From the NCBI RefSeq assembly GCF_007097485.1, contig NZ_VKDE01000032.1, positions 1-54,039 of the forward strand: a DNA stretch of 54,039 bases, in the 5' to 3' direction. Source of the stretch: Carboxylicivirga sp. M1479. Lineage in GTDB: Bacteria; Bacteroidota; Bacteroidia; Bacteroidales; Marinilabiliaceae. Each line of letters begins with the position of its first letter. Within the stretch, counting starts at the first letter, position 1. This document shows positions 1-54,039 of this stretch, piece by piece. Below the pieces are notes generated by a model. It made no database searches, had not been told where the DNA came from, and saw only the letters and a program-made list of their open reading frames with translations. A program made the position numbers and the translations under genes.

Positions 1-45
1 TTCAATGACTTGCTCAAACTCTATGTTGTTATTTGTCGTAGCCAT
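1..45 (-). CDS. IS110-like transposase/recombinase, N-terminus only (cut by window edge)
   Basis: Only the first 15 codons lie in the window; they read MATTNNNIEFEQVIE and continue off the left edge. The copy at the other end (53987-54039) is nearly the same and runs two residues further, to ...VIERGC. IS110-family recombinases (DEDD catalytic domain) often begin with a short leader of this kind just before a G-[IL]-D-V-H-K motif; that is family knowledge, and the motif itself lies outside the window. The start codon is preceded by AAGAAGG, a good ribosome site, conserved in both copies. A different transposase family cannot be excluded from 15 residues. Confidence 0.5.
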   Translation of the reverse strand, partial: MATTNNNIEFEQVIE

Positions 46-217
46 GCCTTCTTTTATTCACTAAGTTCCGAATTACCTCCAATAATCATCCCCCTGTGTG
101 CCAAATTTACTTGCCATGGGTGTTTCATGTGTTTAAATTTTGTTTTTATTGCCACATGGAACTCGCCAAAATCAATCATACTCTTGTGTGAGAACTTATT
201 CTCATGGCTCGTTTCAT
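1..217 (-). mobile_element. 5' end of an IS110-like insertion sequence (left copy)
   Basis: Read on the minus strand, this stretch holds stem-loop unit A (217-156), a 27-nt linker, stem-loop unit B* (128-65), a spacer ending in AAGAAGG, and the recombinase start at 45. The same order, with clear base identity, is found at 53793-54039 on the plus strand. The two copies are therefore inverted repeats at the two ends of the window. Identity between the copies starts at ATGAAACGAG, which I take as the element boundary. Upstream noncoding sequence of this size is where IS110 elements encode their bridge RNA. Confidence 0.6.
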
Positions 218-429
218 ATGATTATAATTTGCTTTCATTTGCCATATGGAACTCTCAAGTAAATTTTATCATCCCCCTGTGTGAAAATTTGGATAATCAA
301 ATTTACATGGTCGTTTCATGTGTATAAATTTTGTTTTTATTGCCACTACTTGTCCCGTTTTATCGGGATGGAACTTGCCAAATTCAATCATGCTACTGCG
401 TGAGAAGCTATTCTCATGGCTCGTTTCAT
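218..429 (-). repeat. Extra A-B stem-loop module in tandem with the IS 5' end
   Basis: On the minus strand, unit A' (429-368) and unit B (319-246) precede the A-B* pair of the IS, with a 28-nt linker (245-218) between B and the next A. A' and A share ATGAAACGAGCC, a GAGAA/TTCTC hairpin and a closing GTTCCAT. B has a long stem (GTAAATTT with AAATTTAC, continuing through ATTATCC with GGATGAT) around a loop containing CACACAGG. The linker after A' carries a CCCG...CGGG hairpin also seen in the right copy. The module A'-B matches the solo copy at 39920-40110. Confidence 0.75.
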
Positions 430-668
430 TTTATATGTTTACAAAGTTCTTTATGCTTTGCTTAAGTTTAAATTTCAGTACAATTCGGTTTTATTGAGAA
501 TGATTTAATAAATACAAACCATAAGCATGCACTGATTTTTCAGTCAATAAAAATACGCAAAGAAGATGAGGAAAGGAAGTAATGCTTTTATTATATAAAG
601 TCAGTCTATTTGCATTAAGATTGGGTAATTGGGGAGAAGTGTTCGTGAGTGCGCCAAATTGTAGGCAT
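430..668. other. Intergenic, no gene seen
   Basis: AT-rich sequence between the repeat array and the rho terminator. I see a small ACTGA/TCAGT hairpin near 531-543 but no convincing ORF, RNA or promoter. The open frame at 491-691 has no coding character and overlaps the rho terminator. Confidence 0.5.
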
Positions 669-700
669 AAAAAAAGCGGAATGTTATTCATTCCGCTTTT
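669..700 (-). terminator. Rho-independent terminator downstream of rho
   Basis: Perfect 7-bp stem GCGGAAT (676-682) / ATTCCGC (690-696). On the minus strand it is followed by a run of seven T, placed 23 nt after the rho stop codon. Confidence 0.85.
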
Positions 701-723
701 GTATTATTGAGTATCAAAGATTC

Positions 724-2493
724 CTAATTATCGTTCATCGATATTAAGAATTCCTCGTTAGATTTCGTTTTTCTCATCCTATCCTGTAAGAATCCCATAG
801 CCTCAACAGGCGTCATGTCAGATAAGTAGTTGCGTAATATCCATATGCGATTCATCATTTCAGGATCAATCAGCAGATCTTCACGACGCGTACTTGATAG
901 GTTGACATCAACAGCAGGGAATATACGCTTATTAGATAGTTTACGATCCAATTGAAGCTCCATGTTACCTGTTCCTTTAAATTCTTCAAATATCACTTCA
1001 TCCATCTTAGATCCAGTCTCAGTTAAGGCTGTTGCAATAATTGTTAAAGAACCACCGTTTTCGATGTTACGAGCAGCACCAAAGAAACGCTTAGGACGGT
1101 GCAAAGCATTGGCGTCAACGCCACCCGATAATACTTTACCTGATGCTGGTGAAACAGTATTGTAAGCACGTGCTAAACGTGTGATTGAATCAAGAAGAAC
1201 CACCACATCGTGACCACATTCAACCATTCTCTTGGCTTTCTCAAGCACAATGTTGGCAACTTTTACATGACGTTCTGCCGGTTCATCAAAAGTAGATGAT
1301 ACAACTTCGGCATTTACGCTACGAGCCATATCGGTTACTTCTTCAGGACGTTCGTCAATTAACAAGATAATCATGTATACCTCAGGATGGTTAGCTGCAA
1401 TAGCATTGGCCACATCTTTTAGTAACACCGTTTTACCAGTTTTAGGTTGTGCCACAATCAATCCGCGCTGTCCTTTTCCAATAGGGGAGAACATGTCAAC
1501 TACACGTGATGACATGTTGGCTTTAGGACCGGTAGTCAAATCAAATTTTTCATCCGGGAAAATTGGAGTCAAGTGATCAAATGGTACACGGTCGCGAACA
1601 ATTGCCGGAAGTCTTCCGTTAATCTGCTCTACCTTAATTAAAGGAAAGTACTTTTCACCCTCTTTTGGAGGACGGATAGTACCCAATACACTATCACCAG
1701 TTTTTAGTCCAAATAATTTTATTTGCGACTGCGATACGTAAATATCATCTGGTGAGTTTAAATAATTATAATCAGATGAACGCAAGAAACCATATCCGTC
1801 AGGCATTATCTCTAGTACGCCAGAGGCTGAAATGATGCCTTCGAATTCGTACTGCTTATCGTTTCGGTCTTGACGTCTGTTGTCGCGTCCTCTATCGTTT
1901 TGAGGACGACGTTTATCGTCTTGCTGACGATTATCCTGCTGACGGTTGCGATTATCACGGTTTTCGCGATCGTCACGACGTTTAAAATCTTTTTGAGCAG
2001 GAGCCTTTTCCTCTTGAGGTTTTGACTTAGCAATTTTTTCTTCAATTGTTTCAGTCTTTTCTTCAGGAGCTACTTGAGCTTCCTTTACAGGTGCTGCCTC
2101 TTTGGTTTCCTGTGGTTCTTTATCCGCTTTAGGCGACTCTTTCTTTAAAGGCTCCTTTTTAACGGGTTCTTTCTTGGCTGGCTTTTCAACTTCCTCTTTC
2201 TTGACTTCGTCATTTTTTACAGCAGCAGCTGCTTCGGCTACTTTTGACTGTACAGATGAAGCGACAGGAGAATCAGGACGTTGAGTACGTGGTCGCTTGG
2301 AGCGAGGCTTACGCTCTGTAGGTTTGTCTTTTTTAGGTTTTTTATCACCCGATACCTGAATGGCTTGTTCATCAAGTATTTTGTAAACTAAATCCTGTTT
2401 TTTAAAGGATTCAACGCGCTTAACATTAAGCTCTTTTGCTATTTGACGTAGTTCTGTCAATAGCTTTTTATTAAGTTCTAGTATATCATACAT
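724..2493 (-). CDS. rho: Transcription termination factor Rho
   Basis: A 589-residue Rho, far longer than the about 420 residues of the E. coli protein. Residues 1-43 form the SAP-like Rho N-terminal domain. Residues 44-213 are a low-complexity insert, first Lys/Glu/Pro-rich (KKEP repeats), then Arg/Asp/Asn/Gln-rich. A cold-shock type RNA-binding domain follows (about 215-292, with GYGFLR), then the RecA-like hexameric ATPase with P-loop QPKTGKT (349-355) and DERPEEV. Such inserts are common in Bacteroidota Rho, where the disordered region has been linked to phase separation. It stands alone, divergent from rpoD, with its own terminator. The function is secure; the role of the insert here is inference. 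Confidence 0.97.
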
Positions 2494-2793
2494 AACTATA
2501 ACGACAGTATTTTAAAGAGAAATCTTTTGGATAATTGTATTCTGAATTTATACTACTTGAAAGTAAAATATAGGATTGAGAACCTGACAGGCCTCAATTA
2601 TGATTCATGCAAATTTATGGAAAGTTTATCTACTCACAAAACATTTTAGTCAAATTAATGAATTAACTGTATTATTTTAATTGTCAATCACTTTGTAAGT
2701 CCTTAAAAAAAATGCAATTTTAAAAGTGCTTTAAACAAAATACTTAAAATGAGTGTTTAATTAATTGCCGGGACCAAACATAACTGATTCGAT
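2494..2793. promoter_or_regulatory. Divergent rho / rpoD control region
   Basis: Three hundred bases between two divergent housekeeping genes must hold both promoters. I see no exact TAnnTTTG box. The closest is TCACTTTG at 2688-2695 on the plus strand, about 100 nt before rpoD, which is weak. No RNA gene or extra ORF is evident. Confidence 0.4.
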
Positions 2794-3660
2794 ATGAGAC
2801 AACTTAAAATTACGAAGCAAGTAACTAACCGTGAGACGCCGTCGCTAGACAAATATTTACATGAAATAGGAAAGGTTAAACTGCTCAATGCCGATGAAGA
2901 AGTTGTATTGGCAAAAAAGATCAAACAAGGAGATAATAAAGCCCTAGAGCGACTGATAAATGCCAATTTGCGCTTCGTTGTTTCTGTTTCTAAGCAATAT
3001 CAAAATCAAGGATTAAGCTTGCCCGATTTAATTAACGAGGGGAATTTGGGCTTGATAAAAGCTGCTCAACGCTTTGATGAAACCCGTGGTTTTAAGTTTA
3101 TTAGTTATGCTGTTTGGTGGATTCGACAGTCGATATTACAGGCTTTAGCTGAGCAGGCACGTATTGTGCGCCTACCTTTGAATAAAATAGGATCAATAAA
3201 TAAAGTTAATAATGCATTCTCACGTTTAGAGCAGGATTTTCAACGTGAACCGACTGCAGATGAGATCGCAAAAATTCTAGAAATAGCTCCTAAAGAGGTA
3301 AAAGAGGCCCTAAAGGTTTCGTCGCGTCATGTGTCAATGGACGCCCCTTTAAAAAAGGATGAAGACAATACTTTGTATGATGTGCTTCTTTCTAACGATT
3401 CATTAAGCCCAGATACTCATTTGCTGGATGATTCCTTGCGTCAGGAGATTGATCGTTCATTAGCCACCTTATCAACCCGCGAATCGGATATTATTAAGTT
3501 GTATTATGGATTAGGAGGAGAACCTCCTTATTCACTTGAAGAAATTGGAAAGCTCTTTAACCTAACGCGTGAGCGTGTGAGACAAATTAAAGAGAAGGCT
3601 ATCAAACGTTTGAAGAATACGTATCGCAGTAAGATATTGCGTTCTTTTTTAGGTCAGTAA
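2794..3660 (+). CDS. rpoD: Primary RNA polymerase sigma factor (RpoD/SigA type)
   Basis: A 288-residue sigma-70 factor, the short form typical of Bacteroidota, lacking the long region 1.1 and non-conserved insert of E. coli RpoD. Region 1.2 ([12 protein letters not shown]), region 2 ([35 protein letters not shown]), region 3, and region 4 with its helix-turn-helix ([18 protein letters not shown]) are all present in order. It directs recognition of housekeeping promoters, which in this phylum have the form TTG-N19-TAnnTTTG; boxes of that kind precede several genes in this window. It is monocistronic and ends at a terminator at 3696-3726. Confidence 0.96.
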
Positions 3661-3695
3661 AAAATAGATGTTAAATATCATATCGAATTAAATGT

Positions 3696-3726
3696 GTGTG
3701 TTGTATTTTTGCAGCACACTTTTTTT
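3696..3726 (+). terminator. Terminator of rpoD overlapping the rpe promoter
   Basis: Eight-bp stem GTGTGTTG (3696-3703) / CAGCACAC (3712-3719) with one G-T pair, followed by seven T. The 8-nt loop (3704-3711) reads TATTTTTG, an exact TAnnTTTG -7 box that would start transcription about 35 nt before rpe. One short segment therefore seems to end rpoD and start rpe. Confidence 0.65.
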
Positions 3727-3750
3727 ATGGATTAACGAACCGTTATTAAA

Positions 3751-4407
3751 ATGAAGCACTTAATTGCACCGTCATTATTGGCCGCCGACTTTAGTAATTT
3801 ACAGAAAGACATTGAAATGATAAACCGAAGTGAAGCTGATTGGTTTCACCTGGATATTATGGATGGTGTTTTTGTGCCTAATATTTCATTTGGCATTCCT
3901 GTTTTGGAAGCGATCAAACCATTGGCGCAAAAACCGTTTGATGTTCATTTAATGATTACACAGCCAGAGCGTTATATTGAAACCTTTCAAAAGGCGGGTG
4001 CAGATATTTTTAACGTGCACTACGAGGCCAGTACGCATTTGCACCGTACAGTGCAAACTGTTCATGCCAGTGGTATGAAAGCAGGTGTTACTTTAAATCC
4101 ACACACGCCAATTTCGGTTTTAGAAGATATCGTGAGTGAATTAGACTTGGTTTTACTGATGTCGGTAAACCCTGGTTTTGGAGGGCAGAAATTTATTCAA
4201 AATACCTACGAGAAAGTTGAGAAACTTAAAGAGCTTGTATTAAGGAAAAATAGCCGTGCACTCATTCAGGTTGATGGAGGTGTGGATAACTCAAATGCTG
4301 CTCAATTGGTAGAAAAAGGAGCCGATGTATTAGTGGCTGGTAGTTATGTGTTTAAATCAGCAGACCCGGAAGCAACTATTAAGGGACTAAAAGAACTGAG
4401 TTTTTAG
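3751..4407 (+). CDS. rpe: Ribulose-phosphate 3-epimerase
   Basis: This 218-residue (beta/alpha)8 enzyme interconverts ribulose 5-phosphate and xylulose 5-phosphate in the pentose phosphate pathway. Diagnostic stretches are APSLLAADFSNL at the N-terminus, the metal-binding HLDIMDGVFVPN, DVHLMI, LMSVNPGFGGQKFI and VDGGV near the C-terminus, with the phosphate-binding VAGSYVF at the end. The length is standard for the family. It is preceded by the TATTTTTG box noted at 3704-3711, and a good terminator lies 320 nt after its stop. Confidence 0.96.
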   Translation: MKHLIAPSLLAADFSNLQKDIEMINRSEADWFHLDIMDGVFVPNISFGIPVLEAIKPLAQKPFDVHLMITQPERYIETFQKAGADIFNVHYEASTHLHRTVQTVHASGMKAGVTLNPHTPISVLEDIVSELDLVLLMSVNPGFGGQKFIQNTYEKVEKLKELVLRKNSRALIQVDGGVDNSNAAQLVEKGADVLVAGSYVFKSADPEATIKGLKELSF

Positions 4408-4459
4408 ACCTAGATAATCAATGTTGTCCTAATTATTTTTCACTCAAGCCGTGAAGGCT

Positions 4460-4489
4460 CTTACTTTTTTCTACAGTCAAAAAAGTAAG
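4460..4489. repeat. Perfect 11-bp inverted repeat in the rpe 3' region
   Basis: CTTACTTTTTT (4460-4470) pairs with AAAAAAGTAAG (4479-4489) around an 8-nt loop. It opens a structured stretch that ends near 4645. Confidence 0.7.
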
Positions 4490-4535
4490 CAAAAAGTCCG
4501 CCGGCTGCACCCATTTCACTCAAAAAACTAGGATT

Positions 4536-4614
4536 AATGACTGAAATTGTTTCAAACTCACACTTTTTCGTTCCTCAAAGTGCTTAAACAGAAAAACAAT
4601 TTTTAACCGTCATT
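4536..4614. repeat. Long imperfect palindrome
   Basis: AATGACTGAAATTGTTT (4536-4552) pairs imperfectly with AAACAATTTT...GTCATT (4594-4614), enclosing a CACTTT/AAAGTG hairpin (4561-4566 and 4577-4582). Flanking A6 (about 4523) and T6 (about 4624) tracts extend the fold to roughly 120 nt. It looks like a dispersed structured repeat or part of a long 3' UTR. There is no ORF in it. Confidence 0.5.
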
Positions 4615-4728
4615 TCAACCCTGTTTTTTGGCTCACTGGCTGAGGCCGGTTCGCAACAAGACGTCTCGAGAAATTAATAAAAACGTTTAGGGCGCTATTG
4701 CTAGATATTACATAAAATAAATGAGCGA

Positions 4729-4755
4729 GGCAGGTAAATATTACCTGTCTTTTTT
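4729..4755 (+). terminator. Rho-independent terminator
   Basis: Nine-bp stem GGCAGGTAA (4729-4737) / TTACCTGTC (4741-4749), loop ATA, then a T run. It lies 320 nt after rpe, so either rpe has a long structured 3' UTR or a small RNA ends here. Confidence 0.8.
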
Positions 4756-5042
4756 GTGTCCGAATTATTAGTGGCTTAACTAGGCTCATAACATCAAAAA
4801 TTCGTTTGGCAATTATCGGCAGGATTTTAAATCAAAATAGATTCTGGATGCTTTGCCTTACGAGCCTATGTTGATGGCTTTAAATGGCCTTATTTGTAAT
4901 TTGTGATTAGGGGAGTGGAATAGTGTTTTGATTCTATTGCAGCTTCACTTGTACTTGCTAGATACCATCAAGCTAGCAAAATCGGCATTTCAATGACACT
5001 TCATCGATACTTGTTCGGCATTTCATCGACAACGCGCGTATA

Positions 5043-5097
5043 GCCGAACAAATGCCGAACAGATGCCGATGAGTTGCCGAGCAAATGCCGAAGCTGC
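5043..5097. repeat. Minisatellite, 11-bp unit, five copies
   Basis: Five head-to-tail units: GCCGAACAAAT, GCCGAACAGAT, GCCGATGAGTT, GCCGAGCAAAT and GCCGAAGCTGC. The same motif occurs inverted just upstream (TCGGCATTT at 4982 and again near 5015), so the segment can fold on itself. No reading frame runs through it. The surrounding gap (4756-5184) shows nothing else. Confidence 0.75.
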
Positions 5098-5184
5098 TGT
5101 GCAGCAAGTAGTAGTTCGTTACGAAGCGGGAGACAATAGGAGCCGAATACATTAAGATGGTGTTAGGATGTGTTGCCGAACAAC

Positions 5185-5215
5185 TTGGTAATCATTTTTC
5201 TAAATAGTATTTTTG
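5185..5215 (+). promoter_or_regulatory. Promoter of the methyltransferase gene
   Basis: TTG (5185-5187), a 20-nt spacer, then TATTTTTG (5208-5215) match the Bacteroidota TTG-N19/20-TAnnTTTG consensus. The predicted start site is about 12 nt before the ATG at 5234. Confidence 0.65.
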
Positions 5216-5233
5216 TGCCACATAAATTAATAT

Positions 5234-5956
5234 ATGGGAGAAGAAATACTGAATGATCCGCTAGGGCAGGCAGCTCTTGATCATTTAAAGGGTAAGCGCC
5301 AATTGGAAATACAGGTACAGTCGAATATTGTGGAGGATGATGTGATACCAGTGGATTACTTATTTCGTGATTTTGCTAATATGCCCACTCTTGAGCAAAA
5401 GGGACTGAATCATTGTCAGGGAAAAGTGCTTGATCTTGGTGGAGGTGTAGGTTCGCATTCTTTGGAACTGCAGAGAAAAGGAATGGATGTGACCCTCTTG
5501 GATGTGTCCTACGGCTGTTGTCAGGTAGCCAGGCAGCGGGGTGTGAAAGAGGTGATCAATGAAGATTTTTACGCTTATGAGCCCGAAGTGAAGTATGATA
5601 CCATTTTGCTGATGATGAACGGAATTGGTTTGGCAGCGGCTGTAGATCATCTGCCCACATTCTTTAATAAACTCAAAGAATACCTAGCCCCTAAGGGACA
5701 GGTAATACTCGATAGTTCCGATTTACGATACTTGTATATTGATGAAGATAGCTATTGTGATTTGCCCGATGAAACTTATTACGGAGAAGTTATGTATACA
5801 ATGTCATATAAAGATCATAAAACGAGTGCATTTGAGTGGTTATTTATCGATCCAGCCTTGTTAGCATTGAAGGCCAAAGAGAATGGTTTTGCTTTTGAAA
5901 ATCTGGCCGATGGTGATCATTACGACTACTTGACAAGACTAACACTTATCAAGTAA
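5234..5956 (+). CDS. Class I SAM-dependent methyltransferase, substrate unknown
   Basis: This 240-residue protein has a Rossmann-type methyltransferase core. Motif I is VLDLGGGVGSHSLEL (about residues 66-80), with an acidic strand end VTLLDVS and a motif IV-like stretch DTILLMMNGIG (about 121-131) lacking the NPPY or DPP signature of DNA or rRNA methylases. It most resembles small-molecule or quinone-type methyltransferases (Methyltransf_25/11). It stands alone behind its own promoter, so context gives no substrate. The short spacing between promoter and ATG supports this start. Confidence 0.8.
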   Translation: MGEEILNDPLGQAALDHLKGKRQLEIQVQSNIVEDDVIPVDYLFRDFANMPTLEQKGLNHCQGKVLDLGGGVGSHSLELQRKGMDVTLLDVSYGCCQVARQRGVKEVINEDFYAYEPEVKYDTILLMMNGIGLAAAVDHLPTFFNKLKEYLAPKGQVILDSSDLRYLYIDEDSYCDLPDETYYGEVMYTMSYKDHKTSAFEWLFIDPALLALKAKENGFAFENLADGDHYDYLTRLTLIK

Positions 5957-6033
5957 ATTTGTACGATTATAAAGATAATGGAGTTGTTCGTCAAAGATTG
6001 AGAAGATAAGGCTTGTTTAACAAAACAATTCGA

Positions 6034-6062
6034 TTGTAGCTTAAGGCATTTTAGTATCTTTC
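6034..6062 (+). promoter_or_regulatory. Possible promoter of the surface-protein gene
   Basis: TTG (6034-6036), an 18-nt spacer and TATCTTTC (6055-6062), one base from TAnnTTTG, lie about 35 nt before the ATG at 6097. Confidence 0.4.
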
Positions 6063-6096
6063 GGATTCATTTGTAGTTCTTGAAAAATAAGAGATT

Positions 6097-9000
6097 ATGA
6101 AAAATATATACGCTTTAGTAGGTTTATTGGTATTGTTGAGTTTTAGTAATGTAGGGTGGGGGCAAAGTATTATAACTAACGCAGCGACAAACATCACTGC
6201 TAATGGTGCTACATTAAATGCGACGGCATCAGGTTTGGATGTTGGGAAAACTTATTATGTAGAGTATTATTACGGACCAGCTGGCGATCTTTTACAGAAT
6301 AATATAAAAAGTGACGATGTTAGTGGTGTAACAACTGCAAATTTCCCTTTGTTAACTGATGTTGAACTATCCAGTAATACAGAATACTTTTTTACGGCTT
6401 ATTTATTCGAAGATACTGATACCCCTCCTTTTTACAATTATATAGGTAGTGGTTCTGAAATGTCTTTTACTACAGAAGTTGTTTTAACAGGCATTAGTAC
6501 GAATGCAGCAACAAACATCACGATTAATGGAGCTACCTTAAATGCCACAGCATCAGGTTTGGATGTAGGTAAAAGCTATTATGTGGAGTACTATTATGGT
6601 CCCGCTGGTGATCTTTTGCAGAATTACATTAAAAGTAACAATATTAGTGGTGTAACAACAGCTGATTTCCCTTTGATAACAGATGCTGAACTATTCAGTA
6701 ATACAGAATACTTTTTTACGGCTTATTTATATGAAGCTATTGCTACTCCTCCTTTTGGTAATTATATAGGTGGTGGTGGTGAACTGTCTTTTATAACTGC
6801 ATCTCCTTTATCAGTGACATTATATAATCCACTACAAGATGATTCAAATGTTACTATAAATCCCTTGTTGCAATTGACGTTCAATCAAGATGTAGAATTT
6901 ATTGATCCATTGGCTGAGTATAAAATATTATTAAGACAAGGAGGTGCCACCATTGATGAATTTATTGTTTCGCCTGGTTTTAAGGATGGTAATTTAGTTT
7001 TTGATGGCAATTTAATGGTGAGTGACCGTTTAAATATAACACCATATTCAACCTTAGCTGTTGGTACAGAATATCATGTTATTATTCCTAGTGGCCTGGT
7101 TAAATCATTTGTTAGTGAAGAAACTTTTACTGGCATCACATCCTCTACAGGATGGCGTTTTACAACGGTCGCCAATCCTGTTTGGGCAAATGGATATCCA
7201 TTAACGCGTAATGTGTCTCCAATATCAGTTGAATTTGTTGGGCAAGTTGATAAAATAGGCACATGTTATTATGTTGTAACTGATAATAATACCGAGCCAA
7301 CAATTGCTCAAATAAAAGCTGGTCAAGATGCAACAGGCAGCCCAGCAAGTTATGCAAGCGGAAGTGTTGCTATTGAAACAGCTAGTGCCGAATTTAATGA
7401 TGCGATAGATGTATCAGATCATGAATTATACGATGCCGAGACTACTTATTATGTATACGCTGTAACAACTGATGATGTAAATTCGCTGGATTCTGAAATT
7501 GGAATAACATCTTTTACAACTCTCGAAAGAATTGCTCCTATTACCTCTTTTGATCCTATTGATGGAGCCAACGACGTTTCGATATTAGCTAAGGTTGTCA
7601 TTACTTTTGATGAACCCGTTCGCATGACTAATGGTACAATTATAGATGATACAAATGTCGCAAGCCTAATTTTATTTAATTTAAATCCAGCTAATCCAGT
7701 TGACTTTACGGCAAGTATTGATGATGAAAAACAAGTTATTACTATTACGCCAAATGTGCCACTGAACGAAAACTCAGGTTACGATATTACCATCTTAGCT
7801 GTTGAAGATTATTTTGACAATGAGCAATTGAGTTCGTCAAAAGCTTCATTTAATACCACCAATGTTGTGGTCTGGAATGGAAATCAGTCGTCGGTATGGA
7901 CAGTCAATCAAAATTGGGATGGTAATTTTAACCCTGGTAGTAGTGTTCATATTCCCTATGCTGATGGAGGAGTGCCGATTACGAATATGCCAATAATATC
8001 AACAGATATTACTGTTGGGCATATAAGTATTGAATCGGGTGCATCCTTAGAGATTGAAAATACTGGTAGCTTGATTATCAACGAGACCTTAACAATGGGA
8101 TCTTCAACGACAGGAGCAGGTAATGCTTCGATTATAGATAATGGGTCAACTTCAATAAATGTTGATCCTTCCAAGGTGTCCATACAACAGGCGATTATGT
8201 CTAGTACGCGTGGATATCATCTTTCTTCACCAGTTGTTGGTGCTACGAAATCTAACATGGGTGTTGATAATGCTATCTATGTTTTTGATAACCCAACTGA
8301 TAGCTGGCCTAAATTAGGTGACAACGATGTGCTTTCTATAGGGCGAGGTTATGGTTTATATACAAGTGTTGATATTGAATTTAAAGGTGCACTTAACCAG
8401 AGCTCCAGTTATTCTGTTCCTTTAACCCGAACTGACGGAGAGGGATATGGATGGAATCTTGTCGGGAATCCATATACGGCAGCTATAGATTGGAATCAAA
8501 TTGCTTTAGGGCATAAAGTAAATATCAATAATGCTTATTGGGTGTTTTTAAATGATCCTTCTAATTATGGATTGTATGCAACATATAGTAGTGGAGGTGG
8601 TGGAACGAATGGTCTAGATAATCTAATTCCAACACATCAGGCGTATTACGTAAAGGTAAATCTAGGAGAAACAATAGGTTCATTAACAATGCCAAAGTCG
8701 GCATTGTCTCCAAATAATAAAAGCATACTAAAATCTGCACCTGTTGAATTTACCAGGGTAAAGTTAGCTGGCGTTAATGGTGATTATATCGATGAAACAA
8801 TTCTTTCATTTACTGAAGATGCTGAAGATTACATCGATATGTATGATGCTGAAAAAAGATTCACAAATTATAAAAATTATCTAGAGTTATTCTTTTATGA
8901 AGAATCTAATTCTTTTGCTATCGATTGCAAAAAATCAATTTATGACGGATTAATTGTTCCAATTGGTTATAAGGTTTCTAATACAGGTGCTTATTCCATT

Positions 9001-9420
9001 AGAAGGCAAAGTATTGATAATATTTTAGATGATTATGAGGTGTATTTAGAAGATAAGTATCTTGATGGCCAGTTTATTAACCTGAGAGAGCAGTCTGAAT
9101 ATAATTTCGAATCTGATAAAATTGGTAAAATCGTCGATCGCTTTGCGTTACACTTTTCTTCTGTTGGTGTTGTAACTGGTATTGATGGGAACGAAAACAA
9201 ATTAATTAACATTTATGCGCATGATAGCTCCATATATATAAATGGAGACAATTTAATTAAGCAGCTTTATGAGGTTTATACTATCGATGGTAAGAGAGTT
9301 AAGCAAGGGTATCTTATGAATAATGGACTAAATACAATAAATCTGAGAGAGAAAGGTTTATTTATTGTTCGTGTAACGATAGGGTCTATGTTAATTACAG
9401 AGAAAGTTTTGCTTAGATAG
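6097..9420 (+). CDS. Large secreted T9SS surface protein with FN3-like and Ig-like (Big_5) domains
   Basis: An 1107-residue exported protein. Residues 1-23 are a Sec signal peptide ending in GWGQ. Two nearly identical FN3-like repeats follow (about 25-130 and 133-238), each with the pattern TNAATNIT-NGATLNATASGLDVGK. Then come an SbsA/Big_5-type Ig-like domain (NVTINPLLQLTFNQDV), an FN3-like segment, a second Big_5 (GANDVSILAKVVITFDEPV, about 490-590), a region with WNGNQSSVWTVNQNWDG, and a C-terminal T9SS sorting domain (YEVYTIDGKRVKQG...LNTINLREKGLFIVRV). It should be exported, carried through the type IX machinery and held at the cell surface. No catalytic domain was recognised, so adhesion or a structural role is inferred. 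A small ORF follows 33 nt later. Confidence 0.8.
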   Translation: MKNIYALVGLLVLLSFSNVGWGQSIITNAATNITANGATLNATASGLDVGKTYYVEYYYGPAGDLLQNNIKSDDVSGVTTANFPLLTDVELSSNTEYFFTAYLFEDTDTPPFYNYIGSGSEMSFTTEVVLTGISTNAATNITINGATLNATASGLDVGKSYYVEYYYGPAGDLLQNYIKSNNISGVTTADFPLITDAELFSNTEYFFTAYLYEAIATPPFGNYIGGGGELSFITASPLSVTLYNPLQDDSNVTINPLLQLTFNQDVEFIDPLAEYKILLRQGGATIDEFIVSPGFKDGNLVFDGNLMVSDRLNITPYSTLAVGTEYHVIIPSGLVKSFVSEETFTGITSSTGWRFTTVANPVWANGYPLTRNVSPISVEFVGQVDKIGTCYYVVTDNNTEPTIAQIKAGQDATGSPASYASGSVAIETASAEFNDAIDVSDHELYDAETTYYVYAVTTDDVNSLDSEIGITSFTTLERIAPITSFDPIDGANDVSILAKVVITFDEPVRMTNGTIIDDTNVASLILFNLNPANPVDFTASIDDEKQVITITPNVPLNENSGYDITILAVEDYFDNEQLSSSKASFNTTNVVVWNGNQSSVWTVNQNWDGNFNPGSSVHIPYADGGVPITNMPIISTDITVGHISIESGASLEIENTGSLIINETLTMGSSTTGAGNASIIDNGSTSINVDPSKVSIQQAIMSSTRGYHLSSPVVGATKSNMGVDNAIYVFDNPTDSWPKLGDNDVLSIGRGYGLYTSVDIEFKGALNQSSSYSVPLTRTDGEGYGWNLVGNPYTAAIDWNQIALGHKVNINNAYWVFLNDPSNYGLYATYSSGGGGTNGLDNLIPTHQAYYVKVNLGETIGSLTMPKSALSPNNKSILKSAPVEFTRVKLAGVNGDYIDETILSFTEDAEDYIDMYDAEKRFTNYKNYLELFFYEESNSFAIDCKKSIYDGLIVPIGYKVSNTGAYSIRRQSIDNILDDYEVYLEDKYLDGQFINLREQSEYNFESDKIGKIVDRFALHFSSVGVVTGIDGNENKLINIYAHDSSIYINGDNLIKQLYEVYTIDGKRVKQGYLMNNGLNTINLREKGLFIVRVTIGSMLITEKVLLR
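6163..6804 (+). repeat. Tandem coding repeat, 324-bp period, two copies
   Basis: The two FN3-like units of the surface protein are repeated at DNA level with a 324-bp (108-codon) offset, for example GCAGCGACAAACATCAC near 6181 and GCAGCAACAAACATCAC near 6505. The high base identity implies a recent duplication or ongoing conversion, and so possible copy-number variation. Confidence 0.85.
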
Positions 9421-9453
9421 TTTTATTAATTTACTTTGTTCAAGTAATTGGAG

Positions 9454-9639
9454 ATGATGAAAATACGTAGGAGATATATAAGGCCAAGTATAGAGAAGTA
9501 TGTTGTGGATCAGGATGTTAGCCTGGTTTTGATGTCTTCCACTGAAGAAAAACCAGGTGAAATGCCAGGTCCAACAACTATCCAACAACAAACTGATACT
9601 TTCGAAGCAAATCCCTTCGACGAAACGAATATAAAATAA
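9454..9639 (+). CDS. Small hypothetical protein following the T9SS surface protein
   Basis: About 61 residues from the ATG at 9454 (a second ATG follows at 9457), starting 33 nt after the surface-protein stop and ending just before a strong terminator, so it is probably co-transcribed. The N-terminus is basic (MMKIRRRYIRPSIEKY). The middle is a short hydrophobic stretch (VSLVLMSS), then an acidic, Pro/Gly/Thr/Gln-rich tail ending NPFDETNIK. There is no signal peptide or transmembrane helix. I do not recognise the family; small proteins with an RPSIE-like start and an NPF-containing end do follow surface-protein genes in related bacteria. The position between the stop and the terminator supports a real gene. 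Confidence 0.6.
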   Translation: MMKIRRRYIRPSIEKYVVDQDVSLVLMSSTEEKPGEMPGPTTIQQQTDTFEANPFDETNIK

Positions 9640-9641
9640 AC

Positions 9642-9670
9642 AACAAAGGCGACCATTGGTCGCCTTTGTT
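9642..9670. terminator. Bidirectional terminator between convergent genes
   Basis: Perfect 13-bp stem AACAAAGGCGACC (9642-9654) / GGTCGCCTTTGTT (9658-9670) with a 3-nt loop. It separates the small ORF from the converging QueF-like gene. Confidence 0.85.
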
Positions 9671-9688
9671 ATGTGTTAAATATGTTTT

Positions 9689-10129
9689 CTACATGGTCAC
9701 TTGCCATGTATCTTCCAGGTTATTTTTCCAGTCGCTGAATTTCTCATTGCCACCACGTACTTTCCAGTCCGAGTCAACGGTTAGCTTAGAGCTAATGCCG
9801 CCTCGTGGGTTACAAATCATGGTTACACGAATGCGTTCCGGATCATAAGCTTCAACCATGTGATCGTAAAATACATTAATCAAACGCTCGTATGATACGG
9901 TAATGTTACGTAAGTGCTGAACGTATTCCTTTAGTGATTTTAACTCAATAATTTTTTTCTTAGGATAAAAGGTGATAAAAACATCGGCAAAATCAGGTTG
10001 ATTTTTAACGCCTAAAAAAGTGAATTCAGGTATCTTAATCTTAATCTCATAGGCTTCTCCGCTTGGATTAGGCAGTGATTTTAAGATGGTAGTGTCAATG
10101 TTTTTGTAAGTCAATACTTTTTGTTCCAT
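9689..10129 (-). CDS. QueF-like T-fold protein lacking the catalytic cysteine
   Basis: A 146-residue protein of the QueF (preQ0 reductase) superfamily. The family framework is clear: PEFTFLG-VKNQPDFA matches the active-site segment, IELKSLKEY matches the nucleotide-binding ESKSLK motif, and NPRGGIS matches the C-terminal TPRGGIS. In true QueF the active-site segment reads FTSLCP-TGQPDFA, with Cys forming the thioimide, and FRNHG-FHE supplies His and Glu. Here the Cys is Gly40 with residues deleted beside it, and the His is Tyr80 (SYERL). Reduction of preQ0 by the known mechanism is therefore unlikely, although automatic annotation would call it queF. The start at 10129 is chosen because a TATTTTTG box at 10171-10178 lies over the longer reading frame. 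Confidence 0.75.
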   Translation of the reverse strand: MEQKVLTYKNIDTTILKSLPNPSGEAYEIKIKIPEFTFLGVKNQPDFADVFITFYPKKKIIELKSLKEYVQHLRNITVSYERLINVFYDHMVEAYDPERIRVTMICNPRGGISSKLTVDSDWKVRGGNEKFSDWKNNLEDTWQVTM

Positions 10130-10170
10130 GTAAATAGTAATTTCGGTTAATGTTTTGCTTTTGTGGTCCA

Positions 10171-10178
10171 CAAAAATA
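10171..10178 (-). promoter_or_regulatory. -7 box of the QueF-like gene
   Basis: On the minus strand this reads TATTTTTG, an exact TAnnTTTG box about 41 nt before the ATG. No clear TTG partner is at the right distance. Confidence 0.5.
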
Positions 10179-10284
10179 GTTAATTATCGCCAATCTCAGC
10201 TCTTAAATAAAAGATAAGATGGTATTTAATCTTAACTCCTCATTCTATTCAAAGACATTAATCGTTATTGTTGAGTTTTTTGCC

Positions 10285-10292
10285 TAATTTTG
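10285..10292 (+). promoter_or_regulatory. -7 box of the rlmD-like gene
   Basis: TAATTTTG matches TAnnTTTG and would start transcription about 20 nt before the GTG at 10316. It lies inside the longer open frame that begins at 10268, which argues for the GTG as true start. Confidence 0.5.
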
Positions 10293-10315
10293 CGCCCGAA
10301 AAATATATTTATACA

Positions 10316-11725
10316 GTGGGACGATCGCGAAAAAGTAAACCTTTATTAAAAAAGGTAACCATCACAGATGTAGCAGCAGAAGGAAAAGCCATGTTTCGTT
10401 TAGACGACCGGGTGGTATTTGTACAACGTGCTGTGCCTGGCGATGTAGTGGATGTGCAGGTTACGAAAAAGAGACGTAATTATTACGAAGGTTTTCCTGT
10501 GTTTTTTCATGAGTACAGCTCCATTCGTCAAGAGCCGCTTTGTGAGCATTTTGGTGTTTGTGGAGGATGTAAGTGGCAAGCTTTACCATACGAGCACCAA
10601 CTAAAGTATAAAGAGCGTGAAGTGCTTAATAACTTAGCACGAATCGGTAAAGTAGATTTACCTGAATGCTCGCCTATCCTGGGTTCGGAGAAGACCGAAT
10701 TCTACCGTAATAAATTAGAATTTACCTTTTCTAATAATCGTTGGTTGTCGCAAGAAGAGCTAAGTAGTGAGGAGTCATTTACCCATCGTAATGGTGTTGG
10801 ATTTCATATTCCAGGTATGTTTGATAAGGTTGAGGATGTGAAAAAATGCTATTTACAACGCGATCCGTCTAATGCCATTCGTCTAGCAATTAAAGAATAT
10901 GCTTTAGATAATGACTTAACATTTTTTGATTTAAAACAGCAAGAGGGCTTTTTAAGAACTTTGATTATTCGTACGAGTTCGACAGGAGAATTAATGGTTA
11001 TTCTAACTTTATTTCATGAGGATGAGCCTAATAGAGTGGCGCTGTTGAATCATGTAAAGGAGCAGTTTCCTGAAATTACATCATTAATGTATGTGATAAA
11101 TGAAAAAAAGAATGATACCATTACTGATCAGGATATTATCCTGTTTAGTGGTCGAGATCATATTTTTGAAGAGATGGAGGGTTTGAAGTTCAAGATCGGA
11201 CCTAAGTCCTTTTATCAAACCAACTCAGAGCAGGCCTACGAATTGTATAAGGTAACCCGCGATTTTGCCAATATTAAAGAGAATGAGGTAGTGTATGATT
11301 TATACACGGGAACAGGTACAATTGCCAACTTTGTTGCACGTCAGGCCAAAAAGGTGGTAGGGGTAGAGTATGTGCCTGAAGCCATTGAAGATGCGAAGAA
11401 GAACTCTATATTAAACGGCATTGAAAACACAGTGTTTTTTGCTGGTGACATGAAGGATGTGCTCAATTTTGATTTTATTCAAGAGCTAGGGCATCCGGAT
11501 GTGATGATTGTTGATCCACCACGAGCTGGCATGCATGCCGATGTTGTGAATACGATTTTAAATACGGCTCCTGATCGTATTGTGTACGTTAGTTGTAATG
11601 CAGCTACTCAGGCGCGTGATTTAAATCTGATGGATGTGCGATACAAAGTCACAAAAGTTCAGCCAGTAGATATGTTTCCGCATACGCACCATGTTGAAAA
11701 CGTAGTGCTTTTGGAAAGAAAATAG
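10316..11725 (+). CDS. rlmD: 23S rRNA (uracil-C5)-methyltransferase, RlmD/RumA family
   Basis: About 469 residues from a GTG start, followed by the family-typical GRSRKSKPLLKKVTITDVA. A TRAM domain opens the protein (VTITDVAAEGKAM...VPGDVVDV). The iron-sulfur ligands appear as C-x5-C-G-G-C (C76, C82, C85 from this start). The SAM fold has VYDLYTGTGTIANFVA and the catalytic DPPRAGMH. The nucleophile loop is YVSCNAATQARDL, followed by the PVDMFPHTHHVENV C-terminus shared by this family. It methylates a uridine in 23S rRNA (U1939-type by homology); paralogues with other rRNA or tRNA uridine targets exist, so the exact position is inferred. It is monocistronic with a terminator at 11744. Confidence 0.9.
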   Translation: MGRSRKSKPLLKKVTITDVAAEGKAMFRLDDRVVFVQRAVPGDVVDVQVTKKRRNYYEGFPVFFHEYSSIRQEPLCEHFGVCGGCKWQALPYEHQLKYKEREVLNNLARIGKVDLPECSPILGSEKTEFYRNKLEFTFSNNRWLSQEELSSEESFTHRNGVGFHIPGMFDKVEDVKKCYLQRDPSNAIRLAIKEYALDNDLTFFDLKQQEGFLRTLIIRTSSTGELMVILTLFHEDEPNRVALLNHVKEQFPEITSLMYVINEKKNDTITDQDIILFSGRDHIFEEMEGLKFKIGPKSFYQTNSEQAYELYKVTRDFANIKENEVVYDLYTGTGTIANFVARQAKKVVGVEYVPEAIEDAKKNSILNGIENTVFFAGDMKDVLNFDFIQELGHPDVMIVDPPRAGMHADVVNTILNTAPDRIVYVSCNAATQARDLNLMDVRYKVTKVQPVDMFPHTHHVENVVLLERK

Positions 11726-11743
11726 AGCTATTAGAAGGTATTG

Positions 11744-11792
11744 AAAAACCGCTGAAGCAAGAGAGTCTATATCTTGTTTTAGCGGTTTTTTT
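11744..11792 (+). terminator. Rho-independent terminator of rlmD
   Basis: AAAAACCGCTGAAGCAAG (from 11744) pairs imperfectly with CTTGTTTTAGCGGTTTTTTT (to 11792): a long stem followed by a T run, 19 nt after the stop. Confidence 0.8.
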
Positions 11793-11950
11793 GTATTGTA
11801 GAAAGTAACGTTTTGTGTAGGTGTGTTTTTTTAGAATTATTCTTCAGAATAAGCCGATTTTAGATATCTTCATGCTGGCATATTTTTTGATTCAACAAAT
11901 GGTGTGCTGCCTAAATTCAAAATAACCGATACTGCTTAAAACAATAGACT

Positions 11951-13399
11951 ATGAGGGGATTAAAAAAACAATTACCAGTAATGTTAGTGGCTTTGCTGAT
12001 GTGCCTTTTTGCATGGCAAGCTGAGGCCCAGACTGATCTGGCTAAGTTCAAAGAAATAATTAAAAAGGATAGTACGCTGGTTGTAGATTTGGCTGCATAT
12101 GACGCTAGTGTGCGCCGCGATATCCTTATTGTTGCCCAGCATCCTGAGGTTTTATCTACATTAAAAGAAACACAGCAAGGTTCACAAAATGCTTTTCAAG
12201 GCATAATTGAAGACTATGACCGCGATACTCAGTTTGGTATTTATGAGTTAAGTCGTTATCCCGATTTAATTGATGAATTAACCATTGAGGGAAAACTTAG
12301 GAAAAAGGAAATTCAAAATGTGATCCTATCTTATCCTGAGGATATCCATGAATCGGCTATGGAGTATGGTCGAAAACGTTATAAGGCTTTAGATGCCATT
12401 GCGCACTTGAATCATAAAACGCAAAAGGACTTTGATGATTTAATTTCAAAGTATAACTCCGATTTTCAATCGAGTATTAAACGTTTAATTGGTACGCCTG
12501 AGGTTTTGTCGACCATGGCCGATAATTTGGAGTTTACTCGTTTGGCGGGTAGTGTGTATCAGCAGTATCCTAAGGAAATGGATTTGAAGTTGGAAGAGTG
12601 GCATAATCAAATTAAAGCGCAGAAAGAAAAGGAGCTGGCCGATTATCAACAAAAACTCAAAGAGGATCCAGAGGCTTATGAGGAGATGTTGGCGGCAGCC
12701 GAGCAGTTTGCTGCCGAAGAATCAGCCAATAAAAACATTTCAGAGCCTGTAACAGAACAGGTGGAGGTGGTTCATATCAACCATTATTCGTACTGGTATG
12801 GATATCCTTATTGGTACAGTGCACCTTATTGGCGTCCTTACCCTTGGTATTACCATACAGGTTTTTACTATGGACCTGGTGGAGGTGTTGTGTTTATTGG
12901 TATGCCATCGTATTGGTATGTGGGTTGGCATCATCACTATTATCCTAATCGTTATCCGCATTTGTCGTACCATTATTACCGTCATGCTCATCGCCATCAT
13001 CATTCATATTATAACTTTAATCGTACCGTTAATGTTAATATCAACAATAACTCACGAATTGATAGAAGCAATCTGGCGAAAATTGATAATAACCGTGGTA
13101 ATATATTGCCGAAACAATGGCCAAGTCAAAGACCTGCTGTAGGTACTGATCGTCCAGTTCAAGGGCCGTCCACACGTCCTTCAACGCGTCCGAAAAGTAG
13201 ACCATCTACGCAACCTGCAACAAGACCATCTACCACTCCATCAACACGTCCGTCTAATAAACAAGCTCCGCCTGTTAATTATAATAACTACAGGTCAAAT
13301 GAGCACATGAGACAAAACTGGAGTAGGCCATCGACTCCTGCAACGCGTCCGGCTACACGACCAACAACACGGCCAACAGGAGGTTTTAGAAGGCGCTAA
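11951..13399 (+). CDS. Secreted protein with helical N-terminus, Trp/Tyr/His-rich centre and Arg-Pro-Ser/Thr tail
   Basis: 482 residues with a Sec signal peptide (1-26, ending AEAQ). Residues 30-260 are charged and helical with a repeated pattern around TPEVLSTM, HPEVLSTL and YPEDI/YPDLI, and a coiled-coil stretch near 215-250. Residues 275-360 are extremely rich in Tyr, Trp, His and Pro (YSYWYGYPYWYS, then HHHYYPNRYP). The final 90 residues carry many RPST/RPAT repeats ending GGFRRR. The tail resembles those of DUF3300-type secreted proteins, but I cannot assign the family. The aromatic/His block could bind metal or sugar, or adhere; that is inference. It precedes the DUF4136 lipoprotein by 41 nt with no terminator between, so they are probably one operon. 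Confidence 0.75.
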   Translation: MRGLKKQLPVMLVALLMCLFAWQAEAQTDLAKFKEIIKKDSTLVVDLAAYDASVRRDILIVAQHPEVLSTLKETQQGSQNAFQGIIEDYDRDTQFGIYELSRYPDLIDELTIEGKLRKKEIQNVILSYPEDIHESAMEYGRKRYKALDAIAHLNHKTQKDFDDLISKYNSDFQSSIKRLIGTPEVLSTMADNLEFTRLAGSVYQQYPKEMDLKLEEWHNQIKAQKEKELADYQQKLKEDPEAYEEMLAAAEQFAAEESANKNISEPVTEQVEVVHINHYSYWYGYPYWYSAPYWRPYPWYYHTGFYYGPGGGVVFIGMPSYWYVGWHHHYYPNRYPHLSYHYYRHAHRHHHSYYNFNRTVNVNINNNSRIDRSNLAKIDNNRGNILPKQWPSQRPAVGTDRPVQGPSTRPSTRPKSRPSTQPATRPSTTPSTRPSNKQAPPVNYNNYRSNEHMRQNWSRPSTPATRPATRPTTRPTGGFRRR

Positions 13400-13440
13400 G
13401 CTGCTTTAGTTAGATGTTATATTTTTAGTTTTTATTTAAT

Positions 13441-13968
13441 ATGAGATATATGAAGAAGTTAACTTTTTTAGCACTTATAGCCTTATTCCTAAGTGCATGT
13501 TCCTCTGTTAAAGTAACAACAGACTGGGATCCTTCTGCTGACTTCCGAGGCTATAAAACTTTTAATTTTAGTCAGAGTTTTGATGAGATAAAGGTTGGAG
13601 ATTTTGATAAGCGGCGCATTAAAAATTCCATAAGTAATGAATTAGAAAAGATTGGGTATGTACTATCCGATCAGCCTGATTTATTGGTTAATGGTTATGT
13701 AACGTCAGTTGAAAAAACGGTTGTAACCAATACGCACTATGGTGGATATGGACCTTATTATTATGGTTGGGGCGGTTGGTATTCAACAACTGATGTGAAT
13801 CAATACAGCGAAGGTACTTTAATTGTGAGTTTGATTGATGTACGTAATAAGCAATTGGTTTGGGAAGGTCGTGCCGAAGGAATCGTTCAGCCATCGAATG
13901 CAAAGAAAAAGACTAGGGCAACTGATGAGATATTGAGGGAGCTTTTTTGGAAGTACCCCACTAAATAA
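13441..13968 (+). CDS. DUF4136 family lipoprotein
   Basis: This 175-residue protein has a lipoprotein signal peptide (LALIALFLSAC, lipobox LSAC) and the DUF4136 pattern: VTTDWDPSADFRGYKTFNF at the start of the mature part, DKRRIKNSISNELEKIGY, and SEGTLIVSLIDVRNKQLVWEGRA. A Gly/Tyr/Trp-rich loop (HYGGYGPYYYGWGGWY) sits in the middle. The second ATG at 13450 (MKKLTFL...) gives the more usual lipoprotein start. The function of DUF4136 proteins is unknown; they are periplasmic or envelope lipoproteins. It is the second gene after the aromatic-rich secreted protein and ends at a terminator. Confidence 0.88.
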   Translation: MRYMKKLTFLALIALFLSACSSVKVTTDWDPSADFRGYKTFNFSQSFDEIKVGDFDKRRIKNSISNELEKIGYVLSDQPDLLVNGYVTSVEKTVVTNTHYGGYGPYYYGWGGWYSTTDVNQYSEGTLIVSLIDVRNKQLVWEGRAEGIVQPSNAKKKTRATDEILRELFWKYPTK

Positions 13969-13982
13969 ATGAACTAGCAAGT

Positions 13983-14017
13983 AAAAAGAGCTCCAAATAT
14001 TTTTTTGAGCTCTTTTT
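13983..14017 (+). terminator. Rho-independent terminator of the DUF4136 operon
   Basis: AAAAAGAGCTC (13983-13993) pairs with GAGCTCTTTTT (14007-14017), 14 nt after the stop. Confidence 0.85.
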
Positions 14018-14062
14018 CTTTGAAGACTAAAATTCTATATTTAAGCTCCTAAACTATGAACT

Positions 14063-14710
14063 ATGTGTTTTTCGGCCGAAGTTAGTTTTGGTGCCAGTGC
14101 TGTAATAACAACAGTTGGTGCCTTGGCAATAAAAAAGAGTAAAAGTAAAGAACAGCTTTTGTTTGCTATGATACCATTGCTTTTTGGTATACAGCAATTT
14201 TGCGAAGGTTGGTTGTGGTTGGCGCTAGAAAATGAAAAGCTAGGGCATTTGGCAGGAGTATCTACCTATGGCTTTCTTATTTTTGCTCAACTAATTTGGC
14301 CAGTCTGGGTGCCCTTATCCATTTATGTATTAGAGAAAAATACTATTCGAAAACGCTTACTTGGTTTTTCATTGGCTACAGGTGTTGTTTTATTTGCTGT
14401 ATTAGCCTATCGAATGGTGTTTTATGAAGTGAGTGCTCAAATTGATCAGCACCATATTTTCTATACTGTAGGTCATTTTCAGAGTACAAATTGGTGGAGT
14501 GGAATACTTTATTTGCTACCAGCAGCTTTCCCCTTTGTGTTTTCAAGCAATAATCACATTAATTATATGGGAATACTAATGTTGCTTCTCTTTGTTGTAT
14601 CCAAAGTGTTTTATCTGAAATACATGATTTCCACTTGGTGCTTGTTCGCTGCCTTGCTGAGTGTTTATATTTATTTTATCGTGAAGAAACAGCAAGGTAC
14701 AATCAGTTAG
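14063..14710 (+). CDS. DUF6629-like integral membrane protein
   Basis: This 215-residue, very hydrophobic protein has about seven predicted transmembrane segments. It begins MCFSAEVSFGASAV, the hallmark start of the DUF6629 family (MCFSA-x-ASF). Conserved-looking features are QQFCEGWLWL in the second helix region and a WWSGILYLLPA segment. The function is unknown. It lies between a terminator and the convergent nspC gene, with stops only 3 nt apart, so it is a single-gene unit. Confidence 0.75.
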   Translation: MCFSAEVSFGASAVITTVGALAIKKSKSKEQLLFAMIPLLFGIQQFCEGWLWLALENEKLGHLAGVSTYGFLIFAQLIWPVWVPLSIYVLEKNTIRKRLLGFSLATGVVLFAVLAYRMVFYEVSAQIDQHHIFYTVGHFQSTNWWSGILYLLPAAFPFVFSSNNHINYMGILMLLLFVVSKVFYLKYMISTWCLFAALLSVYIYFIVKKQQGTIS

Positions 14711-14713
14711 TAA

Positions 14714-15856
14714 TCAACTTAAACGGCTTTTGTAATCATCGTAAGTAAATTCCTTAACGACTTTTAAAACTTCAGTTTCATTCCAAATGGCGATTGCAGG
14801 GTGAGGAACGCCATTAAACATGGTTGTTTTAACCATTGTGTAATGTATCATGTCTTTAAAAATGATGTGTTCTCCTATTTGTAATTCGTGATCAAAAGAC
14901 CAATGCTCCATAAAATCGCCTGCCAGACAGCTATTGCCTCCCAATCGATAGGTGTGCTTTCCCTCAATATCGCCCTTAATACTATTTTCAACTTCAGGTT
15001 GATAAGGCATTTCGAGGCAATCGGGCATGTGGGCTGTAAAGGATACATCTAAAATAGCGGTTTTAATCCCCTCGTTTTCTACGATATCAACCACTGAAGA
15101 CATCAAATCGCCCGTTTCCCAGGCGAATGCACTGCCTGGTTCCAGAATAATTTGTAGATCCCACTTTTCCTTAAACTGCTTCAGTAGCTTTATTAAGTGC
15201 TGAGTGTCGTAGTCTTTTCTGGTCATGAGGTGGCCACCCCCCATATTTATCCATTTAACTTGTTTCAAATAACTGGCAAATCGCTCTTCTACGGCGTTTA
15301 ATGTGTTTTCCAGATCATAAGAGCTTGACTCGCACAAAGTGTGGAAGTGTAGCCCTTCAATTTCTGAAGGGAGTACTTTGGGTAATTGACTAGCGATAAT
15401 GCCAAGACGCGAGCCTGGAGCACATGGGTTGTATAAATCGGTTGATACGTCGCTAAATTGTGGGTTGATGCGCAAACCTACTGAAACCTTATCGGATGTA
15501 CTGTTGATGTCTGTTTTAAAACTATTGAATTGCGACAAAGAATTAAAAGTGATGTGACTACTCATGGATAGGATCTCTTTAAATTCTTCCTCTTTATAGG
15601 CTGGAGAGTAGGTGTGTGCTTTATTGCCCATTTCTTCAAACGCCAATCTGGCTTCGTGTATGGAACTTGCTGTGGCTTTGCCAATGTATTCTTTTACAAT
15701 TGGAAAAGCACTCCACATAGAAAATGCTTTAAAGGCCATGATGATTTCAATACCAGCCTGCTCTTTTACGTCTTTAATTAATTGCAGATTCTTTCTGAAT
15801 AGTTGTTCATCCAAAATATAGCAAGGGGATGGTGCGTTATTATAGTCAATAGGCAT
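14714..15856 (-). CDS. nspC: Carboxynorspermidine decarboxylase
   Basis: This 380-residue PLP enzyme has the alanine-racemase/ornithine-decarboxylase fold. SPCYILDEQLFRKNL opens it, and MAFKAFSM carries the Schiff-base lysine (K43). GLRINPQ, GSRLGI, the glycine-rich INMGGGHL and the PLP-phosphate region EPGSAFAW follow. It decarboxylates carboxyspermidine/carboxynorspermidine to spermidine/norspermidine, the last step of the route used by many Bacteroidota instead of SpeE. Its partner dehydrogenase lies 2 kb away on the same strand, beyond asnB. It has its own promoter box (15876-15883). Confidence 0.92.
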   Translation of the reverse strand: MPIDYNNAPSPCYILDEQLFRKNLQLIKDVKEQAGIEIIMAFKAFSMWSAFPIVKEYIGKATASSIHEARLAFEEMGNKAHTYSPAYKEEEFKEILSMSSHITFNSLSQFNSFKTDINSTSDKVSVGLRINPQFSDVSTDLYNPCAPGSRLGIIASQLPKVLPSEIEGLHFHTLCESSSYDLENTLNAVEERFASYLKQVKWINMGGGHLMTRKDYDTQHLIKLLKQFKEKWDLQIILEPGSAFAWETGDLMSSVVDIVENEGIKTAILDVSFTAHMPDCLEMPYQPEVENSIKGDIEGKHTYRLGGNSCLAGDFMEHWSFDHELQIGEHIIFKDMIHYTMVKTTMFNGVPHPAIAIWNETEVLKVVKEFTYDDYKSRLS

Positions 15857-15875
15857 AAGAAGTCGCTTTTATAAA

Positions 15876-15883
15876 CAAAAGTA
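15876..15883 (-). promoter_or_regulatory. -7 box of nspC
   Basis: On the minus strand this reads TACTTTTG, an exact TAnnTTTG. A TTG (15905-15907) lies 21 nt upstream, inside the asnB terminator stem. It is 20 nt before the ATG. Confidence 0.5.
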
Positions 15884-15902
15884 ACGAAACTGAACTTGAA
15901 AA

Positions 15903-15949
15903 TGCAAAAGGCCGAATTCCTTTTTTTGATAGGAGTACGGCCTTTTGCA
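15903..15949 (-). terminator. Terminator of asnB
   Basis: A 12-bp stem TGCAAAAGGCCG (15903-15914) / CGGCCTTTTGCA (15938-15949), extended by imperfect pairing inside, 26 nt after the asnB stop. Confidence 0.75.
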
Positions 15950-15975
15950 GACGTTGTTTATGGCTATTTTGTTAT

Positions 15976-17562
15976 TTATTCTCCGCTCTTACCATAGTTG
16001 GGAAGGACTCTTGCGCTCGGATCGTTCACATCGCAGTTTTCCCATTCCTTATTTGGCATCCAAAAATCTTTGATTGTTTCACTTCGGCCAGGGAAATGTT
16101 CTTCAAATAACTCTCGATACATTAATGATTCTTTCGAGATTGGTTGCGCGTGTTTGAATTGTGCTTTTTTAGCTTCGAATTCTACATCGCTATACATCTC
16201 TTCAGCGTATGCTTTAAGGTAATCAACCACACTATGACCAACCGCATCAGAGAAAGCTGCTTTTTCTCGATAAAGGATGTCTTGTGGTAGGTAATCGCCT
16301 TCAAAGGCTTTACGCAACAAATATTTTCCTATTCCTGTAAAGTTCATTTTTCGTTCAGGTTGAATACTCATCACATACTCAACAAAATCAAGATCGCCAA
16401 AAGGTACACGAGCTTCCAGGCCGTTGCACGAGATGCTTCTATCGGCACGAAGAACATCGTACATATAAATTTCTTTCAGACGTTTTTCTGCTTCTTTTTG
16501 AAAAGCATCAGGTGTAGGTGCAAAATCGGTGTATTTGTAACCAAATATTTCATCACTTATTTCCCCAGTCATTAGTACTTTAATGTCAGTATTTTCTGCT
16601 ACATACTTACAAACCATGTACATGCCCATTGAAGCACGGATGGTTGTAATGTCGAATGATTCTATACAATAGATCAGATGGCTTAATGAGTCAAAGATGT
16701 CTTTGCGCTTAAAAAGAACCTCGGTATGTTCGGCGCCTAAATAATCGGCTACCACACGTGCATATTTGGTATCAATTGGATCGTCTTCAATACCAACCGC
16801 AAAAGTTCTAATTGGTTGATCGAGCATGCGTGCTCCAACGGCACAAACCAAACTTGAATCCAAACCACCACTCAATAGAAAACCAACTGGCACGTCAGCT
16901 GTCAATCGCTTTTCAATTCCTTTTGTCAGGTAATGGTTGATGTTTTTAAAGATCTCATCCTGCTCATGATCAACAAATTGTTCTACTTTTGAAATATCGC
17001 GGTATTGCTTTATTGATTCGCCATCATAGAAATGTCCTGGAGGAAATGGTTTCACTTCTTCGCATAATTCATGAAGTGTTTTCATTTCACTGGCAAAAAG
17101 TATATCCCCTGCTTTTGAATATCCATAAAACAGTGGACGAATACCAATTGGATCGCGGGCTGCAAAGTACTTTTTAGCTACAGAGTCGTAGATGACAAAT
17201 ACGAACTCTGCATCTAGAGACTTGGCCGTTTCTTCAATCCCTTTTTCTAAGAAAAGCGGAATGATAACTTCACAATCACTACTTGATTTGAATTCGAACG
17301 ATGCTTCGTACTCAGTTTTTAGCGCATTATAATTATATACTTCTCCATTACATACCAAATTAATGTGCTTGTAAACCAATGGCTGATTACCATTTTCCGA
17401 AACATCCATAATGCTTAAACGGTGGAATCCCATCCAACCATCATCTTCAAAATCTCGGGTTAGTGAGTTGTCTGGTCCCCGATATTGAATCTTCTTAAAC
17501 TCGCGGGCAAATCTTAGTTTGTCCATTTTGTCGCTTCCTGTATAAACTGCAAATCCACACAT
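15976..17562 (-). CDS. asnB: Asparagine synthase (glutamine-hydrolysing)
   Basis: A 528-residue AsnB. The N-terminal Ntn glutaminase domain starts MCGFAVY with nucleophile Cys2 (after Met1 removal), and contains YRGPDN, FHRLSIMD and CNGEVYNY. The synthetase domain has the ATP-pyrophosphatase loop SGGLDSS (231-237) and GEISDEIFGY. It makes asparagine from aspartate, glutamine and ATP. It lies between the two carboxynorspermidine genes on the same strand but has its own promoter and terminator, so the grouping may be loose rather than an operon. Confidence 0.95.
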   Translation of the reverse strand: MCGFAVYTGSDKMDKLRFAREFKKIQYRGPDNSLTRDFEDDGWMGFHRLSIMDVSENGNQPLVYKHINLVCNGEVYNYNALKTEYEASFEFKSSSDCEVIIPLFLEKGIEETAKSLDAEFVFVIYDSVAKKYFAARDPIGIRPLFYGYSKAGDILFASEMKTLHELCEEVKPFPPGHFYDGESIKQYRDISKVEQFVDHEQDEIFKNINHYLTKGIEKRLTADVPVGFLLSGGLDSSLVCAVGARMLDQPIRTFAVGIEDDPIDTKYARVVADYLGAEHTEVLFKRKDIFDSLSHLIYCIESFDITTIRASMGMYMVCKYVAENTDIKVLMTGEISDEIFGYKYTDFAPTPDAFQKEAEKRLKEIYMYDVLRADRSISCNGLEARVPFGDLDFVEYVMSIQPERKMNFTGIGKYLLRKAFEGDYLPQDILYREKAAFSDAVGHSVVDYLKAYAEEMYSDVEFEAKKAQFKHAQPISKESLMYRELFEEHFPGRSETIKDFWMPNKEWENCDVNDPSARVLPNYGKSGE

Positions 17563-17612
17563 GACAATCTTATTTTTAATTAGTAATGGAGTAATTGTAA
17601 TGATATTTGATT

Positions 17613-17642
17613 CAAAAGTAATGAATCATTATTAAAAAGCAA
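17613..17642 (-). promoter_or_regulatory. asnB promoter
   Basis: On the minus strand: TTG (17642-17640), a 19-nt spacer and TACTTTTG (17620-17613), a full match to the Bacteroidota consensus. The 5' UTR would be about 45 nt. The rest of the gap up to 17834 shows nothing further. Confidence 0.7.
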
Positions 17643-17837
17643 TAAAAACTTACAAAAAATAAGTAAAGAGGTGCAAAAAGAGCAATATTGTTACAAATTA
17701 ATGGTGATAAGGAGTGGTCTGAAATATTATTATATGTGGGTGTTCGGCTTGATTTAACGGTAATGAGGTGAGGGAGTACGCTCTGAGAGGGGGCAAGTAG
17801 TGAATAGACGTTATTTTTTAATTGATAAAAGGGCAAA

Positions 17838-17864
17838 AAAAATACTGCCATAAGCAGTATTTTT
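17838..17864 (-). terminator. Terminator of the carboxynorspermidine dehydrogenase gene
   Basis: AAAAATACTGC (17838-17848) / GCAGTATTTTT (17854-17864), an 11-bp stem with a T run on the minus strand, 21 nt after the stop. Confidence 0.85.
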
Positions 17865-17884
17865 TTATTTATTGGTGATTTGAA

Positions 17885-19078
17885 TTATAGTTCAAGATCA
17901 ATGTTAACTTGTTCGTGCCATGGTAAGCCTAATTTGTTAAGTTGCTCCATAAATGGATCAGGATTAAATTCTTCAACATTAAAAACACCTGGCTTTTTCC
18001 AAGCATTCTGAAGATACATCATGGCGCCTATGGTTGCAGGAACACCGGTTGTATAGCTTACGCCTTGAGCTCCTGTTTCATCATAAGCATCCTGGTGTTT
18101 ACAGTTGTTATAGACGTAATAGGTTTTTTCCTGACCATCTTTTATGCCTTTAATACGACAACCGATTGAGGTTTCTCCAGTGTAGTTCTCGCCTAAATCA
18201 CCAGGATCAGGTAAAACGGCTTTCAGAAACTGGATGGGAACAATTTCTTTACCTTCGTACATGATTGGTTTGATACCAGCCATTCCAATGTTTTGAATAA
18301 CTCGCAAGTGTGTCAAATATTCTTGTCCGAATGTCATCCAAAAACGAGCCCGCTTAAGAGTTGGATAATTTTTACATAACGACTCAAGTTCTTCGTGGTA
18401 TATTAGATAGGAATCACGTTCCCCAATATTTGGATAACTAAGTGATTTGCAAATTTCATGAGGTTCCGTTTCTATCCATTGACCATTTTCCCAGTATTTA
18501 CCCTTTTGAGTTATTTCTCTAATGTTAATTTCAGGGTTAAAATTGGTGGCAAATGCTTTTCCATGGTCTCCACCATTACAGTCTACGATGTCTAAGTAAT
18601 GTATCTCGTCAAAATGATGTTTGGCGGCATGAGCTGTAAAAATACTAGTTACCCCAGGATCAAAACCACAACCTAGAATAGCTGTGATGCCGGCTTCTTT
18701 AAATCGCTCTTGGTAGGCCCACTGCCACTTGTATTCATACTTAGCTTCGTCTAAGGGCTCATAATTAGCCGTATCCAAATAGGCTGTTTTTGTTTCTAAA
18801 CAGGCATCCATAATGGTCAAATCCTGATATGGTAAAGCTACATTAACCACAATGTCAGGTTCGAAACTATTAATTAGTTCCACAAGTTCAGGCACATTGT
18901 CTGCATCTACTTGCGCAGTTTGAATTCTATTATTGCCAATTTTTTCAGCAATAGCATCGCATTTACTTTTTGTACGACTTGCTAGTAGAATGTTGGTGAA
19001 AACATTTGGCAATGAAGCCATTTTGTGAGCGACTACAGTGCCAACGCCACCCGCTCCAATAATTAATACTCTACCCAT
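17885..19078 (-). CDS. Carboxynorspermidine (carboxyspermidine) dehydrogenase, saccharopine dehydrogenase family
   Basis: This 397-residue NADP-binding protein starts MGRVLIIGAGGVGTVVAHK, a classic Rossmann GxGxxG, and has the saccharopine-dehydrogenase-like VVNVALPYQDLTIMDACL, YLDTANYEP and LGCGFDPGVTSIF. This subfamily reductively condenses aspartate semialdehyde with putrescine or diaminopropane, making the substrate of NspC. Finding it on the same strand near nspC supports that assignment over lysine metabolism. It is separated from asnB by a terminator. Confidence 0.87.
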   Translation of the reverse strand: MGRVLIIGAGGVGTVVAHKMASLPNVFTNILLASRTKSKCDAIAEKIGNNRIQTAQVDADNVPELVELINSFEPDIVVNVALPYQDLTIMDACLETKTAYLDTANYEPLDEAKYEYKWQWAYQERFKEAGITAILGCGFDPGVTSIFTAHAAKHHFDEIHYLDIVDCNGGDHGKAFATNFNPEINIREITQKGKYWENGQWIETEPHEICKSLSYPNIGERDSYLIYHEELESLCKNYPTLKRARFWMTFGQEYLTHLRVIQNIGMAGIKPIMYEGKEIVPIQFLKAVLPDPGDLGENYTGETSIGCRIKGIKDGQEKTYYVYNNCKHQDAYDETGAQGVSYTTGVPATIGAMMYLQNAWKKPGVFNVEEFNPDPFMEQLNKLGLPWHEQVNIDLEL

Positions 19079-19382
19079 GATATTTAAGTTGAATGAAAAC
19101 GTTTTGTATTTTGAAAATTCAAATTATGTGAGATTGATGTTTGTGTGGTTTATTAATGCAAATTGACAAAAAAAATAAAAAGGGGCAATAGCACTACTTA
19201 TTTATTTGGATTAAAAATCTCAATCATTTTAATGTTAAGACTAAATAAGAAGTTGAATCCTAGACTAATGGGTCTAGTGTGTCTTGAGATGCTTTTTAGT
19301 TGGATTTTATATCTAATTGAAAATTAATGCTTGAGCGGTGTTTGTGTGTTGATATTTTACTATTTTAGTGCGTGAAATTACT
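19079..19382. promoter_or_regulatory. Divergent control region, no gene seen
   Basis: AT-rich spacer between the divergent dehydrogenase and nuclease genes. No exact TAnnTTTG box was found. ATAATTTG (minus strand, near 19125) and TATTTTAG (plus strand, near 19360) are near matches. Confidence 0.35.
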
Positions 19383-20438
19383 ATGAATATGTTAAGAATA
19401 TATCCTTTATTGTTCGTCAGCTTGCTAATATGGCTTTTTTCAGCATGTTCCATCCAAAACAAGCCGATAGATAAGAGTCAAACAGCTGTTATTGGTTTTT
19501 ATAATGTGGAGAATTTATTCGATACAATCAATTCGGTAGATGTTCGTGATGGTGAATTTACACCCGAGGGTGCTAAGGAATGGAATGCGAATCGCTATCA
19601 GGATAAGTTGGAAAAGATCGCTCAGGTAATTATCGGTATTGGGGATTCAACTGGCTACTCAGTTCCAAGTGTTATGGGACTTTGTGAGCTTGAAAATATT
19701 GGGGTTATTAACGATTTAGTTGCTCACCCTTTGTTGAAAGAGTTTAATTATCAGATTGTGCATCAGGATTCGCCTGATAAAAGGGGTATTGATGTGGCTC
19801 TTCTATATAGAGCAGATGCCTTTGTGCTACATGATTTTAAAGCTCTTCCATTAATGATTTATGATGCCGAGGATGGAGATCGAATTTTTACCCGCGATCA
19901 GTTGTTGGTAAGTGGACAACTCATGGGGGAGAAGATTCATTTTGTAGTTAATCATTGGCCATCGCGTTATGGTGGAGAAGAGCGTAGTAGACCTTTAAGG
20001 AAAGATGCAGCCTATTTGAGTAGAGCAATTGTTGACTCGTTGCAGCAACTTGATGCTAAAGCTCCCGTGATGTTGATGGGAGACTTTAATGACGATCCAC
20101 AGAATGTGAGTATTAACGATGTATTAAGGGCTGTAGGAATCAGTGAAATGCAAGCAAGTGATTTGTATAATCCGTATGCCGACATGCACGAAGATGGTGT
20201 TGGTACGCTTTGTTATAGAGGGTTCTGGAATATGTTTGATCAAATTCATTTTACTCAGAATATGCTTTCAGATGGTACGAGTTTGCAGCTACAAAGTGCC
20301 CATATTTATAACCATGCTATGTTGAAAGTAAAAGAGGGAAATTACGCAGGATATCCTTTTAGAACTTTTGTGGGAAATAGGTATGATGGCGGCTATAGCG
20401 ATCATTTCCCAGTTTATGCAATAATCAAAAAGAATTAG
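19383..20438 (+). CDS. Secreted lipoprotein of the endonuclease/exonuclease/phosphatase family
   Basis: About 351 residues from the ATG at 19383 (a second ATG at 19389). A lipoprotein signal ends in WLFSAC. The EEP-fold motifs are present: IGFYNVENLFDT at the start, GLCELENIGV (metal-binding Glu), GIDVALLYR, VNHWPSRYGG (catalytic His), LMGDFNDDP and the final YSDHFPVYA. Family members hydrolyse phosphodiester bonds in nucleic acids or lipids. An exported lipoprotein form suggests phosphate or nucleotide scavenging from extracellular DNA, which is inference. It is a single-gene unit. Confidence 0.87.
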   Translation: MNMLRIYPLLFVSLLIWLFSACSIQNKPIDKSQTAVIGFYNVENLFDTINSVDVRDGEFTPEGAKEWNANRYQDKLEKIAQVIIGIGDSTGYSVPSVMGLCELENIGVINDLVAHPLLKEFNYQIVHQDSPDKRGIDVALLYRADAFVLHDFKALPLMIYDAEDGDRIFTRDQLLVSGQLMGEKIHFVVNHWPSRYGGEERSRPLRKDAAYLSRAIVDSLQQLDAKAPVMLMGDFNDDPQNVSINDVLRAVGISEMQASDLYNPYADMHEDGVGTLCYRGFWNMFDQIHFTQNMLSDGTSLQLQSAHIYNHAMLKVKEGNYAGYPFRTFVGNRYDGGYSDHFPVYAIIKKN

Positions 20439-20497
20439 TTTATACCTTTAGTTAATGAGAAATGGCTGTTTAACAAGTGTGTTATCAGCCATTCTTT

Positions 20498-21073
20498 TTA
20501 TCTGTATAAATTCTTCTGTTTGATGAAATTGTAAACCCTCTCTGGGATGAGATAGGGTGTCTCTTTCCCATCTCGAATCCATTCTCTAATGTTTGATGAA
20601 GCCATTTCTACCAAAGGAGCCTTAGTGAGTCTGGCGTTGTGGTGTAGTATTTCTTCATCAATTATATAACCAGTTCTTGGATAGATCAATATTTGATGTT
20701 CACTAATTATTTCATCGTAACATTTCCAATGGTGTAATCGTTGCGCATTGTCGGCACCCATAATAATGCTAAACTGGTAATTGGCATATTGGCTTTTGAG
20801 TGCATCAAGTGTTTTAATGGTGTAGGATGGAGTGGGAAGCTGCAACTCAATGTCTATGGCTTTATAGTTTTCCTGATCTTGCGTTGCCAGGTCAACCATC
20901 TTCAGCCGTAGTTCGGCATCCAAAAGTTCAGAGGATTGTTTAAAAGGGTTTTGTGGACTGACGACAAACCATACTTCATCCAGGTTTTCAAACTCTCGCA
21001 TATAATTTGCCAATGCTAAATGCCCTATATGAATGGGGTTGAATGATCCAAAAAACAATCCTACTTCTATCAC
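20498..21073 (-). CDS. nadD: Nicotinate-nucleotide adenylyltransferase
   Basis: This 191-residue nucleotidyltransferase has GLFFGSFNPIHIGHLALA (HxGH at the N-terminus), VSPQNPFK, IMGADNAQRLHHW and the C-terminal ASSNIREWIRDGK (ISST-R equivalent). It joins ATP and nicotinate mononucleotide in NAD synthesis. It starts 7 nt after gmk ends, in the operon yicC-gmk-nadD, an arrangement common in Bacteroidota. Confidence 0.95.
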   Translation of the reverse strand: MIEVGLFFGSFNPIHIGHLALANYMREFENLDEVWFVVSPQNPFKQSSELLDAELRLKMVDLATQDQENYKAIDIELQLPTPSYTIKTLDALKSQYANYQFSIIMGADNAQRLHHWKCYDEIISEHQILIYPRTGYIIDEEILHHNARLTKAPLVEMASSNIREWIRDGKETPYLIPERVYNFIKQKNLYR

Positions 21074-21080
21074 AATTGGT

Positions 21081-21653
21081 TTATTGGTTTAAAAACTCTC
21101 GAATGGCTTTGGCTGTATGTTCTAATGCCTGATCAATATTATCATTGATAATCACTTGATCGAATTCAGATGAATATTTGAGTTCCCGCTCAGCTTTAGC
21201 TATGCGCATGTTAATCTTTTCTTCGCTATCGGTACCCCGTTTTTGAAGGCGTTTTCGAAGCTCATCAACCGATGGAGGCTGAATAAATAAGCTTAAGGCT
21301 TTGTTACCGTACATTTTTTTGATATTAACACCGCCTACTACATCAACATCAAACACAATATTACAACCAGTGCTACAAATACGTTCTACTTCGCTCTTTA
21401 GTGTGCCGTAGTAGGTGTCAGTATACACTTCTTCCCACTCTAAAAAAGCATCTTGTTCAATTTTAGCCTTAAATTCATCGGGAGATAAAAAGTGATAATC
21501 GACACCATCTTTTTCATTTCCTCGTGGTTGTCTGCTTGTTGCTGAAATAGAGAATCCAAGGTCAAAACCCTCTTTTAATAATGCCTGAACAATGGTTGTT
21601 TTTCCAGAACCTGATGGAGCTGAAAAGATAATCAGTTTGCCTTTCTTCGTCAT
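21081..21653 (-). CDS. gmk: Guanylate kinase
   Basis: About 190 residues from the ATG at 21653 (MTKKGKLIIFSAPSGSGKTT), with the P-loop SAPSGSGKTT and the GMP-binding SATSRQPRGNEKDGVDYHF and EWEEVYTDTYYGTLKSEV. It phosphorylates GMP to GDP. The open frame runs 13 codons further upstream, but the chosen ATG gives the usual family N-terminus. It is the middle gene of the yicC-gmk-nadD operon. Confidence 0.95.
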   Translation of the reverse strand: MTKKGKLIIFSAPSGSGKTTIVQALLKEGFDLGFSISATSRQPRGNEKDGVDYHFLSPDEFKAKIEQDAFLEWEEVYTDTYYGTLKSEVERICSTGCNIVFDVDVVGGVNIKKMYGNKALSLFIQPPSVDELRKRLQKRGTDSEEKINMRIAKAERELKYSSEFDQVIINDNIDQALEHTAKAIREFLNQ

Positions 21654-21718
21654 TTTTTTATGAACAGTGGTGTGGTAACAGAAATCTTTCATTTTATTAA
21701 CTATGCGCTTTTATAAGC

Positions 21719-22591
21719 TTAAAGGACATTAAGTATTTGTTCTTTTATTTTCTCTAATTCATCTTTCATGCGAATAACAACCTTTTGTAATTCAGCATCA
21801 TTGGCCTTTGATCCTAAGGTATTTATTTCTCGACCTATTTCCTGGGTGATAAAACCAAGTTTTTTTCCAACAACATCGTTGTTTTCAATGGTTTCCATAA
21901 AGTACTCCAGATGGTTGCTTAAACGAACTTTCTCTTCAGTAACATCCAGCTTTTCAAGGTAAAAGATGATTTCCTGTTCGAAGCGATTTTCATCGACTTT
22001 ATTACTTTGGCCTAACTCTTCCAGGTTTTCTCTTATGCGAGTTTTTATTTTTTCAATACGCTGAGACTCGTAATTCGGCACCTCTTTTAAAAGTTCGCCT
22101 ATGAGTTTAATTCGTTGTATGATATCTACTTCTAATGCCTGTCCTTCGCGAGTTCTAAAATCAATGATATCAGCAATCGCTTCCTTTAAGGTTACTTCAA
22201 TTGATTTCCACTCAGATTCGTCTAACTCTGCTAATTCTATTTTAACAGTATCGGGCAGTGGCATAATTGTTTTTAAAAAGTCAGTTTCACCAACGTTTAA
22301 ATTATCAGCTATTTCGCGTAGTTGATTGTAGTAGTTGGAAATAACCTGCTTGTTGATTTTGGTAATTTTATCAGATGTTGCTGATTCAACATAAAAACTC
22401 AGGTCTATTTTGCCGCGAGATAGCTTTTTACCAACCAGACTTCTTACGGCAATTTCTTTTTCCCGATAGAGGTTTGGAAAGCGAGTATTTAAGTCTAGTT
22501 GCTTGCTGTTTAGTGACTTAATTTCAATGCTTATTTTTTTATTTGGAAGCTCACATACAGCTTTACCATAACCGGTCATTGATTGAATCAT
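21719..22591 (-). CDS. yicC: YicC/YloC family endoribonuclease
   Basis: This 290-residue protein starts MIQSMTGYGKAV and has SLNSKQLDLNTRFP in the N-terminal YicC domain and GKKLGFITQEIGREINTLGSKAND in the C-terminal DUF1732 part, ending VKDELEKI-like. E. coli YicC and B. subtilis YloC are endoribonucleases acting on small RNAs and mRNA ends. It is the first gene of the operon with gmk and nadD, with AAGGAG (22601-22596) before the ATG. Confidence 0.93.
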   Translation of the reverse strand: MIQSMTGYGKAVCELPNKKISIEIKSLNSKQLDLNTRFPNLYREKEIAVRSLVGKKLSRGKIDLSFYVESATSDKITKINKQVISNYYNQLREIADNLNVGETDFLKTIMPLPDTVKIELAELDESEWKSIEVTLKEAIADIIDFRTREGQALEVDIIQRIKLIGELLKEVPNYESQRIEKIKTRIRENLEELGQSNKVDENRFEQEIIFYLEKLDVTEEKVRLSNHLEYFMETIENNDVVGKKLGFITQEIGREINTLGSKANDAELQKVVIRMKDELEKIKEQILNVL

Positions 22592-22617
22592 ACGTCTCCT
22601 TAATTTCTGATAAGTCG

Positions 22618-22625
22618 CAAAGTTA
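22618..22625 (-). promoter_or_regulatory. -7 box of the yicC-gmk-nadD operon
   Basis: On the minus strand this reads TAACTTTG, an exact TAnnTTTG, 26 nt before the yicC ATG. Confidence 0.55.
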
Positions 22626-22835
22626 ATCTTTTTCTAAGACATGGCGATGGATTATAATTAGCTAATTCCATGATGAAATATGATTCTAAATAATAATCAT
22701 AACCATCTGTTTATTAAGGTTTATTATTTTGACTCGCTAATAGTGTTTAATAAAAATAAAAAAAGAATGAACAAAAAATCAACCATCAGGTTTACCTTTC
22801 AAATCACCATTTACAAACAATTAAATATTAAGGAC

Positions 22836-24209
22836 ATGAAACGATTTACAGATTTTTTAGGAAAAAACCTTTGGGTAATGATGCTTTTATTAAGTGTTTC
22901 ACTAGTAAGTGTATCTTGTGATGATGACGATGATGATTCGGGAGAAGAGGAACCTATGCCTGAAGAATCTATGACGATAACGGATGTAGCGGTTGGTAAT
23001 GCTGATTTCAGTATTTTAGTGGCTGCCCTTCAAAAAGTTGGATTAGCTGACGATTTAGCCGATGAGAAAGCTAGTTATACTGTTTTTGCTCCAACTAATG
23101 CAGCATTTGCAGATTTGCTAAGCGAGTTAGGTGCAAGCGGGTTAGATGATATCTCAAACGAAGTACTAACAAGTGTACTCCTGTACCATGTTGTATCGGG
23201 CTCAAAGAAAGCCTCTATGATTGAAACGGGTTACTACTCAAGCCTAAGTGCTGGACCTAAGGATGGATACGGATTGTCCTTATACATTGATATGGAAATG
23301 GCTAAAATAAATAATCGTGCAAAAATTACGGCTACCGATATTGAAACTGACAATGGTATTATACACGTAATTGATAAGGTTATTTTGCCAATGAGTATTA
23401 CTGATCATGCCATAGCTAATCCTGCATTTTCTTCACTTGTGGCAGGGGTAAGTAAAGCCGATTTGGCAGGAGCCTTAGATGATGATATGTCAATGTTTAC
23501 TGTATTTGCACCTACTAACGACGCTTTTGATATGTTCTTTAGCGAACTCGGTGTAAGCTTAGATGATTTGTCCAAAGAAACGCTATCATCAGTTATTCTT
23601 TATCATGCATTGGGCGATGTTGTACCAGCTGCCATGGTTGAGTCAGGGTATTTTCCAACATTAAGTACCGCTTACGATCGCGCAATAAGTGTTAAGGTAG
23701 ATACCGATGGCGGTGTTATGCTAAATTCGGACAGTGAAGTTATTGCTACTGATGTTGTTGCCACTAATGGTATTATCCATGCTATTAATAAGGTTATTAT
23801 GCCACCAACAGTAGTAGATATCGCAATTGATAATTCAAGCTTTTCAATATTAGTGGAAGCAGTTGTTAAAGCTGATTTGGCAGGTGTTTTATCAGGGGAG
23901 GGTGCTTTTACAGTTTTTGCTCCAACTAATGATGCTTTTGAAGCCTTGTTCGAGGCCTTAAATATTTCAGGTATTGATGCCTTAACAAAGGAGGATTTAA
24001 TACCAATATTATTAGCGCATGTGGTTGATGGTAATGTGGCTTCAACAAGTCTTTCTAATGGCGATGTACCTACTTTAAATACAGATAAGAAACTAATGGT
24101 CAATATTGATAACGGCGTAACAATCGATGGATCAATTAATGTTGTTTTGGCAGATATTCAAGGTAAAAATGGAATAGTTCACGTAATTGACAAGGTGATT
24201 GTTCCTTAA
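22836..24209 (+). CDS. Lipoprotein with three fasciclin (FAS1) domains
   Basis: 457 residues from the ATG at 22836 (MKRFTDFLGKNLW), preceded by AAGGAC; the open frame upstream of it has no signal-peptide character. The lipobox is LVSVSC, followed by a run of Asp. Three FAS1 domains of about 130 residues each follow, each with a TVFAPTN-AF motif and closing with NGIIHVIDKVI or a variant. FAS1 domains mediate cell adhesion or matrix binding at the surface. It is monocistronic with its own terminator and lies upstream of a B12/light-type MerR regulator, which may or may not control it. Confidence 0.9.
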   Translation: MKRFTDFLGKNLWVMMLLLSVSLVSVSCDDDDDDSGEEEPMPEESMTITDVAVGNADFSILVAALQKVGLADDLADEKASYTVFAPTNAAFADLLSELGASGLDDISNEVLTSVLLYHVVSGSKKASMIETGYYSSLSAGPKDGYGLSLYIDMEMAKINNRAKITATDIETDNGIIHVIDKVILPMSITDHAIANPAFSSLVAGVSKADLAGALDDDMSMFTVFAPTNDAFDMFFSELGVSLDDLSKETLSSVILYHALGDVVPAAMVESGYFPTLSTAYDRAISVKVDTDGGVMLNSDSEVIATDVVATNGIIHAINKVIMPPTVVDIAIDNSSFSILVEAVVKADLAGVLSGEGAFTVFAPTNDAFEALFEALNISGIDALTKEDLIPILLAHVVDGNVASTSLSNGDVPTLNTDKKLMVNIDNGVTIDGSINVVLADIQGKNGIVHVIDKVIVP

Positions 24210-24237
24210 TAATGTCGGTTCAAACGTAGAGCTGATT

Positions 24238-24262
24238 GGGGACTTTTACGGTCCCCTTTTTT
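24238..24262 (+). terminator. Terminator of the fasciclin gene
   Basis: GGGGAC (24238-24243) / GTCCCC (24251-24256), then six T. Confidence 0.85.
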
Positions 24263-24457
24263 CTTACTTCAATTTTGAAAAGATGGATTTACTCATGTGA
24301 CAAGATTAATTGGTCTTTACATATTCTTATAATCCTGAACTTAGCGATTTTATCATGACAATGAATTTCTGTTTGGCTCTATAAAAATTAAAGTGAACAT
24401 TATTTGCCGAATAAGCGTTAAAGGTTCAGCAATAGAAAAAGGAAATTATAACCAGAT

Positions 24458-25342
24458 ATGGCATTTTACTCTATAAAAGATTTAGAAAAGATTTCGGGAA
24501 TTAAAGCGCACACTATTCGTATATGGGAGCGTCGCTATAACCTTATCGAACCTCAGCGTACATCAACTAACATACGTTTTTATAACGACGATGACCTGAA
24601 GCGTATCCTGAATGTATCTATTCTCAATCAAAATGGTTATAAAATTTCCAAGATTGCTCAAATGAGTGAAGCGCAATTGCGCGAAAGAGTAATAGACCTT
24701 TGTCTGGATACCCGCAATACAGATGTTCAAATCGAAAGCTTGTTGGTTGCAATGCTTGAAATGGATGAGGGGAAATTTACCCATGTTCTTACCAATTCAA
24801 TTATCAAGCTGGGTTTTGAATCAACGGTAGAAACCATCTTGTTTCCGTTTTTGGATAGAATAGGGATATTGTGGCAGGCAGGCACGATTAACCCTGCTCA
24901 GGAGCACTTTATATCTAACCTGATACGGCAAAAGCTGATTGTGGCAATTGATAACGAAATGCAAAACTTTATTCCCAAGGCAGATAAGAATATTGTCTTT
25001 TTCTTACCTGAGAATGAGTTGCACGAAATTGGCCTGCTTTTTTACAGCTTAATTGCCCGAAAAGAGGGATTTAATGTGGTTTATTTAGGTGCAGCTGTGC
25101 CCATTGAGGATTTAAAAGAAGTGGTAGATGTTAGGCATGCTGATGCTTTGTTTACATCCTTTGTAGCTGCCAGAAAAAAAGAAGAGTTAGAGACTTTAAT
25201 GGATGAAATTGCCAAATCTATTTCAGGGATACCCGTTTTTGTCATGGGATTACAAATTAAAGAGGTTCAGCCTGCTATTCCAAAACACTTTAAAATAGTT
25301 ACATCATCGCAGGAATTCAAAAAGCAGTTGAGCTCTTTTTGA
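24458..25342 (+). CDS. MerR-family regulator with B12-binding domain (CarH/LitR-like)
   Basis: 294 residues. Residues 3-70 are a MerR winged helix (YSIKDLEKISGIKAHTIRIWERRY). Residues 85-165 match the helical cap of methionine-synthase-type B12 domains, with the W-x9-EH motif of CarH photoreceptors (W139, E149-H150). Residues 175-290 are a Rossmann-type cobalamin-binding domain with E-x-H-x-x-G (E187, H189, G192). In CarH/LitR proteins these residues hold adenosylcobalamin, and light breaks the tetramer to lift repression. The same motifs here suggest a light- or B12-responsive repressor; its targets are unknown, as no carotenoid genes lie nearby. The fasciclin gene upstream is a candidate. 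Confidence 0.88.
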   Translation: MAFYSIKDLEKISGIKAHTIRIWERRYNLIEPQRTSTNIRFYNDDDLKRILNVSILNQNGYKISKIAQMSEAQLRERVIDLCLDTRNTDVQIESLLVAMLEMDEGKFTHVLTNSIIKLGFESTVETILFPFLDRIGILWQAGTINPAQEHFISNLIRQKLIVAIDNEMQNFIPKADKNIVFFLPENELHEIGLLFYSLIARKEGFNVVYLGAAVPIEDLKEVVDVRHADALFTSFVAARKKEELETLMDEIAKSISGIPVFVMGLQIKEVQPAIPKHFKIVTSSQEFKKQLSSF

Positions 25343-25436
25343 TGGTTAAAAATTGTGTTAATATTCTATTAGGCTTAATGTTGTAGTGTTTTTGTTAATG
25401 CAAGTAGTTTTTAGCATCTACATTAACTGGATGTAC

Positions 25437-25746
25437 TAACCCGAGTTCGACATGAAATTTATTGCTCAGATCGCTTATAAATATTGAGTTTCAAGGACTA
25501 TTTGTGAAGGCATAACTAGTCCCGATTTTTCGGGAGCGGGCTTCCGCTTAACGCGGAACAAGTAATGTCGAACGAATATGACGCAGAAAATCGATGTTTA
25601 TAAGTGGATACATTAATCTTTTCATTAAATAACCGATCTACTGCTCTAAATTTAATCGCCATAGTTTATTATGCCTCAAAAATTTAGATTGTATATCAAT
25701 CACTTAATGAAATCTGAGCTCTTAAATTTTAATCGAACTCGGGTTA
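25437..25746. mobile_element. MITE-like element with perfect 14-bp terminal inverted repeats
   Basis: TAACCCGAGTTCGA (25437-25450) and TCGAACTCGGGTTA (25733-25746) are perfect inverted repeats about 310 bp apart. Imperfect pairing continues inward to about 35 bp (GCTCAGAT on both arms). ACTAA occurs just outside or overlapping both ends (25435-25439, 25745-25749), a possible target duplication. There is no ORF inside; it holds a TCCCGATTTTTCGGGA hairpin near 25519. The right end touches the stop codon of the MATE gene. Confidence 0.65.
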
Positions 25747-27087
25747 CTAAATTTTTCTTCTCACTACTCCTTTGGTTTTCCACCTTCCTGTAAAATAATA
25801 AATGAGTGAGCCCACAAGTCCCATGCTCCAGCCTATGGGTATGGCCCACCAAATTCCATTAACCCCAAACTCTTTAGATAAAACCACCGCAAATGGGATG
25901 CGTATTATCCATAAGGAAAAAAGGGTAATGAACATGGGTATTAAAGTATCGCCTGCACCACGTAAAACGCCATGCATAACAAACATGGTAGAGAAAATCA
26001 TGTAAAATGAGCTGACGATTACCAGGTAGTTGGTGCCATGATCGATAACTGCCGCATCTTTTGTAAATACGCCCATCATTAATTCGCCAAAGAATATAAC
26101 GGTAAGCATTACCATTAGTGATATTCCCCATGCCATAAATAAGGTGGCTCTTAGTCCTTTTTTTATGCGGTCGATTTTTTGAGCACCAAGATTCTGTCCA
26201 ACAAATGCAGATAGTGCACTGGCAAGGTTGAGTGCTGGCATGGCTGCCAAAGCATCTATTTTACTGGCCACAGCAAATGCTGCTAATACATCGGTATCAA
26301 AATTGTTAACAATGCGGATGAGGGCCATAATGCCAAGGGCCACAAAGGTTTGTTGAAAGCCTGTAGGAAGTCCTATCTTAACGCTTTGTAGAAATAACTC
26401 TTTGTCAAATTTAAAGCTGAAGATGTTGAATGAAATAATTTGATGTTTCTTATTCAGGTAGATGGCTCCCGATAAAAAAGCGCCGCCTTGAGCGATGAGG
26501 GTAGCATAAGCAACGCCACTAATTCCCCAATTAAATACAACAATAAACACAATATCGAGTACGATGTTAACAATGGTTGCTATAATCATAAAATAAAGTG
26601 GAGTCATTGAATCGCCAAGGCCACGTAGTATGGACGACGTACCACTAAATCCAAAAAAAGCAACCATGCCCATCATAAATACATTAAAGTAGTCAGTTGC
26701 TAGCGGTATAATGGCTTCTTCAACATGAAGCATTCTGAATATATCTTCGCTGTAGAATATACCGACACACGTAATAAGTATCGAGGCAAAGAATAAAAAT
26801 ATATAAGTGGTATCAATGGCTCTTTTTACCTTGTCGAGGTTTTTGGCTCCGAAATACTGACTGATAATAATGGTAGCCCCACTTCCAATGCCTATCACAA
26901 AAGCAATAAGAGCATAAAATATGGGAGAGGACGCGCCGATGGCAGCAAGCGCTTCTTTCCCCAGGTAATTACCAATAATAATACTATCCACCACATGGTA
27001 TAATTGCTGCAAGAGATTACCAAGAACCATAGGTAATGCAAATCTGAAAATTAACTTAGCTTCATTGCCTATGGTGAGGTCTTTCAT
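25747..27087 (-). CDS. MATE family multidrug/sodium antiporter
   Basis: About 446 residues from the ATG at 27087 (MKDLTIGNEAKLIFRF). It has about twelve hydrophobic segments and MATE signatures in both halves: FALPMVLGNLLQQLYHVVDSIIIG at the start, GIGSGATIIISQYFGAKN, and ALSAFVGQNLGAQKIDRIKKG in the second half. Transporters of this type export drugs or metabolites in exchange for Na+ or H+; the substrate cannot be told. A longer frame starting at a TTG (27111) is less likely. Its stop abuts the MITE-like element, which may supply its 3' end. Confidence 0.9.
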   Translation of the reverse strand: MKDLTIGNEAKLIFRFALPMVLGNLLQQLYHVVDSIIIGNYLGKEALAAIGASSPIFYALIAFVIGIGSGATIIISQYFGAKNLDKVKRAIDTTYIFLFFASILITCVGIFYSEDIFRMLHVEEAIIPLATDYFNVFMMGMVAFFGFSGTSSILRGLGDSMTPLYFMIIATIVNIVLDIVFIVVFNWGISGVAYATLIAQGGAFLSGAIYLNKKHQIISFNIFSFKFDKELFLQSVKIGLPTGFQQTFVALGIMALIRIVNNFDTDVLAAFAVASKIDALAAMPALNLASALSAFVGQNLGAQKIDRIKKGLRATLFMAWGISLMVMLTVIFFGELMMGVFTKDAAVIDHGTNYLVIVSSFYMIFSTMFVMHGVLRGAGDTLIPMFITLFSLWIIRIPFAVVLSKEFGVNGIWWAIPIGWSMGLVGSLIYYFTGRWKTKGVVRRKI

Positions 27088-27209
27088 TGACTTGTTTTTA
27101 ATGCGTGACAAGTAAAACCAACGGAAAGTCTTTTTGGTTTACTAAATTCTTTAAAAAGCAGTACAAAACAAGCCAAAAAATAGTCTGTTACAAAGCGATG
27201 GCAATAAAA

Positions 27210-27240
27210 AAAGGTTGATTCTATTATAGAATCAACCTTT
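27210..27240 (-). terminator. Terminator of tnaA
   Basis: A perfect 14-bp stem AAAGGTTGATTCTA (27210-27223) / TAGAATCAACCTTT (27227-27240) with a T run on the minus strand, 21 nt after the tnaA stop. Confidence 0.88.
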
Positions 27241-27261
27241 AAGTGTGTGATGTGGTTTTAT

Positions 27262-28653
27262 TTATACCGTTTCTTTTACTGCCGGCGCTAACTCAACAGT
27301 AAAGTGACGCATTAATGGCGCTTCATCTAAAATGGTGTATCCACTTTTTATTTCATCTCTACGGTCATATACATTTTTAAGAGCCACAGCAATTACATCC
27401 ATGTGGTTGTTGGTATATACTCGACGAGGAATGGCTAATCTTAATAGCTCTAAATCTGGGTAGCGATTCTCGCGTGTTTCAGGGTCTCTGTCGGCTAATA
27501 GTGTACCTATTTCAACACCACGGATACCAGCCTCTTTGTATAGCTCAATGCCTAATGTTTGTGCTACGTACTCTTCTTTTGGAATGTGAGGTAAAAAGCG
27601 CTTTGCATCAACAAAAATGGCATGTCCACCAAACGGCTCCTGAACAGGAACGCCAAATTCTTTTAGTTTATTACCTAGATATGCCACTTGCTTAATGCGG
27701 GTTTCTAAGTAATCAAATTCGGTACCTTCATCAAGGCCTTGTGCTAAGGCATTCATATCGCGACCAGACATACCACCGTAAGTAACGAACCCTTCGTAAA
27801 TGATATTAAACTGACTTGCTTTTTTGTATAAATCCTCTTCGCGCAAGGCTATAAAACCACCCATGTTAACAATGGCATCTTTCTTACTACTCATTGTCAT
27901 GCCATCGGCATACGAATACATTTCTTTAACGATCTCTTTAATGCTCTTATCAGCATAGCCTTCTTCACGAAGCTTGATGAAATAGGCATTTTCGGCAAAG
28001 CGTGCAGAATCAAATAGCACACGAATACCATATTCTTTAGCCAATGCATATACCTCGCGCATGTTTTGCATCGATACAGGCTGACCTCCTGATGAGTTAC
28101 ATGTTACAGTAACAATAATCATCGGGATGTTTTCTTTCGGGTGAGCCTGTAAAACGTGCTCAAGCTTATTTAAATCAAGGTTTCCTTTGAATGGGTGATC
28201 CACTGTTGTATTAAAAGCTTCATCAATGGTACAATCAATAGCAGAAGCTTTTCTAAACTCGATGTGACCTTTGGTCGTATCAAAGTGTGAGTTTCCTGGA
28301 ACTACATCGCCTTCTTTTACCAAAGCAGAGAATAGCACATTTTCAGCAGCTCTTCCTTGGTGAGTTGGTAAAAAGTAGTCAAAGCCAAGGATGTTTTTAA
28401 TCGCATTTTTTAAATTGTAATACGATGATGCACCTGCATAACTTTCATCGCCTAACATCATGGCTGCCCACTGACGATCACTCATGGCACCAGTACCACT
28501 ATCGGTTAATAAATCAATAAATACCTGATCGCTACGTAGGTTAAAAAGATTGTAGTTGGCATTTTTAATCCATGCTTCTCTTTCTTCCTTAGTACTTTTG
28601 CGGATGGGTTCAACCATCTTAATCTTAAAAGATTCTGAAAAAGGTAATTCCAT
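27262..28653 (-). CDS. tnaA: Tryptophanase (tryptophan indole-lyase)
   Basis: This 463-residue PLP enzyme of the aspartate aminotransferase fold splits tryptophan into indole, pyruvate and ammonia. It aligns along its length with tryptophanase: FIDLLTDSGTGAMS, PTHQGRAAEN, FDSARFAENAYFIK, and SSKKDAIVNMGG with the Schiff-base Lys258. The paralogous tyrosine phenol-lyase has SMERG near the C-terminus; here the segment reads GVEIG, as in tryptophanase, which favours TnaA. No permease gene is adjacent. A roughly 220-nt leader with a short ORF precedes it (28780-28863). Confidence 0.92.
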   Translation of the reverse strand: MELPFSESFKIKMVEPIRKSTKEEREAWIKNANYNLFNLRSDQVFIDLLTDSGTGAMSDRQWAAMMLGDESYAGASSYYNLKNAIKNILGFDYFLPTHQGRAAENVLFSALVKEGDVVPGNSHFDTTKGHIEFRKASAIDCTIDEAFNTTVDHPFKGNLDLNKLEHVLQAHPKENIPMIIVTVTCNSSGGQPVSMQNMREVYALAKEYGIRVLFDSARFAENAYFIKLREEGYADKSIKEIVKEMYSYADGMTMSSKKDAIVNMGGFIALREEDLYKKASQFNIIYEGFVTYGGMSGRDMNALAQGLDEGTEFDYLETRIKQVAYLGNKLKEFGVPVQEPFGGHAIFVDAKRFLPHIPKEEYVAQTLGIELYKEAGIRGVEIGTLLADRDPETRENRYPDLELLRLAIPRRVYTNNHMDVIAVALKNVYDRRDEIKSGYTILDEAPLMRHFTVELAPAVKETV

Positions 28654-28760
28654 TATGTAAAGTTTTTATGATATATCAATTGTTCAATCAACAATACAAA
28701 GCAGCAATGCTACCATGAGCGTGATTATTAATTTGTTTCGAGAAAATAATATTGGAAAGA

Positions 28761-28777
28761 ACTAACTTGGAGTTAGT
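28761..28777 (-). promoter_or_regulatory. Hairpin just after the tnaA leader ORF
   Basis: ACTAACT (28761-28767) / AGTTAGT (28771-28777), a 7-bp stem with a 3-nt loop, starts 2 nt after the stop of the short leader ORF on the minus strand. The T-rich tail is weak. Confidence 0.45.
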
Positions 28778-28779
28778 GA

Positions 28780-28863
28780 CTAATAGGCGAACTCGTCTCT
28801 GTTCTTAATGTTTAAGAAGACACGGTCGCATAATGCAGATTGTATGTGGAATGTTACCATCAT
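28780..28863 (-). CDS. Possible 27-residue leader peptide upstream of tnaA
   Basis: A short frame starts with two ATG codons (28863, 28860), right after a predicted promoter, and ends about 125 nt before tnaA. Its sequence has mixed residues like a real protein: MMVTFHIQSALCDRVF followed by LNIKNRDEFAY. It has no Trp, unlike E. coli TnaC. A hairpin follows the stop at once. Translation-coupled control of tnaA is inferred from position only. Confidence 0.4.
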   Translation of the reverse strand: MMVTFHIQSALCDRVFLNIKNRDEFAY

Positions 28864-28878
28864 CGTTAATTCTGTTTG

Positions 28879-28907
28879 CAAATGTAAAAAACAATACGTA
28901 CTCACAA
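28879..28907 (-). promoter_or_regulatory. Possible tnaA promoter
   Basis: On the minus strand: TTG (28907-28905), an 18-nt spacer, then TACATTTG (28886-28879). Transcription would begin about 10 nt before the short leader ORF and about 220 nt before tnaA. The rest of the divergent gap to 29131 shows no other clear signal. Confidence 0.5.
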
Positions 28908-29131
28908 AAATATGGAATGTTAAAAATCGTAAGTTAGCAGCTGTTTGTTGTATGTGATGGTGTGTTAATTGGCTTTTGTGTAGGTTTTTATGGGTGCTTA
29001 TGATTTTTCGCATGCTTATGTGGTGGTAAATGTTTGATGTGATAATTTATAGCAGTACTAGGCTATATTAAATTTCATGTTATTTTTGTTCTTAAATTCA
29101 CTGCACGCACCTTTTATCGGCTTTAATAACT

Positions 29132-30562
29132 ATGAAATGTATTTCTAAGGCATATTTGAACATTATAATCCTTTGGGCTATTATGATATTTGCTAGCATT
29201 GGAAATATGAATGGGCAGATGCAGGCTTTTGGTTTGGATTGGCGTTATTGGACAAACAACTCCTTTGAGCAAAAGCAATGGCAAAACACCCTGTATAAGT
29301 ATAAAGAAAGTGGTGAAAAACAATTCTTAAGGCAATCGTACATTGTTAATTATATATTACAAGATGTTGAAGAACAAAAGCGATTTGAAACCTTTTTATT
29401 CGCTCCCTTGCACGATTATAAAGTGGAAACTTATAAGTTTGAAGCTAAGTTTAGGGTGCCAATTTTTCCATTAATTTGGTATTACCCTCAGTTTTATACG
29501 CAACGGGAGTTAGATGAGTATCAGGAGTTGATGAACTCTACCTCTTTTTCAAATCAATTAGCAGATGAATTTACCAATCGTTATTTTCTAACGGAAGCAA
29601 GGGATACATACATTTTTAGTCATCCCAATCAAATAAAGCTATCCTGGGACTCAATCCCAGATGCACCTCAAATTGGTTTGGGTGGCTTTTTGTCAAGGCG
29701 ATCAGCTCGTGATGGTATAAATATGTTACTACGCGATAATGATTTTGATACGCACCCCAGTCTTGAAAAAATAAAGTTCACATCTGGGCCTTGGACTTTA
29801 AAGGGTACTGAAAACATTCTGGTGGCGCAAGGGTATGTTAATAATTGGGTTAAAGGAGGAGAGAGTAGTATTAGTTTAGGAAGTGACTTAAGGTTAATTG
29901 CTAATTATAAAAAAGATAAAAACGAATGGGATAGCTATATCATTCATAAAGTTGGTATCATCTCAACGGAGAATGACCCTAGTAGGGTTAATACAGATTT
30001 AATTGAAATAAATACCAAATACGGTTTAAAGGCATCCGACAAATGGTACTATAGTTTTCTGTATAATTTTAAAACGCAGTTTTTTAATGCGTATGATAAA
30101 GATGAAATACTTTTATCTGGCTTTCTTGCACCAGCCTATATGTCATTTGCTCTGGGTATGGATTTTAAGCATAAGGACAAATTTACGTTACTTCTTTCTC
30201 CTATAACATCGCGTGTTACTTTAGTGGCAGATACCAGTAAATATGATCAAACCAAGTTTGGTATAGATCCAGATAAAAGCATCGATATCGTAAATGGTAT
30301 CTCGGTCGTTAATAATTTTGCCTATCAATTGTCGCAAGAATTTAAAATTTCATCTCGTTTTGATGCTTTCTACCAGTTTTTAGGAAAGGTAAAAGAAGGA
30401 AAAGATAGGCAGGTTCAAATAGACTGGGAGGTTATTCTTGATATGCGTATTAACAGGTATTTATCAACACGTATTTTAGCGCATGCAAGGTATTTTACCA
30501 ATGAATCATCCAAAATTCAATTTCGCGAAAATTTCATGATAACTTTTAGTTACAACTTTTAA
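29132..30562 (+). CDS. DUF3078 domain-containing outer-membrane-type protein
   Basis: 476 residues with an N-terminal signal peptide (to about residue 29, NMNGQ). The C-terminal two thirds match the DUF3078 pattern: WTLKGTENILVAQGYVNNWVKGGESS, LIANYKKDKNEWDSYI, TKYGLKASDKWYYSFLYNFKTQFF, and a C-terminus ending in FMITFSYNF, aromatic as in outer-membrane beta barrels. The function of the family is unknown. The N-terminal 180 residues look specific to this protein. It is probably monocistronic and divergent from tnaA. Confidence 0.82.
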   Translation: MKCISKAYLNIIILWAIMIFASIGNMNGQMQAFGLDWRYWTNNSFEQKQWQNTLYKYKESGEKQFLRQSYIVNYILQDVEEQKRFETFLFAPLHDYKVETYKFEAKFRVPIFPLIWYYPQFYTQRELDEYQELMNSTSFSNQLADEFTNRYFLTEARDTYIFSHPNQIKLSWDSIPDAPQIGLGGFLSRRSARDGINMLLRDNDFDTHPSLEKIKFTSGPWTLKGTENILVAQGYVNNWVKGGESSISLGSDLRLIANYKKDKNEWDSYIIHKVGIISTENDPSRVNTDLIEINTKYGLKASDKWYYSFLYNFKTQFFNAYDKDEILLSGFLAPAYMSFALGMDFKHKDKFTLLLSPITSRVTLVADTSKYDQTKFGIDPDKSIDIVNGISVVNNFAYQLSQEFKISSRFDAFYQFLGKVKEGKDRQVQIDWEVILDMRINRYLSTRILAHARYFTNESSKIQFRENFMITFSYNF

Positions 30563-30652
30563 AACCTACTGTTAATCAATGCGTAATAATTACATAACTT
30601 TCAATTTAACTTCTTTTAACTTTAGTTATTATGCGTTAGTGATAAAACGCTT

Positions 30653-30660
30653 TAAATTTG
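30653..30660 (+). promoter_or_regulatory. -7 box before a candidate small RNA
   Basis: TAAATTTG matches TAnnTTTG and lies about 90 nt after the DUF3078 stop. The next downstream gene starts 420 nt away, with another box closer to it. Confidence 0.45.
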
Positions 30661-30666
30661 CACTGT

Positions 30667-30855
30667 AAGAAAAACGAAAAAGTTTGTTTTCGATCAATAA
30701 AAAAATGAAACCTTTTTTTATTTCTTGCGTAACAATGATTACAAGACACCTTAAGTGTCAATAAAAATATTGAGTAAGTTTTCTCATAGTTTAGGGTTAG
30801 GTTTGGTTAAAAGTTGAAAGTCGTCTTAAAGAATGCTTTAAGGCGGCTTTCTTAT
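30667..30855 (+). ncRNA. Candidate small RNA of about 190 nt
   Basis: Bounded by the box at 30653-30660 and a strong terminator-like hairpin, GAAAGTCGTCTTAAAG (30816-30831) / CTTTAAGGCGGCTTTC (30836-30851), 16 bp with two G-T pairs, followed by TTATTTTAT. Inside are hairpins CGAAAA/TTTTCG (30675-30692) and GACAC/GTGTC (30745-30759). No ORF fits. It could instead be a long 3' UTR of the DUF3078 gene. Confidence 0.4.
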
Positions 30856-30997
30856 TTTATATAAGTCAAGAATTTAGCTAAGTTAGATATCTTGCAAAAC
30901 TTCATAATGTTTGCTTCTCGAATTTTCGAATATTTGTATTTTCATTCACGTTTTATTTGATAGTCGATGTCTTATCGATTTATAAGAATATATTATT

Positions 30998-31005
30998 TAC
31001 ATTTG
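30998..31005 (+). promoter_or_regulatory. -7 box of the PUL regulator
   Basis: TACATTTG matches TAnnTTTG, about 78 nt before the ATG at 31083. No clear TTG partner. Confidence 0.45.
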
Positions 31006-31082
31006 TTTTGGAGGCTCAACTGACTACTCATTAAAATTTAGGGGGCAAAATACGATTAAATAACAATCGCATTTTCAATATT

Positions 31083-33755
31083 ATGGGAATCTTAAGAAGC
31101 GTTTTTATAAGCATTTTTCTTTGTGTAACAATTGCAATACACGCAATTGATTATACATACTTATCTGATATTAGCACATTTGATAAAGAAGACTATGGTG
31201 CAGGACGTCAGAATTGGGACATTGATGTTGATGATGATAATGTTATATACATTGCTAACACCAATGGGCTTCTCCGATATATTTATGGTCAATGGACCCT
31301 CAATGAACTTCCGTCTGGAAAATCATTACGAGCGATTTCATTTTATAGGAATACGATATGGTGTGGAGGTGATGAAATTGGCTTCTTTAATGTTGATGAT
31401 AAAGGGAATTTAACATACGAGTATCTTGCTGATGTTTATGGTTATGTATGGAATATTGAAACTAATGGCGATAATGTATTTTTTCAGTCTAGCAATATAA
31501 TCACCGTTTATAATATTAGAACTAAAAGTCTTGCACAATTCACATTCCCGAATGGATTGTCGGGTTTGGGCAAATGGCAGAATAAAGTTTGGACAATCAG
31601 TAATGATAGAGGCTTAGGAACCTTAGATTTTGATGGTTTTAATTTAGTCAAGCCATTCCCCAAAGGTCAGGATCAGGAAGTGAGAGTATTGTTTGAACAC
31701 AATGACCAATTGTATATTGTGCTGTTTAATGGTGAAGTGTTAGCTTTTGATGGACATGATTTTAATATGATTCGCATACCGGAACAGTTAACGTGTTTCT
31801 CTGCGATAAATTATGATGATAGTAACTTCTATATTGGATCTGTTTTAAAAGGAATTATTCCTGTTAAACGAGAAGGGGACCAGGTTTATATTCAAAGGAA
31901 AATACAACAAGAGCAAGGGTTGTTAGATAATACTGTTCTTTCTTTAGCTGTTGATAGAGATGGTAATTTGTGGGCAGGATTAGATTATGGTATTGCAAAA
32001 GTTAATAAGGAAAGTCTTCTTAAATCGATCATAAACAGGGGAGCAGCTTATGATATTATAATACATAATGGCACTACTTATATAGCTACAAATAAAGGAC
32101 TTTATGCGAATTTTAATTCGGCAGATTTTTTATTAGTTGAAGGAACAGAAGGGCAAGTTTGGGGGCTTAAAGAAACGGATGCCGGCTTATTCGCTTGTCA
32201 CAATAAAGGTCTAATTCTGATAAATAATGCGACTTCACAAATAGTGTATGACAAAGTTGGTGTTATGGATGTCGATCAGGTCGGTGCCTCAAATCAATAT
32301 ATTTTTTCGGCCTACACTGGTACTATATGGGTAGAGAAAATTGGGCAATCGTTTATAGAAAAGCGCAACCTTGGTCTGTGGGGGAATCCAAAAATTGACT
32401 ATGATGAAATCAGTAACAGTGTGTGGGCACGTGGAGGTAGTGCTGATACAATTATTCATCGTATTTTGTTGGATGATGAGGAATGTATTGTTAGTGAAAT
32501 ATCTATGAGAGATGTATTTGCTACGACGCAAGGATTGTTTTTTTATGACGGAAATGTCTTCTTTGAATTTATTGATGGTGATTTCAAAAAGAGCCGTTTG
32601 ACCCTGGTGCAAGGTATTCAAGGAGCAGGAATTACTGCATTAGAAGTATCGTCGGAAAATAATATTGCCATATATATACAGAATGATGAGTTGAAGATGA
32701 TTGAAGAGTTAGCTGATGGCTCTACTGTAGTTCATGGTAAGTTGTTAAGCGAATTAAATAATGATATACTCGAGCAGTTTGAATGTATTAAAATACATGA
32801 TAAGCTATTATATGTGGCTACTGAGAGGGGGGTGAAGGTTTTACCTTTAAATCGAAGATATAATCACCAGGCCCTAAAAGATCCTATAATCTCGCAAATT
32901 GAAATCACCTATAATAACTCACATACTCCTCAAACGTTATATTACCCTTATACCAATAAAGCCCTCAAATTAGCCAGTCGTCAATTTAAAACAATAACCT
33001 TATCCTTTGCCGATAAAAAGAAAAAGGAAATAGAGTACCGTTATCGCCTTTTGCCATACAACGAAGAGTGGTCTGATTGGTCTTTTTCTCAGAAGCAGAT
33101 AGCCTACGGGGATTTAAAACCTCGTGATTATACCTTTGAACTTGAATGTCGATATAATGGAACCATCGAAAGAAAAACGACTGTTCCAATAATAATCGAA
33201 GGAATTGAATACTATTACCTACGTATTGGTATATTGTTTTTTATACTTATTGCTATTAGTTTGATAGTTGTGCAGTATGGAAAGAATCAGAAGCTTAGAC
33301 TAAAGAATAAGTATGATAAAAAACGTTCTGCAGAGGAACAGGTTCAGGCTAAAAAGGAGCAACTGCTTCAGTTTACTGAAGTTATCAGGCACAAGAATGC
33401 ATTTTTAGTGGAAGTGCGAGGGGCGCTAGCTCAGATGAAAAATAGTGCTGCATCTCGATGGGTAAACAAGATCGATCATGAAATAAATCAAGAGAAAAAA
33501 GACTTCCTTTTTCATAAGTTGTTTTCTGAGGATCACCAGGATTTCACTCAACGTATATCGTCACAATTTGAAACCTTAACGCCTCATGATTTACGCTTAA
33601 TCTCGTTTATTCGAATTAATGCCAACACCAGTGAAATTGCTCAATTTTTAAATATTTCAACAAGTAGTGTCGATACTGCTCGTTATCGATTGCGTAAGAA
33701 ACTAAATTTAGAACATTCTCAAAACCTTAATAAGTTTATTAGAGAGTATCAATAA
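31083..33755 (+). CDS. Membrane-bound PUL regulator: sensor propeller, Y_Y_Y domain, transmembrane helix, LuxR-type HTH
   Basis: 890 residues. A signal peptide (1-22) leads into a periplasmic beta-propeller of two-component-regulator type (repeats such as LSLAVDRDGNLWAGLDYGIAKV). A Y_Y_Y domain follows (EIEYRYRLLPYNEEWSDWS...YTFELECRYNG), then one transmembrane helix (about 710-730), a coiled coil and a C-terminal LuxR/GerE-type helix-turn-helix (TPHDLRLISFIRINANTSEIAQFLNISTSSVDTARYRLRKKL). It has no histidine kinase or receiver domain, so it differs from hybrid two-component systems; the sensed signal would pass straight through the membrane to the DNA-binding domain. Lying just upstream of susC on the same strand, it is the likely activator of this PUL. 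Confidence 0.88.
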   Translation: MGILRSVFISIFLCVTIAIHAIDYTYLSDISTFDKEDYGAGRQNWDIDVDDDNVIYIANTNGLLRYIYGQWTLNELPSGKSLRAISFYRNTIWCGGDEIGFFNVDDKGNLTYEYLADVYGYVWNIETNGDNVFFQSSNIITVYNIRTKSLAQFTFPNGLSGLGKWQNKVWTISNDRGLGTLDFDGFNLVKPFPKGQDQEVRVLFEHNDQLYIVLFNGEVLAFDGHDFNMIRIPEQLTCFSAINYDDSNFYIGSVLKGIIPVKREGDQVYIQRKIQQEQGLLDNTVLSLAVDRDGNLWAGLDYGIAKVNKESLLKSIINRGAAYDIIIHNGTTYIATNKGLYANFNSADFLLVEGTEGQVWGLKETDAGLFACHNKGLILINNATSQIVYDKVGVMDVDQVGASNQYIFSAYTGTIWVEKIGQSFIEKRNLGLWGNPKIDYDEISNSVWARGGSADTIIHRILLDDEECIVSEISMRDVFATTQGLFFYDGNVFFEFIDGDFKKSRLTLVQGIQGAGITALEVSSENNIAIYIQNDELKMIEELADGSTVVHGKLLSELNNDILEQFECIKIHDKLLYVATERGVKVLPLNRRYNHQALKDPIISQIEITYNNSHTPQTLYYPYTNKALKLASRQFKTITLSFADKKKKEIEYRYRLLPYNEEWSDWSFSQKQIAYGDLKPRDYTFELECRYNGTIERKTTVPIIIEGIEYYYLRIGILFFILIAISLIVVQYGKNQKLRLKNKYDKKRSAEEQVQAKKEQLLQFTEVIRHKNAFLVEVRGALAQMKNSAASRWVNKIDHEINQEKKDFLFHKLFSEDHQDFTQRISSQFETLTPHDLRLISFIRINANTSEIAQFLNISTSSVDTARYRLRKKLNLEHSQNLNKFIREYQ

Positions 33756-34238
33756 GGTTTTTTCTACAATTAATTTAGCCCTAAGTAAGATTCATTCCTA
33801 TTTATATTGCTACGCTAAGCAGATTTGTTTCTACTGGTTAAAGAACTAATTGCATTATAGAAAAGTAATAATGTGTTAAAGTTTTGCAGCTCATTTAACC
33901 TTGTTTTTACTATTTATGTATACCCAATAGTTGCTTTGATGTCCACTTTTTAGCAATTATATGACATTACATATGCTCTTAGGAAGCATTTTTAGAGCTT
34001 GTTTTTCTTCAATAACATAAAGATTTATTGTTTTATTTTGATTGTGTATTTGCCTTTAATTCAGGCTTTAATGCATGTGTGTCTATGGTTTCTATACCAC
34101 TTGTTTTACTTGTCTACTGTTAGTCTATGTCCTTTATGATGGGAATTGTTCCCTAAAATCTACTTTCGTCAGTGGTACATGATAAGAAATGTGAAATTTT
34201 AATGAAGAAGATTAAAATCCTCAAAAACTAAATACAAT
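33756..34238 (+). promoter_or_regulatory. susC upstream region with a perfect palindrome
   Basis: A 483-bp gap with no ORF. At 34141-34153 lies GGGAATTGTTCCC (5-bp arms, 3-nt centre), eight nt before TACTTTCG (34161-34168), a near -7 box. This is a plausible operator for the PUL regulator; nothing else stands out in the gap. Confidence 0.4.
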
Positions 34239-37200
34239 ATGAAAAGATTAAAACTGTTTTTCGTTTCATTGCTGTTATGCAGTGTAACAAGTTTATTCGG
34301 TCAAACATTATCTGTTTCAGGTAAGGTAACTGACCAACAAGGTAGTGCCATACCTGGTGTTAATATTACGGTAAAAGGGACCGTAAAAGGGGTTATAACT
34401 GATGTTGATGGAAATTATACCATTAATGATGTGTTGGCAAATGATATTTTGGTATACTCATTCATTGGTATGGCAACTCAAGAGGTTCAGTTAGCTAATG
34501 TGAGCAATGCGCAAGCTCTTAATGTTGTGTTAGAATCAGGTAATATTAGTTTAGACGAAGTGGTTGCAGTGGGCTATGGAACACGAAAGAAAAGCTCCTT
34601 AACTGCTGCCATATCTTCAGTTGGAACAGAAGATATTGAGAAAACTCAAAACTTACGCGTAGAACAAGCCTTACAAGGTCGTACCGCTGGTGTTACCGTT
34701 ACAAGTAGTTCAGCTCAACCAGGTGCAGGAATGTCGGTTCGTATTCGTGGAGCTGGTACTAATGGTAATTCTGATCCGCTTTATATTGTTGATGGTTTAC
34801 CCGTAGGAGGTATCGATTATTTAAATCCAGGCGATATTGCTAGTATTGAAATATTAAAAGATGCTGCATCATCATCTATCTATGGTGCTCGTGGAGCAAA
34901 TGGTGTTGTGTTGATTTCTACTAAAAAAGGTAAAGCACAGGCATTTACTGTTACCTACGATGGTTATCATAGTATTCAAAACCCAGAGCGTAAACTCTCT
35001 TTACTTGATGCTGATCAATATGTGCTTTTTTATAACGAAGCACAATTAAATGATGGTGTTAGACCGATGGATTTTAATCGCCGTGCTAATACAGACTGGC
35101 AAGATGAGATTTACAACAATAATGCGCCGATGATGAATCACAGTGTGACACTCAATGGCGGTACAGAGAGAGCCAAGATCTCAACTGGTATATCTTATTT
35201 TGGACAAGAGGGTTTGATAGCGCCAGATAATTCGAATTATGGCCGTATTACAGCTCGTGTTAATGCCGAAACAAAGAGTCATAACGATAAGTTGCGAACT
35301 GGTACATCACTTTATTACTCAAACATTGAAAGCAGCGGTATTGATGTGAATAATATTTATGGAGGTCCATTGGCTTCTGCCTATAACTTAGATCCATTAA
35401 CACCTGTGCGTGATGAAAATGGAGAATTTGGTGTGTCAGATTACGTTAGTCAAGGTATTACCAACCCAGTTGGTAAAATGGAGTATTTGCATTCGCAAAC
35501 CAGAACAGACAAGTTTGTGGGTAATATGTTTGCCGAATATAGTATTCTTGATAACCTGAAGTTTAAAAGTTCATACGGTATTGATTTAGCGTATGTAACA
35601 TGGGAAAATTACAATCCAGTATATAAATTAAGTCCATCGGATTACAATTTAGTAGATGATGTACAAAAGAGTATGACCCGTTATTTTAATCATAACTGGG
35701 AGAATGTTATTACCTATGATCTAGAACTTGATAGGCACAGCTTTAATGTTGTAGCTGGTAGTACTATTTTAGAAGAAACCTCTCATAGCCTGTGGGGAAG
35801 TGGTGTTGATATTGTTAAAACACCCAAAGGTCCAGACTATGCTTATATTGATAATACTTTAAGTGATAAAGAAACACGTAACTCTAGTGGAGGCATGGGC
35901 GTACCAAATCGCCTGGTATCTTTCTTTTCGCGCGTGAATTACGATTATAACGAAAAATACTTTTTTTCTGCCACATTTAGAGCAGATGGTTCATCACGAT
36001 TTGGACCAGATAATAAGTATGGTTACTTCCCATCATTCTCAGGTGGATGGGTGCTTACAAATGAAGATTTTGCTTCTTCACTTAAGACTATTGCCAATTT
36101 TGTTAAATTAAGAGCCAGTTGGGGGCAAAATGGAAGCAACCACATTGGTAATTTTGTGTATGTATCGAATATTTCAGATGCCGGCAGCTATGTAATTGGT
36201 AATCCACTTACAAGCGGAATTTCTAATCAGGGCTTAGCGCCTAATACCATTCCTACACCTGATATACGTTGGGAAACGTCTGAACAAACAGATATTGGAT
36301 TAGATGCTCATTTTTTAGATAGTAAATTCACTTTTACATTCGATTATTACAACAAGTTGACCAAAGATTTACTTTTAGCCGTTAAGATACCAGGTCATTA
36401 TGGTAGTAACTCGCCAATAGACAATGCCGCTGAAGTGCGTAACCGAGGGTATGAATTTGAATTTGCCTATAACGACAATGCAGGTGAGTTCTCGTGGGGT
36501 GCCAATGCCAATATTTCGTTTAACGAGAATGAAGTAACTTATATTGGTAATGATGAAAAGGTATTAGCAGGTGCTACAGTACAAACATACGGGTTGGTAA
36601 CCAGAGCTGAAGAAGGTGAGCCACTGGGTTACTTTTGGGGATATGAAACAGATGGTTTATTTCAGAATCAAACAGATGTAGATAATCAACCTGTTTCAGT
36701 TAATGAGAATGGCGATATTGTTAAGATGTTACCTCATGCTCAACCTGGTGATGTACGATTTGTAGACCAGAATGGTGATGGCATTTTAGATGATAATGAT
36801 AAAATTAATCTGGGGAATTCAAACCCTGTATATTTCTACGGTTTATCGTTATTTGCCGACTGGAAAGGTTTTGATGTATCAGTATTTATGCAAGGCGCAG
36901 GAGGTCATCAAATTGCTAATCTTTCGCGTCGTTTGGATGCAGGTCTTACCAACTTGCCTGCAACCATGCTTAATAGATGGACCGGTGAAAACTCTACAAA
37001 CAGTGAGCCACGTGCATCCATTGAAGATCCAAATAAAAACTATAGCCGATTCTCAGATAGATATGTTGTAGATGGAGATTATTTACGCATTAAAAATGTT
37101 CAGTTAGGTTATACCTTTAATAAAAAGACACTTTCGCGCTTAAAAATCGAGCATTTAAAGCTGTATGTGGCTGCACAAAATCTATACACATTTACAGATT

Positions 37201-37310
37201 ATCCGGGTGTTGATGTTGAATTTGGTTCAGGAACTATCAATTCTGGTGTTGACACAGGTACATACCCTCAAGCACGAACATTTACTGTAGGTATGAACTT
37301 GAGATTTTAA
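34239..37310 (+). CDS. SusC-like TonB-dependent outer-membrane transporter
   Basis: 1023 residues with a signal peptide (1-22). A carboxypeptidase-D-like domain follows (VSGKVTDQQGSAIPGVNITVKGT), then the SusC signature SLDEVVAVGYGTRKKSSLT, the plug (VRIRGAGTNGNSDPLYIVDG, SIYGARGANGVVLISTKKG) and a C-terminal beta barrel ending in TFTVGMNLRF. It imports oligosaccharides released at the surface, driven by TonB. It lacks the extra N-terminal signalling domain of sigma-linked SusC proteins, which agrees with control by the upstream LuxR-type regulator. SusD starts about 50 nt downstream. Confidence 0.96.
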   Translation: MKRLKLFFVSLLLCSVTSLFGQTLSVSGKVTDQQGSAIPGVNITVKGTVKGVITDVDGNYTINDVLANDILVYSFIGMATQEVQLANVSNAQALNVVLESGNISLDEVVAVGYGTRKKSSLTAAISSVGTEDIEKTQNLRVEQALQGRTAGVTVTSSSAQPGAGMSVRIRGAGTNGNSDPLYIVDGLPVGGIDYLNPGDIASIEILKDAASSSIYGARGANGVVLISTKKGKAQAFTVTYDGYHSIQNPERKLSLLDADQYVLFYNEAQLNDGVRPMDFNRRANTDWQDEIYNNNAPMMNHSVTLNGGTERAKISTGISYFGQEGLIAPDNSNYGRITARVNAETKSHNDKLRTGTSLYYSNIESSGIDVNNIYGGPLASAYNLDPLTPVRDENGEFGVSDYVSQGITNPVGKMEYLHSQTRTDKFVGNMFAEYSILDNLKFKSSYGIDLAYVTWENYNPVYKLSPSDYNLVDDVQKSMTRYFNHNWENVITYDLELDRHSFNVVAGSTILEETSHSLWGSGVDIVKTPKGPDYAYIDNTLSDKETRNSSGGMGVPNRLVSFFSRVNYDYNEKYFFSATFRADGSSRFGPDNKYGYFPSFSGGWVLTNEDFASSLKTIANFVKLRASWGQNGSNHIGNFVYVSNISDAGSYVIGNPLTSGISNQGLAPNTIPTPDIRWETSEQTDIGLDAHFLDSKFTFTFDYYNKLTKDLLLAVKIPGHYGSNSPIDNAAEVRNRGYEFEFAYNDNAGEFSWGANANISFNENEVTYIGNDEKVLAGATVQTYGLVTRAEEGEPLGYFWGYETDGLFQNQTDVDNQPVSVNENGDIVKMLPHAQPGDVRFVDQNGDGILDDNDKINLGNSNPVYFYGLSLFADWKGFDVSVFMQGAGGHQIANLSRRLDAGLTNLPATMLNRWTGENSTNSEPRASIEDPNKNYSRFSDRYVVDGDYLRIKNVQLGYTFNKKTLSRLKIEHLKLYVAAQNLYTFTDYPGVDVEFGSGTINSGVDTGTYPQARTFTVGMNLRF

Positions 37311-37364
37311 TCGTATTTGATGCGTGAATCATTTTTTTTAATAGTTACAAATAGTCTATACAAG

Positions 37365-38891
37365 ATGAAAAGATATTTTTTATACATAACAATGGCTCTG
37401 TTGGTCTTAGGAGCTACTGCTTGTGACGATTATCTGGAAGTGGATAATCACACGGCTACAACCGAAGATAACTTCTATCAAACTGAAGAGGATGCTTATG
37501 CTGCTCTTTATGCAGCATACAATGTAACAACTGAAGATAAAGGAGGAACGAATGAGTTCGAATTTTTCTTGAATATGTGTTCTGATGATATGTTTACAGG
37601 TGGAGGTAGTTCATCTGATGGAACAGATATCAGACGTTTTGAAAAGCATAAAATGTTGGCAACCGACTGGCAGCACGATCAATTTTGGTGGAGAGCCTAT
37701 GTAGGAATTTACCGTGTGAACGTTGGGCTTGAAAAAATACCACAAATAGCCTTTGCCGATGAGGATGAAAAAGCACGAATTATTGCGGAGTTTAAATTTA
37801 TCCGTGCTTACTTGTACTCTAACCTGGTACGTATGTACGAAAATATTCCTTTAATTACTCGACCAATAACTTTGGCCGATGCTGATGTAGGGCAAGCACA
37901 CCCTGATGAGGTATACGAACAGATAGCAAGCGATTTTTTGGCAGCGATTGAAGATTTACCGGCAACAGTAGAAGGTGAAGAGGGGCGTGTAACTAAATAT
38001 GCAGCACAGGCACTATTAGCTCGCATGTACCTATTTTACACAGGTTTTTATGCTCAAACAGAAATGCCTGGTGGTGTCACTCTTAATAGTATTAGCACAT
38101 TAGTAGATAATATTATTGAAGAAAGTGGACATGGTTTAGTCGATAACTTTGCCGATCTGTGGTTGGTGTCTGGTTCTGACAAAACATATTACAGTAAAGA
38201 GCATATTTATCAAATTCCTTACTCATATAATGGCAAAGGAGCTAGTCGTTCAGATGTGCAGTTTTATGGTTTGAGGGATATTTCAAACACTGCAACTTAT
38301 GCTGCAGGCTGGGGTTTTGGAACCATTCATCCTGATGTTTATAATATTTTTGCACCTGAAGATGAAAGACGAAATGCAACCATATTAGATGCTAATACAG
38401 AAGTAGGCGAAAATGACTATACCAACAGCTATCAGGGTACTGGATACTATTTTAAAAAGTATACTCCCTTGAGTAAATATGTCGACGATCCTGCTTTTAG
38501 TGGACATCCTGATGGTAGAACAGTGGTGCGTTATGCCGATGTATTGTTGATGGCTGCTGAGCTTTCGTTACAAGGTGGAGCACTTACCAGAGAAGCACAG
38601 AGTTATTACGAAGAAGTGCGCGTGCGTGCCGGATTTACTTCTCATGCCCCAGTTAGCTTCGATAGAGTATTTGAAGAGCGTCGAAAAGAATTTTTTGGTG
38701 AAGGTTTGCGTTACTGGGATTTGTTAAGACGTGGCATTGATGTTGCAGATGCGGCAATAACAAACAATTACGAAAGTCCGTTTGATGTAACATTTGATAG
38801 AGCAACACGTGGTGTTTGGCCAATTGCCGATGTGCAAATTCAACTGTCGAGCTCTAGTTCAAAGCCATTAAAACAAAATCAAGGTTATTAA
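37365..38891 (+). CDS. SusD-like (RagB/SusD) surface glycan-binding lipoprotein
   Basis: 508 residues from the ATG at 37365 (MKRYFLYITMALLVLGATAC, lipobox GATAC); the longer frame upstream has no signal character. The family start DDYLEVDNHTATTEDNFYQTEEDAYAAL and the C-terminal ERRKEFFGEGLRYWDLLRRG are clear, with TPR-like helices between. It caps the SusC barrel and hands over the glycan. It lies 54 nt after susC and 20 nt before the first PKD lipoprotein, in one operon. Confidence 0.95.
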   Translation: MKRYFLYITMALLVLGATACDDYLEVDNHTATTEDNFYQTEEDAYAALYAAYNVTTEDKGGTNEFEFFLNMCSDDMFTGGGSSSDGTDIRRFEKHKMLATDWQHDQFWWRAYVGIYRVNVGLEKIPQIAFADEDEKARIIAEFKFIRAYLYSNLVRMYENIPLITRPITLADADVGQAHPDEVYEQIASDFLAAIEDLPATVEGEEGRVTKYAAQALLARMYLFYTGFYAQTEMPGGVTLNSISTLVDNIIEESGHGLVDNFADLWLVSGSDKTYYSKEHIYQIPYSYNGKGASRSDVQFYGLRDISNTATYAAGWGFGTIHPDVYNIFAPEDERRNATILDANTEVGENDYTNSYQGTGYYFKKYTPLSKYVDDPAFSGHPDGRTVVRYADVLLMAAELSLQGGALTREAQSYYEEVRVRAGFTSHAPVSFDRVFEERRKEFFGEGLRYWDLLRRGIDVADAAITNNYESPFDVTFDRATRGVWPIADVQIQLSSSSSKPLKQNQGY

Positions 38892-38911
38892 GCAACTAAA
38901 AAAATAATACT

Positions 38912-39895
38912 ATGAAATATACATCACAACTACTAATGTTCTTGTTAGCTATTGCTTTATGGAAATGTGAACCAACCGAAGTTGGGGTAGTAGACGACTA
39001 TAAGAAACAGAATCCGGAAAGCTTGAATAAGTTAGCCGAACAGATTGAGATTAATGTGACCGAAATTGCGGCTCAAATTTACGAAGTGGAATATGTTCGT
39101 GGAGCTGGTGGTGAAGCTGACAATGCAATTCAATTTATAACTTGGGATTTTGGTAACGGCGAAACGAGCAAGCAAGATAAGGATACAGTGTACTTTATCA
39201 ATCCGGGCGAATACACCATTGTATTTAACGCCTATACATACGATGGCGAGCTATCTAAAGAAGCAGAAACAGTAACTGCCGATGAACTTCTTGAGTGTGC
39301 GATTGGTAAGCGTGTTATGTTCGATAATTTTGATGATGATGCAGAATATGCTGGCTCATGGGTGCAGAAACATCCGAATGATGTTGTTCTTTTTAAGGAT
39401 TATCATGTTGATGGCGATGCGCCATATCAATTCCCAGAGGATAACAATGTATTACTGATAGGTAAAGCAGGAGGCTGGTGGACTGAAGTCGCTTATGATT
39501 TCGATACCGAAGTTTTTGACTTCTCATATGCAGGTATGTGGCGAAAAGTAGCTATGCGTTTTTATATTCCAAGTACTTTCGAAGTGCCCGAAGGAAATTT
39601 TGATTTTAATATTCCGGAGAGTTATTTAAACCTTAAAATCGGTTTGAACGATGGTTCTGGTCGTCAAGAAATTGAACGCAAGATAAAGCTTAGCGAACTA
39701 GATCAGTGGATTGATGTGGAGTTTGATTTTACTGATAATGCATTTAATGACATTGACCCAACAAAAGTTGAAAGTATTTGGGTAATGTTTACACATGCAT
39801 GGGACAACGACAGAGGTGCAGGTCGCGATGGCACTGGTGTTATAATGGTTGATGACATTGAATTAGTACAAAAAGTTCCTGGCTGTCTGGAATAA
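38912..39895 (+). CDS. PKD-domain surface glycan-binding lipoprotein (first of two paralogues)
   Basis: 327 residues with a lipoprotein-like N-terminus (FLLAIALWKC). A PKD-type domain follows (about 45-125, WDFGNGETSKQDKDTVYFINPGEYTI). The C-terminal half is beta-rich and CBM-like (FDNFDDDAEYAGSW, LIGKAGGWWTEVAYDF, IWVMFTHAW, MVDDIEL). It is clearly paralogous to the next gene, which has LMGKTGGWWTEGNYG and LWVMFSHG. Position after SusD fits a SusE/SGBP role, holding polysaccharide on the cell surface. The binding specificity cannot be read from the sequence. Confidence 0.85.
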   Translation: MKYTSQLLMFLLAIALWKCEPTEVGVVDDYKKQNPESLNKLAEQIEINVTEIAAQIYEVEYVRGAGGEADNAIQFITWDFGNGETSKQDKDTVYFINPGEYTIVFNAYTYDGELSKEAETVTADELLECAIGKRVMFDNFDDDAEYAGSWVQKHPNDVVLFKDYHVDGDAPYQFPEDNNVLLIGKAGGWWTEVAYDFDTEVFDFSYAGMWRKVAMRFYIPSTFEVPEGNFDFNIPESYLNLKIGLNDGSGRQEIERKIKLSELDQWIDVEFDFTDNAFNDIDPTKVESIWVMFTHAWDNDRGAGRDGTGVIMVDDIELVQKVPGCLE

Positions 39896-39919
39896 GCAAT
39901 GCATACTTAAAATTTAAAC

Positions 39920-40110
39920 ATGAAACGAGCCATGAGAACAGTTTCTCACATAGGAGTATGATTGATTTTGGCGAGTTCCATGTGGCAATAAACAGCAAAA
40001 TATAAACACATGAAACGACCATGTAGATTTAGCATCCAAATTTTCACACAGAAGGATGATAAAATTTATTTGGGAGTTCCATATGGACTTTGAAAATATA
40101 TTATAATCAT
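39920..40110 (+). repeat. Solo A-B stem-loop module between two PUL lipoprotein genes
   Basis: 191 nt: unit A (39920-39981), 28-nt linker, unit B (40010-40082), 28-nt linker (40083-40110). It matches the module at 218-429 and unit A of both IS copies, but no recombinase gene follows. The last linker matches 21 of 28 bases of the left array, ending TTATAATCAT. Where the left array then continues ATGAAACGAG, here the lipoprotein start codon ATGAAAAAA follows, so ATGAAA stands at both ends of the module (39920 and 40111). Arms pair well: AAC-GA-GCC with GGC-GA-GTT in A (tandem G-A mismatches), and GTAGATTT with AAATTTAT in B. Confidence 0.8.
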
Positions 40111-41286
40111 ATGAAAAAAATATTATATACTATCGCAATTGCTTTGTTAACATTAACAATTGCTTGCGAGGATGAAAGTAATCCGAAAGATTGGAGTGAG
40201 AATCTTATAGATCTAGATGTTACTTTTACAGATGTTTCCGATCAAATAGGAATTGCCAATAGTTACGAGTTTAAGAATAATACACCTGACTTAAGCTATA
40301 TTGAATGGGATTTTGGTAACGGAACCACGGTGCGTCAGGAGTCTGGTGTATTTATTTACACGGTGGATGGGACATATACGCCAAAAGTAACAGCTGTATA
40401 TGGCAATAGGGTAAATGTAGAAACCTTTACCGAAATAAACGTTTCTGCCGATGAATTGATTATTGCTACGGATGTATCCAAGCCTGGAGTTGCAGGTGAG
40501 GAGAATCTTATACAACTGCAAATAAATGCCGACGCATCAACTGTTTTTAGTAGTGCTCGTTGGGATTTTGGTGACGGAAACTGGATTAGCACAGCTACAA
40601 CTGACACAACTGTACGTTATTTAGATGCAGGTGAGTTTAAAGTGAAGTTTGAAGCCTCAGTACAAGATGCTTTACTAAGTGCAGAAGCAATTGTTACAAT
40701 CCAAAGTGGTGATATAAAGAAGGAAAGTGTTGTTTTTAATAACTTTGATGATGCGCCTGCATATACTGGAGCATGGGGACCAGCCAATGGTGATACCAAG
40801 TTATTAAATGAATACAATCCAGATACAAATCCTTATCAATTTGATGGAAGTAATGTACTGTTGATGGGTAAAACAGGTGGTTGGTGGACCGAGGGGAATT
40901 ATGGTATTACGGAAGGAACCCTAAATTTCTCAAGCGAATACACTGAAGTAGGCCTGCGTGTATACTTAGAGGGCAATACTGTTAATATTGGAGGAACAGA
41001 CTACAATTTTAATATGCCAGAAAATGAGCGTTTGCTAAAAATTGGTCTTTCAACGCTTAACGACTATGATGGTCGTGTTGAGGTAGAGCACACCATAACA
41101 GGAACAGATTCATGGATTGATATATCATTTGATTTTTCAGATAAGGACTTCTCGCATGGAAAAATAGATCCTGATAACATCAGTTATCTATGGGTTATGT
41201 TTAGCCATGGTAAAGGTACTAGTGGTGTAATATATGTGGATGATATCGTATTAAAGAAAGCATATCCAGGTATTAAAAAACAATAG
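40111..41286 (+). CDS. PKD-domain surface glycan-binding lipoprotein (second paralogue)
   Basis: 391 residues from the ATG at 40111 (MKKILYTIAIALLTLTIAC lipobox); a TTG seven codons upstream is unlikely as start because it lies inside the stem-loop module. Two PKD-like domains (IEWDFGNGTTVRQESG and ARWDFGDGNWISTATT) precede a CBM-like C-terminal half shared with the previous gene (FNNFDDAPAYTGAWG, LLMGKTGGWWTE, YLWVMFSHG, IYVDDIVLK). The extra PKD domain makes it longer than its paralogue. The two probably arose by duplication. The stem-loop module makes up its immediate 5' leader. Confidence 0.87.
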   Translation: MKKILYTIAIALLTLTIACEDESNPKDWSENLIDLDVTFTDVSDQIGIANSYEFKNNTPDLSYIEWDFGNGTTVRQESGVFIYTVDGTYTPKVTAVYGNRVNVETFTEINVSADELIIATDVSKPGVAGEENLIQLQINADASTVFSSARWDFGDGNWISTATTDTTVRYLDAGEFKVKFEASVQDALLSAEAIVTIQSGDIKKESVVFNNFDDAPAYTGAWGPANGDTKLLNEYNPDTNPYQFDGSNVLLMGKTGGWWTEGNYGITEGTLNFSSEYTEVGLRVYLEGNTVNIGGTDYNFNMPENERLLKIGLSTLNDYDGRVEVEHTITGTDSWIDISFDFSDKDFSHGKIDPDNISYLWVMFSHGKGTSGVIYVDDIVLKKAYPGIKKQ

Positions 41287-41368
41287 TTATTTGTATAGTT
41301 ATAAACAGAAAGGTGTTATGGATTTCACCTTTCTGTTTCCGCTATAGAACTAAAACCAGCAAAATAAG

Positions 41369-44300
41369 ATGAAGTATATACTCTCTTTAATTGTAATAGT
41401 ATTAAGTATTAGTGTTACAAATGCACAAACGCTTACTACCGATGGGAAGCTGATTAAAGATGATCAGGGGCAGAAGGTTATCTTGCGTGGCATTGGCACA
41501 GGTAACTGGGTGCTTATGGAAGGTTACATGATGAAAACAGCTGGTGTTGCAGGTACTCAGCACGAGTTTCGCGATAAGCTAACTGAGGCAATTGGCGAAA
41601 CAGCTACAGACGAGTTTTTTGAACTATGGTGGAACAACCACATGACAAAAGCAGATGTGGATTCAATGGCTAAATGGGGTTTTAATAGCTTACGTTTAGC
41701 AATGCACTATAATCAATTTACACTGCCCATTGAGGAAGAAAGTGCTGAGGATTTAAGCTCTAAAAATTACACTTGGCACCAGAGTGGTTTCGATCGTGTT
41801 GATGATGTGTTGAGTTGGTGTGAAGCCAATAATATGTATCTGATATTAGATTTACATGCAGCACCTGGTGGTCAAGGGCGTAATGCAGATATTTGTGATT
41901 ACGACGATAGTAAACCGTCCTTATGGGAAGATGTTAACAACAGGCATAAAACGGTTGCCCTTTGGAGGAAGTTAGCCGAACGGTATAAAGATGAAGCATG
42001 GATAGGTGGATACGACTTAATAAATGAAACCAATTGGAGTGAGTTGAAAGATGACTCTAACCAAATGTTGTGGAGTTTGCTTGAGGAATGCACAGATGCT
42101 ATTCGTGCAACCGGCGATAAGCACATCGTCTTTTTAGAAGGAAACGATTGGGCTAATAACTATGATGGATTGCCAGATCCTTTATGGGATGATAACTTGG
42201 TAATAAGCTTTCATAAGTATTGGAACAATGTGGATGATAACTCATTGGATTGGATAATTGAAAAAAGTGACAAATACAATGTGCCATTATGGTTGGGCGA
42301 AAGTGGCGAAAACTCTAATGTTTGGTATACTCACCTGATTGAACTTTGCGAATGTAAAGACATTGGCTGGTCGTGGTGGCCTGTTAAAAAGAATGGCATT
42401 AACAACATCATGTATTTGGAAGAGCCACAAGCCTACAAAAAACTGATTGATGGTTGGAGAACCAGTGGAACATCAGACGATTTAACTGGGCAGGCTGCTA
42501 TTGACGCGGTTACCGAATGGGCCAATAATCATAAAATCGAAAATGTAGTGGTGATGCACGATGTAATTGATGCTATGATACGTCAACCACAAACCTATGA
42601 AACAAAGCCATATAAAAAGCATGATGTAGGCGACAAAACATGGTTTGCCAATTATGATTTGGGTCGCAATGGTTATGCTTACTGGGATACTGATACAGCT
42701 AACCTTAGTCAGGTTACTGATTATACCGATTGGAATACCGGTTGGGCTTATCGTAGTGATGGTGTAGACATACAGCACTGTAGCGATAAATTACAAGATG
42801 GTTCTTTTGTTGAAGCGCCTTATAATGTGGGGTGGACCGCTGATAATGAATGGTTGCAATACACCATTAACAATACCACGGAACAATCATACACATTGAA
42901 TATACGCCATGCAGGTGGAGCCGCTAAAATAAGGCTGATGGCCAATGGCATAGATGTAACATCAAGCTTGGAATTGCCATCGACAGCAAATTATGAAACG
43001 TGGACAAATACAAGTTATGAGGGGATTATATTACCGGCAGGCCAAGTAAAAGTGGTGTTTTATTTCGAACAAGGTGGAGCAAACCTTAATTATTTCGAAT
43101 TTATAGATCCGCAACCTATTAGCTCGGTTGAGTTTAAAGCTTTTTCAGCAGAGTCAAATAAACTTGGTAATCAGGTGTATTTAACCCTTAATAAGGAGGT
43201 TAGCTCTGTAACTGGTATGTTGTTAAGTGAGTTTGGTTTAAGCGATCAAACCGGTGCGCCGGTGGAGCTTAATAGTTTGAATGTCAGCTCTGAAAATGCT
43301 AAAGTTATTGAGCTAACTACAAGTAAAACATTCACCTATTTCGATGAATTACTACTAAGCTATAGCGGTAGCAGTGTAAAGTCAGGCAGCGAGGCATTGG
43401 CTCATTTTTCAAATTTGCCAATAAGCAATAACCTACCTCAGAGGCATGCTGTTGCAGGTAAAATTGAAGCAGAAGATTTTCATGTTAACAATGGCTTTGC
43501 ATTTGAGAATACCTCAGATGTGGGAGGTGGTAAAAATTCATCATACGCCCGCGAAGGATATTACCTCGATTACCTTATTTCGGTGCAAAATACTGCGTAT
43601 TACGATTTAACAATGCGTGTTGCTTCGGAGAATAATGCACCTAAAATTTCGATGTGGTTAAGCAAAGATGGTGGTGAAACATTTGAGTCAGTTGCTAATA
43701 TTACATTAAGTAGTACAGGCGGCTGGAGTACCTGGCAAACACAAAATGCTGCTTCTTTGTTATTAAATAAGGGCGAATACCAACTGCGCTTTAAAGTAGA
43801 ACAACAAGAACATAACCTAAACTGGTTTGAGTTTAAGCAGGTCGGTGAATCTATCTCCGACGATCCGGATGAAATCTATTCAGCAGAAAACTTTATAATA
43901 TCGTATGTTTCTCCATCATGCTATCAATTAGCTGATGGGAGCATCACGATTATTAGTAAACGTGCTCCAATTAATGTTTTTCTCAATAACGGGAGTGCTC
44001 ACCCTATCAGTCAAAATATAGAATACAAGATATCTGACCTGGCAGCTGGGGAATACGATTTGTTGGCTACTTCAATTAATAACTACGACAGTTATCACCA
44101 AGTGATATTAAACGAAGCGGAAGCATTGTATAGTAAAGCTCTGGTGGAGGGTAGTCAGGTGTCTTTTGTTATTGAGGGGGGCGAAGCTCCCTACACAATC
44201 AATGTAAACGGACAAAGTCATACAAGTCAAACTTCTACTTTAACGTTAAAGAATTTGTCAAAGGGTAATTATTCTGCTACAATTATGGATAGCAATCAGT

Positions 44301-44581
44301 GTTCTGAAGATGCGCAATTGTCATTCACAATTGGTGCGGTGGAGCTTTATCCTAATCCGGTAAATGGAGGTGTGTTGCACATTAAATGCCCGATTTCAGT
44401 AGAAGAGCAAATGTATTCTTTAGAGATTTATTCCATAAATGGGCAACGATTATCAGGCCACAACCAAACAACCATCAATAGTCAAATAACGATGAATGTG
44501 AGTCATTTAAGAAGTGGTATGTACTTCTTGAAAGTAGCAGGTAAGGACTTTGCAGAATCGATCAGCTTTATAGTGCCATAA
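41369..44581 (+). CDS. Secreted GH5 glycoside hydrolase with carbohydrate-binding modules and T9SS domain
   Basis: 1070 residues with a signal peptide (1-19). The GH5 barrel covers about 25-375: RGIGTGNWVLMEGY, WGFNSLRL, LDLHAAPGG, the acid/base in YDLINETNW (E220) and the nucleophile in WLGESGE (E311), with SWWPVKK after it. Next come a CBM6-like module (about 415-590, with VGWTADNEWLQYTI), a linker domain, a second CBM6-like module (IEAEDFHVNNG, about 695-830), SprB-like repeats (SPSCYQLADGSITI) and a T9SS type A sorting domain (ELYPNPVNGGVLHI). It would cleave glycan outside the cell, on the surface. GH5 covers many beta-glucanases and mannanases; a beta-glucan target is inferred from the two GH3 genes. 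Confidence 0.9.
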   Translation: MKYILSLIVIVLSISVTNAQTLTTDGKLIKDDQGQKVILRGIGTGNWVLMEGYMMKTAGVAGTQHEFRDKLTEAIGETATDEFFELWWNNHMTKADVDSMAKWGFNSLRLAMHYNQFTLPIEEESAEDLSSKNYTWHQSGFDRVDDVLSWCEANNMYLILDLHAAPGGQGRNADICDYDDSKPSLWEDVNNRHKTVALWRKLAERYKDEAWIGGYDLINETNWSELKDDSNQMLWSLLEECTDAIRATGDKHIVFLEGNDWANNYDGLPDPLWDDNLVISFHKYWNNVDDNSLDWIIEKSDKYNVPLWLGESGENSNVWYTHLIELCECKDIGWSWWPVKKNGINNIMYLEEPQAYKKLIDGWRTSGTSDDLTGQAAIDAVTEWANNHKIENVVVMHDVIDAMIRQPQTYETKPYKKHDVGDKTWFANYDLGRNGYAYWDTDTANLSQVTDYTDWNTGWAYRSDGVDIQHCSDKLQDGSFVEAPYNVGWTADNEWLQYTINNTTEQSYTLNIRHAGGAAKIRLMANGIDVTSSLELPSTANYETWTNTSYEGIILPAGQVKVVFYFEQGGANLNYFEFIDPQPISSVEFKAFSAESNKLGNQVYLTLNKEVSSVTGMLLSEFGLSDQTGAPVELNSLNVSSENAKVIELTTSKTFTYFDELLLSYSGSSVKSGSEALAHFSNLPISNNLPQRHAVAGKIEAEDFHVNNGFAFENTSDVGGGKNSSYAREGYYLDYLISVQNTAYYDLTMRVASENNAPKISMWLSKDGGETFESVANITLSSTGGWSTWQTQNAASLLLNKGEYQLRFKVEQQEHNLNWFEFKQVGESISDDPDEIYSAENFIISYVSPSCYQLADGSITIISKRAPINVFLNNGSAHPISQNIEYKISDLAAGEYDLLATSINNYDSYHQVILNEAEALYSKALVEGSQVSFVIEGGEAPYTINVNGQSHTSQTSTLTLKNLSKGNYSATIMDSNQCSEDAQLSFTIGAVELYPNPVNGGVLHIKCPISVEEQMYSLEIYSINGQRLSGHNQTTINSQITMNVSHLRSGMYFLKVAGKDFAESISFIVP

Positions 44582-44603
44582 AACTCTTTAAAACAAAATT
44601 CTA

Positions 44604-45263
44604 ATGCGAACACAACTTATACTTTTTAGTTTAATACTGGTACTTTTTGCTTGTAGTAAATCAGAAGATACCAATCTGGCACCCAATCAACCTGTTATTT
44701 TAACACCAGCCGATGGGGAAACATGTGAATCGTTAAGGCCAGCATTAACATGGGAAGCAAGCGATCCTGAAGAGGATGAGCTGAGCTATACCGTGTGGAT
44801 GGGAACCGATGAGAATAATTTACTAGTGGTAAGCGATGGGCTTCAGAATACACGGTTTACACCTGCGGAGAACTTGCTTACAAGCACTAAATACTTTTGG
44901 CAAGTAGAGGCGCATGATGGTTCAGAAAGTACAAAAAGTGAAATTGTTTCATTTGGAACAAAAGGAGAGGGCGAAAGTGGCGTTCTTCCATCTAAACCGT
45001 TGATTATAGCACCTAAAAATGATGTAGGAGCAGGAGATATTACATTTACATGGAATGCGTCAATAAATGGAGTTGGTACCATCACTTATGACCTATATGT
45101 TAAGCATGGAGCTGCAACAGAGTTCACTTTGCTTGAAGGCGGCATAGATGGAACATCGCATACCAGTAACATTACGGCAGGCAGCCTCAGTTGGTATGCC
45201 GAAGCCCAAGATAGCAGAGGACAAACATCGCGTAGCTCTGTCATTACCATCTCGATTAATTAG
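44604..45263 (+). CDS. Lipoprotein with two FN3-like domains
   Basis: 219 residues with a lipoprotein signal (ILVLFAC, lipobox LFAC). The mature part holds two FN3-like domains (about 29-118 and 128-218), each with the YTVWMGTDEN or YDLYVKHG strand and a WQVEAHD or WYAEAQD strand. It starts 22 nt after the GH5 gene. Such small FN3 lipoproteins in PULs usually help glycan binding or spacing at the surface; no enzymatic motif is seen. Confidence 0.75.
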   Translation: MRTQLILFSLILVLFACSKSEDTNLAPNQPVILTPADGETCESLRPALTWEASDPEEDELSYTVWMGTDENNLLVVSDGLQNTRFTPAENLLTSTKYFWQVEAHDGSESTKSEIVSFGTKGEGESGVLPSKPLIIAPKNDVGAGDITFTWNASINGVGTITYDLYVKHGAATEFTLLEGGIDGTSHTSNITAGSLSWYAEAQDSRGQTSRSSVITISIN

Positions 45264-45293
45264 AAAATAAGTTTAAACTATACATATAATAGC

Positions 45294-45310
45294 GATGAAC
45301 CAAGTTCATC
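45294..45310. repeat. Small perfect hairpin between the FN3 lipoprotein and GH3 genes
   Basis: GATGAAC (45294-45300) / GTTCATC (45304-45310) with a CAA loop. It has no T tail, so it is not a standard terminator; it may be an operator or processing site. Confidence 0.4.
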
Positions 45311-45426
45311 TAACATTGTAAAAATACACCTGGATAAAAGTCAAACAAAGCCACTTGGGTTGATATGATAGTAAAAGGTAGCTTGTCCTACTTTATTTCA
45401 GTCAAGTGCATTAAGAATATTACGAA

Positions 45427-47748
45427 ATGAAAAAAGCACTAATCATTGTTGCTGTCATATCCTTAACTACCTCTTTTTTCTCTTGCCAACAGGAGGAAGC
45501 AACATCTCCTTATGAGGAGCAAATAGAGACGTTATTGGCGAAAATGACAATTGAAGAAAAAGTAGGTCAAACTGCACAATTCACACTCGATGTGGTGGGC
45601 GAAGGAGAAAATGTCTATTCAAGTCATTTCCCTTTTAAGTTAGACGAAGTGATGTTGAATGATGTTTTGGTTAATCGCAAAACAGGATCGATACTTAATA
45701 CAGCCACCAATACACCTCTTTCGTTGGAAGAGTGGCATGCTGTAGTTAGCCGTATACAAGAGGTGGCGATTGAAGCTACCGGAATACCCGTGATTTACGG
45801 TATTGATGCCATACACGGAACAACCTATACTCAAAAGGCAACATTTTTGCCTCAGCAGATTGGACAGGCTGCTACCTTTAACCGTGAATTGGTGCGCAAA
45901 GGTGCTGAAAATACAGCCTATGAAACAAGGGCATCCAATCTTCCATGGAACTTCTCTCCTGTACTTGATTTAGGACGCAATGCGGCATGGCCACGTATTT
46001 GGGAAACCTTTGGCGAAGATGTGTATTTAATATCTGAGTTGGGCGAGGAAGTGATACGAGGTTACCAGGGGACTAATAAAGATGAGCTTGATAAACAGCA
46101 TGTGGCTGCTTGTTTAAAGCACTATATGGGCTACGGTACTCCGGTGAATGGAAAAGACAGAACACCTGCTAATATTCCTTTGCAAGAACTAATTGAAAAG
46201 CATTACGAACCTTTTGTGAGAGCTGTAGAAGCAGGTGCATTAACCGTTATGGCTAACTCGGGTATTGTCAATGGAGAATCGGTGCACGCCAGTTATAAGC
46301 TGCTTACAAAAATGCTAAAGCAGGACTTAAATTTCGATGGCGTAATAGTGACCGACTGGCAAGATATAAATAACCTTTATGCACGCGATAGGATTGCTAA
46401 AAGCGATAAAGAGGCGATAAAAATTGCCATCAATGCTGGTATTGATATGGCCATGGTACCTTATGACATTGATTATACCGACTATTTTATTGAGCTAGTA
46501 AATGAGGGTGAGATACCAATGTCGAGGTTGGATGATGCCGTACGTCGTATATTACGATTGAAATACCGTTTAGGGTTGTTTGAAAACCCTGTATTTGACT
46601 ATAAAGCCTACGATAAATTTGCTGGATCTGAGCACAAAGCCGATGCACGCTTAACAGCTGAAGAGTCCATTACCTTATTAAAAAATAACAACAACATTCT
46701 GCCTCTTTCGGCCAATCAAAAAGTATTGGTTACAGGACCTAATGCGCACTCAATGCGTACGTTACAGGGTGGATGGACCTTGTCGTGGCAAGGTGAGAAA
46801 GTTGAGCAATTTATCGAAAACAAAAATACATTCCTCACATCCATAAAGCAACATGCTAAAAACGTGGTGTATGTGCCAGGTGTATCGTATAAAATGGATG
46901 GCCCATATTGGGAAGAAAAGGATATTAATATCGCTGAGGCAGTAAAAGCAGCGCAAAATGTAGATGTAATTGTGGCTTGTGTTGGTGAGAACACCTATAC
47001 AGAAAAACCAGGTGATTTGAACGACCTTTCTCTTTCGCAAAATCAACAAGACCTGGTAAAAGCATTGGCCAAAACAGGTAAACCAGTGGTGTTGGTGTTG
47101 AACGAAGGTCGTCCGCGTACGATCCCTCATATTGAGCCACTTGCTCAGGCAATTGTACAAACTTATTTGCCTGGAACGTTTGGAGGCGAAGTAACTGCTG
47201 ACATATTATTTGGTAAGACAAACCCATCGGGTAAGTTACCTTATACTTATCCTAAACACCCCAACTCATTAATGACTTACGATTATAAGCCAGCGGAGAA
47301 CAGAACAGAGATGGAAGGCGCTTATAATTACGGTGCTGTGCAGGATTTGCAATATGGTTTTGGACATGGGTTGAGCTATACAACTTTTACGTACAGCAAT
47401 TTAAAAGTTGATAAGGCCAATTTTACAGCTGCCGATGTGCTTACTTTTTCAGTGGATGTAACCAATACAGGAGAAAGAACTGGTAAAGAAACAGTATTGC
47501 TCTTTTCATCGGATTTGTATGCCTCTATTAGCCCTGACAACCGTCGTTTAAAAGGCTTTGATAAAATAGAACTACAAGCCAATGAAACTAAAACAGTACA
47601 ATTAAAAGTTAAAGCTTCCGATCTTGCTTTTGTGAATTTAAAAGGTGATTGGGTGCTTGAGCAAGGAGAGTTTAAGGTTCAGGTAGGTAGCGAGGTTGTT
47701 ATGATTAACGCAACTGAAAATGGCAGTTGGACCAACGCTTTTAGATAA
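45427..47748 (+). CDS. GH3 beta-glucosidase-type lipoprotein
   Basis: 773 residues with a lipoprotein signal (SFFSC, lipobox). The GH3 (beta/alpha)8 domain has IPVIYGIDAIHG, FSPVLDLGRN, WETFGEDVYL, CLKHYMGYG and the nucleophile in VIVTDWQD (D310). The alpha/beta sandwich (TAEESITLLKNN, GGEVTADILFGKTNPSGKLPYTYP) and the FN3-like C-terminus follow. GH3 enzymes of this type trim glucose from beta-gluco-oligosaccharides. Lipid anchoring suggests action in the periplasm or at the outer membrane on sugars released by the GH5. It ends at a terminator at 47808. Confidence 0.95.
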   Translation: MKKALIIVAVISLTTSFFSCQQEEATSPYEEQIETLLAKMTIEEKVGQTAQFTLDVVGEGENVYSSHFPFKLDEVMLNDVLVNRKTGSILNTATNTPLSLEEWHAVVSRIQEVAIEATGIPVIYGIDAIHGTTYTQKATFLPQQIGQAATFNRELVRKGAENTAYETRASNLPWNFSPVLDLGRNAAWPRIWETFGEDVYLISELGEEVIRGYQGTNKDELDKQHVAACLKHYMGYGTPVNGKDRTPANIPLQELIEKHYEPFVRAVEAGALTVMANSGIVNGESVHASYKLLTKMLKQDLNFDGVIVTDWQDINNLYARDRIAKSDKEAIKIAINAGIDMAMVPYDIDYTDYFIELVNEGEIPMSRLDDAVRRILRLKYRLGLFENPVFDYKAYDKFAGSEHKADARLTAEESITLLKNNNNILPLSANQKVLVTGPNAHSMRTLQGGWTLSWQGEKVEQFIENKNTFLTSIKQHAKNVVYVPGVSYKMDGPYWEEKDINIAEAVKAAQNVDVIVACVGENTYTEKPGDLNDLSLSQNQQDLVKALAKTGKPVVLVLNEGRPRTIPHIEPLAQAIVQTYLPGTFGGEVTADILFGKTNPSGKLPYTYPKHPNSLMTYDYKPAENRTEMEGAYNYGAVQDLQYGFGHGLSYTTFTYSNLKVDKANFTAADVLTFSVDVTNTGERTGKETVLLFSSDLYASISPDNRRLKGFDKIELQANETKTVQLKVKASDLAFVNLKGDWVLEQGEFKVQVGSEVVMINATENGSWTNAFR

Positions 47749-47807
47749 TGACAAATAGGTATAATCAATATCGATGATTTAATTAACATTGTGCTTTAAT
47801 TTATAAG

Positions 47808-47839
47808 TCCCCAGGGTTATAGCCATGGGGATTTTTTTT
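47808..47839 (+). terminator. Terminator ending the susC-GH3 operon
   Basis: TCCCCA (47808-47813) / TGGGGA (47826-47831), with GG/CC pairing inside, then eight T. Confidence 0.85.
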
Positions 47840-48513
47840 GTGCAGAGTAAAAGTATGAAGCGCTTTTTTATTGTGAAGTATAATATTAGTTACATTTCTG
47901 TAATATTATGACCTTGATAAATAGTTGTTTCATCTCAGGTAATGGGCGTTTCTTTCGCCAACTTTGAATATAAAACCGGCATGCCATTGCAAGCAAAAAT
48001 CAATAGAAGGACTGCTTAAGTAGCATTTATTAATGCTTTTCCGATGCCTGTAATGATACAATCAGGTTTTATTTCTATTAATAACGTGCTGAATTAATAG
48101 TAAGTCTCTCATAATCTGTCTGAAAGCATAAACAGGAGTCTTGCCTTGAGAACTCTTACCTTAAAATGATGACTCCTTTTTCCAATAATTTTAGTGCTTA
48201 GCTATTGGCTTTGAAATTAGAGCCTTAATTCTTTGATAATTAGTTGATTTTAACGGCTAGAAACGACCTGCTTGCCTTATGTTTTGCATGTTTGTATCTG
48301 CTTGATGTAGAGCGCTTAGAGTTGCTTTGTCTAGTGAATTAAGAGTGTGTTTAATCAACTGTACAGTTTTAATAAAGTTAGCTTTTTAGTTTTAGTAATA
48401 AAGGGTGTCTAATATTGATAAGAGTTGTTAAAATAATAACCGAGTGAGCACATAATACAGGTAGTTTAATAAATACTCTGCCTTTTTAATAATTACTAAC
48501 TAAAAACGAAAAC
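47840..48513. other. 674-bp intergenic gap with one terminator-like hairpin
   Basis: No ORF of coding character. AGGAGTC (48134-48140) pairs with GACTCCT (48171-48177) and is followed by T's, so a short transcript may end near 48183; no good promoter for one is seen. The promoter of the next gene must lie after this, but no exact consensus is visible. Confidence 0.4.
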
Positions 48514-50040
48514 ATGAAAAAAATCTTTACACTATTAACAATGGTATTTGTGATGAGTACATTAATTTTCGCGCAAACACCTGAAGGAACATGGAAATTG
48601 GCACCACAAGCAGGTGCGCTTAAAGTAGGACCTAGTTTGGATAATTTAACTTGGTGGAGTAATAGTGAAAGTGATGTGACGAGCAGAGCTTGCCTTTTTG
48701 ATGATACCTATGTTTTTAATGCTGATGCATCATTTCAGAATGTACAAGATGGTTCAACATGGATAGAAGAGTGGCAAGGAGGAAGTCAGGATGGTAGTTG
48801 TGGTACACCTGTTGCACCTCATGATGCTTCGAATTCTGCGACTTGGGCCTATGATGCTAATGCTAATACAATAACTATAACTGGCAAAGGTGCTTACATG
48901 GGGATTCCTAAACCATATAATTTAGCTGAATTGAGTGATCCTCTAGATGCTCCAGATGATATAACTTATACCGTTAATAGATTAACAGCCTCAAATATGA
49001 CCTTAGACCTTAATTATGGTGCAAATGGTTCCAATTGGTGGCGCTTTGAGTTTGTTAAAGTTATTGAAAATGATACAGATGGGCCAACTGACTTTACCAT
49101 CGCTGAGGGTAAGAAAACAGGAACAAAAGTTGAATTATTACTAAGTGGAAGTGACAATTCAGGTTTTGTGACTTATGACATAACATATGATGGTCAAACC
49201 GTTAGTAAATCTGGAGTTTCTGGAGAGGTTACTACATATATGATTAGTGATTTAGCACCAAGTACTTCATATACATTTTCTGTAATAGCTAAAGATGAAG
49301 CAGGGAATACAGCTGCAAATAATCCACAGGAATTAACAACGTCCACTACCGTTGATTTATTCTTTCCAATAAGTTTCACTGGACCAATGTCATATATGTT
49401 TAATGATTTTGGAAGCTCATCGACGACAGTTATAGATAATCCGCAAGGCGATGGAAAAGTAGCACAATTCGTTAAGGGAGATGTTAATTGGTCGGGAACA
49501 TGGATCGCTTTAGATAAAGTAATTGATCTTTCTGTTAGTTCTATTTTTACTATAGATATATTCTCACCAGCGGCAGGTAATACAATCAAACTTAAATTAG
49601 AGAATATTTCTGATAATGAAAACGCTCTTGAGTTAGATAAGACAACGACTAAGGCAAATGAATGGGAAACACTGGAGTTTGATATGGCGGAAGCAACGGT
49701 TGGTGGTCAAGGACCTTACCAAGTCATTACAATCTTTTGTGGCTTTGATGATAATTTTACTCAGGGAGATACTTATTTATTAGATAATTTCGTGCAAAAA
49801 TCTGCAACAGCTATTGGTGATACTAAAGTTGAAGGTTTAACGATTTACCCTAACCCAGTATCTGATATATTAAACATTAAAGGATTGGATGAAGGGACTG
49901 TTGTGGAAATTTATGGTGCAACAGGTACACTTGCAAAGAAGGTTCAAGTAGCCAATGGTACTATTAATGTAGCTGATTTACCGCGAGGTGTATACTTTGT
50001 ATCGGCTAACGGTGCTACTTCAAAAATTATTAAAAAATAA
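48514..50040 (+). CDS. Secreted T9SS protein with FN3 and carbohydrate-binding-like domains
   Basis: 508 residues with a signal peptide (1-20, LIFAQ). Residues 22-190 form a domain with EGTWKLAPQAGALKVGP, YVFNADASFQNVQDGS, WIEEWQG and GKGAYMGIPKP, of a type found attached to beta-glucan-active proteins in marine Bacteroidota (recalled, not searched). An FN3-like domain follows (about 195-280), then a galactose-binding-like fold (FNDFGSSSTTVIDNP..., 290-430) and a T9SS sorting domain (GLTIYPNPVSDILNI). No catalytic residues were recognised, so a surface glycan-binding role is likely. Two terminators follow it. Confidence 0.78.
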   Translation: MKKIFTLLTMVFVMSTLIFAQTPEGTWKLAPQAGALKVGPSLDNLTWWSNSESDVTSRACLFDDTYVFNADASFQNVQDGSTWIEEWQGGSQDGSCGTPVAPHDASNSATWAYDANANTITITGKGAYMGIPKPYNLAELSDPLDAPDDITYTVNRLTASNMTLDLNYGANGSNWWRFEFVKVIENDTDGPTDFTIAEGKKTGTKVELLLSGSDNSGFVTYDITYDGQTVSKSGVSGEVTTYMISDLAPSTSYTFSVIAKDEAGNTAANNPQELTTSTTVDLFFPISFTGPMSYMFNDFGSSSTTVIDNPQGDGKVAQFVKGDVNWSGTWIALDKVIDLSVSSIFTIDIFSPAAGNTIKLKLENISDNENALELDKTTTKANEWETLEFDMAEATVGGQGPYQVITIFCGFDDNFTQGDTYLLDNFVQKSATAIGDTKVEGLTIYPNPVSDILNIKGLDEGTVVEIYGATGTLAKKVQVANGTINVADLPRGVYFVSANGATSKIIKK

Positions 50041-50055
50041 CCTTTAGTCTGAACT

Positions 50056-50095
50056 ATGAGGGTAGTTTTCTGCAGGAAGCACCCTCATGTTTTTA
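50056..50095 (+). terminator. First terminator after the T9SS binding protein
   Basis: ATGAGGGT (50056-50063) / ACCCTCAT (50081-50088), followed by GTTTTT. Confidence 0.65.
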
Positions 50096-50116
50096 AACTA
50101 ATTCCCTAAAAAAGAT

Positions 50117-50150
50117 GGGAGTTGACTTCGGTGCAACTCCTATTTTTTTT
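50117..50150 (+). terminator. Second, tandem terminator
   Basis: GGAGTTG (50118-50124) / CAACTCC (50134-50140) with a TTCGG-containing loop, then a run of T. Together with the first it isolates the following GH3 gene. Confidence 0.8.
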
Positions 50151-50198
50151 TGCAAAATAGATTGACCTTTAATATCCGAATGCCTAAGGCCTATATCC

Positions 50199-53100
50199 AT
50201 GAAAAAACTATTAATATCACTACTGTTGTTTGTAGCTATCCAGCAGCCTTACTCTCAAAGTGCTGATCAGCGCATTGCAACCTTGCTTGCTAGCATGACC
50301 TTGGATGAAAAAATACACCAATTAACCCATAACACATTCTTCACTACTGGTGATGATGAAAAACATGGTATCCCTGGCTTTATTATGTCCGATGGTCCGC
50401 ATGGCGTGCGCTTTGGAGGCGCTTGCTCTTTCCCAGTGGGCATTGCCATGGCATCATCTTTTAATACTCATTTAATACAAGATGTTGGTAAGGCCATGGG
50501 TGAAGAATTCTGGGCCTATGGCAAGCACCAGCAATTGGGCCCCTGCATCGATTTATGTCGCGACCCGCGTAACGGACGAAGTGCCGAAACAGCTGGTGAA
50601 GATCCTTACCTTTCGGGCAAGGTGGGAGCAGCCTATGTGCGGGGCATTCAAGAAACCCCGGTGATTGCCACCGTAAAGCACCTTAACCTGGTTAATAAGC
50701 AAGACTATCGCCATAGCAGTAATGTTACCATCAATGATCGTTGGTTACACGAGCATTATGGCGAAAACTTTAAGCGCACCATACAAGAGGGAGGTGCTTT
50801 AAGTGTGATGAACTCCTACAACCTAATTAATGGTTTGCACAGCTCGGAAAACAAACTGTTGCTAAGTACCATATTGCGCGAACGTTGGGGATATCCTTTT
50901 TACGTGGTGTCAGACTGGGGAGCTGTGCATAATGCCGAAAGAGCCATTGAGGCAGGTACCGATGTTTGCATGGCTTCTGATCATTACGTCAACGACCTGG
51001 CAAAACTCTTAAATGCTGGCCTTATCACCCAGGAGCATATCGATAATGCTGTTCGTAGGGTGCTAAAAACAAAAATGCTTAGTGGCATGATGGATCAATA
51101 TCCGCGTACTCCCGATGGATTAATCAATAGTGATGAACACCGTGCCTTATGCTTGCAGGCTGGGCGCGAGAGTCTGATATTGCTAAAAAATAAAGATCAG
51201 ATACTGCCTCTTAATAAAAACAATATCACCAAAATAGCTGTTGTGGGACCCAATGCCAATGAAATGCAGTTAGATGGTTTTGGCAGCTCATGGGTGGATG
51301 TTATTGAAAGTGTTTCTCCATTGCAAGGTATCCAAAACGAAGTGGGTGCATCAAAAGTCATCTATGCCAAAGGCTGCGATATAAACAGTACTGATAAGAG
51401 TGGTTTTGCAAATGCGGTAACAGCTGCCTCGCAAGCCGATTATGTGATTTTTATTGGCGGTCTGGATGATACTCAAGAAGGGGAAGGCTACGATTACGGT
51501 GGCGACCGTAAATCAGGATCGGTTGATTTGCCTGGTGTGCAGCAAGAGCTGATTAATCACTTGGCGGCAGCCAATGCCAATATGGTGGTGATGATTAACA
51601 GTGGAGGTATTTGTGCCATCAACCAAAGCATCAACAATATTAAAGGATTGGTTTATGCCTTTTACCCTGGGCAAGAGGGGGGCACCGCCATGGCCGATGT
51701 ACTGTTTGGTAATTACAATCCTGCAGGTCGCTTGCCGGTAACCATGCCTAAAAATGATGGACAAATACAGCCACAGAATGATAATTTTAACGATGACTAT
51801 GGATGTGGTTATCGCTGGTACGATGAACAACAGCTAACACCCGAGTTTGCCTTTGGCCACGGCTTAAGCTATACCACTTTTGCTTATTCAAATATTCAGC
51901 TCTCGGCCAACCAAACCAGTGGCGAGCCTATACAGGTAACATGTACCATAAGCAATACTGGCACACGAGATGGTGATGAGGTGCCCCAGTTATATGTGTC
52001 GGCCAACAATGATGATATTTGGATGCCTGTAAAACAACTAAAAGGGTTTAAGCGTGTGTCACTTGGTGCTGGTGAGAGTCGTGAGTTGAAATTTGAACTG
52101 GCAGCCGAAGATTTTTATTATTGGAATACCACCAATCAGGCTTATGAGTTATACGATGGTGCCTATACCATACATATTGGCGGAGCATCAGATAACTTGC
52201 CACTTTCGGCATCCTTACAACTTAATGCTAATAATTCAAAGCCCGATTTGAGTTTGAGCCGTATGTATCAATACCCCCGTTATCCTTTGCAAGGTGATCA
52301 GGTTTATCTCTATGCCCTCATCCAAAATACGGGAACGGCAGTGTTTGACCCTTCTGAAGCAAGTACAATTGAATATACAATTGATGGACAAACCCACTCC
52401 TCAAGTCAAAATATAGGTCCCATACCGGTTGGTGGCATGAGCTTGGTGCCTTTAGCCGTTCCTTGGCAAGCCAATGAGTCGGGCAATGTGGAGATGAACG
52501 TGAGTGTAAGTATCAATCAGTCTGTGGCAGAGTTGGATGCGTCGAACAATACCCAGAGCCATGTTTTTAATGTACTGGATAAAGCTGAGTGGGAATCAAA
52601 TGTTAACCTGGCCTATAAAAAACCATGTGTGGCATCATCCAGCGAAGCGTCCGACTTAGGGGGGGATAAAGCGGTAGATGGTAGTTTAAATACCCGTTGG
52701 TCTTCAGCTTTCATGGATCCGCAAACACTTACCGTTGACTTACAGGGGCTTTACGATGTAAGCACTGTTGTTATTAATTGGGAAACAGCCCATGCTTTGG
52801 CCTATAAAATTGAAATGTCGGTTGATGGAACTACCTGGACGCCCTTTGCTAATGAAAGCAACAGTAATGGTGGTAAAGATGTGCATCAACAGGAGCCAGT
52901 TATCACGGCTCGTTATGTGCGTTTAACAGGAACAAGACGTGCCACAGAATGGGGCTATTCGATTTATGAGCTGGAGGTGTTCGGCTTAAAAAATGCCGCA
53001 TCCTCTATTGTCGATATCACCAAAGTAAAATTACAGGTGTATCCCAACCCAGCAAAAGATAAAATTTATTTGGACGCCTGCCTGGGAGAAAAGCTTAGTT

Positions 53101-53231
53101 TGTTTGATGTTAATGGACATCTGCTGCGTGAAATAGACCAGTTCAAAGGCGAGCTATTGGTGTCTGATTTACCTGGCGGACTGTATTTTTTATACTGCAA
53201 AAGTGGTATGGCACAGTTTGTAAAGGAGTAA
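50199..53231 (+). CDS. Large secreted GH3 with CARDB-like, F5/8 type C (CBM32-like) and T9SS domains
   Basis: 1010 residues with a signal peptide (1-20). The GH3 catalytic barrel has FIMSDGPHGVRFG, RDPRNGRSAETAGEDPYLSG, TVKHLNLVNKQ and the nucleophile in VVSDWGAVH (D239). The sandwich domain (LILLKNKDQILPLN) and FN3-like domain (about 580-665) follow. A CARDB-like Ig domain (about 685-790), a discoidin/F5-8C module (about 805-930: VASSSEASDLGGDKAVDGSLNTRWSS) and a T9SS sorting domain (LQVYPNPAKDKIYL) end it. It should act outside the cell, bound to its substrate. By eye it is somewhat more GC-rich than its neighbours, so it may be a later addition. It ends at a terminator at 53318. Confidence 0.93.
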   Translation: MKKLLISLLLFVAIQQPYSQSADQRIATLLASMTLDEKIHQLTHNTFFTTGDDEKHGIPGFIMSDGPHGVRFGGACSFPVGIAMASSFNTHLIQDVGKAMGEEFWAYGKHQQLGPCIDLCRDPRNGRSAETAGEDPYLSGKVGAAYVRGIQETPVIATVKHLNLVNKQDYRHSSNVTINDRWLHEHYGENFKRTIQEGGALSVMNSYNLINGLHSSENKLLLSTILRERWGYPFYVVSDWGAVHNAERAIEAGTDVCMASDHYVNDLAKLLNAGLITQEHIDNAVRRVLKTKMLSGMMDQYPRTPDGLINSDEHRALCLQAGRESLILLKNKDQILPLNKNNITKIAVVGPNANEMQLDGFGSSWVDVIESVSPLQGIQNEVGASKVIYAKGCDINSTDKSGFANAVTAASQADYVIFIGGLDDTQEGEGYDYGGDRKSGSVDLPGVQQELINHLAAANANMVVMINSGGICAINQSINNIKGLVYAFYPGQEGGTAMADVLFGNYNPAGRLPVTMPKNDGQIQPQNDNFNDDYGCGYRWYDEQQLTPEFAFGHGLSYTTFAYSNIQLSANQTSGEPIQVTCTISNTGTRDGDEVPQLYVSANNDDIWMPVKQLKGFKRVSLGAGESRELKFELAAEDFYYWNTTNQAYELYDGAYTIHIGGASDNLPLSASLQLNANNSKPDLSLSRMYQYPRYPLQGDQVYLYALIQNTGTAVFDPSEASTIEYTIDGQTHSSSQNIGPIPVGGMSLVPLAVPWQANESGNVEMNVSVSINQSVAELDASNNTQSHVFNVLDKAEWESNVNLAYKKPCVASSSEASDLGGDKAVDGSLNTRWSSAFMDPQTLTVDLQGLYDVSTVVINWETAHALAYKIEMSVDGTTWTPFANESNSNGGKDVHQQEPVITARYVRLTGTRRATEWGYSIYELEVFGLKNAASSIVDITKVKLQVYPNPAKDKIYLDACLGEKLSLFDVNGHLLREIDQFKGELLVSDLPGGLYFLYCKSGMAQFVKE

Positions 53232-53317
53232 GCAGAGGCTTTTTATTTAAAAATAGAGTTCTTTAATATTTGAAGTGATTTCCATACCTGTTAACTGGCT
53301 TAGTTGATATGATATTC

Positions 53318-53355
53318 AAAAAGCGGTACTGACTGTAAGGTCGATACCGCTTTTT
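53318..53355 (+). terminator. Terminator after the large GH3 gene
   Basis: AAAAAGCGGTA (53318-53328) / TACCGCTTTTT (53345-53355), an 11-bp stem with its own T run. Confidence 0.85.
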
Positions 53356-53792
53356 AAATGAATGAAGGTGTGCTGGAAATTAGTCACCGTGTTTATAAAA
53401 TTGCATCAGTAAAAAATCAAGTCTTATCCAATCGTAAATCTTCAAACGGGAATATAATTCTCTCACACGAATGGGTGGGGGTAGACCTTTAGGCATACTA
53501 CAAAGAGCCAAGGCTACATAATTAATTATTACCCCCCATTCTATTAGGTTGAAAGCAAATACCCCATACTATACGAGTTGCTGTTTGCGACTGTATTTTT
53601 ATTGAAAAGATATTGAGGTTCTTTAATTTGTAGATAACGATATAAATATGCTATCAGGTTTTATTTATCATTTCTCGCTCGAATATATTCAAATCTATAA
53701 AGGGCTATTTGTTATTAGTGTTAAGCCATTTGTGTAAAACAATATAAGTTGATCATTGTTAGTTAAATATCTTCAATAAAAACTCTATCCAT
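53356..53792. other. Intergenic, no gene seen
   Basis: AT-rich sequence before the right IS copy. No ORF, promoter or RNA signature was recognised. The bases just outside the element show no identity to the flank of the left copy. Confidence 0.5.
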
Positions 53793-54039
53793 ATGAAACG
53801 AGTCATGAGAATAGCTTCTCGCCCAGAAGCATGATTAATTTTGGTGAGTTCCATCCCGATAAATCGGGACAAGTAGTGGCAATAAAAAACAAAATATATA
53901 CATATGAAACATCCATGGCAAGTAAATTTGACACACAGGGGGATGATTATTGGTGGGAATTCGGAACTTAGTGAATAAAAGAAGGCATGGCTAGGACAAG
54001 TAACAACATAGAGTTTGAGCAGGTCATTGAACGAGGCTG
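53793..54039 (+). mobile_element. 5' end of an IS110-like insertion sequence (right copy)
   Basis: Unit A (53793-53854), a linker holding a CCCGAT/ATCGGG hairpin (53855-53868), unit B* (53904 to about 53968), then the spacer TTAGTGAATAAAAGAAGGC and the recombinase start at 53987. It is the inverted counterpart of 1-217. Only one A-B* pair is present here, while the left copy has an added A'-B module. The element runs off the right edge. Confidence 0.65.
53987..54039 (+). CDS. IS110-like transposase/recombinase, N-terminus only (cut by window edge)
   Basis: Seventeen codons plus two bases: MARTSNNIEFEQVIERG, with the next codon beginning TG. It differs from the left copy at positions 3 and 5 (R and S instead of T and N), so the two are separate copies, not one sequence counted twice. 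AAGAAGG precedes the ATG. The family call rests on the short N-terminus and on the long structured leader. Confidence 0.5.
   Translation, partial: MARTSNNIEFEQVIERG

What the first reader, a model, noticed from the sequence alone, without database searches (positions are those of the whole stretch)
39920..40110. Recombinase-free two-hairpin module, related to the leader of an IS, inserted at the start codon of a PUL lipoprotein
The A-B module found before the recombinase start of both IS copies also exists alone, 191 nt long, between two surface-lipoprotein genes. Its end linker is kept to the last base, and the lipoprotein ATGAAA sits exactly where the next repeat unit would begin. Either ATGAAA is the target/junction sequence, or the gene has adopted the repeat boundary as its start. 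A structured noncoding module moving or copying without its recombinase would be a MITE of a bridge-RNA-type element, or an RNA domesticated in a 5' UTR.
Basis: partly seen in the sequence, partly recalled or inferred. Interest (0 to 1): 0.85.

Follow-up and report, generated by a model that had tools for sequence, protein, structure and literature searches.

The report
Mobile repeats inserted at start codons
This 191-base piece is two copies of a short, apparently mobile DNA repeat that, in this genome and in related bacteria, usually sits exactly in front of the start codons of unrelated genes; what moves it is not known.

Summary
In detail: window 39920-40110 is an A unit (90 nt) plus a B unit (101 nt), ending at the ATG of a PKD lipoprotein. 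It belongs to a repeat family with 150 model hits in this genome (the scoring cap) and many in Marinilabiliales. All six orthologous loci found lack it, so it is a precise insertion. Of 71 array-terminal units with context, 64 abut the start of an ORF of at least 60 codons, among them cysS, dxs, argH and folK. An internal GTTCCATNTG pairs with the unit's end plus flank, CAN'|ATGAAA; N and N' pair in 192 of 212 units against 68 expected. The MITE-of-this-IS110 reading fails on distribution: 13 of 13 congeners have units, 0 of 13 this recombinase, and 9 lack IS110-family hits. The IS110 ends and element X ends that I saw lie at unit junctions. Best reading: a non-autonomous mobile repeat that targets the start hexamer with a self-complementary guide, perhaps moved in trans by a single-strand (HUH-type) transposase. 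No enzyme was identified. Eight literature searches showed no description.

The parts
39920..40009 (+). A unit (90 nt), ATGAAACGAGCC...AAACAC
   Evidence: sequence; aligned with 30 other A units
40010..40110 (+). B unit (101 nt), ATGAAACGACCATG...TAATCAT
   Evidence: aligned with 37 other B units; R1 hit 40010-40109, 89.3 bits
39975..39984 (+). Internal guide of the A unit, GTTCCATGTG, complementary (one mismatch) to CAC|ATGAAAC at 40007-40016
   Evidence: sequence; covariation
40076..40085 (+). Internal guide of the B unit, GTTCCATATG, complementary (one mismatch) to CAT|ATGAAA at 40108-40116
   Evidence: sequence; covariation
40111..41286 (+). PKD-domain lipoprotein whose start codon abuts the B unit; the six orthologues found have no module
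   Evidence: Pfam; orthologues
129..429 (-). A-B-A array (reverse strand) in front of an IS left end
1..128 (-). Left end of IS110-family element and start of its recombinase (ATG at 45-43), cut by the contig end
   Evidence: family on other copies
53793..53903 (+). A unit with a CCCGATAAATCGGGA-type insert, in front of an IS left end
53904..54039 (+). Left end of a second copy of the IS110-family element (recombinase ATG at 53987), cut by the contig end

Best explanation
The 191-nt module is two tandem copies of a short (~90-102 nt) non-autonomous mobile repeat spread through Marinilabiliales genomes. Shown at the window locus by comparison with empty orthologues, and inferred for the others from their uniform boundaries: it is inserted as an exact unit (ATGAAAC...CAN') at ATGAAA, usually the start hexamer of a gene in the sense direction, leaving the old 5' region upstream and an ATG at the gene start. 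Shown: an internal GTTCCATNTG is complementary both to the unit's right end plus flank (CAN'|ATGAAA) and to its left end (ATGAAAC), with a nearly invariant mismatch, and N/N' covary. Inferred: this guide lets a transposase acting in trans recognise both ends and the target. On the bottom strand the order target TTTCAT | linker - guide ATGGAAC - hairpin - GTTTCAT resembles the guide/cleavage-site logic of IS200/IS605 and REP elements, so I favour a single-strand HUH-type mechanism (about 0.35 for that step alone). The IS110 element and element X are read as later invaders that use the unit junction as their own target.
For: 150 model hits (cap); 22 of 40 genomes searched, own included, have hits at E <= 1e-4; many named Bacteroidota. 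6 of 6 orthologues of the window gene are empty; at gnd an A unit in the own genome, a B unit in G012, none in the 18 others printed. Starts: 64 of 71 own terminal units, 82 of 107 in named genomes (classes ORF, short, no ATG), against 13 of 52 and 263 of 1008 non-coding ATGAA sites (Fisher p 6e-14 and 1e-24). ATGAAA follows in 48 of 64 and 77 of 82 start cases, against 36 of 121 and 168 of 579 background starts. Of the 23 short-frame cases in named genomes 18 read ATGAAA at the junction by my eye (tails printed), so the hexamer itself looks like the target. N1 pairs in 192 of 212, shuffle mean 68, maximum 91 of 2000; five-base helices in 10. IS110: 10 of 10 left ends seen follow, 4 of 4 right ends seen precede, a unit; X: 16 of 16 left ends follow a unit end, 14 of 14 right ends precede ATGAAAC.
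Against: No enzyme found. Y1/HUH genes (PF01797) show no association: 20 of 22 unit-bearing and 15 of 18 unit-free genomes have them, and G013 has 36 units but no Y1 hit. Of 49 Y1 loci of relatives scanned (about half of the 112 matches there), three gave a loose unit match, of which I judge one real, and it lies inside the gene; the C52 RAYT has different repeats of its own. Wobble pairs give no strand preference. Fold stability is close to shuffled. A partner slid by two bases still pairs in 77 of 212 because of base composition. 7 of 71 own and 25 of 107 named terminal units are not at a detected start of >= 60 codons. No movement was observed directly. The two copies of ATGAAA leave insertion 'before' or 'after' the target hexamer undecided.
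Confidence: 0.62

Rival explanations
1. IS110-family MITE: units are internally deleted derivatives of an IS110-type element and are moved by its recombinase and bridge RNA, now lost from most genomes.
For: IS left end (79 nt) is homologous to a unit head: R1 19.2 bits, E 7e-6, R2 10.4 bits, E 0.002; the IS right tail ..AACAAAATTATAAACAC resembles unit tails by eye; IS and units share the ATGAAAC junction.
Against: Recombinase not found (E <= 1e-20) in 13 of 13 congeners that carry 2-78 units; PF01548 not found in 9 of the 13, among them those with 78, 36, 30, 24 and 19 units. The IS ends seen sit at unit junctions, as expected of a target. Right-end match is weak (R2 1.6 bits, E 1.1).
Confidence: 0.15
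2. Mobile or domesticated riboregulator: in mRNA the guide GUUCCAUNUG sequesters the downstream start codon (CAN'AUGAAA) and the unit's 5' AUGAAAC competes for it, so the leader is an on/off switch spread over many genes.
For: The covarying helix contains the gene's start codon; usually sense orientation at starts; two alternative partners for the guide; the A unit folded as single-stranded DNA shows a 6-bp hairpin including the ATG (the RNA fold, did not run).
Against: The A-C mismatch opposite the start codon is nearly fixed (199 of 212 GTTCCAT), although one change would pair it; downstream genes are heterogeneous; no Rfam match at gathering threshold in the window and only three hits with E 1 to 4.6 below it. 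The orthologues of the window gene do without it.
Confidence: 0.2
3. Classical REP/RAYT repeats whose cognate transposase was simply not sampled.
For: High copy, mostly intergenic, imperfect palindromic ends with a fixed mismatch; IS elements insert into them as is known for REPs (PMC1525189 abstract).
Against: No Y1 gene flanked by units in 49 loci of relatives or the five own ones; units are longer than the 21-65 nt quoted for REPs (PMC6006769 passage); GT[AG]G, by eye, is in the A consensus only; units are tied to ATGAAA.
Confidence: 0.15
4. Element X (or another unread element) mobilises the units.
For: 16 of 16 X left ends and 14 of 14 right ends sit at unit/ATGAAAC junctions.
Against: By eye the X ends show no unit head or tail, and X sits before ATGAAAC exactly in 14 of 14 cases, as an invader with its own target would. 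Its coding part was not readable here.
Confidence: 0.08

Closest known systems
IS110/IS1111 family targeting of REP sequences (IS621; ISPpu9, ISPpu10)
   Same: An IS inserts at a specific place of an abundant intergenic repeat (PMC1525189 abstract; PMC11208160 passages).
   Different: The repeat is ~100 nt, often tandem, sense-oriented and placed at start codons; here the IS left end is itself homologous to the repeat.
IS200/IS605, REP and PATE-type single-strand elements
   Same: A short guide 5' of a hairpin pairs with the cleavage/target sequence; many non-autonomous copies (PMC6006769 passages; PATE recalled, seen only in the listing).
   Different: Guide is about 10 nt rather than a tetranucleotide, one guide would serve both ends, the target is the ATGAAA hexamer, and no associated Y1 gene was found.
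TAACTGA direct repeats of Beggiatoaceae
   Same: Repeats mostly placed immediately upstream of start codons in forward orientation (PMC4679880 passages).
   Different: Heptamer tandem repeats; in the passages I saw no hairpin, guide or empty-site evidence; sequence unrelated.
Correia-type and other bacterial MITEs
   Same: Short non-autonomous repeats near genes (recalled, no call).
   Different: Those have inverted termini and TA-type targets (recalled); this one has a hexamer target at starts and a covarying internal guide.

Membership tests
MITE of the local IS110 element | Left terminus shared with the autonomous element | tested here: met
   IS left end vs unit head 19.2 bits, E 7e-6 in 6 kb
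MITE of the local IS110 element | Right terminus shared with the autonomous element | tested here: inconclusive
   R2 1.6 bits, E 1.1; similar A-rich tail by eye
MITE of the local IS110 element | Autonomous partner present where the repeats are abundant | tested here: not met
   0 of 13 congeners have it at E <= 1e-20; 9 of 13 lack PF01548 hits yet carry 2-78 units
IS110 family (the element beside the modules) | DEDD_Tnp_IS110 and Transposase_20 domains | tested here: met
   copies on C65 over both cut-offs; the window copies are cut too short to test
IS110 family (the element beside the modules) | Bridge RNA with guides matching target | tested here: inconclusive
   187-nt 3' non-coding region folds at -31.8 kcal/mol, z -1.35; it contains ACATGAAAC; guides not established
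REP/RAYT (REPtron) | Cognate Y1 transposase gene flanked by copies | tested here: inconclusive
   not met in 49 loci of relatives, about half of 112 matches, nor in the five own loci; the rest not scanned
REP/RAYT (REPtron) | Conserved GT[AG]G at the hairpin foot | tested here: not met
   by eye: GTGG in the A consensus, none in the B consensus on either strand
IS200/IS605-type single-strand element | Guide complementary to the target-side sequence, with covariation | tested here: met
IS200/IS605-type single-strand element | TnpA (Y1) that acts on it | tested here: inconclusive
   no association of PF01797 with units (20 of 22 against 15 of 18 genomes); no activity data
IS200/IS605-type single-strand element | Single-strand, lagging-strand-biased transposition | not testable with these tools
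   draft assembly; needs complete genomes and biochemistry
cis-regulatory RNA | Match to a described family | tested here: not met
   no Rfam hit at gathering score in the window; three sub-threshold hits with E 1 to 4.6
cis-regulatory RNA | Coherent set of regulated genes | tested here: inconclusive
   64 downstream proteins listed, 36 flagged as secreted by a crude rule; ten scanned, of unrelated functions
cis-regulatory RNA | Effect on expression | not testable with these tools
   no RNA-seq or reporter data

The most novel reading that the evidence does not exclude
A start-codon-seeking mobile element: a ~100-nt repeat whose internal anti-start guide (complementary to CANATGAAAC) directs its insertion exactly at translation starts by an undescribed trans-acting enzyme, so that it spreads as a ready-made, start-codon-sequestering 5' leader over a hundred or more genes per genome, housekeeping ones included, across an order of bacteria.
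Probability: 0.3. Interest if true: 0.88.

Novelty: new variant of a known kind. Interest (0 to 1): 0.64.

Why it matters
It would be a repeat family that rewires translation initiation by inserting exactly at starts, with a guide-to-target pairing that can be read and tested. Empty sites, subfamilies with different guide letters and natural IS invaders give ready experiments. It also warns that units found beside an IS110 recombinase can be the target rather than the element's own RNA.

Tried and rejected
Leader-peptide reading: A units contain a short frame, but B units vary by single-base indels that change the frame, so rejected. Strong fold: DNA folds of the window units are near shuffled (z between -1.84 and 0.33) and RNAalifold gave -6.9 for A and -0.5 for B; I argue from covariation only. 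Strand of action from wobble asymmetry: no signal. RAYT at C52 and three IS200-type Y1 genes on C63 as source: their flanks carry other repeats. Insertion before versus after the hexamer: left copies are mostly ATGAAAC, right copies vary, which favours 'before' but does not settle it. Body of element X: not readable.

Limits of the counts. 42 of the 150 model hits were not examined for context, and 4 of the 108 taken up had no fetched context. In one search one own 'short' case (C39:3058) is in fact followed by a further unit, and three named 'short' cases (L168, L170, L229) were scored at a stray upstream ATG where one search had found frames of 197, 83 and 509 codons; I left the counts as they stood, which works against my reading. 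Background frames are mechanical, and frames running off locus ends inflate the non-coding class in the named loci, which works for it. Units were chosen by head motif and GTTNCAN, not by pairing; related copies inflate the counts. One search scored at most 100 candidates per genome. IS110 fragments on C76 were not examined.

Full report
What is there. Window 39920-40110 holds an A unit (39920-40009) and a B unit (40010-40110), and the next base is the A of the ATG of a PKD-domain lipoprotein. The window is a whole contig of a 5.44-Mb draft genome. Both contig ends carry further units and then the left end of an IS110-family element cut off by the assembly.

Copy number and range. BLAST finds 48 places at E <= 0.01. 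A sequence-only model of 38 B units finds 150 places at E <= 0.01, the number the call would score; a few are halves of one interrupted unit. Among 40 genomes searched, own included, 22 have hits at E <= 1e-4, among them all 13 congeners with 2 to 78 each. The three families form the order Marinilabiliales.

Position. Of 150 model hits I took up 108 and had context for 104. 27 are followed by another unit or the IS, 6 by element X; of the other 71, 64 are followed by an ORF of at least 60 codons that begins at the ATG abutting the unit, 5 by a shorter frame, 2 by no ATG. In 118 units of named genomes the classes are 82 such ORFs, 8 units, 23 short frames, 2 without ATG, 1 X, 1 cut, 1 contig end. 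Non-coding ATGAA sites are starts in 13 of 52 cases in the window and in 263 of 1008 in the named loci; both excesses are far beyond chance. The second codon is AAA in 48 of 64 and 77 of 82 cases against 36 of 121 and 168 of 579 background starts. By my eye 18 of the 23 short-frame cases also read ATGAAA at the junction. So the hexamer looks like the target, and genuine starts are favoured beyond it. Genes behind units are mixed: over NCBIfam cut-offs are cysS, argH, dxs, cysQ, folK, gnd, pxpA and a DJ-1 protein; a response regulator is below cut-off and one of the ten proteins had no hit. A crude rule flags 36 of 64 downstream proteins as secreted. That several are housekeeping genes means a unit end must permit translation initiation (inference).

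It is an insertion. The window gene has orthologues in five congeners and one genome of another genus of the family, at 75-80% identity; 23 of the 29 relatives searched had no match to it. In all six the short 5' region runs straight into ATGAA(A/G/T) and no unit is present. For gnd, the own genome has the IS right end and an A unit before the ATG, G012 has a B unit, and the 18 other orthologues that I printed have neither; I printed 19 of the 23 other matches. A unit also lies antisense inside a RAYT-type gene of G014, in two tandem copies.

The guide. Among 212 units chosen by head motif and GTTNCAN, 199 read GTTCCAT. The three bases after it pair with the three bases before the following ATG. 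The classes CATATG/TCAT|ATG, CATGTG/CAC|ATG and CATCTG/CAG|ATG recur. At the first position 192 of 212 pair, against a shuffle mean of 68 and maximum of 91 of 2000; with the partner slid by one base 5 pair, by two bases 77. At positions 2 and 3, 198 and 194 pair, little above shuffles (191 and 176) because they vary little; positions 4 and 5 do not pair. Ten units extend the pairing to five bases. The helix continues through ATG(A)AA with a nearly fixed A-C mismatch, which is G-T on the other strand. The same GTTCCAT also matches the unit's own first seven bases, ATGAAAC. Relatedness among units inflates the counts, but the classes recur in the own genome and in named genomes separately. Beyond this helix folding is not better than shuffled, so I claim no further structure.

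IS110 and element X. The one IS110 copy with both ends on one contig (C65; it has an internal duplication) reads A, B, IS, B, gene. The 10 left ends that I saw follow a unit and the 4 right ends precede one; fragments on C76 were not examined. X has 16 left ends, each just after a unit end (one strongly degraded, one of a third type), and 14 right ends, each just before ATGAAAC: by eye 8 units, 5 gene starts, 1 short frame. None of 13 congeners has this recombinase at E <= 1e-20, and 9 of them have no PF01548 hit; the four others (G005, G008, G010, G011) have one each. The IS left end does match a unit head (19.2 bits), so the IS either captured a unit head or shares a distant origin with it. 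Insertion of such elements at specific sites of REP repeats is known (abstract of PMC1525189; passages of PMC11208160).

How it may work. On the bottom strand the order is target TTTCAT | linker - guide CANATGGAAC - hairpin - GTTTCAT, which recalls the guide and cleavage sites of single-strand transposons of the IS200/IS605 and REP kind (passages of PMC6006769). One guide could then recognise both ends and the target, which would explain both complementarities and the covariation. This is inference. No enzyme was found: Y1 genes are in 20 of 22 unit-bearing and 15 of 18 unit-free genomes, and G013 has 36 units and no Y1 hit. The mRNA reading, a start codon held in a hairpin and freed when the guide pairs with the unit's 5' end, uses the same pairs and is not excluded; both may be true, since a mobile unit that ends in a start-codon hairpin is likely to affect its host gene.

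Novelty. Eight accepted searches of the held papers showed, in the listings displayed, no description of this repeat; I saw abstracts or passages of five papers and read none in full. The nearest published pattern I met is a heptamer repeat upstream of starts in Beggiatoaceae (passages of PMC4679880). I call it a new variant of a known kind, short non-autonomous mobile repeats, distinguished by its start-hexamer target and covarying guide.

Noticed in passing
L002 (C39:51804-52096, minus): A-B-B array whose next A-type head runs on as the N-terminus of a 289-codon frame (MKRAMKIAVTSASGNLG..., epimerase-like by eye), so a unit head may have become coding.
   Followed up: no
G014:C8, L468 about 880-970 and about 3600: A unit inserted antisense inside a RAYT-type Y1 gene, present in two tandem copies of that gene.
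   Followed up: partly
L097, L098, L099 (C63:30525-76100): Three IS200-like Y1 genes within 46 kb, each flanked by its own local repeats.
   Followed up: partly
L100 (C52:15064): RAYT-like gene flanked by GC-rich palindromes, probably its own REPs.
   Followed up: no
C13, C98, C50, C60, C67 and other contig ends (right); C41, C51 and others (left): Element X: 16 left and 14 right ends, at unit/ATGAAAC junctions near contig ends; its body was not readable.
   Followed up: partly
window 320-429 and 53793-53903: Some A units carry an insert of about 21 nt with a CCCGATAAATCGGGA hairpin between GTTCCAT and the tail.
   Followed up: no
L038 (C65:352.5-354.1 kb): The IS110 copy there has an internal duplication and ambiguous bases and looks mis-assembled or broken.
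   Followed up: no
window 6169-6792: Two 300-nt direct repeats, 84% identical, inside a 1107-aa ORF.
   Followed up: no
G000 contigs C12-C36: 22 contigs of exactly 281 bases (lengths only; their letters are withheld), an assembly oddity.
   Followed up: no
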